Shown: positions 1-36,421 of the stretch, piece after piece
Layout: every line of letters starts with the position of its first letter
Position numbering within the stretch: the first letter of the stretch is position 1
Assembly: GCA_937127125.1 (NCBI GenBank)
Contig: CAKZLO010000005.1
Coordinates: 1 to 36,421 of the forward strand
Length of the DNA: 36,421 nt
Source of the DNA: an uncultured Ardenticatenia bacterium
GTDB lineage: Bacteria; Chloroflexota; Anaerolineae; 4572-78; NAK82
Reading direction: 5' to 3'
Notes under the pieces: model-generated
Database searches by the model: none
What the model saw: the letters and a program-made list of their open reading frames with translations, nothing else
Told to the model about the DNA's origin: nothing
Translations under genes and position numbers: made by a program

Positions 1-4
1 ATAA

Positions 5-10
5 TATAAT
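5..10 (+). promoter_or_regulatory. Candidate -10 box upstream of the pilin genes
   Basis: A perfect TATAAT lies at the extreme left edge, 76 bases before the first pilin start. Any -35 element would be outside the window, so this is only half a promoter. A short hairpin (CACGG at 42-46 with CCGTG at 54-58) follows in the presumed leader. Confidence 0.4.
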
Positions 11-86
11 TGAAAATGATGGAGGAGTGCCACAGCGAGATCACGGCAGCAGCCCGTGGGGACGGTTAGGAGAGGGGGAGCGTTTG

Positions 87-308
87 ATGATTCCATTGCT
101 TCGCACAGACATCGTTCATCATAAGTGGCAGCACCTTGTGGACACGCTCAGGCGCGAGACAGGCCAGGACCTGATTGAATACGGGCTGCTCGCCGGGCTG
201 ATCGCGCTGGTGGCCGTTGCTGCCGTGCACCTGACGGGCGTCGAGATCGGCAACTGGTGGGCCTACATCGGCAATCGCGTCAGCGAGCTGTTGGGCGGCC
301 AGGGGTGA
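87..308 (+). CDS. flp: Flp-type pilin, first copy
   Basis: A 73-aa small pilin, the structural subunit of a Tad/Flp pilus. It has a basic leader of about 26 residues, then the Flp processing signature G/QDLIEY, with Glu5 and Tyr6 of the mature protein intact, and a hydrophobic helix (GLLAGLIALVAVAAV). Cleavage would be after the Gly, by the prepilin peptidase at 13796. I chose the ATG at 87 because AGGAGAGGGGGAG (68-80) is well placed before it; an upstream GTG at 27 would add 20 unconvincing residues and has its purine run too close. The mature part ends in a short tail with two Trp. A second pilin follows after a 191-base gap. Confidence 0.85.
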   Translation: MIPLLRTDIVHHKWQHLVDTLRRETGQDLIEYGLLAGLIALVAVAAVHLTGVEIGNWWAYIGNRVSELLGGQG

Positions 309-499
309 CCCGCGTGACGCGCGGCGCAGGCGGGAAAGGAGGTTGACGCTAGCGGGGTAAGGTAAGCATCAACCGGGTCTTCAGGAGGAGGCGGGCAATG
401 CGCCTGCCGCAGGATGGCCGTTTAGGCCGCTTTTCGGGATGCGTTGACAAAAAAAAACTATTCACGATTGAGGGGTAAGGCCCCAAGGAGGAGAACCAC
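309..499 (+). promoter_or_regulatory. Structured spacer between the two pilin genes
   Basis: No gene is visible here. The stretch holds several pairings: GCAGGCG (326-332) with CGCCTGC (401-407), and inside it GGTTGA (341-346) plus GCT (348-350) with AGC (365-367) plus TCAACC (369-374), leaving a 14-base purine-rich loop. A small GGCC/GGCC hairpin followed by TTTT lies at 416-434. TTGACA occurs at 444-449 just before a run of A, but no good -10 box lies at the correct distance. It could be a regulated or processed leader for the second pilin; it matches no riboswitch class I recognise. Confidence 0.35.
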
Positions 500-685
500 A
501 TGTTTGCTCTATACTATCTGCGCAATTGGTTGAAGTGCCAACGCGGCCAGGACCTGATCGAGTACGCCCTGTTGGCCGGGTTCATCGCGCTTGCGGCTGT
601 CTTGGCTGTGATGGCGACAGGTCAGGGTGTTAACACACTTTTTGAGGCTGTTAGGACCCAGGTGGAGGAGGCTGCCGGCCAGTGA
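500..685 (+). CDS. flp: Flp-type pilin, second copy
   Basis: A 61-aa pilin with the same signature as its neighbour: leader of 15 residues ending in Gly, then QDLIEYALLAGFIALAA. Its size is closer to a classical Flp major pilin than the first copy, so it is the better candidate for the main filament subunit. The start is fixed by AAGGAGGAG (484-492), eight bases before the ATG. The polar tail (EAVRTQVEEAAGQ) is typical of Flp subunits. A strong hairpin follows the stop codon and may stabilise this transcript relative to the genes downstream. Function is known for the family; which copy dominates is inference. Confidence 0.9.
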   Translation: MFALYYLRNWLKCQRGQDLIEYALLAGFIALAAVLAVMATGQGVNTLFEAVRTQVEEAAGQ

Positions 686-699
686 TTAGCTGCCCCGTT

Positions 700-732
700 G
701 CGGGGTGACAGGAGTTCTTCCTGTCACCCCGC
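700..732 (+). promoter_or_regulatory. 14-bp perfect hairpin after the second pilin
   Basis: GCGGGGTGACAGGA (700-713) pairs perfectly with TCCTGTCACCCCGC (719-732) around a five-base loop. No T-run follows on the plus strand, so it is not a textbook intrinsic terminator. Its place between an abundant pilin and the pseudopilin gene suits a transcript-stabilising or attenuating element. Confidence 0.6.
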
Positions 733-782
733 TCGCCCGAGGTGGAATTAACGCTAACAAGTTACTGGTAGAAGGATCATCT

Positions 783-1205
783 GTGAAGCGTTGGGTGCAG
801 CGTGAATACACGCGCGGGCAGGACCTGATCGAGTTCGCGCTCATCCTGCCGCTGCTCCTGTTGCTGCTCACCGGCATCATGGAGTTCGGCCTGGCCATCA
901 TGGCCTACAACACAGTGGCCAACGCGGCGCGCGAGGGGGCGCGCTACGGCATCGTGCGCGTCGAGGCCGCCGACTGCGCCGACGATTATGCCGAGCACGC
1001 CGCCGCCATCGAGGACGCCGCGCGCCGCCTGACCGTCGGCCTGGATCAGGACCGGCTGGACATCGTGGTCTCCTGCCCGGCGGCGCGCACGCTGCAGGTG
1101 GAAGCCACTTACGTGCATCAGTTCATCACTGCTCCCGTCCTTATGGCGCTCGGCGGGGACGGGACGTTGCCCATGTACACCGTTTCGACCATGTATCTGG
1201 AGTGA
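783..1205 (+). CDS. tadE: TadE-like pseudopilin
   Basis: A 140-aa minor pilin-like protein. Residues 1-11 form a basic leader, followed by G/QDLIEF and a long hydrophobic helix (ALILPLLLLLLTGIMEFGLAI), then the TadE signature AYNTVANAAREGARYG. The rest is a soluble extracytoplasmic domain with two Cys in the middle, able to form a disulfide. TadE proteins are processed by the prepilin peptidase and are needed for Tad pilus assembly. I prefer the GTG at 783, preceded by GAAGGA (771-776), over an upstream GTG at 705 that would lie inside the hairpin and add 26 residues. A second TadE-like gene lies at 12180. Confidence 0.85.
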   Translation: MKRWVQREYTRGQDLIEFALILPLLLLLLTGIMEFGLAIMAYNTVANAAREGARYGIVRVEAADCADDYAEHAAAIEDAARRLTVGLDQDRLDIVVSCPAARTLQVEATYVHQFITAPVLMALGGDGTLPMYTVSTMYLE

Positions 1206-1218
1206 GGATGGAATTATT

Positions 1219-2097
1219 ATGACGCGAATGCGGGGTTGTGTCTGGTTGGCCGCCGGGCTGATCGTTGCCCTGCTGGCCGGCTTTGCTGCCTACGTGACGC
1301 TCAACCGCGCGGCGACGGTGCGCGGCGGCGGTGCCGCTGCCGGGCCGCAGGTCTCGGTGGTGGTGGCAGCGCGCGCCGTGGCGGTGCGCAGCCAGCTCAC
1401 CGCCCAGGACGTGCAGCTCAAGCAGCTGCCGGTGGAGCTGGTGCCGCAGGGCGCGCTGCGCGAGGTGAAACAGGCCGAAGGACGCATCACACTAGTGGAC
1501 CTCTACCCGGGCGAGATCCTGCTGGAACAGCGCCTGGTGAACCCCAACATGCTCACCGCTAACGGGCGCTACGCGCTCCTTATGGCGGCGGATCAGGTGT
1601 TGATGGCCTTTCCCGCTGAGGACCTGATGAGCCGTGTCGGTGTGCTCAAGCCGGGCGATCACGTGGACTTGCTCTTCTCGCTCAACTTCCCGGTCAACCG
1701 CAGCGTGGCAGCGCTGGGAGCTGAGGGGGGCGGCGAGGCGGGAGGCGGCGAGGAGGAACAGGCGACCTTCAACCTGCTACAGAACGTCACCATCGCCGCC
1801 ATCGTGGCGCAGCGTCCGGCAGCCACCACCCGGACGGTCGGGATCGGTGCCGCGGCCACCCCGACGCCGCAGCCGGGGGCCACGGCGCAGCCGGTGGCGC
1901 CGCAGACGCCGCCCGAGGCGCTGCTGCTCACCGTCAGCCCACAGGACGCGCTGCTGCTCAAGTATGCGCTGGACGCAGGCGGCAAGGTGGACATCGTGCT
2001 GCGCGCGCCCGGCGTCGAGCAGCCCTTCAGAGTGGAGCCGGTGGATGTCGATTACTTGATCAACAAGTATCGCATCCCGACGCAGATCGGGCGGTGA
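1219..2097 (+). CDS. cpaB: Pilus assembly protein CpaB/RcpC
   Basis: A 292-aa protein with an N-terminal membrane anchor (residues about 7-27), a SAF domain (about 45-105, with VVAARAVAVRSQLTAQDV and GEILLEQRLV), and the RcpC-type domain beginning near LMAFPAEDLMSRVGVLKPGDHVD. In Gram-negative Tad systems CpaB works on the outer side of the membrane together with the secretin. Here no secretin gene is present, so its role must be different or limited to the cell wall zone. A Thr/Pro/Ala/Gln-rich linker interrupts the C-terminal half. It starts 13 bases after tadE and shares its operon. A 169-base spacer with no recognisable gene separates it from the next gene. Confidence 0.85.
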   Translation: MTRMRGCVWLAAGLIVALLAGFAAYVTLNRAATVRGGGAAAGPQVSVVVAARAVAVRSQLTAQDVQLKQLPVELVPQGALREVKQAEGRITLVDLYPGEILLEQRLVNPNMLTANGRYALLMAADQVLMAFPAEDLMSRVGVLKPGDHVDLLFSLNFPVNRSVAALGAEGGGEAGGGEEEQATFNLLQNVTIAAIVAQRPAATTRTVGIGAAATPTPQPGATAQPVAPQTPPEALLLTVSPQDALLLKYALDAGGKVDIVLRAPGVEQPFRVEPVDVDYLINKYRIPTQIGR

Positions 2098-2266
2098 GCG
2101 CGGACTGCTGTTGCGGGCCGCCTGCGGGAGCCGGCAGTGCCGGTCGCTGGCCGGCGGTCGCGGCTCGCCTGGAGGTGGGGTGTCGGATACGTTTAAATTG
2201 AATCGGGCCGTGCGTGAGCGCGCGGCATCGTGCAACAAGCGGGGATAGATAAGGGAGACGACGAGA

Positions 2267-3445
2267 TTGGTAGACGGTGGAATGAGCGGGACAACGCGCC
2301 TGCTGGTGGTGGCGCGCGAACCAAGGCGCGCTGAAATCGAGCAGGCGTTGCTTGGTTGGGGTGGCGATTTGCGCGTTTTCTGGGTGGCGGAGCCGGACCT
2401 GGCGCCGGCGCGCGCCCAGGATGTGGTGCCGCACCTCATTCTGGTCGACGACGCGCCGGGCGCCGGCGATGCGGTGGCGTTGATTCGCCAGCTGACCACA
2501 CGGGTGCCCAGAGCAGCCGTCCTGGCCGTGGTGGACGAGGAGGCGATGGACCGCGCGCGCCAGGCAGTGTTGGCGGGCGCACGCGGGTTTGTCACCCGGC
2601 CGCTGCGCGCCGAGGATCTGGTGACCACCCTGCGCCAGGCGCTGGCGGGGACGCGCCCGCCGGTGGGGCCGCCGGAGCCGGAACGCGGGCGCGGCCATGT
2701 GCTGGTCTTCTGCTCGCCCAAGGGGGGCAGCGGACGCACCACGCTGGCACTCAACACCGCGGTCAGCCTGCACAAGACGACACAGCAGCCGGTGGTGCTG
2801 CTCGACGCCGACTACGCCGCGCCGGCGCTGGATGTGGCGCTCAACCTGCACACCGAGCGCAATCTGGCCGACCTGCTGCCGCGCGCCGCGCGCCTGGACG
2901 AGGATCTCCTCTCCAGCGTGCTGGCGACGCATACCTCGGGCGTGAAGGTGTTGCTGGCGCCGCCGCCCGGCGAGCTGCTGACGCCGGTGACGCCGGCGCA
3001 GATGCAGACCATCCTAACACTGCTGCGCCGCATGTTCCGCTGGGTGGTGGTGGATTTGGGCGTCGGCCTGGACGAGCTGGCGCTCAGCTTCGTCGAGAGC
3101 GCCGACCGCGCCATCGTCTCGGTGCTGCCCGAGCTGGTGGGGCTGCGCAACGCGGCGCTGCTGCTGGAGGAGCTGCGCGCGCACGGCATGCCGACGGAAC
3201 ACATCTGGGTGGTGCTCAACCGGTCCACCATGCGCGGCGGCGTGAGCAAGGGTGACATCGAGAAGCGCCTGCGGCTGGCGGTGAAGCACAGCGTGCCGGA
3301 CGACCAGCCGCTGGCGACTTACAGCATCAACCGCGGCGTGCCGCTGGTGCTGAGCCATCGCGGCAGCGCGGTGGCGCGCGCCATTGACCAGCTGGCGACG
3401 CAGCTCAGCCGCGAGCTGATAGACGGCAGCGGCCCGGCGCGGTGA
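2267..3445 (+). CDS. cpaE: TadZ/CpaE-like ATPase with receiver-like N-terminus
   Basis: A 392-aa protein of the CpaE/TadZ family, which positions the Tad machine in the cell. Residues about 10-125 look like a response-regulator fold (LILVDD near 57-62; FVTRPL near 108-113). From about 144 comes a MinD/ParA-type ATPase domain with a deviant Walker A, KGGSGRTT (152-159), then VVLLDADY and a Walker B-like VVVDLGVG. The TTG at 2267 is chosen because GGGAG (2253-2257) stands nine bases before it; the ATG at 2282 (MSGTTRLLV) is the alternative. A 307-base spacer follows before the next small gene. Confidence 0.85.
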   Translation: MVDGGMSGTTRLLVVAREPRRAEIEQALLGWGGDLRVFWVAEPDLAPARAQDVVPHLILVDDAPGAGDAVALIRQLTTRVPRAAVLAVVDEEAMDRARQAVLAGARGFVTRPLRAEDLVTTLRQALAGTRPPVGPPEPERGRGHVLVFCSPKGGSGRTTLALNTAVSLHKTTQQPVVLLDADYAAPALDVALNLHTERNLADLLPRAARLDEDLLSSVLATHTSGVKVLLAPPPGELLTPVTPAQMQTILTLLRRMFRWVVVDLGVGLDELALSFVESADRAIVSVLPELVGLRNAALLLEELRAHGMPTEHIWVVLNRSTMRGGVSKGDIEKRLRLAVKHSVPDDQPLATYSINRGVPLVLSHRGSAVARAIDQLATQLSRELIDGSGPAR

Positions 3446-3518
3446 GCACGGCGAATGGGTGTGTTGCGGAGGGTGGATCGGGAGGTGAGAGGAATGGCCC
3501 TGGGTCGTGCGTGTGCAT

Positions 3519-3630
3519 GTCCGAGCCACGCGCGCCAGATCCGAGCCACGCGCGTCAGCAAGTGGATCAGTCATGCGCGTGAGCAAGCGACCGGGCGAAT
3601 TATGACGGTCGCGGCTCGGATGGCTCGGAT
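3519..3630. repeat. Clustered ATCCGAGCC repeats in the cpaE-downstream spacer
   Basis: The 307-base spacer 3446-3752 holds a repeat cluster and otherwise nothing I can name. TCCGAGCCACGCGCG occurs at 3520 and again at 3540; two inverted copies, GGCTCGGAT, sit back to back at 3613-3630. GCGCGTGAGCAAGCG is at 3575-3589. The block ATCCGAGCC...AGCAAGTGG (3539-3565) matches 35677-35703, beside the CRISPR array, at 24 of 27 positions. Confidence 0.6.
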
Positions 3631-3752
3631 ATAGGATGGAGGTTAGCGTTTTCGGCTGGAGTGGGGTTCGGTCGGGATAGAGGCCAGTGGAAGACTGGTC
3701 GCGCACAGTACACAGCATTCTGGCACCGGAGTCGGTCCAAGGAGATGTCACC

Positions 3753-3908
3753 ATGCAACAACGACGTTTCACCAGCTATGCCTTCTTCATCCTGGCCGTC
3801 CTGGCCTTCATCATCTTCGGTCCAGTGATTGGCGACTGGACGATGGCGGTCCTTTTGGCCCTGCTGGCCATTATTGTCGCGGTGATCTTCTACCGACGCG
3901 GCAAGTAA
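3753..3908 (+). CDS. Small two-helix membrane protein, function unknown
   Basis: A 51-aa peptide that I do not recognise as a named family. It has a short basic N-terminus (MQQRRF), a first hydrophobic stretch (YAFFILAVLAFIIFGPVI), a brief turn (GDW), a second hydrophobic stretch (MAVLLALLAIIVAVIFY) and a basic end (RRGK), so it is a helical hairpin in the membrane with both ends probably cytoplasmic. The ATG at 3753 is well supported by AAGGAG about nine bases upstream; a longer reading frame from 3687 has no such site. Its place between cpaE and tadB suggests a small accessory of the pilus platform, which is inference from position only. Confidence 0.6.
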   Translation: MQQRRFTSYAFFILAVLAFIIFGPVIGDWTMAVLLALLAIIVAVIFYRRGK

Positions 3909-3929
3909 AGCGCTCTCGTACCTCCCTGA

Positions 3930-3959
3930 CCCCTCTCTGCCAACGCTCTGGCGGAGGGG
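3930..3959. repeat. Two-step hairpin between the small membrane gene and tadB
   Basis: CCCCTC (3930-3935) pairs with GAGGGG (3954-3959), and inside it GCCA (3939-3942) pairs with TGGC (3949-3952). G-rich sequence follows up to the tadB ribosome binding site. It has the look of a dispersed intergenic hairpin element or a processing site; no T-run supports termination. Confidence 0.4.
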
Positions 3960-4036
3960 CGGGGGCGCGAGCACAATCCCCTCACCTGCAGCCATGAGAG
4001 AAGCTGGGGGTGGGGGTATAGAGGAATAGAGGAGAT

Positions 4037-4984
4037 ATGATAAGCGGACCCTTGTTGGTCAGTCTGCTGGTAGCGTTGGCTGTCTTCATTATCTTCGTGG
4101 GCATCTCGCGCAGCATGCGCCACGGTGACGTGGTGGAGGCGCGCCTGGACGAGTACGGCGCCAACTGGCGCGCGCCGGTCGGCGCGGACGGGGCGGAGCC
4201 AGCGCGCCCGGGCGCTAGGCTGGAGAACCTGCTGGCCGGCTTCGGCGCCGGCCGCCGCCTGGCCGAGGCGCTCACTGTGGCCGACCTGCCCATGACCGCC
4301 ACCGAGTTCACCCTGCTGATGTTGGGCGCCGGTGTCGGCGGCTTCCTGCTCGGCACGCTCTGGCGCGGGCTGGTCGTCGGTCTCTTGCTGGGCGGGCTAG
4401 GGGTGGTGGGGCCGCTCATCTACCTGCGCATCGCGCGCAGCCGCCGCCGACAGGCCATCACCATGCAGCTGCCCGAGGTGCTCACGCTGCTGGTGGGGGC
4501 GTTGCGCGCTGGCCACGGTGTGGCGCAGGCGATCGAGATGCTGGTCGAGCAGCTGCCGCCGCCCGCCTCGCGCGAGTTCGCCCGCGTGGCGCGCGCCATG
4601 GCGCTGGGCGTGCCGCTGCCGCGCGCGCTGGATGACATGGCGCGGCGCGTCGACACCGACGACGTGGCGCTGGTGGTCACCGCCATCACCGTCCAGTACG
4701 AGATGGGCGGCAACTTGGCGCAGACGCTCGAGACGATCGGCCAGACGGTGCGCGACCGCATCACTATGCACCGTCAGATTCGCGTTCTCACGGCGCACCA
4801 GCGCCTGACCGGTTACGTGTTGGCCGGCTGGCCGATCTTCCTGGGGGTCATGTTCTACCTGCAGAACCCGGCGCGGATGGCGCGCATGTTCCAGCCGGAT
4901 ATGATCTGGTTGCCTATCGCTGCTGGGCTGATGCAGCTGATCGGCTTTCTCATCATCCGTCGCATTGTGGATATTGAAGTATGA
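4037..4984 (+). CDS. tadB: Tad platform protein TadB
   Basis: A 315-aa inner-membrane platform protein of the type II secretion F (GspF) superfamily. An N-terminal helix (about 4-22) is followed by a cytoplasmic linker, two central helices (about 95-135), the T2SF domain (QLPEVLTLLVGALRAGHGVAQAIE through MGGNLAQTLETIGQTVRDR) and two C-terminal helices. TadB and TadC form the membrane base on which TadA acts to polymerise Flp. The start follows AGAGGAG. The stop overlaps the tadC start by four bases (ATGA), indicating translational coupling. Confidence 0.9.
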   Translation: MISGPLLVSLLVALAVFIIFVGISRSMRHGDVVEARLDEYGANWRAPVGADGAEPARPGARLENLLAGFGAGRRLAEALTVADLPMTATEFTLLMLGAGVGGFLLGTLWRGLVVGLLLGGLGVVGPLIYLRIARSRRRQAITMQLPEVLTLLVGALRAGHGVAQAIEMLVEQLPPPASREFARVARAMALGVPLPRALDDMARRVDTDDVALVVTAITVQYEMGGNLAQTLETIGQTVRDRITMHRQIRVLTAHQRLTGYVLAGWPIFLGVMFYLQNPARMARMFQPDMIWLPIAAGLMQLIGFLIIRRIVDIEV

Positions 4985-5964
4985 GCAGCGTTGATCTGGC
5001 CCGTTTGATTGAGAGCAGCGCCCTGTTGTGGTCGCCGGCGACCTTCGGTGCGCTGGTGGGACTGGCCGTGCTGCTGGTGTGGGTGGCGCTGGCGCCCTCG
5101 CCCGCGGCGCAGGCGGTGGACGAGCGGCTGGAGATCTACCGTGGGGGGCTGGACATCGCGGAAGAGGAAGAGATGCACCGTCCCTTCGCCGCGCGCGTGC
5201 TGGCGCCGCTGCTGCGCAAATTCCTGAGCGCGCTGGGCCGCCTGGCACCGCTGGGCAACCTGGCGCGCACGCAGCAGCTGCTCATCTACGCCGGCGAGCC
5301 CTTCGGCATGAGCGCGCTCGACTTCGCCGGGCTGCGCCTGCTGGCGCCGGTGGTGCTGGGCGGGCTGGCCTTCCTGCTGTTGCGCCGCCTGCCCCTCAAC
5401 ACGATGCTGCCCTACCTGTTGCTGGCCATCGGGCTGGGCTATTTCCTGCCCTACATGTGGCTGCGGCGGCGCGCGCGCCGCCGCCAGCACGAGATCGCGC
5501 GCGCCCTGCCCGACGCGCTGGATATGATGACCATCGGCGTCGAGGCCGGGCTAGGCTTCGAGTCGGCCATGCTTAAAGTGGGCGAGCGCTGGGACAACGC
5601 GCTGTCGCGGGAACTGCGCCGCGTCGTCGCCGAAATGCGCGTCGGCACGCCGCGCGACGAGGCGCTGCGCCGCATGGCCGAGCGCACCGGCGTCGAGGGC
5701 GTGCGCAGCTTTGTCACGGTGTTGATTCAGTCCACCCAGCTGGGCGTGAGCATCGCCCAGGTGCTGTACACGCAGGCCGACCAGGAGCGGCTGCGGCGGC
5801 GCCAGCGCGCCGAGGAGCTGGCGCGTCAGGCGGGTGGCAAGATGGTTTTCCCGCTGGTGATCTTCATTTTCCCGGCTTTATTCGCGGTTATCCTGGGTCC
5901 GATGGTACCGGGCATCCTGAACGCGATACAGAACATCCGGGCCAGCTTCCCCCGGATGCGTTAG
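4981..5964 (+). CDS. tadC: Tad platform protein TadC
   Basis: A 327-aa partner of TadB with the same T2SF domain. It has a helix near residues 18-38, a cytoplasmic region, paired helices around 112-160, then the domain core (ALPDALDMMTIGVEAGLGFESAMLKV ... LGVSIAQVLYTQADQERLRRRQRAEE) and a final pair of helices (MVFPLVIFIFPALFAVILGP). Length and architecture fit TadC well. It begins within the last codons of tadB and is followed after only 15 bases by the TPR/propeller gene, so the platform genes and that protein are one transcription unit. Confidence 0.9.
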   Translation: MSSVDLARLIESSALLWSPATFGALVGLAVLLVWVALAPSPAAQAVDERLEIYRGGLDIAEEEEMHRPFAARVLAPLLRKFLSALGRLAPLGNLARTQQLLIYAGEPFGMSALDFAGLRLLAPVVLGGLAFLLLRRLPLNTMLPYLLLAIGLGYFLPYMWLRRRARRRQHEIARALPDALDMMTIGVEAGLGFESAMLKVGERWDNALSRELRRVVAEMRVGTPRDEALRRMAERTGVEGVRSFVTVLIQSTQLGVSIAQVLYTQADQERLRRRQRAEELARQAGGKMVFPLVIFIFPALFAVILGPMVPGILNAIQNIRASFPRMR

Positions 5965-5979
5965 AGATGAGAGGTGTGC

Positions 5980-7866
5980 ATGGCGAGCGATTCGTGGCGT
6001 GAGGGCATCCTGAAGAACGATGCGCGCTTCCAAAAGGGGCTGGCGCACCTGCAGGCGGGTGAGTGGGAGGCGGCGATTCGCACGTTTGAGGAGCTGGCGC
6101 GCGAGTTCTCCGGCAGCCCCACGCTGGAGCGTCTGCTGGAAGAAGCGCGCTTCAAGGCGAATCTCGACGCCACGGCGCGCGTCAAGCCCAAGCGCTGGGC
6201 CTTCTCGCTGCGCGACCTGATGATTCGCGGGGTGGTGGCTGTGGTGCTGGTGCTGCTGGCGATCCAGGGGGTGCAGCTCTTCCGCGCGCGCGTCGCGCCG
6301 GCGCTGGCGCAAGTGCAGCTGCAGTGGCGGATCGCCAGCCTGCAGCGCGAGGCGGATGCGCGCCTGGAAGCGGGCGACCTGGACGGCGCAGAACAGCGCT
6401 ACCGCCAGATTCTGGCGCTGGTGCCCGATTCGCAGGCGGCCAAGGACGGGTTGGCGCACGTGGCCGAAGAACGCGAGGTGCTGGCGCTCTATCAGGAGGC
6501 GGTGCGTCTGCAAGAGGCAGGCGATTATGCTGCTGCGTTGTCGCTCTACACCGACATTCTGGTGCGGCGGCCGCGCTACCGCGACGTCAGCCTGCGTGTG
6601 GACGACATCCGGCGGCGCCAGCAGCGTGACGCGCTCTTCGCTGCGGCGGAGGAGGACTATCACGCGGGCCATCTGGCCGAGGCGGCCGCCAAATACGAGC
6701 AAATTCGCACGCTGGATGTCAACTTCCAGCGTGAGTTGATTCAGCAGCGCCTCTTTGAGCTGTACATGCGCATGGGGCGGGCGCTGGTGGAACGCGACCC
6801 GCCCGCCGCCGAGGTGATTCCCACCGCGCTGGAGCTCTTCACCAAGGCGCTCGAGCTGGAACCGCGCAACAGCGAAGCTGCATTGGAGCAGCAGCTGGCC
6901 AGCGCCTATGTGGACGGCATGGCCCAATTCCAGCAGGGCAACTGGGAGGCAGCCATTGCGCGCCTCAAGGCTGTCTTTGACCTGCGACCGGATTACCTGC
7001 GCGGCCTGGTAACCAACACGCTGTATGAAGCTTACATCCGCAGCGGCGACGTCTATCGCGACGCGGGGGACTATTACTTTGCCTACGAGCGCTACCGCGC
7101 CGCCGCGGCATTGCCGGTGGCGGACACAGCGCTGGCGCGCGGTCGCATGTTCAGCATCGAGCCGCTCCTGACGCCCACCGCCACGCCGACCAACACGCGC
7201 ACGCCCACGCCCACAGCGACCAGCACGCCCTATCCGACCCTCACGCCGATCCCGTCGGCCACGGCCACGGCGACGCCTGTGCCGCTCAGCGAGTTCCACA
7301 ACCAGATCGTCTTCTTCTCCGACAACGAGGAGCAGCCCGGGCTGTGGGTGATGGACCCCACCGGCGAGAATCGGCGCTATCTCGGCGACATCAAGGTGTA
7401 TCGCGACCAGTATCAACAGCTGTGGGAGCGCGAGTCGCTTTCACCGGACGGTCGTTACCGCGCCTACGTCGGCAAGGGCGACCGCGGCAACGCGCAGATT
7501 TTCATCGCCTTTCCGCCGGACCCCAAGTGGGGTGAGATGCCACCCAAGCAGCTCACCCTCTTCACCGGCATCAGCTACGACCCGGTGTGGTCGCCCGATG
7601 GCAGCCGTATCGCCTTTGTCAGCCAGGAGAACGGTAGCGACGACATCTGGGTGATCTACACCGACGGCAAGGGAGCGCGCGCCCTGACGCGCAACACGTG
7701 GGAGTGGGACAAACATCCGTCCTGGTCGCCGGACGGCACCCGCATCGTCTTCTGGTCCAATCGTACGGGCACCAAGAACATCTTCATCATGGACGCCGGC
7801 GGCGAGAACGTGCAGAATATTAGCAACACCCCTTGGGATGAGTATGATCCGATCTGGGTGAAATAG
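5980..7866 (+). CDS. TPR - transmembrane - TPR - beta-propeller protein
   Basis: A 628-aa protein placed between tadC and tadA. An N-terminal cytoplasmic TPR-like segment (about 10-60, FQKGLAHLQAGEWEAAIRTF) precedes one membrane helix (about 81-100). Outside come several TPR units (LEAGDLDGAEQRYRQIL, LQEAGDYAAALSLYTDIL, FQQGNWEAAIARLKAVF), then a Thr/Pro-rich linker near 392-430, then TolB/PD40-type propeller repeats (SYDPVWSPDGSRIAFVS, HPSWSPDGTRIVFWSN). The TPR part may take the place of TadD; the propeller could bind envelope or pilus partners. The ATG at 5980 is supported by AGAGG at 5970-5974. No enzymatic motif is visible. Domain calls are firm, the pilus role is inferred from position. 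Confidence 0.75.
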   Translation: MASDSWREGILKNDARFQKGLAHLQAGEWEAAIRTFEELAREFSGSPTLERLLEEARFKANLDATARVKPKRWAFSLRDLMIRGVVAVVLVLLAIQGVQLFRARVAPALAQVQLQWRIASLQREADARLEAGDLDGAEQRYRQILALVPDSQAAKDGLAHVAEEREVLALYQEAVRLQEAGDYAAALSLYTDILVRRPRYRDVSLRVDDIRRRQQRDALFAAAEEDYHAGHLAEAAAKYEQIRTLDVNFQRELIQQRLFELYMRMGRALVERDPPAAEVIPTALELFTKALELEPRNSEAALEQQLASAYVDGMAQFQQGNWEAAIARLKAVFDLRPDYLRGLVTNTLYEAYIRSGDVYRDAGDYYFAYERYRAAAALPVADTALARGRMFSIEPLLTPTATPTNTRTPTPTATSTPYPTLTPIPSATATATPVPLSEFHNQIVFFSDNEEQPGLWVMDPTGENRRYLGDIKVYRDQYQQLWERESLSPDGRYRAYVGKGDRGNAQIFIAFPPDPKWGEMPPKQLTLFTGISYDPVWSPDGSRIAFVSQENGSDDIWVIYTDGKGARALTRNTWEWDKHPSWSPDGTRIVFWSNRTGTKNIFIMDAGGENVQNISNTPWDEYDPIWVK

Positions 7867-7883
7867 AGGAGGAACATAGAGGT

Positions 7884-9233
7884 ATGATCGGAACGGAACG
7901 CAATTCACGTGCGGCACCGCGCGCTGAGCCGACGCGCGGCGGATTTGGTCGCACTGATGGCCGCCAGTCCTACGATGCCATCCGCGACAAGGTACAGCAT
8001 CAGCTGCTGGCGCAGCTCAGTCCGAGCGCCGACCTGGGCAACGTCGAGGAGGTGCGGCGTGCGCTGGAACGCATTTTCAACGAGGTGATCACTGCCGAGC
8101 AGATTCCGCTGACGCGTGCTGAGCGCATCGAGACGTTCGAGCAGATCGTGGCCGACATTCTCGGCTACGGGCCCATCCAGCCCCTGTTGCTGGATGAGAC
8201 GATCACCGAAGTGCTGGTCAACGGCCCGAACCAGATCTACATCGAGCGCAACGGCATCCTTGAAGAGACCGATCTGCGCTTTCGCGACACGACCGAGCTG
8301 ATGCACGTGATCGACCGCATCGTCGCACCGCTGGGACGGCGCGTAGATGAGAGCAGCCCAATGGTGGATGCGCGCCTGCCGGATGGCTCGCGCGTCAACG
8401 TGATCATCCCGCCCCTGGCGTTGGACGGGCCGTGCATCAGCATCCGCAAGTTTGCCAAAGCGATTTTTTCCGCGGACGACCTCATCCGCGTGGGCACGCT
8501 CACACCCGAGATGATCGACCTGTTGCGCGCGTGTGTGCTGGCACGTCTGAACATCGTCATTTCCGGTGGCACCTCGACCGGCAAGACCACCTTGCTGAAC
8601 GTTCTCTCCAGCTTTCTGCCCGACAACGAGCGCATCATCACCATCGAGGATGCCGCCGAGTTGCAGCTGCACCAGCGCCACGTGGTACGGCTGGAGGCGC
8701 GTCCGCCTAACGTGGAGGGCAAGGGGGAGATCACCATCCGCCAACTGGTCATCAACGCGCTGCGCATGCGCCCGGATCGCATCGTCGTGGGTGAGGTGCG
8801 CGGCGGCGAGGCGCTCGACATGCTGCAGGCGATGAATACTGGCCACGACGGTTCGCTGACCACGGCGCACTCGAACAGCCCGCGCGACACGCTGCACCGC
8901 GTTGAGACGATGGTGCTGATGGCGGGCATGGACCTGCCGCTGCGCGCTATCCGCGAGCAGATCGCCTCTGCCTTCGATGTGATCGTCCACTTGGAACGCC
9001 TGGTGGATGGCACGCGCAAGGTGGTCAAGATCTGTGAGGTGCAGGGTATGGAGGGGGATGTCATCGTGTTGCAGGACATCTTCCAATACGTGCAGACTGG
9101 CATCCAAAACGGCCGCGTGCAGGGCTATTTCACCGCCACCGGCGTCCGCCCCAGCTTCATGACCAAGCTGGAGACGCATGGCTTCCACTTGCCGGCAAGC
9201 ATCTTCGCGCCGATGCGCAAACCGGCGCGCTGA
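7884..9233 (+). CDS. tadA: Tad motor ATPase TadA/CpaF
   Basis: A 449-aa secretion ATPase of the VirB11/PulE superfamily that powers Flp pilus assembly at the cytoplasmic face of the membrane. The N-terminal domain is followed by Walker A GGTSTGKT (228-235), an Asp box (RIITIEDAAEL), Walker B region (RPDRIVVGEVRGGEALDML) and the His box (GHDGSLTTAHSNSPRDTL). All catalytic elements are intact. Length is at the usual size for CpaF. It follows the TPR/propeller gene by 17 bases with a GAGGAGGAA upstream and is followed 13 bases later by the DnaB-like gene. Confidence 0.93.
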   Translation: MIGTERNSRAAPRAEPTRGGFGRTDGRQSYDAIRDKVQHQLLAQLSPSADLGNVEEVRRALERIFNEVITAEQIPLTRAERIETFEQIVADILGYGPIQPLLLDETITEVLVNGPNQIYIERNGILEETDLRFRDTTELMHVIDRIVAPLGRRVDESSPMVDARLPDGSRVNVIIPPLALDGPCISIRKFAKAIFSADDLIRVGTLTPEMIDLLRACVLARLNIVISGGTSTGKTTLLNVLSSFLPDNERIITIEDAAELQLHQRHVVRLEARPPNVEGKGEITIRQLVINALRMRPDRIVVGEVRGGEALDMLQAMNTGHDGSLTTAHSNSPRDTLHRVETMVLMAGMDLPLRAIREQIASAFDVIVHLERLVDGTRKVVKICEVQGMEGDVIVLQDIFQYVQTGIQNGRVQGYFTATGVRPSFMTKLETHGFHLPASIFAPMRKPAR

Positions 9234-9246
9234 TAGGGGAGATGGA

Positions 9247-10308
9247 ATGACAGAGTCGGCGATGGTGTCGGGAGAGTTGACGCAGCAGTGGGAGCTGGAA
9301 GCGACCGGACCGGCCACGCTGTCTCAGGTGATGGACGAGATCGAGGAGCAGACCGCGCGAGGTCATACGGCGCGTTTTGTGCCGCTGCCCACCGGCTTCG
9401 ACCCACTCGACGACGTGCTCAACGGTGGCCTGCGCCCGGGCGAACTGCTGGTCATCGGCGGTCCGATAGGCGTGGGCAAGACCATTTGGGGACTGCAGGT
9501 GGCGCGCAACGTGGTCTATAACGACCCGGACGCAATGGCGATGTATGTGTGCTACGAGCACGACCGCACGCATCTGCTGCTGCGCCTCCTTTGCCTGGAG
9601 AGTGCCGAGCAGGGCTACGATGACGAGGCACTTACATTGCGCGACCTAGCGCGCGTCGCCGCGGACGCGACGGGTGGCAACGCCGGCCTGATTGCGCACC
9701 TGCGTCATATGGGCCGGTATGCGCGGTTGATGCGTGCGGTGGACAGCTATGCCGGGCGATTGGTGCTGGCGAAGGCAAGCGGCGACCACACCACGCTGGA
9801 GCAGGTGCGCGAATGGGTGGAGGAGGTGGCGGCAAAACAGGCTGGCCGCCTGCTGCTGGTGGTGGATTACCTGCAGAAGGTGCCGGTGCACTGGGAGAAG
9901 CTGCAACAGGAGGAAGAGACCACCACCTATTTGACCCATGGCCTGAAAGAGATGGCTATGGCGCTGGGCATCCGCATCGTGGCGATTGCTGCGGCGGATC
10001 GTCCCGGCCTCAAAGCGCGCCGCATGCGCCTGGCCGACTTGCGCGGTAGCTCGGCGGTGCAGTACGAAGCCGATGTGGGGATGATTCTCAACAACAAGTA
10101 TGCCATCATCAGCCGTGAGCATCTGGTCTACAACCTGGCGCAGGCCGAGGCGATGCGCAATTATGTAGTGCTGAGCGTGGAGAAGAACCGCGCCGGGCGC
10201 AATGCGATCGACATGGAGTTTATGCTGGATGCTTCGCACTTCCGCATTGTGCCGCGCGGCGGCTTTGTACGCGAACGCCTGGTGGACGAAAAGGTGATAC
10301 TGGGTTGA
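9247..10308 (+). CDS. DnaB-type RecA-fold ATPase in the pilus locus
   Basis: A 353-aa protein matching only the C-terminal ATPase half of replicative helicase DnaB. Motifs in order: TGFDPLDDVLNGGLRPGELLVIGG (split here only by description) beginning near 49, Walker A GPIGVGKT (72-79), the position of the catalytic Glu at YEHD (E104), Walker B LLLVVDYLQ (202-210), then DLRGSSAVQYEADVGMIL and VEKNRAGRNAIDMEF, which correspond to the DnaB sensor and arginine-finger region. The primase-binding N-terminal domain is absent; instead there are about 45 unrelated residues. ATG 9247 has GGGGAG just upstream. It lies in the operon between tadA and a NERD-like membrane protein. It may be a RecA-type accessory ATPase rather than a helicase; its job is unknown. 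Confidence 0.75.
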   Translation: MTESAMVSGELTQQWELEATGPATLSQVMDEIEEQTARGHTARFVPLPTGFDPLDDVLNGGLRPGELLVIGGPIGVGKTIWGLQVARNVVYNDPDAMAMYVCYEHDRTHLLLRLLCLESAEQGYDDEALTLRDLARVAADATGGNAGLIAHLRHMGRYARLMRAVDSYAGRLVLAKASGDHTTLEQVREWVEEVAAKQAGRLLLVVDYLQKVPVHWEKLQQEEETTTYLTHGLKEMAMALGIRIVAIAAADRPGLKARRMRLADLRGSSAVQYEADVGMILNNKYAIISREHLVYNLAQAEAMRNYVVLSVEKNRAGRNAIDMEFMLDASHFRIVPRGGFVRERLVDEKVILG

Positions 10309-10339
10309 AAGCTGGAGGGCACCCGAGAGGTGAGCAACG

Positions 10340-12163
10340 ATGGCCGAGTTGCTGCTGGCCGGCAAAGGATGGATCGAACCAGACTCGCTGGGTGCTTTGC
10401 TGCGCGAAGCGCTCTCGGACGAATACCTGGTGGTGGATCATCCGGTCGTGTACGGTTGCCCGCTGGATGCCGTCGTGGTGGGGCCGCGGGGCATCTTCAT
10501 CCTGCACGAGTTAGTGGCCCCCGACGAGGGCAGCTCTAAGATTCTCAGGCGAGTGCAGCGCGCCGGGAAAGCGGTGCGCGCTTTTCTGAAGGATGAGTTT
10601 CCCACGCTGCGGGTGCCCGTGCGCCAGCTGGTGTGCCAGGCCGTCACACCGGTCGCGGTGGCAGCCGCTCAGGGGCCGGAGGTGGAATGGGTGAGCAGGC
10701 AGAACGTCGGATCCGCTATTGATACTGCTCCGCTGCCGGCAGATGAACCGCTGGCCGACATCGAGACGCGTGAGGCGGTGGCGGTCGCGTTCCGCGATCG
10801 GCGCCTGGCAGCGAACCAGCGCGCCACGCAGCCGTTTGTCTTTCGTTCCAGCAGCTTGCTGGGCAGTGGCACTACCGTGTGGACGATCCGCGACGCCATC
10901 CGCCATATGGACCGTCATCCCGAGGACGGCATCTTTCATTTACGCAACGGGACGTTGGCGCGTTGGCTGTCCGAGCAGGGAGCTGAACACCTGGCTGCAC
11001 TGGCGCGCCAGGTGATCAACCGGCGGGACACCGATATGCGTATGGCGCTGGAGAGCTTCCTAATCGGTACCGGCCTGGTGGCGCGTCCACGCCTGCAGGT
11101 GCGTCCGTCGCGCCTGAACCTGGGTTGCGTGCTCTCCGGCGAGAAGTGCAGTATGCGCTTCCGCGTGCAGAAGGGCCCCGGCCGGGGATATCTCTTCGGC
11201 AGCGTGAGCACCAATGCGCCCTGGCTGCGCGTTGAGCCGCGAACGTTCGCCGGCGAGCCGTTGGATGCCATCGTGACGGTGGATTCTGAGACGCTACCCA
11301 TCAGTTCGTCGCCGTGGGTAGGCGAGATTGAGATCGATTCGAGCGCCTCGGCGCAGCCGCTGCGCGTGCCGGTGTACGTGCGCGTGATGGGCATGCCCTC
11401 GCCCTTGCAGCGTTACCTGCTACGGCCGCTGGCGGGCGCGTTAGTAGGCGGCGCGTGGGGTGTCATTTTGGGTTGGTTGCTGGCGCGTTACGGCCTGCCC
11501 GCCGCCAACTGGACGTCGCAGGCGGCGCACCTCGGTCTGGCGCAGGGTGCTTGGCCGCTGGGCGGTGGGCTGTTTGGGGTGGTGTTGGGGTTGCTGCACG
11601 GGCTGGGACAGTCAGTTGTGCTGCCGACCAGCTGGGCGTTGGGGCGCTGGCTGCTGCGCGCGGTGGCATGGGGCGCTGCGCTGGCGCTGGTGTTCATGGC
11701 GGCTTACTGGTCGTGGAGATGGTTTGAACAGGGGGAGATGGCTGTTTTGGCGCCGCCGGCTGTGCTGGTGTTGGTGCTGTTGGCGCTCCTGCTGGCGCTG
11801 TTGCCTGCGACGCTGGCGGAGGTCGCTTCTGGCGGGCAACGCGAGGCGAGGCAGCTCGTCCGTGGAGAGCGCCTTGCTGCCCTGCCATTGCGCATGGCGC
11901 TGATCGGCGTGGGGCTGGCGTTGATCGTGGGGGCTGGAGCCCATTTGGCGGCGTCGGCATTGGAAGGCTGGGACACCTCGCAAGCGGCCGCGACCGCACA
12001 GCGCTGGCTGAGCGACAGCCTGAGTCAGCTGGAGGCGACGTTAAACCATCTGGTGGACCAGGCTTATCTGGACTACTACGATCAACGTGCCCCGGTGGAG
12101 GCAGCGCCCGAGACGCTGCCGACGGCGACACCAGCCGCCGGCGTGGGGACCGCGACGCCTTGA
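10340..12163 (+). CDS. Membrane protein with degenerate NERD domain and beta-sandwich domain
   Basis: A 607-aa protein in three parts. Residues about 15-130 resemble the nuclease-related NERD fold (EYLVVDHPVVYG, LDAVVVGPRGIFILHEL): the first catalytic Asp (D43) is present, but the usual E-x-K is H-E-L (56-58), so nuclease activity is doubtful. A middle region (about 175-250) holds a helical segment (IRHMDRHPEDGIFHLRNGTLARWL) of unknown function. Residues about 255-345 look like an Ig-like beta-sandwich (LQVRPSRLNLGCVLSGEKCSMRFRV read as pieces; WLRVEPRTF). Then come about five membrane helices from 355 on, and a Thr/Pro-rich tail. It follows the DnaB-like gene by 31 bases and is followed by tadE. 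Function unknown. Confidence 0.6.
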   Translation: MAELLLAGKGWIEPDSLGALLREALSDEYLVVDHPVVYGCPLDAVVVGPRGIFILHELVAPDEGSSKILRRVQRAGKAVRAFLKDEFPTLRVPVRQLVCQAVTPVAVAAAQGPEVEWVSRQNVGSAIDTAPLPADEPLADIETREAVAVAFRDRRLAANQRATQPFVFRSSSLLGSGTTVWTIRDAIRHMDRHPEDGIFHLRNGTLARWLSEQGAEHLAALARQVINRRDTDMRMALESFLIGTGLVARPRLQVRPSRLNLGCVLSGEKCSMRFRVQKGPGRGYLFGSVSTNAPWLRVEPRTFAGEPLDAIVTVDSETLPISSSPWVGEIEIDSSASAQPLRVPVYVRVMGMPSPLQRYLLRPLAGALVGGAWGVILGWLLARYGLPAANWTSQAAHLGLAQGAWPLGGGLFGVVLGLLHGLGQSVVLPTSWALGRWLLRAVAWGAALALVFMAAYWSWRWFEQGEMAVLAPPAVLVLVLLALLLALLPATLAEVASGGQREARQLVRGERLAALPLRMALIGVGLALIVGAGAHLAASALEGWDTSQAAATAQRWLSDSLSQLEATLNHLVDQAYLDYYDQRAPVEAAPETLPTATPAAGVGTATP

Positions 12164-12179
12164 TGGAGGAGGGGAACGG

Positions 12180-12602
12180 ATGGGACGTCAGTTGAAGTGG
12201 GTCACGCGTGGGCAGCGCGGCGCCAACCTGATCGAAATGGCTTTGGTGACCACACTGCTCATATTGCTGTTTGGTGGCATCGTCGACCTGGGGCGCGCCT
12301 TTCACAGCTATATCGTGATCACCAATGCGGCCCGCGAGGGTGCGCGCATGGGGTCGCACTTCCCGGATCGGGAGGATTTGATCGTCGCTGCTGCCATCCA
12401 GGAGGCAGCTACAAGCGGAGTGGAGCTGCTGCCAGGCGATGTTGACGTGGATTTCCCTGCGGGCGCAGATACAGCAGGCAACCCCATCCGCGTGACGGTG
12501 GTGCACGAGGTGCCTATGTTCCTGGGGGGCATCTTCGGCTACGGCACCTCACTCACGCTGACAGGCTATGCCGAAATGGTCATCTTTGGACGGGATTTGT
12601 AG
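12180..12602 (+). CDS. tadE: TadE-like pseudopilin, second copy
   Basis: A 140-aa minor pilin-like protein. The leader (MGRQLKWVTRGQRG) is followed by ANLIEMALVTTLLILLFGGIVDLGRAF and then the TadE signature ITNAAREGARMG. Cleavage after the Gly leaves Glu at mature position 5, as in the pilins. The remaining domain contains the common TadE C-terminal beta-strand pattern and no Cys. GGAGGAGGGG at 12165-12174 fixes the ATG at 12180; an upstream frame start at 12087 lies inside the preceding gene. It precedes TadG, the normal partner order in Tad loci. Confidence 0.85.
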   Translation: MGRQLKWVTRGQRGANLIEMALVTTLLILLFGGIVDLGRAFHSYIVITNAAREGARMGSHFPDREDLIVAAAIQEAATSGVELLPGDVDVDFPAGADTAGNPIRVTVVHEVPMFLGGIFGYGTSLTLTGYAEMVIFGRDL

Positions 12603-12674
12603 GGGATTGAGGCAGTTCGCTTCCGGTGCGGAAGGCACAGCGTGCGGCGCGCAGACGCCGACAGGAGGTATCCG

Positions 12675-13760
12675 ATGAACATACGACGTGTGATGGAACA
12701 GCAAGGCCAGACGCTCATCATCGTGGCCGTCGCGCTGACGGTGTTGTTGATGTTTGTGGCGCTGGCGATCGACGTGGGCAACATGTATCAGGTGCGCCGC
12801 CAAATGCAGAACGCGGCTGACGCCGGCGCGCTGGCCGGTGCGCGCGAACTGTGCTTTGGCGATCCGTCCCAGGCTGAGGCGCGCGCCATCGAATATGCCC
12901 GAATGAATGGCGCGGAGGACGTCCAGGTGACTTTCACCAACGGTGGCTGGACAGTAGAGGTCGTGGCCGGCGAGTCAGCCGATATGTACGTGGCCGATAT
13001 TATGGGCATCCCCACAGTGGATGTGCCGGCCGAGGCGGCAGCGACCTGTGGCGAGGCGGTCAGCGCGTGTGGGCTGTGGCCAATTGCCTTCAAGTTGAGT
13101 ACCTGGCAATATCTCCTTGACAACGGTTACGGTTGCGGCGATCGTTTCTTTGTATGGACCGGTGACAACCTCAACGACAGTCCGCGCTGTTGGGATCCCA
13201 ACACCATTTACGACTGCGACGTTGATGACGACGGCAAGATCGACTTCGTGGATATTGTCAGCCGGGGCTGGCTGGACTTCTCCGACATAACCGATGTCAC
13301 ACTCTATCCGGATGCTTGCGCTAAATCAGGTTGTGGCGAGTCTGAGCTGGCCTGCTGGATTGAGGATGACTCGCCGGCTAAGATCATAGTCCCATCGTGC
13401 ATTCCAGGTTTACAGGGCGTCAAAGCGGGTGTGAAAGATGAGGTCAACTCGCGCATCAACGATCTCGTGGGCGTACCGCTCTTCGAATCCAGAGGTTGCA
13501 GCGGCACCAGCTCCTGTCCTGGCGGCGACACGTATTATGTCACGGGATTCGGCTGTATCCGCGTGGAAGGTTGGATACATAACTTCGAGCTGCCCCAGAA
13601 ACCAGATCCGGTGACGGGCAAGATAAAGCAGCCGCCGTGGAAGGGGCATGTCATCGCCGCTTCCATCAATTGTCGTCCGGGCTGTACCACCGATTGCGGC
13701 GAGACTGGGGGCACTCCGCCCGAGATGGGTGGCATACGCGCAGTCAGTCTGGTCAAGTGA
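12675..13760 (+). CDS. tadG: TadG-like protein, cysteine-rich with an EF-hand-like loop
   Basis: A 361-aa protein with the TadG-type N-terminus: QQGQTLIIVAVALTVLLMFVALAIDVGNMYQVRRQMQNAADAGALAGA in pieces marks a membrane helix (about 12-33) and the conserved AADAGALAGA motif. The outside domain has 16 Cys (for example 125, 132, 154, 172, 181, 215, 220), unusually many, suggesting disulfides. Residues 182-193 read DVDDDGKIDFVD, a perfect EF-hand/dockerin calcium loop pattern (D1, D3, D5, G6, I8, D9, D12). AGGAGGT at 12663-12669 fixes the start. TadG is thought to bridge the pilus machine and the envelope; calcium dependence here is inference. Confidence 0.8.
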   Translation: MNIRRVMEQQGQTLIIVAVALTVLLMFVALAIDVGNMYQVRRQMQNAADAGALAGARELCFGDPSQAEARAIEYARMNGAEDVQVTFTNGGWTVEVVAGESADMYVADIMGIPTVDVPAEAAATCGEAVSACGLWPIAFKLSTWQYLLDNGYGCGDRFFVWTGDNLNDSPRCWDPNTIYDCDVDDDGKIDFVDIVSRGWLDFSDITDVTLYPDACAKSGCGESELACWIEDDSPAKIIVPSCIPGLQGVKAGVKDEVNSRINDLVGVPLFESRGCSGTSSCPGGDTYYVTGFGCIRVEGWIHNFELPQKPDPVTGKIKQPPWKGHVIAASINCRPGCTTDCGETGGTPPEMGGIRAVSLVK

Positions 13761-13795
13761 GTTTCGTGTGAGTGTTGCCAGGAGTTCGCAGTCGC

Positions 13796-14425
13796 ATGGA
13801 CGTTATCCTCCTGGGTGGTTTGATCGGCGCCGTGCTGGGCGCGCTCGTCTGGCGCGGCGCTGTTTTCTTCATTGCCCGCTTTGAGCCGGGACGTGTCGCC
13901 GATGGGCTGGTCTCGGCGCCGGCAGCAGTCACCATCGCGGGCATGGCGCTGTGGGCTGCCTTCGTCGGCTGGCAGGCAGCAGGCCTACGACAGGCAGTGG
14001 CTGCGCTGGTGATCGTTGCCCTGCTGGCGACGATCACGCTGGTGGACTTGCACGTGCACCAGATACCCAACGCCCTGGTGCTGGTGCTGCTGGGCTGGGC
14101 GCTCGTGCAGGCGTTCGTCTTTGGGCAGCCGGCGCCGCTGGCGGCCGGGTTGGGGTTGCTAGTCGGCGGGGGGCTTTTCTTCCTGATGGCGGTGGCCGGG
14201 CGCGGTGCCATGGGCGCCGGCGACGTCAAGCTGGCGGCTGCGCTGGGTGCCGTGCTGGGCTGGCCAGCAGTGTTGCCAGCGTTGTTATATGGCATCATCG
14301 CCGGTGGCTTCGCGGCGTTGCTGCTGTTGTTGCTGCGCCGCGCCAGCCGCAAGAGTGCTTTCGCCTACGGCCCCTATCTGGCGCTGGGTGCGCTGATCAT
14401 GCTGGTGCGCGCGCTGCTGGCGTAG
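13796..14425 (+). CDS. tadV: Prepilin peptidase (A24 family, TadV/CpaA-like)
   Basis: A 209-aa integral membrane aspartic protease that cuts the leader from Flp and TadE/TadG-type prepilins. About six membrane helices are visible. The two catalytic Asp are D84 in LVDLHVHQIPN and D143 in MGAGDVKLAAALG, the GxGD motif. There is no N-terminal methylation domain with Cys pairs, so it is the short peptidase type. I chose the ATG at 13796 with AGGAG at 13780-13784; a GTG at 13772 is possible. The gene closes the run of pilus genes and would act on every G/QDLIE-type protein of this locus. Confidence 0.9.
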   Translation: MDVILLGGLIGAVLGALVWRGAVFFIARFEPGRVADGLVSAPAAVTIAGMALWAAFVGWQAAGLRQAVAALVIVALLATITLVDLHVHQIPNALVLVLLGWALVQAFVFGQPAPLAAGLGLLVGGGLFFLMAVAGRGAMGAGDVKLAAALGAVLGWPAVLPALLYGIIAGGFAALLLLLLRRASRKSAFAYGPYLALGALIMLVRALLA

Positions 14426-14471
14426 CCACCACCAAACTCATCATAGGGCAGAACGCGGGGGCAGAGCACGG

Positions 14472-14843
14472 ATGAAACCCAAGGAACCTGTCATTGTCGA
14501 GAATCTCACACGCGGGCAGACGCTGGTCAGCCACGGTCAGGTAGCCGACAACCACTGGACGCGCTTGAAAGGTCTGCTGGGCCGCAGCGGCCTGGCAGCC
14601 GGTGAGGGACTCCTGATCGTTCCCTGCAACTCGATCCATATGTTCTTCATGCGCTTCCCCATCGATGTGCTCTATCTCGACCGGTCGCTCAAGGTGGTCG
14701 GCCTGCATCACACGCTCAAGCCCTGGCGCGTCGGCCAGTTCAATCGGCGTGCCCACTTCGTCATTGAGCTGCCCGCCGGCACACTGGCAGCTACCGGCAC
14801 CCAGCTGGGCGATCAGCTCGCCGTGCACGGCTACGCGCTGTAA
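14472..14843 (+). CDS. DUF192 family protein
   Basis: A 123-aa protein recognised as DUF192 from the pattern WTRLKGLLGRSGLAAGEGLLI, IHMFFMRFPIDVLYLD and AHFVIELPAGTLAATGTQLGDQL. No signal peptide is visible, unlike many exported DUF192 proteins. The biochemical function of the family is not established. It starts 46 bases after the peptidase gene and is probably the last gene of the pilus transcript; DUF192 genes are often found next to Tad loci. A weak hairpin terminator and then a fresh promoter follow. Confidence 0.8.
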   Translation: MKPKEPVIVENLTRGQTLVSHGQVADNHWTRLKGLLGRSGLAAGEGLLIVPCNSIHMFFMRFPIDVLYLDRSLKVVGLHHTLKPWRVGQFNRRAHFVIELPAGTLAATGTQLGDQLAVHGYAL

Positions 14844-14873
14844 TGCCCCAGCCACCCCCCAAGGCCTGATTTG

Positions 14874-14896
14874 CCGGATCGGCCCATCCGGTTCAT
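14874..14896 (+). terminator. Possible terminator of the pilus operon
   Basis: CCGGAT (14874-14879) pairs with ATCCGG (14886-14891) around a six-base loop, followed by the short pyrimidine stretch TTCATT. The stem is short and the T-run broken, so this is a weak candidate supported mainly by the new promoter directly downstream. Confidence 0.35.
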
Positions 14897-14915
14897 TCCC
14901 TCGCGCCGCGCATAC

Positions 14916-14944
14916 TTGACGTAAATCACATTCCGTGGTATACT
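14916..14944 (+). promoter_or_regulatory. Sigma-70 type promoter of the LysM lipoprotein gene
   Basis: TTGACG (14916-14921) and TATACT (14939-14944) are separated by exactly 17 bases. The gene start is 40 bases after the -10 box with GAAGGAGG in between. This is one of the clearest promoters in the window. Confidence 0.8.
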
Positions 14945-14983
14945 ATATATAGTCTACATAACGTCGCTGAAGGAGGACCTGGT

Positions 14984-15958
14984 ATGAAAAGGGCCTCGCG
15001 GAGTGTGCTGATCCTGTTGCTGCTGGTATCTCTCGCTGTGGCTGTGGCGAGCTGCACACGGCAGAAACCATCGATTCGTGCACTGGAGGCGGCCGGGGAG
15101 GGAGGCACGCCGACTGCCACGTTGGTGCTGGTGGCACCGACGATGCCGATCGGGAAGGATGTGTTGCCCACCCTGACGCCCACCTTGCGCGCCACTGTCA
15201 TTGCCGTACCCCCTACGGCCACACCGGAAGGAGGTTTTGCAGAGCTGATTGCCCCAACCTCCACGCCGACGCCACCTGCTCCTTCTGCGGAGGTCACCAC
15301 ACCGGCCGTCGGCGTCGCGGAAGCTACCCCGCTTCCCACACCGGTGCCCGTCCTGACGCCACAGCTGGAGACTTTCCCGTTGCAGCCGATCGTGGTGAGT
15401 TCGCCCACGCCGATGCCGCCTTCCACATTGCCCACGAGCATCCCTGCGGCACCTTCTGGCACCACCTACACGGTGCGCTGGGGTGACACCCTTTTTTCCA
15501 TTGCAGCTCAGTTCGGGGTGACGGTGGAAGTGATCAAGAGCGCCAACGGACTCAGCAGTGACACCATCCTGGTGGGACAACAGCTGGTCATTCCGCTGCC
15601 ATCCTCGCCATCTTCGCCGGCGCCAGGGAGCGGTGCCACCACCGTTCACATCGTGCAGCCCGGCGAGACCCTTTTCCGCATCGCATTGCGCTACAACACC
15701 ACAGTAGAGGCAATCGCACAGGCCAACAACATCTCCAACCCCTGGTATATTTATCCCGGCCAGCAGCTGACCGTGCCGCTTGGCCCAACGAGCAACGTGC
15801 CACCCTCCCCGCGTCGCACTTATGTGGTGCAGCCGGGTGATACGCTGTACGCCATCGCATTACGCTTCAACACCACCGTCGAGGCACTCATGGTGCTCAA
15901 CAACATGTCCAACGCCAACATGCTGCATCCGGGCCAGGTACTGCAGCTGCCGGAGTAG
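14984..15958 (+). CDS. LysM-domain lipoprotein
   Basis: A 324-aa exported lipoprotein that should bind peptidoglycan. The signal peptide ends in the lipobox V-A-S-C with Cys24 as the lipid-modified residue. Residues about 40-155 are a Thr/Pro-rich spacer (PTATLVLVAPT, PTSTPTPPAP). Three LysM repeats follow: YTVRWGDTLFSIAAQFGVTV (near 164), VHIVQPGETLFRIALRYNTT (near 222) and YVVQPGDTLYAIALRFNTTV (near 281). There is no catalytic domain, so it is a wall-binding or scaffold protein. It is monocistronic, with its own promoter and intrinsic terminator. The lipobox followed directly by a wall-binding region suits an outer-face anchored protein. Confidence 0.88.
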   Translation: MKRASRSVLILLLLVSLAVAVASCTRQKPSIRALEAAGEGGTPTATLVLVAPTMPIGKDVLPTLTPTLRATVIAVPPTATPEGGFAELIAPTSTPTPPAPSAEVTTPAVGVAEATPLPTPVPVLTPQLETFPLQPIVVSSPTPMPPSTLPTSIPAAPSGTTYTVRWGDTLFSIAAQFGVTVEVIKSANGLSSDTILVGQQLVIPLPSSPSSPAPGSGATTVHIVQPGETLFRIALRYNTTVEAIAQANNISNPWYIYPGQQLTVPLGPTSNVPPSPRRTYVVQPGDTLYAIALRFNTTVEALMVLNNMSNANMLHPGQVLQLPE

Positions 15959-15992
15959 CGGGATGCCGTAGAACGCATAGCGCATGCGATGC

Positions 15993-16030
15993 AAGGTGCA
16001 CAGGCCGGACAACCCCCTGTGCACCTTTTT
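15993..16030 (+). terminator. Intrinsic terminator after the LysM gene
   Basis: AAGGTGCACAGG (15993-16004) pairs with CCTGTGCACCTT (16016-16027) over 12 bases, and TTTTT occupies 16026-16030. This is a textbook rho-independent terminator 35 bases after the stop codon. Confidence 0.85.
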
Positions 16031-16031
16031 G

Positions 16032-16060
16032 TTGCCCCGAGAGGGTGATGGCGTTACACT
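16032..16060 (+). promoter_or_regulatory. Weak candidate promoter of rsmG
   Basis: TTGCCC (16032-16037) and TACACT (16055-16060) are spaced by 17 bases and match the consensus at four of six positions each. The leader would be very short, as the rsmG ATG is at 16073. Confidence 0.35.
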
Positions 16061-16072
16061 GGTGTCGGGAAG

Positions 16073-16792
16073 ATGAAAGAGCTAGCAGAAAAAGCTAAAG
16101 CCTTGGGCATCGCACTGGATGCGCGTCAGGTGGAACAATTCCAGACGTATTACGCGCTGCTGCGGCAATGGAACCAGCACACCAACCTGACCGCCGTTGA
16201 CGATTACTGGGGTGTGCTGACGAAGCACTTTCTCGATTCTCTTTCGTGCGCACTCGTTCTCGATCTGACCCCGGGCAAAATACACCTGATTGACGTGGGC
16301 AGCGGCGCCGGCTTCCCGGGATTGCCGCTCAAGATCGCCTTCCCTGAAGTTCGCCTCACCCTGCTGGAGGCGACCGGCAAGAAGACTGCATTCTTGCACG
16401 TCGTGGTGGAAAACTTGCAGCTTTCCGACGTCACCGTGGTGACTGCCCGCGCAGAAGAGGCCGGCCACGACCCGGCGCACCGTGAGATGTATGAGGTGGC
16501 TGTGGCGCGCGCGCTGGCGACGATGCCTGTGCTGGTGGAGCTGTGTCTGCCCTTTGTGCGCTGCGGCGGAGTGTTGGTTGCTCAAAAAGGGGAGCCCCCC
16601 ACCGCAGAGATTGCGGCAGCGCAGGAGGCGTTGCGTATTCTGGGAGGACAAGTGCGCCAGGTTCAACCAGTGCGCGTGCCCGGACTGGAGGCTGCGCGCC
16701 ATCTGGTGGTGATCGACAAGGTGGCCACCACGCCGGCACGCTATCCGCGACGGCCGGGTGTGCCGTTGCGGCGGCCGCTGGGGGTGCGCTGA
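16073..16792 (+). CDS. rsmG: 16S rRNA m7G527 methyltransferase RsmG
   Basis: A 239-aa SAM-dependent methyltransferase (formerly GidB) that methylates N7 of G527 in 16S rRNA. The family pattern is complete: an N-terminal WNQHTNLTAV (33-42) and KHFLDSLS (51-58), the SAM-binding DVGSGAGFPGLPLKIAFP (74-91), then LLEATGKKTAFLHVVVENL and the acidic ARAEEAGH. Length is close to the family norm with a slightly long basic tail (RRPGVPLRRPLGVR). The ribosome binding site (GGGAAG) is modest. It converges with recF, the two stop codons being four bases apart, so it has no co-transcribed neighbour downstream. Confidence 0.93.
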   Translation: MKELAEKAKALGIALDARQVEQFQTYYALLRQWNQHTNLTAVDDYWGVLTKHFLDSLSCALVLDLTPGKIHLIDVGSGAGFPGLPLKIAFPEVRLTLLEATGKKTAFLHVVVENLQLSDVTVVTARAEEAGHDPAHREMYEVAVARALATMPVLVELCLPFVRCGGVLVAQKGEPPTAEIAAAQEALRILGGQVRQVQPVRVPGLEAARHLVVIDKVATTPARYPRRPGVPLRRPLGVR

Positions 16793-16796
16793 GCGG

Positions 16797-18011
16797 CTAT
16801 TCGTGCGCGACCTGCGTGATCCGGCCGGCCACCACCTGCAGGCGATGGGCGCCGGCCAGAAACTCTGGAGCGAAGTCGTTCCAGTCGGTCGTGGTGATGA
16901 TGAGCTGTTGCACACCTTGGACGGCGCTCATCACGTGCTCACGTCGTCGCGCATCCAGCTCGCTCATCACGTCGTCCAGCAGCAACACTGGCGTCTCGCC
17001 GGTGACGCGAGACATCAAGTCCATCTCGGCCAGTTTGAGTGCCAGTGCTGTGCTGCGCTGCTGTCCGCGCGAGCCGTATAGCGTCATATCCACCCCATCC
17101 ACCAAGAAGTGCATATCGTCGCGATGTGGCCCGCTGACAGTCATCCCGCGCGCGATCTCCTCACGGCGCGTCCGTTCCAGGCGCTGCAGGAATGCCTGCG
17201 CCACCTCGGGCACTGGCAATGAGGCCGGACGCTCCGGCCACAGATCCTCGAGGTGCAGCGGGCGCTGATAGTCGATGACAGGGCGATTCTCGGGATCAAA
17301 GCTGGGGGCATAGCTCAGACGGAGGCATTCACCGTCACCGCTCAGCGTACGGTAACGCTCGCGCGCCAGCTGATCCAGCTGGTAGATAGCCTCATAACGG
17401 GTAGCGATCAACACGGCGCCGTGCTCCGCCAGCTGGTGATCCCAGTAAGCCAGTTGATCCTCACCGCGTCGCCGTTCTGCCAGCTGCTTCAAGAGAGCGT
17501 TGCGTTGGAGCAACACCTGGTTGTATGAGCTCAGCGCACGGCAATATGCCGGGTTGATCTGGCAGAGGGTGATGTCCAGATAGCGGCGTCGTAAGACTGG
17601 CGCACCGGTGACCAACACGATGTCCTCGGGCAGGAAGAGCACAGCGTTGAGCTGGCCTACCACGTCCAGCGCGCGCTTCTTGACCCCGTTCAGACGCATC
17701 TCCTTGTGAATCTGGCCGTTTTCAGTCGGCAACAGGGTGATGTCCACCCGGAAAATGCCCTTGCTGCGCTGCACGCAGCCCTCCAGGCGTGTGTAGGGGA
17801 AGGGATCCTCTTGCAGTGCCTGCCAGTTCATCACCTGGCGTTCCGCGCGGGTGAAGGTGGCGCGTGTGGTGGCCAGGAAGAAGACAGCTTCGAGCAGGTT
17901 GGTCTTGCCTTGGGCGTTATCGCCACGCAGCACGATGGCGCCGGGCGGCAACTCCAGCTCCAAGTGTGTGTAGTTGCGAAAGTTGATCAAGGCCAGACGT
18001 GTGAGGAACAT
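16797..18011 (-). CDS. recF: DNA replication and repair protein RecF
   Basis: A 404-aa ABC-type ATPase that helps load RecA at single-stranded gaps. It opens with MFLTRLALINFRNYTHLEL, the RecF start signature, then Walker A GDNAQGKTN (30-38). The signature motif YGSRGQQRSTALALKLAEM and Walker B VLLLDDVMSELD lie in the C-terminal third. All catalytic elements are intact and length is normal. In many bacteria recF is beside dnaA-dnaN-gyrB; here it stands alone between rsmG and glycosyltransferases, so it is not marking an origin cluster in this window. A TATAAT box precedes it closely. Confidence 0.93.
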   Translation of the reverse strand: MFLTRLALINFRNYTHLELELPPGAIVLRGDNAQGKTNLLEAVFFLATTRATFTRAERQVMNWQALQEDPFPYTRLEGCVQRSKGIFRVDITLLPTENGQIHKEMRLNGVKKRALDVVGQLNAVLFLPEDIVLVTGAPVLRRRYLDITLCQINPAYCRALSSYNQVLLQRNALLKQLAERRRGEDQLAYWDHQLAEHGAVLIATRYEAIYQLDQLARERYRTLSGDGECLRLSYAPSFDPENRPVIDYQRPLHLEDLWPERPASLPVPEVAQAFLQRLERTRREEIARGMTVSGPHRDDMHFLVDGVDMTLYGSRGQQRSTALALKLAEMDLMSRVTGETPVLLLDDVMSELDARRREHVMSAVQGVQQLIITTTDWNDFAPEFLAGAHRLQVVAGRITQVAHE

Positions 18012-18019
18012 ACCAGGTC

Positions 18020-18048
18020 ATTATAGCACGATGGGTGCTTTGGCCGAA
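18020..18048 (-). promoter_or_regulatory. Candidate recF promoter
   Basis: On the minus strand TATAAT (18025 down to 18020) is perfect and is preceded, 17 bases upstream, by the weak -35 TTCGGC (18048-18043). The start codon is only nine bases beyond the -10 box, so a transcript from here would be almost leaderless. Confidence 0.45.
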
Positions 18049-18074
18049 ACGGGCAGGGATTGCTGAAGGTGGGA

Positions 18075-18132
18075 ACGCTCGTCTCCGAGCGTGTGACACA
18101 CTGTGGCGAGTCGTAGCCGGGTTCGCCGGCTA
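18075..18132 (-). terminator. Two hairpins after the glycosyltransferase operon
   Basis: TAGCCGG (18114-18120) pairs with CCGGCTA (18126-18132), overlapping the glycosyltransferase stop codon, and ACGCTCG (18075-18081) pairs with CGAGCGT (18086-18092). Neither has a T-run on the minus strand, so they may be 3'-end structures rather than intrinsic terminators. Confidence 0.35.
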
Positions 18133-18891
18133 TCCGTTCTCATGCTGCAGGCGTTGCAGCATGCGGTAGCTCTGAAAAGTGTACCATCCCATCAAGCTGC
18201 ACAGCAGCAAGCCCACCCAACCGTCGCGATAGCCCTGCAGCTGCACGTAGCGGCGCCAGAACTCGCGCACCGACATGGAGAGGGGACTCCACGGTTTGGG
18301 ACGGACGCCGCGCGCATGCAACACACGCGCTTCGAAGAGGAGATAGCGGCTTTGTTTGGCGCGAAATTGCTGTAATGAGTCATAGTTGTAATGAATCAGG
18401 TGCTCGTGCAGCGTGCCCTCGGGTCCGTCCAAGAGCACAATCTCATGCACGTGGCGCCTCGGGTCGTAACGGGCGCGTTCCGGGCGCATCAGGCGCAGCT
18501 GGGCGTCGGGATACCAGCCGCCGCCGCGCATGCGATGGCCCATGATGTAGTTGTAGCGCGGCACCCACCAGCCGACCACTGCTGTGTTCTGCATCGCCTG
18601 ACGAATCTCGGCGGCCAGTGCAGGCGTGGCGCGCTCGTCGGCATCGATGAAGAAAACCCAGCGGGCGCCGCGCTGGCGTGCCTCATCCAACGAGAGGTTG
18701 CGCTGTTCGGCAAAGTTGATGAAGGGGGTTTGCAGCACCTCTGCGCCCAGCTCGCGCGCTATTTCCACCGTGCCATCGTCGCTGAATGAGTCCGAAAGAA
18801 GCACCTGATCGGCCCACGCCACGCTCCGGATACACGCAGCGATATGGCGTGCTTCGTTCTTGGTCAGGATGATGGCGATCAGGTCAGGCAT
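18130..18891 (-). CDS. Family 2 glycosyltransferase (WaaE/KdtX-like)
   Basis: A 253-aa GT-A fold glycosyltransferase. Visible motifs are the N-terminal IAIILTKNEARHIAACIRSV, the nucleotide-binding DSFSDDGT (34-41), FINFAEQRN (57-65) and the metal-binding DAD in FIDADER (83-85). The C-terminal part (HVHEIVLLDG, HEHLIHYNYDS, SVREFWRRYVQLQGYRDGWVGLLL) matches the group that includes WaaE/KdtX-type beta-glucosyltransferases, with a hydrophobic patch that may touch the membrane. The acceptor is unknown; a cell-surface glycan or glycolipid is likely. Its start lies 13 bases inside the end of the upstream glycosyltransferase gene, so the two are co-translated. Confidence 0.82.
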   Translation of the reverse strand: MPDLIAIILTKNEARHIAACIRSVAWADQVLLSDSFSDDGTVEIARELGAEVLQTPFINFAEQRNLSLDEARQRGARWVFFIDADERATPALAAEIRQAMQNTAVVGWWVPRYNYIMGHRMRGGGWYPDAQLRLMRPERARYDPRRHVHEIVLLDGPEGTLHEHLIHYNYDSLQQFRAKQSRYLLFEARVLHARGVRPKPWSPLSMSVREFWRRYVQLQGYRDGWVGLLLCSLMGWYTFQSYRMLQRLQHENG

Positions 18892-19802
18892 GGAGCTTCT
18901 CCTTGTCCCTGCTCGCTATTCCGGGTATACCGTTTGGAGACTGTGCGGACCAGCAGTCGAGCTGCCCAGGTGAAAAGCTTGCCGTAGTGCTTCTCGAACA
19001 GGCGAAAGCGACTCTGCCACAGCAGCTCGTTCATGCGCGCAGGCTGCTGGCGGGTGCTGCCACCGCCATGATGCACGATCACAGTAGCGGGCAGGCAGTA
19101 GATCTGCCAGCCGGCTTTCTTTACGCGCAGGCACCAGTCGACCTCCTCGGCATACATGAAAAACCTCTCGTCCATCAGCCCCACGTGCCGGATGACGTCT
19201 GCGCGGGCCATAAAGGCTGCCCCCAGCGGGTGATCGATGCGGAAAGGCTCTCCGGCAGCGTAGAGCGTGCGCGGGTAACGACCGTTGAGCGGTGACTCGA
19301 CGAAACGTCCCGGCCACTGCACCAGGTCAAACCACACCTGGAACAGGGTGGGAAAGCGAAACGCACTATGCTGGAAGCTGCCATCCGGGTAGATCAGCGA
19401 GGGTCCCACCACCCCGGCGTGTGGGGTGACGTGCAGGAATGCGCGCATGCGCAATAGTGCCTCAATGTTCGCCTCGGTATCCGGGTTCAAGAACAGCACA
19501 TAGTCGGGCACCCATTTGCCCGAGGAGACCCCGTCGAAGCCCAGCTGGCGCAATGCCAGATTGTTGGCCGCGGCAAAGCCGAGGTTGCGTCCGGCCTGAA
19601 TCAGGTGTGTGCGCGGGAACTCGGATTGCACCATCTCAGCGCTGCCATCATTTGAGGCATTATCCACTACCCAGATGGAAGGCGGATAACTGCTGGGTGG
19701 CAACGCCAGTGAGCGCAGGCAGCTGCGCAACAGGTTACATGTATTGTAACTGACGATGATGATCGCCAGGTCGCCCAGGTCTATTTGCTCAGAATATTGC
19801 AT
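18879..19802 (-). CDS. Family 2 glycosyltransferase (rhamnosyltransferase-like)
   Basis: A 307-aa GT-A glycosyltransferase. Motifs are LAIIIVSYNTCNLLRSCLRSL near the start, the nucleotide-binding VVDNASNDGS (45-54), the GRNLGFAAANN box (71-81) typical of rhamnosyltransferase-like members, and FLNPDTE (104-110) as the metal-binding site. The C-terminal half contains GAAFMARADVIRHVGLMDERFFMYAEEVDWCLRVKKAGW (quoted as its recognisable core pieces GLMDERFFMYAEEVDW). It lacks membrane helices. No clear ribosome binding site precedes the ATG at 19802. With the next gene it probably makes a surface polysaccharide or decorates a pilin or wall polymer; the acceptor cannot be told. Confidence 0.82.
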   Translation of the reverse strand: MQYSEQIDLGDLAIIIVSYNTCNLLRSCLRSLALPPSSYPPSIWVVDNASNDGSAEMVQSEFPRTHLIQAGRNLGFAAANNLALRQLGFDGVSSGKWVPDYVLFLNPDTEANIEALLRMRAFLHVTPHAGVVGPSLIYPDGSFQHSAFRFPTLFQVWFDLVQWPGRFVESPLNGRYPRTLYAAGEPFRIDHPLGAAFMARADVIRHVGLMDERFFMYAEEVDWCLRVKKAGWQIYCLPATVIVHHGGGSTRQQPARMNELLWQSRFRLFEKHYGKLFTWAARLLVRTVSKRYTRNSEQGQGEAPCLT

Positions 19803-19861
19803 ATGTCCGACAGGTTATCGCATCGAGAGCGCGGTCAGGGCATGCGCATGCCTCGGCAGCT

Positions 19862-21706
19862 TTAGGTGATGCCCAGCTGTTCCAACCTGCGTGGGCGTGG
19901 GGCACCTTGTTCGTCCCAGTCGCGCAGCTCATAATAGGTGCGCAGCATGGTGTCCAGATCGGGCAATACGTTGGCTGCTCCTCCATCGGGGCGCGCTTCG
20001 CGCAGCAGGCGCGGCGGCAATGTGTCATCCGCCGCCGTGATGCCCAGCCGCACATTGATCAGTCGCTTGAGCTGAAACAGCCGCTCGCCGATGGTGAGGA
20101 TGTCCTGTGGCGTCCAGTTCCAGCCCATAGCACTGTTGACAATCTGACACAGACGCTCTGGCCCCACCTTGGCCTTGATGATGAATTTGCACAGCCCGAG
20201 CGGGTTGTAGACGCTCACATAATTCTGGTAGTCGTAAGCGACCTTCGCCTGCAGGGCTCCCGACTCATGGGGTGGCACCTTCTCGGGATAACCCAAGTCG
20301 GGCAGGGTGATGTTGTAGCCGTTCCAGTAGGAAAGCGACTCCAGGTGGCAAGCACCTCGCACAGCGGTGGCATAGTTGACCGCCATATGGACAAAGGCGC
20401 GTGGATCGTGGTAGGGCACTTCCATTCCCTTGACGTGCACGGCAAATTGCCTGGCTTCGTCGCCCAGGTGTTCGGCGGCTGCGCGCACGCCTTCGGCCAG
20501 CAGATCTCCGATGTCGCGCCGATAGGCGATCTTCTCGATGAGTGCCAGGACGGCATCTTGATCCCCAAAGCGCAACACCAGACCGCCCGTGTCCTGCGGG
20601 CCGATCAGTTCACGTTCATATGCTTCCATGGCAAATGCAATAACGGAAGAGGTGGAGATGGTGTCCAGACCGTAACGGTTGCATAGGGAATTGGCCAGGG
20701 CAACTGCTTCCACTTCTGGGTTCATCACCAGTGCGCTGAAACCTGCCAGGGTCTCGTATTCCACCCCTTCGCCGCGTGGGACGATGTAGCGACCTTCGCT
20801 GACCTCGATCTCCTTTCCACATCCGATGGGGCAGGCGTGGCAAAACGTGTGCCGCACCAGATACTTGCTGTAGAGCGTCTGGCCGGAGACTTTTTCCGCG
20901 TCCGGCCAGCTGCCCAGCATCCAGTTGCGGATGGGTAAATCGCCCTGCTTTTCGGCCCCTAGCAGCCCGCCCGCGGTACCGAAGTGGGACAGCGCGACCG
21001 AGTTCTCTTTGATGAAGGCATTCTGAGCTTTCACCACCTCGCGGAAAGCGAATTGATCGGGGTACTCGGGGCGTTGGTTGCCGCGCACCACGATTGCCTT
21101 CAGCAGCTTGCTGCCCAGCACAGCACCCATGCCGCCGCGCGCCGCGGCGCGCACGTAGTGCGGTGGGCCAACCATCACACCGGCGATCTTGACCAGGTTC
21201 TCGCCCGCCGGGCCAATGCCAGCCACCTGCGCGCGTCGGTCCGTCTCGCCCAGCAAGGTCTCCGCGGTCTCAAAATAGTCCTTGCCCCACACATGTGCCG
21301 CGTCGCGCAGCTCGATCGTGTTCGCCAGACCGTTGATGTAGAGGTAGACCGGCTGGCTGGCTCGTCCCGTGATGATCAATCCATCGTAGCCGCTGTAGCG
21401 CAACTCAGCCCCCCAATGGTGGCCCACCGTCGCCTCGTTCCAGATGCCGGTCAGTGGTGAGCGACCACACCATGACGTGCGGCAACCAGTGGGTGCAAAG
21501 GTGCCAGCCAGCAGGCCGTTGAAGATCAGCAGAGGGCTCTCCGGGTCAAGTGGCGCCCCGTTACTGTCCATCTGCTGGTAATACTTCCAGGCGGCAAAAC
21601 CCGAACCCAACAGCCATTTCCTGACCTGTTCCTCCGAAATGGTCTCTTCGCGCCAGGATCGGCTGCTCAAATCCACATACAAATACCTGCCTGCGTAAAC
21701 GCCCAT
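19862..21706 (-). CDS. aor: Aldehyde:ferredoxin oxidoreductase family protein
   Basis: A 614-aa tungsten- (or molybdenum-) pterin enzyme of the AOR family, which oxidises aldehydes to acids with ferredoxin as electron acceptor. It starts MGVYAGRYLYVDLSSRSW, as family members do. The [4Fe-4S] ligands are C289, C292, C296 (CHACPIGC) and C506 (NPLGLC), matching the spacing in the Pyrococcus enzyme. RYSGYDGLIITGRAS and AAARGGMGAVLGSKLLKAI mark the cofactor domain. GTGGAGG precedes the start. No ferredoxin, MoaD-like or partner subunit gene is adjacent, so the exact aldehyde and redox partner are open. It suggests anaerobic or microaerobic metabolism. Confidence 0.9.
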   Translation of the reverse strand: MGVYAGRYLYVDLSSRSWREETISEEQVRKWLLGSGFAAWKYYQQMDSNGAPLDPESPLLIFNGLLAGTFAPTGCRTSWCGRSPLTGIWNEATVGHHWGAELRYSGYDGLIITGRASQPVYLYINGLANTIELRDAAHVWGKDYFETAETLLGETDRRAQVAGIGPAGENLVKIAGVMVGPPHYVRAAARGGMGAVLGSKLLKAIVVRGNQRPEYPDQFAFREVVKAQNAFIKENSVALSHFGTAGGLLGAEKQGDLPIRNWMLGSWPDAEKVSGQTLYSKYLVRHTFCHACPIGCGKEIEVSEGRYIVPRGEGVEYETLAGFSALVMNPEVEAVALANSLCNRYGLDTISTSSVIAFAMEAYERELIGPQDTGGLVLRFGDQDAVLALIEKIAYRRDIGDLLAEGVRAAAEHLGDEARQFAVHVKGMEVPYHDPRAFVHMAVNYATAVRGACHLESLSYWNGYNITLPDLGYPEKVPPHESGALQAKVAYDYQNYVSVYNPLGLCKFIIKAKVGPERLCQIVNSAMGWNWTPQDILTIGERLFQLKRLINVRLGITAADDTLPPRLLREARPDGGAANVLPDLDTMLRTYYELRDWDEQGAPRPRRLEQLGIT

Positions 21707-21796
21707 ATCGCCTATCTAGCCTCCACTACGCTTCCGTTAGATGATCCTGTGAGAAGAACCCGAGAGTTGTTTCTTTCTCTGCTTCGCTACCTTTGT

Positions 21797-22957
21797 CTAA
21801 GGATACAGTTCCTCGCTGATCGCGGTCATGCGGCCATCCTGCCAGTAGACGCGGGGCAGCCGCGGGAGGAGATGTGTTACCACCTCATAATTGATTGTCT
21901 CAGCCCAGGAGGCAACTTCCTCCGCGGAAATAGTCTCATCTCCTTGTCGCCCGATGATGACCACCTCATCGCCAGCGCACGCCTCAGGGATATGTGTGAC
22001 CTCAGCCACCAGCGTGTCCATGGTGACACGGCCGCGGATGGGTGCACGCCGGCCACGAATCAACACAGCGCCCCGATTGGAGATGAGACGCATGAGCCCG
22101 TCTCCATAACCACAGGGCACCAGCGCCACCCGCGTCGTCTCCGTTGTGACATAGCTGCGACCGTAGGAGATGCCGCTGCCGGGCGGCAGCGTACGCACCT
22201 GCGCCACGCGACTTTTCAGCGTCAAAGCCGGGCGCAAGGAAATGCAGGGTGGCACTTGTGTCGATGGACGCAGGCCATAGATCGCGATCCCGACGCGCAC
22301 AGCATCCAGGTGGGTGTCCGGGCGTGCCAACGCCGCGGCACTGTTCGCCACGTGGCGCATCGGCACTGTGATGCCGGCGGACTGCAGCTCCTGCAGAACG
22401 TCGAGGTAGAGCGCCAGCTGACGGTCCACCCAACACCCATCCGCCCAGTCGGCACAGGCGAAATGGGTGAAGACACCTTCTAATCGCAGACCGGGCAGGT
22501 TGCTCAGCGCGCGCACGAAGTCCACCACCTCGCCGGGCATCAAACCGAAGCGCCCCATGCCGGTGTCCACCTTGACGTGGTAGGGCACCTCTCTGCCGGC
22601 TGCCTGGGCTGCCGCGGAGAGCGCCTGCGCCAGCTCCCACGTGGTGAGCGCCGGCCGCAGGTCGTATTCCACGACGCTGGACGCAACGGCAGGGGGCAGA
22701 TAACCCAACAAGAGGATAGGCACCTGGATGCCCTTGTGACGCAGGGCAATGGCGGGATGGACATGGTTGAGCGCCAGCCATGATGCCCCGTTTTTCAATG
22801 CGGTGCGTGCCACCGCCTCCATGCCGTGTCCGTAGCCATTCGCCTTGACCACGGCAATGACGGTCACCTTATCTCCAACGTGGCGCTTGATCGCGGCAAC
22901 GTTGTGGGCGATGGCGTCCAGGTCAACCTCGGCCCATGCCACGAAGTCGTCCCGCAT
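21797..22957 (-). CDS. alr: Alanine racemase
   Basis: A 386-aa PLP enzyme that interconverts L- and D-alanine for peptidoglycan synthesis. The PLP lysine is K38 in VVKANGYGHG, and the second catalytic residue is Y265 in GISYGRSYV, the same numbers as in the Geobacillus enzyme. The substrate-binding MGRFGLMP and HVANSAAAL segments and the C-terminal beta-domain (RAPIRGRVTMDTLVAEV) are complete. An excellent promoter lies 25 bases upstream of the start and AGGAGG is in place. Its presence agrees with a peptidoglycan wall, as does the LysM lipoprotein. Confidence 0.93.
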   Translation of the reverse strand: MRDDFVAWAEVDLDAIAHNVAAIKRHVGDKVTVIAVVKANGYGHGMEAVARTALKNGASWLALNHVHPAIALRHKGIQVPILLLGYLPPAVASSVVEYDLRPALTTWELAQALSAAAQAAGREVPYHVKVDTGMGRFGLMPGEVVDFVRALSNLPGLRLEGVFTHFACADWADGCWVDRQLALYLDVLQELQSAGITVPMRHVANSAAALARPDTHLDAVRVGIAIYGLRPSTQVPPCISLRPALTLKSRVAQVRTLPPGSGISYGRSYVTTETTRVALVPCGYGDGLMRLISNRGAVLIRGRRAPIRGRVTMDTLVAEVTHIPEACAGDEVVIIGRQGDETISAEEVASWAETINYEVVTHLLPRLPRVYWQDGRMTAISEELYP

Positions 22958-22981
22958 GGCCTCCTACCTCCTAGTAGGGGT

Positions 22982-23031
22982 ACTGTAGCATGGCGACGGG
23001 CAGGTGTCAAAACAGGTTATTGATCACCTGT
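22982..23031 (-). promoter_or_regulatory. alr promoter with adjacent inverted repeat
   Basis: On the minus strand a perfect TTGACA (23010-23005) is followed after 17 bases by TACAGT (22987-22982). Immediately upstream of the -35 box, ACAGGT (23012-23017) and ACCTGT (23026-23031) form an inverted repeat with eight bases between, a possible regulator site. Confidence 0.65.
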
Positions 23032-23108
23032 AACTTTACATAACATAACACACGGCTTCTCCGGTGGACGCCGTGCACCGTGGGCAGAGCTCTTTCGTCC
23101 GTCGCGCG

Positions 23109-23137
23109 TTGCCTGCCCATCGAGGACGTGCTATACT
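23109..23137 (+). promoter_or_regulatory. Candidate promoter of the response regulator
   Basis: TTGCCT (23109-23114) and TATACT (23132-23137) are separated by 17 bases. The transcript would have a leader of about 100 bases before the ATG at 23245. The rest of the 287-base spacer from alr shows no gene. Confidence 0.55.
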
Positions 23138-23244
23138 TAGGATGTTGAGGGATAAATTGATTCCCCCGTCGGCCACGATAAAGTTTGCCAGCCAGCTGGG
23201 TCTGGAGGGAGCACTTCTCACAGAAGTGATGATGAGGTTACGCC

Positions 23245-23970
23245 ATGGATGATATCAAACGCATTCTCGTCGTAGACGATGAACCTCGCATGCGACGTTT
23301 CATCCATATGAATCTGGATTTGGAGGGCTACCAGGTGCTAGAAGCCAGCAACGGGTTGGAGGCGATCAAGCGTGTACGCGAGGATCTGCCCGATTTGGTG
23401 CTCCTGGATGTGATGATGCCAGAGATGGATGGCTTTGAGACGCTGCGCGAGATTCGCCAGTTCAGCAATGTGCCAGTCATTATGCTCACCGTCAAGGCGG
23501 ATGAGGAGGACAAAGTGCGCGGCCTGGAGCTGGGCGCCGACGACTACGTCACTAAGCCCTTTGGCCCGCGTGAGCTCTCCAGCCGTATCAAAGCGGTCTT
23601 GCGTCGGGCGGAAATGCCCATCCCGGTCGAACAGTCGATCGTGCGCGTGGACGACCGTTTGCAGATCGATTTCAACTTGCGCCAGGTGATCGTGGATGGC
23701 CAGCCGATCAAGTTGCGCCCGACCGAGTATCGCCTCCTCTATCACTTGGTCAACAATGCGGGCTGGACGATGCCCCATGAAACGCTGCTCGCCAAGGTGT
23801 GGGGGCATGAATACCGGGAAGAGACGCATTATCTTCGCCTCTATATAACTTATTTGCGCCAGAAGATCGAGAAGGACCCTGCCAATCCCCAGTATATTCT
23901 GACAGAGCGAGGCATCGGCTACCGCTTCGTGGACTTCAAGAATCCTCCTAGGGAGCACGGGCAGAGATAG
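23245..23970 (+). CDS. OmpR-family response regulator
   Basis: A 241-aa two-component regulator. The receiver domain has the acidic pair D11/D12, phospho-acceptor D55 ([12 protein letters not shown]), T82 and K104 ([11 protein letters not shown]). The winged-helix DNA-binding domain covers about residues 135-235 ([21 protein letters not shown] read as [36 protein letters not shown]), of the KdpE/PhoB type. No histidine kinase gene lies next to it in this window; the following genes are a lipid kinase-like protein and a Nudix hydrolase. All catalytic positions are intact, so it should be phosphorylated by a kinase encoded elsewhere. Confidence 0.88.
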
Positions 23971-23987
23971 AATCGGGCGATCTCCTA

Positions 23988-24004
23988 CGGCACGAAGCGT
24001 GCCG
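23988..24004 (+). terminator. Hairpin after the response regulator gene
   Basis: CGGCACG (23988-23994) pairs with CGTGCCG (23998-24004) around a three-base loop, 17 bases past the stop codon. No T-run follows, so terminator function is uncertain. Confidence 0.3.
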
Positions 24005-24082
24005 GCAGCTCTTCTCAGCGCGTGCCGGGGCCAGGCCAGCGATGTGCTGCTGCGGATCGTTTGAGATATTTTGGACCACCCT

Positions 24083-25063
24083 ATGAAAGCACTTCTGATC
24101 TGGAATCCGGCTGCTGGTTCAGCTGATTTTCATCATCACCTTACAGAAGGGATTCACTCTCTGGAGCGTTGGGGCTGGCAGGTGGAATGTGCAGCGACTG
24201 CCGCCAGGGGTGACGCTACCCGGCTGGCGCGTGAATGTGCCCAGCAGGGCTACGATGTGGCCATTGCTGTCGGGGGCGACGGCACGATCAATGAAGTGGT
24301 CAATGGCCTGGTGGGGAGTGACACCGCTTTGGGTGTCATCCCTGCCGGCACCGCCAATGTCTATGCTGCCGATGTTGGCATTCCCATCTGGAGCCATTTG
24401 CATCCTCACGCGGTGAGCGAAGCAGCCAGCATCATCCACACAGGCCAGCGTCGCCGTCTTGATCTCGGACGCGTACAACTGAAAGATGGTCGGGAACGTT
24501 ACTTTTTCATGTGGTGCGGCATCGGCCTGGACGCGGCCATCACCCATGAGGTGCGTTCCGAGGACACGCGCCGCATGGGCTATCTCGCCTGGATCATTGC
24601 CAGCATAATGGTAGCGGTCAATTTTATGGGCCATGGCGGTCGTGTTACTATGGGCGGTAAGAGAAGGCGGTGGCGATTGCTTTGGGTGGTGGTCAGCAAT
24701 GGGCAGCTCTATGGTCGCCTGTGGCGTATTGCCCCCACAGCCAAGATGGACGATGGGCTGTTGGATGTGACCGTTTTTGAGGGGTACGGCATCTTGTCCA
24801 CGATCCGCCACATCCTGGGTCTCACGCTGGGCTTCCACATGCGCGATCCGCGTGTGCACCATGAACGTTGTTCGTCTGTGTTGGTGCGCACGCGCAAACC
24901 GTTGCCGGTGCATGTGGACGCCGAGCCCATAGGCAACACGCCGGTGCATGTCAGTGTGGTGCCGCGCGCCATCACAGTCATCCTGCCACCCAGGTTGCCG
25001 ATGCATGTGCTGTCCCACCAGGATGAGCAGCAAGAGGCAGTTCAGGAGATGACCACAGTATGA
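24083..25063 (+). CDS. Diacylglycerol kinase catalytic-domain protein
   Basis: A 326-aa member of the DagK/YegS/sphingosine-kinase family, which phosphorylates lipid hydroxyls with ATP. The start MKALLIWNPAAGSA, the nucleotide-binding GGDGTINEVVNG (64-75) and GVIPAGTANVYA (84-95) are diagnostic. The C-terminal domain follows the family fold (DGLLDVTVFEGYG near the middle, then LPVHVDAEPIG). I use the ATG at 24083; a TTG at 24071 would add four residues, and neither has a strong ribosome binding site. The stop overlaps the Nudix start by four bases. The true lipid substrate, perhaps diacylglycerol or a polyprenol, cannot be told. Confidence 0.85.
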   Translation: MKALLIWNPAAGSADFHHHLTEGIHSLERWGWQVECAATAARGDATRLARECAQQGYDVAIAVGGDGTINEVVNGLVGSDTALGVIPAGTANVYAADVGIPIWSHLHPHAVSEAASIIHTGQRRRLDLGRVQLKDGRERYFFMWCGIGLDAAITHEVRSEDTRRMGYLAWIIASIMVAVNFMGHGGRVTMGGKRRRWRLLWVVVSNGQLYGRLWRIAPTAKMDDGLLDVTVFEGYGILSTIRHILGLTLGFHMRDPRVHHERCSSVLVRTRKPLPVHVDAEPIGNTPVHVSVVPRAITVILPPRLPMHVLSHQDEQQEAVQEMTTV

Positions 25064-25650
25064 CAGCCAGGCGACGCAGCGAGTATCCCGACGCGCCGCG
25101 GGTCGGGGTGGGAGCAGTGCTGGTCAGGGATGGGCGTGTGCTGCTGGTCAGGCGCGCCAGCCCACCCAATCAAGGCATGTGGGCCATCCCCGGCGGACGG
25201 GTGGAGCTGGGCGAAACGCTGCAACAGGCGGCAGAACGGGAGTTGCGCGAAGAAACAGGGGTTATCGCGCGCGCCGGCGAGCCAGTTTACGCGTTTGACT
25301 TCATCCAGCGCGACGAAACGGGGCGCGTGCGCTTTCATTATGTCATCGTCGATTTGTGGATGGAGTACGTTTCCGGTGAGGTGCACGCCGGCGACGATGC
25401 CCTCGAAGCAGGTTGGAAAAGCGCCCAAGAGATTGCCACACTGCCCATTCACCCGGCCACGCAAGAGCTGCTGGAGCAGGTGATGGCGCTCCACAGCGGC
25501 ACCATAGGCACCCCCGATGCAGTTAAGAACGTTCCGCCATTCGAGCATTCCGAGCGTGTGCTGGAGCTGCTCAGCGCTGCCCGGGCCTGGCTGCGCAAGG
25601 AACCGGGCAGCATCAAGCGTTTAAAGGCAGCGGTACGTGCGCTCGAATAG
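25060..25650 (+). CDS. Nudix hydrolase
   Basis: A 196-aa Nudix enzyme, cleaving a nucleoside diphosphate linked to another group. The Nudix box is complete at 46-68 (G, E52, REL-REETGV with R60, E61, E64, E65, G67). It is preceded by VGVGAVLVRDGRVLLVRR and SPPNQGMWAIPGG, as in the ADP-ribose pyrophosphatase/MutT-like groups. Residues about 135-196 form an extra basic helical tail (LLSAARAWLRKEPGSIKRLKAA) not needed for the fold. It is coupled to the lipid kinase gene through an ATGA overlap and converges with efp, the stops being nine bases apart. Substrate unknown. Confidence 0.85.
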   Translation: MTARRRSEYPDAPRVGVGAVLVRDGRVLLVRRASPPNQGMWAIPGGRVELGETLQQAAERELREETGVIARAGEPVYAFDFIQRDETGRVRFHYVIVDLWMEYVSGEVHAGDDALEAGWKSAQEIATLPIHPATQELLEQVMALHSGTIGTPDAVKNVPPFEHSERVLELLSAARAWLRKEPGSIKRLKAAVRALE

Positions 25651-25659
25651 CACACCCAC

Positions 25660-26217
25660 CTAGACGCGGGTCACATATTCGCCGGTGCGCGTGTCAATGC
25701 GAATGACGTCGCCGACCTGGACAAACAGAGGAGTCTGCACCTTGAGGCCGGTGGAAACAATCACCTCTTTGGTGGCACTGGTGGCAGTGTCGCCGGCAAC
25801 TCCGGGCTCGGCATGAACTACCTCCAGATCCACCGTGGTGGGAAACTCGACGTCGATGGGTTCGCCTTCATACATCAGCATGTTCAGCGTCATCCCATCG
25901 GTCAGGTAGTACACCCCATCCCCCAGCATACTGGCAGGCAGCACGGGTTGCTCATACGTCTCCGTGTCCATGAACGTGTATAGGTCGCCATCGTGGTAGA
26001 GATATTGCACCTGGCGCTTCTCCAAGCGAATGTCCTGCACCCGTTCGCCCGAGACGAAGGACTTTTCCACTGTCGCCCCGGTGCGCAGGTTGCGCGCTTT
26101 GACCCGGATGGTGGCGTTGCCACGCCCCATCTTGATGTGATGATACTCCAACACGCGATAGATTTCGCCGTCCAGCTCGAAGGTTACCCCTTTTTTCAGA
26201 TCGTTTACGTCAATCAT
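25660..26217 (-). CDS. efp: Elongation factor P with arginine tip
   Basis: A 185-aa translation factor that relieves ribosome stalling at consecutive prolines. The three-domain EF-P pattern is complete: MIDVNDLKKGVTFELDGEIY at the start, KARNLRTGATVEKSF, and the C-terminal GLKVQTPLFVQVGDVIRIDTRTGEYVTRV in pieces. The tip loop reads KMGRGNA, so the usually modified residue is Arg32, and the common Pro before Gly is Met30. Lysine-tipped EF-Ps are modified by EpmA; arginine-tipped ones may be rhamnosylated by EarP or left bare. The ATG at 26217 gives the normal length; the frame stays open 32 codons upstream but those residues are not part of the family. Confidence 0.92.
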   Translation of the reverse strand: MIDVNDLKKGVTFELDGEIYRVLEYHHIKMGRGNATIRVKARNLRTGATVEKSFVSGERVQDIRLEKRQVQYLYHDGDLYTFMDTETYEQPVLPASMLGDGVYYLTDGMTLNMLMYEGEPIDVEFPTTVDLEVVHAEPGVAGDTATSATKEVIVSTGLKVQTPLFVQVGDVIRIDTRTGEYVTRV

Positions 26218-26392
26218 TGTGTCCGCCTGTCCCCTTGGAGAATGATTCAACGAGTCAACCCCGATGCCTTCACCGGCCTCCACGCTGGGTAGAAGGGCAT
26301 GGGATGTGGTCATCTAGCATCTCGCTATTTTACCACGGTGCCTCTGAAAATGCACATTTTCTCCCCGGTCGATTCATGCCCCCATCGGGTTA

Positions 26393-27430
26393 CTAGCGCG
26401 ACACGCGTCCCGACACGTCCCCGGCCATAATTGCCTCCACCTCGGCGACGGTCACCATGTTGAAGTCACCCGGGATGGAATGCTTCAGGCACGAGGCCGC
26501 GACGGCGAAGTTGAGCGCCTTCTGGCGGTCATCCCCATAAGTGCGCAGGCCATAAATCAGTCCGGCGACGAAGGCATCGCCGGCGCCCACGCGGTCGACG
26601 ATGTGGGTGATGTTGTAGAGCGGTGCAGTGTAGAAGTGCCCTTGGTCCCATAGCACACCACTCCACGTGTTGTGGCTGGCTGAAATCGAACCGCGCAGGG
26701 TGATTGCCACCGTCTTCAGATTGGGGAAGCGCTGGTGCAGTTCCTCGCAGACGTAGCGATACTGTCCTGCCTCCACATGGCCGGCCTGCACGTCCACCTC
26801 GGGCGCCTTGATCCCGAACACCTTGTCAGCATCCTCCTCGTTGCCCACTGCGATGTCACACAATTGCACTATGTCGGGCATCACCTCGGAAGCTTTCTTG
26901 CCCCACTTCCACAGGTTCTTGCGATAGTTGAGGTCGCACGAGACGGTCAGCCCCATCGTGCGCGCCACCTGGATGCCCTCCAGACAGACGTCGGCCAGGT
27001 TGGCCGAGATGGCCGGGGTGATGCCAGTCCAGTGGAACCAATTGGCGTCAGCAAACACCTGTTTCCAGTCGATCATGCCGCGCTCGATGGTGGCGATGGC
27101 CGAACCGGCCCGATCGTAGATCACCTTGCTGCCGCGCTGCACGGCGCCGTGCTCGAGGAAATAGATGCCCAGGCGTTCGCCTCCGCGCACAATCTTGCCC
27201 ACCCCCACACCAAACTGGCGCAGGAACATGATGCATGCGTCGCCCAAATCGTTCTTCGGCAGGCGCGTGACGTAATCCACCGGCACGCCAAAGTTTGCCA
27301 GTGATACAGCGACGTTGGCCTCGCCGCCGCCGTAGGTCACGTCGAATGAGCGTGTCTGCGTAATGCGCAGGTGATCCGGCGGCGACAAACGCAGCATAAT
27401 TTCACCAAAGGTAACGACTGTGTTAGTCAT
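26393..27430 (-). CDS. kdgK: 2-keto-3-deoxygluconate kinase (PfkB family)
   Basis: A 345-aa ribokinase-family sugar kinase. It begins VVTFGEIMLRLSPP and carries YGGGEANVAVSLANFG (33-48) for sugar binding and DRVGAGDAFVAGL (279-291), with D285 the catalytic base. CDLNYRKNLW (165-174) is typical of KDG kinases, which phosphorylate 2-keto-3-deoxygluconate to KDPG in sugar-acid or Entner-Doudoroff-like routes. Other PfkB sugars remain possible. AAGGAGG fixes the start at 27430. It lies 20 bases after the FeoB permease gene and is probably transcribed with the iron operon, an odd pairing. The frame stays open upstream through feoB, but that is not coding. Confidence 0.85.
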   Translation of the reverse strand: MTNTVVTFGEIMLRLSPPDHLRITQTRSFDVTYGGGEANVAVSLANFGVPVDYVTRLPKNDLGDACIMFLRQFGVGVGKIVRGGERLGIYFLEHGAVQRGSKVIYDRAGSAIATIERGMIDWKQVFADANWFHWTGITPAISANLADVCLEGIQVARTMGLTVSCDLNYRKNLWKWGKKASEVMPDIVQLCDIAVGNEEDADKVFGIKAPEVDVQAGHVEAGQYRYVCEELHQRFPNLKTVAITLRGSISASHNTWSGVLWDQGHFYTAPLYNITHIVDRVGAGDAFVAGLIYGLRTYGDDRQKALNFAVAASCLKHSIPGDFNMVTVAEVEAIMAGDVSGRVSR

Positions 27431-27450
27431 CGCAGTGAATCCTCCTTGGA

Positions 27451-29187
27451 TTATGGGGTTAGGAGCAGTCCGCCTTGGAACACGATGAAGGCAGCCAGCC
27501 ACGCCAGGCTGAGCTGCCCGAAAACGCTGAAAAGCAGCCAGTAGATCCCCAGCTCCTGGCGACCCGTCGCAGTAGCCACGATGCACGGCGTGTACAGCAA
27601 TACGAACACCATAAAAGCAACAGCAGCCAGATCGCCACGCCCACCACTCGTGCGCGCAAAGCTCTCCCGCACCCGTTCCGTCAGCTGGGTGGGTGGCGCT
27701 TCCTCCTCTTCCGGCAACAGATTGATGCCCACGATGAGCGGCAGCGAGCGCAGCGTGTCGAGCGTCGCTTCGATGAAGCCCAGCCCGATTGTGCCCAGGT
27801 CCTGGAAGAAGCTCTGGGTGGGTGCGGACCGAGTGGAGTCGTCTTCGGCCTGATGCACCTGCGCCAGGGTGCTGATGATCACCTCCTTGGCCACCAGTCC
27901 GCTCATCAGTGCGCCACTGGTCTCCCAGCTGCCGAAGCCGAGTGGCGTCAAGGCCGGCGCGAGCTGCTCCGCAACGAAGGCGAAGGCGCTGTTGCGCAGC
28001 GGAATCTGGCCGAACTCCCCCTCTCCGCGCACCGGCAGCGCGGTCAGAAGCCAGATCACTAAGCTGGCCGCCGCGACAACCGTGACAATGCGCCGCAGGA
28101 ACGAGGAGATGTGTTCCCACATGTGGAACCACAGCGAGCGCAACGTGGGCAGGCGGTAGGGCGGCAGCTCCATCACGAAAGGCGATTCCTCATAGTGGCG
28201 GAACACGGTGTGTTTGAACAGTATGCCCAGCAACACAGCAACGAGGACCCCGGTCAGATAGAGCAAGAAGATGACCTGGCCGACGCGCTCCGGGAAGAAA
28301 ATCGAAGCAAACAGGACATACACCGGCAGCCGCGCACCGCAGCTCATAAAGGGCACTAGCAGGCCAGTCAGGAAGCGATCCTTGGGGCTGTCGAGCGTGC
28401 GCGTGGCGTAGAGCGCGGGCACCGTACACCCAAAGCCGAGCAACATGGGCAGGAAGCTCTTGCCATGCAACCCCAGGACATGCATCAGATTGTCCATCAC
28501 AAAGGCGCCACGCGCCATGTAGCCCGTGTCCTCGAGAAATGCCAGCATCAGGTAGAGTGCCACCAAGACAGGCACGAAGACGACCACGCCGCCCACACCG
28601 CCGATGATGCCGTCCACCAGCAATCCACGCACCCAGCTGTCGCTCAGGCCTGCCAGCTGCAACAGGGCCAGCACCCAATTGGTCAGCGGGCCGTGTACCG
28701 CATTGTTCAGCCATTCAACGTAGGGCGAGGTCACATCCGTGGTCACCTTGAACACCACCCACATAAAGAACAGGAAGATGGGGATGCCCAACGCGCGATG
28801 CATCACAACGCGATCAATGCGATCCGAAGTGGTAATGCGCTGATCAATCGTGCGCGTCAACACCTGGCGCACCAGGCTGTGCACGAAGCCATAGCGGAAG
28901 TCGGCCACGACCAAGGGCACATCGTTGCCGTAGTGCTGGCGCAGGTGGGCGCGGGCTGCTTCCAGCGCGCGGATAACCTCCTCTCCCCATGGGGATCGCT
29001 GCACCTCTGCCAGCAGGGCGGGGTCGTCCTCCAGCAGCTGAATGGCCAGCCAGCGCGGCGGGTAGACCTCGGCAAGCGCTGAGCTCTGCCGGATGGCCGT
29101 CTCCAGACGCATGATCTCTTCCTCGATGTCCGAGCTGTAACGGATCGGGACGGTGAGCTCGACGAGCGAGGCATCCGTAGTGCTCAT
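27451..29187 (-). CDS. feoB: FeoB permease part (ferrous iron transporter, lacking the GTPase)
   Basis: A 578-aa membrane protein equal to FeoB without its G domain. Residues about 10-110 (IRYSSDIEEEIMRLE, YPPRWLAIQLLEDDP) correspond to the helical GDI/spacer domain that normally follows the GTPase. The membrane core has the conserved GFGCTVPALYATRT (251-264) and PFMSCGARLPVY (279-290), the two Cys-bearing Fe2+-path motifs, and later VAKEVIISTL. About ten helices are visible. The start at 29187 has GAGGAGG upstream, and a stop codon plus 34 bases separate it from the GTPase gene, so the split looks genuine, not a frameshift. Confidence 0.9.
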   Translation of the reverse strand: MSTTDASLVELTVPIRYSSDIEEEIMRLETAIRQSSALAEVYPPRWLAIQLLEDDPALLAEVQRSPWGEEVIRALEAARAHLRQHYGNDVPLVVADFRYGFVHSLVRQVLTRTIDQRITTSDRIDRVVMHRALGIPIFLFFMWVVFKVTTDVTSPYVEWLNNAVHGPLTNWVLALLQLAGLSDSWVRGLLVDGIIGGVGGVVVFVPVLVALYLMLAFLEDTGYMARGAFVMDNLMHVLGLHGKSFLPMLLGFGCTVPALYATRTLDSPKDRFLTGLLVPFMSCGARLPVYVLFASIFFPERVGQVIFLLYLTGVLVAVLLGILFKHTVFRHYEESPFVMELPPYRLPTLRSLWFHMWEHISSFLRRIVTVVAAASLVIWLLTALPVRGEGEFGQIPLRNSAFAFVAEQLAPALTPLGFGSWETSGALMSGLVAKEVIISTLAQVHQAEDDSTRSAPTQSFFQDLGTIGLGFIEATLDTLRSLPLIVGINLLPEEEEAPPTQLTERVRESFARTSGGRGDLAAVAFMVFVLLYTPCIVATATGRQELGIYWLLFSVFGQLSLAWLAAFIVFQGGLLLTP

Positions 29188-29221
29188 GGTGAATCCTCCT
29201 CACGCTCCGGAGCGTTCTGCC

Positions 29222-29803
29222 TCAGCCATGACAGCCGGGGACCGAGCGATGGACATCTTCCTTACGTCTTGGGGCGTTCTGGCCGTCGCGCGAATGCTCG
29301 GCCGCGAACTGGGCAATTGCTGCTTTGAGTGCCTCGATCCCCTTGCCGGAGCGCGCCGTCATCGGGATGACGGGCACACCATTCAACAATTCTGAAAGCT
29401 TGGCCACGTCGATGCGCAGGCCGCGCGCGTCGGCCATATCGCTCATGTTGAGCGCCAGGATCAGGGGCACACCGGTTTCCAGGATCTGAGCGGTCAGATA
29501 GAGATTGCGCTCCAGATTGGCCGCGTCGATCACGTTGACCACCAGATCGGGTTTGTCCTTAACGATGAACGTGCGGGCAATCTCCTCCTCCGGCGAATAC
29601 GGCGAGAGGCTGTAGGTGCCCGGCAGGTCCACGACCCGCACGACCAGGTCGTTCCATCTGAAGGTGCCTTCACGACGTTCGACGGTCTTGCCGGGCCAGT
29701 TGCCCACGTGCTGATGGGCACCTGTCAACGCGTTGAACAGGGTGCTCTTGCCCACATTGGGGTTGCCTGCCAGAGCGACCAACAGCTCCTTGGCCATAGG
29801 CAT
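29222..29803 (-). CDS. feoB: Free-standing FeoB GTPase domain
   Basis: A 193-aa small GTPase equal to the N-terminal domain of FeoB. Motifs: G1 GNPNVGKS (13-20), the G2 threonine T40 in NWPGKTVE, G3 DLPG (59-62), G4 NMSD (119-122) and a G5-like TARSGKG (149-155). FeoB G domains couple GTP binding to Fe2+ uptake. A hydrophilic tail of about 25 residues ends it. The ATG at 29803 directly follows the feoA stop codon; a second ATG at 29797 is equally possible. The permease part is the next gene. Together with feoA they would act as one transporter complex. Confidence 0.92.
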
Positions 29804-30049
29804 TTACTCGTCCAGCAGCTCCACCCACACCTTGTCGGCCATGCCGCGTCCCAGCGCCAGCCGTGTGTCGCGCACAGCCAGCAGGATTGGCCCGCCACTG
29901 TTGCGATGCAATACCTCGATTTCGACGCCGGGGATGAGGCCCAGTTCCGAGAGGCGATGGATGAGACGATGCCCTCCTTGAATGCGCACCAGTCTGGCGC
30001 GTCGTCCGGGCATCACACTGGTCAATGGCACGGCTGGTTTGTGTTCCAT
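29804..30049 (-). CDS. feoA: Ferrous iron transport protein A
   Basis: An 81-aa SH3-like cytoplasmic protein that works with FeoB. The pattern SVMPGRRARLVRIQGG, HRLSELGLIPGVEIEVLHRN and PILLAVRDTRLALGRGMADKVWV (quoted in pieces) is typical. The ATG at 30049 is supported by GAGGTGAGG; a longer frame start at 30124 would overlap the repressor deeply. Its start shares one base with the stop of the repressor gene, and its stop abuts the GTPase gene, a tight feoA-feoB operon. Confidence 0.9.
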   Translation of the reverse strand: MEHKPAVPLTSVMPGRRARLVRIQGGHRLIHRLSELGLIPGVEIEVLHRNSGGPILLAVRDTRLALGRGMADKVWVELLDE

Positions 30050-30738
30050 CACCTCACCTCGATCGTACAGGGATTTGTTACAGGTAGCAACGACACCTCG
30101 ATTTGCGCAGCCAGTTCCTGGCACATAGTCAGGCAGCGCGCCGTTGTCTGGAGCAACAGCGAGCCGTCAGAAGAGGCAGCCAGCACAGTCAGCTCGGCGC
30201 CGGGCGTGATACCTTGGGCACATAGAAACTCGTTGGCGACCGCATCCTCCACGGCCACGCGTGTCACCCGTGCGCGCTGACCGCTGACCAGCTGGGACAG
30301 TCGCGGATGGCCCGACGCGGCGGCCTCGGATGCCGTGTCAACGTGCATCCCAGTCTCCGGCCTGGCCAGATACTCCGCCATCCGACGCGCCAGATTATCC
30401 GGGGTCGCGTGTTCCAGCTGACAGGCGAAAGCGCGAGCTTCATCCACGTCGGCGCCCAACCGCTCCACCAGGAATGTCTCCCACAGCCGGCGGCGCCGCA
30501 GGACTTGGTGGGCCAGCGCTGTCCCTTCGGGGGTGAGCGTCACCCCTCTGTAGGGCTGATAGATGGCCCATCCGCGTTCCACCAGCTTGCGGCACATCTC
30601 GTTCACCGACACCGGCGAGTGGGATAGTTGCTCGGCCAGTTGCGATAGCGGCACCGGTTGCTCTGCCGTCGTCTGCAACGTGGCAATCGTCGCCAGGTAC
30701 ATCTCGATGTTCTTGCTGATCTCGCCCTCGGAACCCAT
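30049..30738 (-). CDS. DtxR/MntR-family metal-dependent repressor with FeoA-like C-terminus
   Basis: A 229-aa regulator. A winged helix (about 10-75, with NIEMYLATIATL and SPVSVNEMCRKLVERGW), a dimerisation and metal domain (about 80-130), and an SH3/FeoA-like C-terminal domain (about 145-225). Judged against DtxR, the primary metal site appears kept: M13, C106, E109, H110. The ancillary site appears broken: positions matching H79 and H98 are R83 and R102, while E87 remains. GAGGTG precedes the ATG at 30738. It heads the feo operon and has a likely operator of its own just upstream, so it should repress iron uptake when Fe2+ (or Mn2+) is plentiful. Confidence 0.85.
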   Translation of the reverse strand: MGSEGEISKNIEMYLATIATLQTTAEQPVPLSQLAEQLSHSPVSVNEMCRKLVERGWAIYQPYRGVTLTPEGTALAHQVLRRRRLWETFLVERLGADVDEARAFACQLEHATPDNLARRMAEYLARPETGMHVDTASEAAASGHPRLSQLVSGQRARVTRVAVEDAVANEFLCAQGITPGAELTVLAASSDGSLLLQTTARCLTMCQELAAQIEVSLLPVTNPCTIEVR

Positions 30739-30791
30739 AACACACCTCAAGCCCATGTTAGGGCAAGCCAGAGAACCAGCTGCTAGAATTG

Positions 30792-30833
30792 TAAGGTGTA
30801 CCTTAATTTTATCACCCCGCGGCATTCTGTCAA
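30792..30833 (-). promoter_or_regulatory. feo operon promoter with DtxR-type operator
   Basis: On the minus strand TTGACA (30833-30828) and TAAAAT (30811-30806) are 16 bases apart. Directly downstream lies the palindrome TAAGGT-GT-ACCTTA (30792-30805, perfect six-base arms), at the expected transcription start. A metal-bound DtxR-type dimer there would block transcription of its own gene and of feoAB. Confidence 0.75.
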
Positions 30834-30875
30834 ATCCAGCCTGAGCGATGTGAGCCCACGCAGCGCCGAGACACC

Positions 30876-30904
30876 TTGCTCAGCGTCGGCGGATGCGGTA
30901 TGAT
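30876..30904 (+). promoter_or_regulatory. Candidate promoter of the UroD-family gene
   Basis: TTGCTC (30876-30881) and TATGAT (30899-30904) are 17 bases apart. The -10 box covers two possible upstream ATG codons, which argues for the later start at 30927. Confidence 0.45.
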
Positions 30905-30926
30905 GCTCACAAAAAGGCTGCCGTGT

Positions 30927-31937
30927 ATGACTAAGCGTGATGTCATCCGCATGGTCCTCGATGGAGTGCGACCGCCATACATCCCATGGTCCTTTTCCTT
31001 CACCCTGGAGGCCAAGGAGAAGCTCATAGCCTATTACGGCACCCCCGACCTGGACACCGTCCTGCACAACCACCTGCTCGCGCTCGGCAACCCGGTCGGC
31101 TTCTTCGAGGAACTGGGAAATCATCGTTTTCGCGATGTCTTCGGAGTGGTGTGGGATCGCACGGTCGACCGCGACATCGGCATCGTCGAGCAGACCGTAT
31201 TGCCGCAGCCCACGCTGCGCGGCTACCAGTTTCCCGACCCGTTCGACGCACGTTTCTTCACCGATATTCCGGAGCGGATTGCACGCTACGGGGACTGTTT
31301 TCGCGTCTTCGAGATAGGTTTCTCGCTCTACGAACGCGCCTGGACGATGCGCGGATGGGAAAACCTGATGCTCGATTTCTACGATCATCCCGCCTTTGTG
31401 CGCGAGCTGCTCAACACCATTGCCGATTATAACATTGCGCAGGCGCGCAAAGCCATGGAGTATGACATCGACGCGGTCTACTTTGGGGACGACTGGGGGC
31501 AGCAACGCGGTCTGCAGATGGGGCCACGCATTTGGTACGAGTTCATCTACCCTGTGTTGAAACGCATGTATGGCGCCGTGCGCGCAGCCGGCAAGTATGT
31601 CTTCATCCACTCGTGTGGCGATGTGGACGAGCTGTTCGACGATCTGATCGCCATCGGGCTAAACTGCTTCAATCCGTTTCAGCCGGAGGTGATGGACGTT
31701 GCCGACCTACTACAGCGCTACCGGGGCAAGCTGGCCTTCTACGGTGGCCTCTCCACCCAGCGGACGCTGCCCTACGGCACGCCCGAGGACGTGCGCCGCG
31801 AGACGCGCCGGCTGTTGGAACTAGGGCGCGCGGGAAGCTACATCCTGGCGCCGGCGCACGATGTCGAGGGCGATGTGCCGCTGGAAAATATGCTGGCCTT
31901 CATCGAGGAAACGCACCGTCAAGCGGGTCTCGCCTGA
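30927..31937 (+). CDS. Uroporphyrinogen decarboxylase-family protein
   Basis: A 336-aa TIM-barrel protein of the UroD/MtaA superfamily, but not HemE: the N-terminal heme-enzyme arginine motifs are not apparent. It starts MTKRDVIRMVLDGVRPPYIPW and contains DAVYFGDDWGQQRGLQMGP, the metal-site-like HSCGD (H228, C230) and APAHDVEGDVPLENML near the end. In corrinoid methyltransferases the third zinc ligand is Cys; here that zone reads APAHD, so a His may replace it. The family includes corrinoid-linked methyltransferases and many uncharacterised proteins found by sugar-transport genes. It converges with the ABC permease genes (32 bases apart) and diverges from the iron operon. Confidence 0.75.
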   Translation: MTKRDVIRMVLDGVRPPYIPWSFSFTLEAKEKLIAYYGTPDLDTVLHNHLLALGNPVGFFEELGNHRFRDVFGVVWDRTVDRDIGIVEQTVLPQPTLRGYQFPDPFDARFFTDIPERIARYGDCFRVFEIGFSLYERAWTMRGWENLMLDFYDHPAFVRELLNTIADYNIAQARKAMEYDIDAVYFGDDWGQQRGLQMGPRIWYEFIYPVLKRMYGAVRAAGKYVFIHSCGDVDELFDDLIAIGLNCFNPFQPEVMDVADLLQRYRGKLAFYGGLSTQRTLPYGTPEDVRRETRRLLELGRAGSYILAPAHDVEGDVPLENMLAFIEETHRQAGLA

Positions 31938-31969
31938 CCAGTCGGGACGCCGACGCGTGCGCCTCAGAC

Positions 31970-32788
31970 TTAGCCCTTGAGCGTGCCGGCCATCAACCCG
32001 GCAATGAAATAACGACCCAGGAAGATGAAGATGATCAACGGCGGGATCGAGGTGATCATCGCGCCGGCCATCTGAATGTGCCATAGCTGGGCGTAGTTGC
32101 CCTTGAGCCCGGCCAATACCGGTGTGGCCATCTGGGTGTAGGGCCCCTGGGTCAACGTGATCGCGATCAGGAACTCGTTCCAGATCATCGTGAAGATGAG
32201 AATCGTAGTCGAGACCAGACCCAGCTGGGCCACGGGCAGAAGGATGCGAAAATAGAACGTAACCGGCCCGCAGCCGTCCAGCGCAGCCGCTTCTTGCAAC
32301 TCGACGGGCAGCATCTGGAAGAAGGTGGCCGAGATCAACGCTGCCATCGGCACGTTGAGCAGCAGATAGGCGACAATCAATCCCCACTGGGTGTTGAACA
32401 GGTTCAGCGCAGCCATAAACTGTGTGAACGGGATCAGGATGATCTGATAGGGCAAGAAGGTGGCAACGGAAGCGACAAAGAAGACGGTCTGACTGTGGCG
32501 GAAGCGGAACATAGCCAGGAAGAAGCCGGCCCACGAGCCCAGAAACACGGCTAAGGCGGTGGCCGGAATAGCCACCACCACACTGTTGAGCAGGCCTTGC
32601 TTGAGCACCCCGAAGGCAACCAGGTAGTTGTTGATCTCCAGACTGTGGGGTGGGGTGATATACTGCCCCAGCGCCACTTCGCGCGGCGTCTTCAGCGACG
32701 TGCTCAGCATCACATACATGGGTAGTAGCCATGCCGCAGCGGCGATGGTCAGGACGAAGTACAACCAGAGGCGTTGGGGGCGTTTCAT
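31970..32788 (-). CDS. Sugar ABC transporter permease, MalG type
   Basis: A 272-aa inner-membrane permease of the carbohydrate-uptake CUT1 class with six helices. The cytoplasmic EAA loop reads VELQEAAALDGCGPVTFYFR followed by ILLP, where it would dock the ATPase. The start at 32788 overlaps the stop of the partner permease by four bases. A longer frame upstream is shadow. No ATPase gene follows; a shared MsmX/MalK-like subunit encoded elsewhere is expected. The end of the gene is 32 bases from the convergent UroD-family gene. Confidence 0.9.
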   Translation of the reverse strand: MKRPQRLWLYFVLTIAAAAWLLPMYVMLSTSLKTPREVALGQYITPPHSLEINNYLVAFGVLKQGLLNSVVVAIPATALAVFLGSWAGFFLAMFRFRHSQTVFFVASVATFLPYQIILIPFTQFMAALNLFNTQWGLIVAYLLLNVPMAALISATFFQMLPVELQEAAALDGCGPVTFYFRILLPVAQLGLVSTTILIFTMIWNEFLIAITLTQGPYTQMATPVLAGLKGNYAQLWHIQMAGAMITSIPPLIIFIFLGRYFIAGLMAGTLKG

Positions 32789-33654
32789 ACTTGCATCCGC
32801 TTCATGGACCACGATGCATAGGGGATAACCACCAGCACAGCCAGCACCAGGATGATCACGCTGATGGCGGCGCCGATGCCGACCAGCTGCTGGCGGAACG
32901 TCGCCACAAACATGAAGTACGAGAGCACTTCGGTGGAGTTGCCCGGGCCCCCCATAGTCATGACCCACACCAGGTCAAACACTTTGAGGGAGAAGAGGGT
33001 CAGCATCGCGACAACGATCATTGTGGCGTGCTGCACGTTGGGCACCACAATGTAGGTAAACACCTGCAAGTCATTGGCACCATCCACGCGGGATGCCTCG
33101 ATGATCTCACGTGAGATATCGCGGATCGCGGCCAGATAGAGCGTCATGGCAAAGCCGGTGTACTGCCAGATGGCGGCGCCGATCATGCAGTAGAGAGCTT
33201 GCTTGGGCGAGGCGATCCACGGCTGTGCCAGCGCTCCCAACCCCACCCCCTTCAGCAATGAATTGATCACACCGGTGCCCGGGTCATACATCCACGCCCA
33301 CAGCGTGCCCGTCACCACGAAGGAGAGCGCCATCGGGTAGAGAAAAATGGGGCGGAAGATTGCCTCGGCGCGCCCGGAGAGCTCCAACGCATAGGCCAGC
33401 ACCAGGCCGAGGAAGGCAGTGGGCGGGATGAAGATCACCATCCAGAGGATGTTGTTCTGCAGGTTGATCCAGAAGCGCTCCATGCGGAACAGGGTGATAT
33501 AGTTGGCCAGGCCGTTGAAATCCCAAGACGGTGCCATCCCCACCCAGTTGTTCATGGACACGTAGGCCGTCCACAGCATCATGGCGTACATAAACAGGAC
33601 GACCAGACTGAGCGGGGTCAGGAACAAGATGATGTGAGCTCTGGTATATCGCAT
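32785..33654 (-). CDS. Sugar ABC transporter permease, MalF type
   Basis: A 289-aa CUT1 permease, partner of the previous one. Six helices begin with ILFLTPLSLVVLFMYAMMLWT. The EAA loop reads REIIEASRVDGANDLQVFTY followed by IVVP. The N-terminus is short, without the long periplasmic loop of enterobacterial MalF. Its substrate should be a mono- or oligosaccharide, as the binding protein upstream belongs to the glucose/mannose-type group. A strong hairpin lies between it and the binding-protein gene. Confidence 0.9.
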   Translation of the reverse strand: MRYTRAHIILFLTPLSLVVLFMYAMMLWTAYVSMNNWVGMAPSWDFNGLANYITLFRMERFWINLQNNILWMVIFIPPTAFLGLVLAYALELSGRAEAIFRPIFLYPMALSFVVTGTLWAWMYDPGTGVINSLLKGVGLGALAQPWIASPKQALYCMIGAAIWQYTGFAMTLYLAAIRDISREIIEASRVDGANDLQVFTYIVVPNVQHATMIVVAMLTLFSLKVFDLVWVMTMGGPGNSTEVLSYFMFVATFRQQLVGIGAAISVIILVLAVLVVIPYASWSMKRMQV

Positions 33655-33670
33655 GGGTGATGATGACTCT

Positions 33671-33697
33671 GGCAGGGAGGCGTCGTGCCTCCCTGCC
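33671..33697 (-). promoter_or_regulatory. Intercistronic hairpin between binding-protein and permease genes
   Basis: GGCAGGGAGGC (33671-33681) pairs with GCCTCCCTGCC (33687-33697) over 11 bases with a five-base loop. On the minus strand no T-run follows. Such hairpins often protect the upstream binding-protein message so that more of it is made than of the permeases. Confidence 0.6.
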
Positions 33698-33724
33698 GTT
33701 TATGCCTGAGCGAAATCGGTTTGC

Positions 33725-35038
33725 TTACTTAGCCCAGTACCACTGGCTGACCTCGGCGACATTGGCAAGCGCCATTGAGTCGGCGATTTCACCCTGGATG
33801 CGCTCGATGTCTGGGCTGTACAGGAAGCGCGTCAGGATGTCTTGCCAGTCGCTCAAGAAAGCGGGCGGCGCCAGCACGCCATGGATCGAGCTGGGCACGA
33901 TACGCTTGGACTTGAACGCAGCAGATGCCCGCTGGTGCAGCGAGTCGGCATACGCCGTGTCGGGCACGTCCTTGTGGATGGCGATGGAACCCTTGATGAT
34001 GTTAAACTCCTCCTGCACCTTGGGATCGGTCAGGTTGGTCAGCCAGGCGGTGGTGGCCTCCGGCGACTTGGCACCCGTCGGGCGGGTGAAGGTGTCGACG
34101 ATCATCAAGAAGACTTCTTCCGGCTTCTTGGGGAAGGCCTCCGCTTCCCACTGCACGCCCTCCTGATAGCCTGCCTGCACCAGCAGACCGGCAGCGAAGT
34201 CGCCAATGACCATCATGCCAAACTGACCCTCGGCGAGCGGTCCGACGATGTCGCTCCAAGTCTTGGCGCCGTGGAACTCGTACAGGTAGGGGATGAGCTC
34301 CTTGTACTTGGTCAGTGCGTCCTTGAGGGCGGGATCGGTCTTGGGGTCGAGCTGGCCGGTGTAGAACTTCTCATAGGCGTCCGGCCCACCCACCGACAGC
34401 AGCACCACGTCGAACAGGAAGACCGCTGGCCATTTCTCACGCGTGCCGATGCCGATCGGGGCGACATCCGGCTTTTTCTCCTTGATGGTCTTGGCGACAG
34501 CGATCATCTCGTCAACGTCCTGGGGTGGCTGCAGCCCCAGCTCGTCGAAGAGCTGCTTGCTGTAGAACAGCCAATTGGCACGGTGGGCGTTCATGGGAAT
34601 GCCGTAGTGATGGCCGTTGAACAAGGTCATGCGGCCGATCACAGGCGGGTAGTTGGTGTCCAAGTTGTTTGCCTGCCAGATGTCATCCACCGGGTCGATG
34701 TAGTTGCCGTCGACGTACATCTTCAGCTCGGCACCGCTCAGCGACTGGAAGGTGTCTGGAGGCATCTTGGCGGCAAGCAAACCCAGCAATACTGTCTTCA
34801 GCGTGATTCCACCGCCGCCAGCGATGGGGTTGTCGACGATCTTGATATCAGGATTTTTCTTGTTGAACCACTCGAAAATCTTGTTCATCGCTTCTCGTTC
34901 ACCGCCGGCCGTCCACCAGTGGTAAACGATCAGCTCCTTGCCGCCCTCCTGGTCGACGCCTTTGGCCAGCGCACCAAGCGGCAGCACAAACAGAGCGAAA
35001 ATGACCAGAATGCTGACACACAGGTATACCCTTTTCAT
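33725..35038 (-). CDS. Sugar ABC transporter substrate-binding protein
   Basis: A 437-aa extracellular solute-binding protein (family 1, COG1653 type). The signal peptide is MKRVYLCVSILVIFALFVLP then LGALA, with a signal-peptidase-I-like A-L-A site and no lipobox Cys at the end. The mature part starts KELIVYHWWTAGGEREAMN, and the patterns PPDTFQSLSGAELKMYVDG and GIPMNAHRANWLFYSKQLFDE (in pieces) resemble glucose/mannose-binding proteins of Thermus-like bacteria. AAGGAGGG precedes the ATG at 35038. It is the first gene of the operon with the two permeases. Confidence 0.9.
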   Translation of the reverse strand: MKRVYLCVSILVIFALFVLPLGALAKGVDQEGGKELIVYHWWTAGGEREAMNKIFEWFNKKNPDIKIVDNPIAGGGGITLKTVLLGLLAAKMPPDTFQSLSGAELKMYVDGNYIDPVDDIWQANNLDTNYPPVIGRMTLFNGHHYGIPMNAHRANWLFYSKQLFDELGLQPPQDVDEMIAVAKTIKEKKPDVAPIGIGTREKWPAVFLFDVVLLSVGGPDAYEKFYTGQLDPKTDPALKDALTKYKELIPYLYEFHGAKTWSDIVGPLAEGQFGMMVIGDFAAGLLVQAGYQEGVQWEAEAFPKKPEEVFLMIVDTFTRPTGAKSPEATTAWLTNLTDPKVQEEFNIIKGSIAIHKDVPDTAYADSLHQRASAAFKSKRIVPSSIHGVLAPPAFLSDWQDILTRFLYSPDIERIQGEIADSMALANVAEVSQWYWAK

Positions 35039-35172
35039 GACTGTCCCTCCTTTGCCTTAAACTGGTTTGCGCCTTTGCAGGCCCACAGTGGGTACACACA
35101 CGGTGCCAAATCTACCAGAAAACCAGCACAAACAGGAGCCCCTCTCAAGATCACCCCCTTTCGAGCATAACC

Positions 35173-35186
35173 CGCAAGCGTTGTCA
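35173..35186 (-). promoter_or_regulatory. Possible LacI-family operator before the sugar operon
   Basis: The minus strand reads TGACAACGCTTGCG, matching the general LacI/CcpA-type operator at about 11 of 14 positions. It lies about 45 bases downstream of the likely -10 box, in a roadblock position. No LacI-type regulator gene is in the window, so this is weak. Confidence 0.25.
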
Positions 35187-35227
35187 TTGCCAGGAACACC
35201 TGTATCTTTGAAATCCCTCTAGATTAT

Positions 35228-35236
35228 ATTATACCA
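35228..35236 (-). promoter_or_regulatory. Extended -10 promoter of the sugar operon
   Basis: On the minus strand TGGTATAAT (35236-35228) gives a perfect -10 box with the TGn extension. No good -35 box is visible, as expected for an extended -10 promoter. The leader to the ATG at 35038 would be about 185 bases. Confidence 0.55.
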
Positions 35237-35427
35237 CATTTGATATTGTGATGGAAGCAGTTTTTGACCCCAATTTTCACCCATCGGCCCAGTTTCTCTG
35301 GCTCTTGAGCCCGTGTCACGATGAGCCTGTGAAGCAGGTAGCATCCTGTTTCTGAGCCTTGTGTCTGCCGAGTCTCTTGCAAACAAACATCCGTTTGATA
35401 CAACACAACAAACATTCAGCATAAACA

Positions 35428-35460
35428 CAACAACAGCAGCAGCAACACAAATTGCTGCTG
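35428..35460. repeat. CAG/CTG-type hairpin
   Basis: CAGCAGCAA (35437-35445) pairs perfectly with TTGCTGCTG (35452-35460) around the loop CACAAA. The preceding CAACAA (35428-35433) can also pair with TTGTTG (35483-35488), making a larger imperfect inverted repeat. Confidence 0.6.
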
Positions 35461-35489
35461 CCCTGATTCTGTTCTTGTTCTGTTGTTGT

Positions 35490-35531
35490 CTGATTCTGAT
35501 TCTTGATCTGATTCTTGATCTGATTCTGATT
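35490..35531. repeat. Hexamer tandem array of CTGATT and CTTGAT
   Basis: Seven hexamers in register read A-A-B-A-B-A-A, where A is CTGATT and B is CTTGAT. The arrangement is itself symmetric. It ends 11 bases before the CGTAAC array. Confidence 0.7.
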
Positions 35532-35542
35532 CAGCTACATTG

Positions 35543-35613
35543 CGTAACGCGCGCGTAACGGTCACGTAACGCGTGCGTAACGGCGCGTAACGCACACGTA
35601 ACACCCGCGTTAC
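35543..35613. repeat. CGTAAC array with 11-bp period
   Basis: CGTAAC begins at 35543, 35554, 35565, 35576, 35586 and 35597, then a final inverted unit GCGTTAC ends at 35613. Steps are 11, 11, 11, 10 and 11 bases. The four or five bases between the units vary (for example GCGCG, GGTCA, GCGTG). One unit per helical turn suggests protein binding on one face of the DNA. Confidence 0.75.
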
Positions 35614-35655
35614 ATGAGGTGGGGCTGTGGTGACGCACCATACTCATGCGTAGGT

Positions 35656-35703
35656 GCTTGCTCGACATGCGCGTCCATCCGAGCCGCGCGCGTGAGCAAG
35701 CGG
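35656..35703. repeat. Dispersed repeat next to the CRISPR array
   Basis: GCTTGCTC (35656-35663) and GAGCAAGC (35694-35701) form an inverted repeat around ATCCGAGCCGCGCGCG. The right part (35677-35703) matches 3539-3565 at 24 of 27 positions. It ends 10 bases before the first CRISPR repeat. Confidence 0.55.
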
Positions 35704-35713
35704 CCAGAGTGGC

Positions 35714-36421
35714 GGTCCACCCCCACGCGTGTGGGGAATACGAACCCAAACCGCTTCCCATAACTGCCCAGTACGGTCCACCCCCACGCGTGTGGGGAAT
35801 ACGCCAACAACGCTTCGATTGTGAAATCAGCTGGTGGTCCACCCCCACGCGTGTGGGGAATACATCCGCACTCCTGCCGACGCGACCAGTTTCATTAGGT
35901 CCACCCCCACGCGTGTGGGGAATACGCTGATGACATCCTGCAGTGTGTAACTAACATAGGTCCACCCCCACGCGTGTGGGGAATACTTCACTGGGTCCTG
36001 ACCGGGGCGCACGCCAGGACGGTCCACCCCCACGCGTGTGGGGAATACTGCTGGATACGGTTGGAGGCTCAGGATGGTAAAGGTCCACCCCCACGCGTGT
36101 GGGGAATACATCACTCATCATCTCGATGAGCTCTTTGATACTCGGTCCACCCCCACGCGTGTGGGGAATACGCCGTGCCCTGGACGTGCACAGCACGCTG
36201 CTCGAGCGGTCCACCCCCACGCGTGTGGGGAATACGCACTGGCGCATTACGCCCGACAGGCGTCGGACGCGGTCCACCCCCACGCGTGTGGGGAATACGG
36301 ACCCATCTTCCCCTCTCTTGGCCTGAAATTGGGTCCACCCCCACGCGTGTGGGGAATACGTCATTGGTGCCGCGCGAACGGGCAGCGGCACGGTCCACCC
36401 CCACGCGTGTGGGGAATACGG
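35714..36421 (-). CRISPR. Type I-E-like CRISPR array, 12 repeats visible, open at the right edge
   Basis: Twelve identical 28-base repeats start at 35714, 35775, 35836, 35898, 35959, 36021, 36082, 36144, 36208, 36271, 36332 and 36392. The repeat begins GGTCCA, ends GAATAC and holds a CCCCAC-GCGT-GTGGGG hairpin. The eleven complete spacers are 33, 33, 34, 33, 34, 33, 34, 36, 35, 33 and 32 bases. Read on the minus strand the repeat begins GTATTCCCC and ends GTGGACC, the usual type I-E layout, so crRNA transcription is probably leftward, with the leader and newest spacers beyond the right edge. The leftmost repeat is not degenerate. No cas gene is in the window. Type is judged from the repeat only. 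Confidence 0.93.

Follow-up and report, generated by a model that had tools for sequence, protein, structure and literature searches.

The gene at 10340–12163 of the window, by which we mean the whole 36,421-nucleotide stretch analysed here, encodes a NERD-like protein that is probably not a DNA-cutting enzyme but an undescribed add-on of a pilus motor. We favour, with moderate confidence, a role as an inner-membrane accessory of one Anaerolineae Tad subtype, in which a dead nuclease domain would be used for binding. The domains, dead site, topology signal, restriction to Tad loci, conservation and purifying selection in one close pair are computed results, whereas its physical membership in the Tad machine and its binding partners are what we infer.

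The gene is real and conserved. Its open reading frame, on the forward strand and 607 residues long, agrees with that described in the first-pass annotation, and it lies between a DnaB-like gene that ends 31 nt upstream and a TadE gene that begins 16 nt downstream. Purifying selection on the gene is seen in one close pair, with a dN/dS of 0.24 for the NERD part and 0.075 for the helical and sandwich part; in this pair the NERD part is still under constraint, but more weakly so than the domains that follow it. The full window protein searched alone against Pfam and NCBIfam gave no match, and a sequence search of the PDB with the family profile returned chance matches only. The Tad locus of the window is complete, its genes following each other in the order of Table 1, with a DUF192 gene after the prepilin peptidase. 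Shortly past the operon, at 14984–15955, several LysM domains are encoded, possibly with a function in cell-wall binding. The genome also contains a second Tad locus, of the common type (L133, contig C76, 4143–14848), which has a different gene order and does not contain the TPR-propeller, DnaB-like and NERD-like genes.

Table 1. Features of the Tad locus in the window and domains of the NERD-like protein
Feature	Position	Strand	Details
Flp pilin candidate	27..308	+	PF04964 E 1.8e-4, 21.7 bits, below cut-off 32.2
First TadE-like pseudopilin	705..1205	+	
CpaB/RcpC (SAF)	1219..2097	+	
TadZ (receiver-like + MinD/ParA-type ATPase)	2267..3445	+	
TadB (T2SSF)	4037..4984	+	
TadC (T2SSF)	4981..5964	+	
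TPR + TolB-like beta-propeller protein	5974..7866	+	between TadC and TadA
TadA	7884..9233	+	subtype clade carrying accessory genes
DnaB-like RecA-fold ATPase without DnaB_N	9247..10308	+	PF03796 8e-23; likely start 9247, longer ORF from 9178
NERD-like / helical / ASH-like / 5 TM gene	10340..12163	+	607 aa; homologues in 22/396 Anaerolineae genomes
Degenerate NERD (PD-(D/E)XK) domain, aa 12–135	10373..10744	+	profile, hhalign, AF2 model, structural neighbours
Conserved helical domain, aa ~141–246	10760..11077	+	motifs PFVFRS, HMDRHPEDGIFHLRNGTLARWL, LESFLIGTGLV; conservation, model
ASH/PapD/MSP-type beta-sandwich, aa 247–352	11078..11395	+	model, fold search
Five transmembrane helices, aa ~362–540	11423..11959	+	family-averaged hydropathy; helices in model
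Predicted extracytoplasmic helix, YLxYYDRRAP motif and Pro/Thr-rich tail, aa 541–607	11960..12160	+	conservation, hydropathy
TadE-like pseudopilin	12180..12602	+	
TadG-like protein	12642..13760	+	
Prepilin peptidase (A24, TadV)	13772..14425	+	

A catalytically dead NERD domain makes up the first ~135 residues, an identification that rests on the relatives and not on the window copy alone. The window copy scores 11.8–12.7 bits against PF08378, under the curated cut-off of 22.1; the same profile matches the N-terminal region in 16 of 19 relatives (best 1.9e-10), and seven relatives scored singly all exceed the cut-off, with up to 36.9 bits. When hhalign set the family profile against a profile of nine ordinary Anaerolineae NERDs, the probability was 98.3% (E 1.2e-14), and the D and E-x-K regions of the two groups fell in register. 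Hits to the sandwich domain took up the initial fold search, so the N-terminus was modelled and compared on its own. The AF2 model of residues 1–165 (pLDDT 74, pTM 0.73) shows the order a-b-b-b-a-b and the PD-(D/E)XK core fold, and the top rows of its VIA fold search are mostly PD-(D/E)XK nucleases with Z up to 9.4, the structural neighbours being NucS/EndoMS, Can2, Card1, McrC, XisH, Nt.BspD6I and other PD-(D/E)XK enzymes; our AF2 models are of medium confidence, built from input alignments of 4–5 rows (the window and related-locus sequences). The earlier reading of this region as NERD-like is borne out by the profile matches of the relatives, by hhalign and by the model, and the outcome named as refuting it, a fold search showing no likeness to NERD, did not arise. 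In the G555 copy (L067 8986–10875; also L031) an unrelated hydrophobic N-terminus stands in place of the NERD strands and the rest is retained, either through real NERD loss or as an artefact of a metagenome-assembled genome; its Tad locus is divergent and includes a response regulator.

As the first-pass annotation had described, the window copy retains D43, within PLDAVVVGP (D43 at 10466–10468), and has H56-E57-L58 (10505–10513) at the place of E-x-K. In a joint alignment with ordinary NERDs of the same class, the helix Glu is found in 0/19 Tad-family copies, the Asp in 14/19, the Glu of E-x-K in 0/19 and the Lys in 4/19, whereas each of the four is present in 9/9 ordinary NERDs. The complete set E...D...E-x-K occurs in none of the 19 copies, His is the commonest residue at the E-x-K Glu position, and the DW pair that follows E-x-K is frequently retained and helps to reveal the homology. 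Loss of the site in every Tad-family copy, against its retention in every ordinary NERD, indicates that nuclease loss is family-wide and not a quirk of the window copy, which supports the dead nuclease proposed earlier; as judged from these residues, the domain is catalytically dead across the family. The ~135 N-terminal residues are homologous to PF08378 NERD proteins, with a PD-(D/E)XK-like fold, and unlike those proteins the family lacks the helix-1 Glu and the E-x-K Glu and is fused to a helical-ASH part and five membrane helices. SmdA of Staphylococcus aureus is a membrane protein with a NERD domain in which several of the residues best conserved among NERDs are missing, and it interacts with other proteins (PMC9040797). 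Compared via that paper only, SmdA resembles the window protein in being membrane-bound and in having a divergent NERD domain without key residues, and differs from it in its length of 302 aa, its single TM helix N-terminal to the NERD domain, its role in cell division and its lack of a helical-ASH part (PMC9040797).

Between the NERD domain and the sandwich lies a helical domain (~141–246) that was absent from the earlier description and is the best-conserved part of the protein. The beta-sandwich that had been placed at residues 255–345 is confirmed with wider limits, 247–352. It has an Ig-like sandwich fold, and the VIA fold search aligned it with 7n6g_4C, a ciliary ASH-type Ig domain, at Z 13.3 over 99 residues and 1.8 A. 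The fold is the same as that of the ASH/PapD-like/MSP Ig domains (HYDIN, CEP192, VAP-A), at 17% identity; no Pfam profile, ASH/HYDIN included, matched the window protein up to E 5, and the kinase and multi-ASH relatives of the module do match such profiles. The helical and sandwich module follows the kinase domain in Chloroflexota Ser/Thr (Hanks) kinases, aligning over residues ~156–382, and the sandwich part also matches DnaJ proteins and multi-ASH proteins; the kinases and the DnaJ-ASH proteins have a kinase or J domain where the window protein has its NERD domain. As these are cytosolic contexts, the recurrence argues for a cytosolic interaction module. The combination of NERD, sandwich and membrane block, regarded at first pass as unfamiliar, is real but less odd than it appeared, with the helical-sandwich module common to kinases and the sandwich to DnaJ. 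Among Anaerolineae we also observed DnaJ proteins that carry a sandwich at the C-terminus (DUF5717_N/BACON-like; L009, L012, L016), as well as kinases or other proteins with long arrays of ASH/HYDIN-type Ig domains (L008, L010, L011, L014, L015).

Could this module serve as a signalling input? The helical-ASH part would then receive a kinase or chaperone network and switch the pilus on or off, with the NERD domain as a second docking site. The occurrence of the same helical and sandwich module behind the kinase domain of Hanks kinases is consistent with such a role, and the module is the best-conserved part of the NERD-like protein. However, no conspicuous kinase gene adjoins it in the loci read, where unlabelled neighbours are not all annotated, and the module could be no more than an adaptor in common use. 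We regard the signalling explanation as rather unlikely.

The five membrane helices noted previously are recovered as five membrane segments in the family-averaged hydropathy. Basic loops precede TM1 and separate TM2 from TM3 and TM4 from TM5, and the positive-inside rule predicts an N-in/C-out topology. The YLxYYDRRAP motif of the C-terminal region is conserved in the family. The full-length AF2 model is weak in the membrane part, and we have therefore left the membrane fold uninterpreted.

How widespread is the protein? In our sample of mostly metagenome-assembled genomes, a profile search found the gene in 22 of 396 Anaerolineae genomes, and in 21 of these 22, from 19 genera, it stands beside Tad genes, so that the Tad setting reported for the window is conserved. 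Usually TadA (or the DnaB-like gene) is on one side and TadE on the other; G568 has two Tad loci with the gene (L058, L059). The G049 copy (L023 14969–16852) is split in two ORFs beside an FG-GAP protein, has no visible Tad context, and is a pseudogene or an assembly error. TadA itself is present in 266 of the 396 genomes. In the TadA tree, the TadA proteins of the loci compared here for the NERD-like and DnaB-like genes group in a single clade (support 100/98, 26 rows), separate from the TadA that is common in Anaerolineae. The exception is G555, whose long-branched TadA is placed among the common type. The NERD-like gene occurs in 19 of the 27 genomes that have a subtype-clade TadA; if it were ancestral, several losses would be needed on this tree, and the sister loci that lack it seem complete. 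The suggestion that the protein is a component of Tad machines generally does not hold, considering the 22 genomes against 266 with TadA, the single Anaerolineae TadA clade and the absence from the common locus. Distances between the NERD-like proteins correlate with those of TadA (rho 0.71) and of the TPR-propeller protein (rho 0.81), with none of 500 permutations reaching as high, although these correlations are confounded by species phylogeny and do not separate co-function from shared ancestry. The TPR-propeller gene marks the whole Tad subtype, including loci without the DnaB-like and NERD-like genes, and its distances follow TadA best (rho 0.86). Phylum-wide draws, which are samples only, contained no full-length copy outside Anaerolineae, a plasmid match was not found, and none of the papers searched connects NERD with Tad pili.

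The DnaB-like neighbour has a RecA-like DnaB_C core and no DnaB_N domain was found in it. Against full-length DnaB equivalogs it scores 79–81 bits, with cut-offs of 385–499, and both features set it apart from the replicative helicase DnaB. Walker A, DYLQK, E127 and R338 (numbering from 9178) are invariant in 14 sequences of its family. A second DnaB-like family, at about 350–385 bits to the profile, occurs in roughly 34 Anaerolineae genomes and stands alone, outside Tad loci, in the loci read (L115–L122). The Tad-linked DnaB-like gene is found in 22 of 396 genomes, in 17 of them together with the NERD-like gene. The NERD-like gene occurs without it in G054, G570, G589 and the divergent G555, and in G721, a contig fragment; the DnaB-like gene occurs without the NERD-like gene in G726, G690 and G701, and also in G633 and G677, near contig ends; the Tad loci of G585, G640 and G717 have neither. 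Since each gene is found without the other in complete Tad loci, we reject an obligate pair: of the two-gene module that had been proposed, the sharing in 17 of 22 genomes stands and the obligate link does not (G054, G570 and G589 on one side, G726 and G690 on the other). Both genes belong, as optional components, to a single Tad subtype, in which they tend to occur together but can also occur apart.

This separability also bears on DNA handling, in which the dead NERD domain would bind DNA and move or anchor it with the DnaB-like ATPase during Tad uptake or secretion. NERD and DnaB are both DNA-processing folds, and their joint occurrence in 17 of 22 genomes would suit such a partnership. But the catalytic positions are eroded, the two genes are apart in several loci, and ComEC, the only competence marker tested, is not discriminating, as 42 of 45 genomes have it, whether they carry the NERD-like gene or not; nothing found here shows the DNA handling at the pilus base that was raised at first pass, and we consider it improbable. 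That a general membrane protein sits in the operon by chance and acts elsewhere, as the optional distribution and the orphan broken copy in G049 might suggest, is very improbable, given that 21 of 22 genomes, across 19 genera, have the gene in a Tad setting and that it co-diverges with TadA.

For a Tad accessory, then, speak the place in Tad loci, the single TadA clade, the co-divergence, the dead site, the dN/dS values, the cytosolic contexts of the sandwich and the SmdA precedent, which together suggest this role; against it stand the optional nature of the gene, the G049 copy, split and outside visible Tad context, and the phylogenetic confounding of the correlation. What would such an accessory do? 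The dead NERD domain, the helical domain and the ASH-like sandwich would form a cytoplasmic binding part. Its most likely role is to dock a component of the pilus base at the membrane platform, be it the TadA ring, TadZ or, in loci that have it, the DnaB-like ATPase. With its five membrane helices the protein would be located at this platform, and the conserved extracytoplasmic tail could touch the pseudopilins encoded alongside.

In the archaellum, the RecA/KaiC-fold ATPase FlaH/ArlH stands beside the TadA-type ATPase FlaI/ArlI (PMC4858521). In both cases the gene of a RecA/KaiC-fold ATPase adjoins one for a TadA-type ATPase within a locus for a type IV filament; in contrast to FlaH/ArlH, the window neighbour is closest to DnaB, has retained the catalytic Glu position of DnaB and is an optional gene. 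FlaH next to FlaI may, by analogy only, be the closest functional model for the DnaB-like neighbour. It is conceivable, though we think it unlikely, that the motor base of this Tad subtype has a second layer, in which a DnaB-derived ring ATPase would stack onto TadA, much as FlaH/ArlH stacks onto FlaI, and be held at the membrane by the pseudo-nuclease receptor. If true, this layer would be the bacterial equivalent, evolved independently, of the regulator ring of the archaellum.

In conclusion, Tad pili occur widely, and the inventory of their parts derives from a few model bacteria. The Anaerolineae Tad subtype described here is defined by three extra proteins, the TPR-propeller protein, the DnaB-like ATPase and the NERD-ASH-5TM protein, and a nuclease fold has apparently been reused as a binding module inside its pilus operon, which offers testable candidates for holding or regulating the ATPases at the pilus base.
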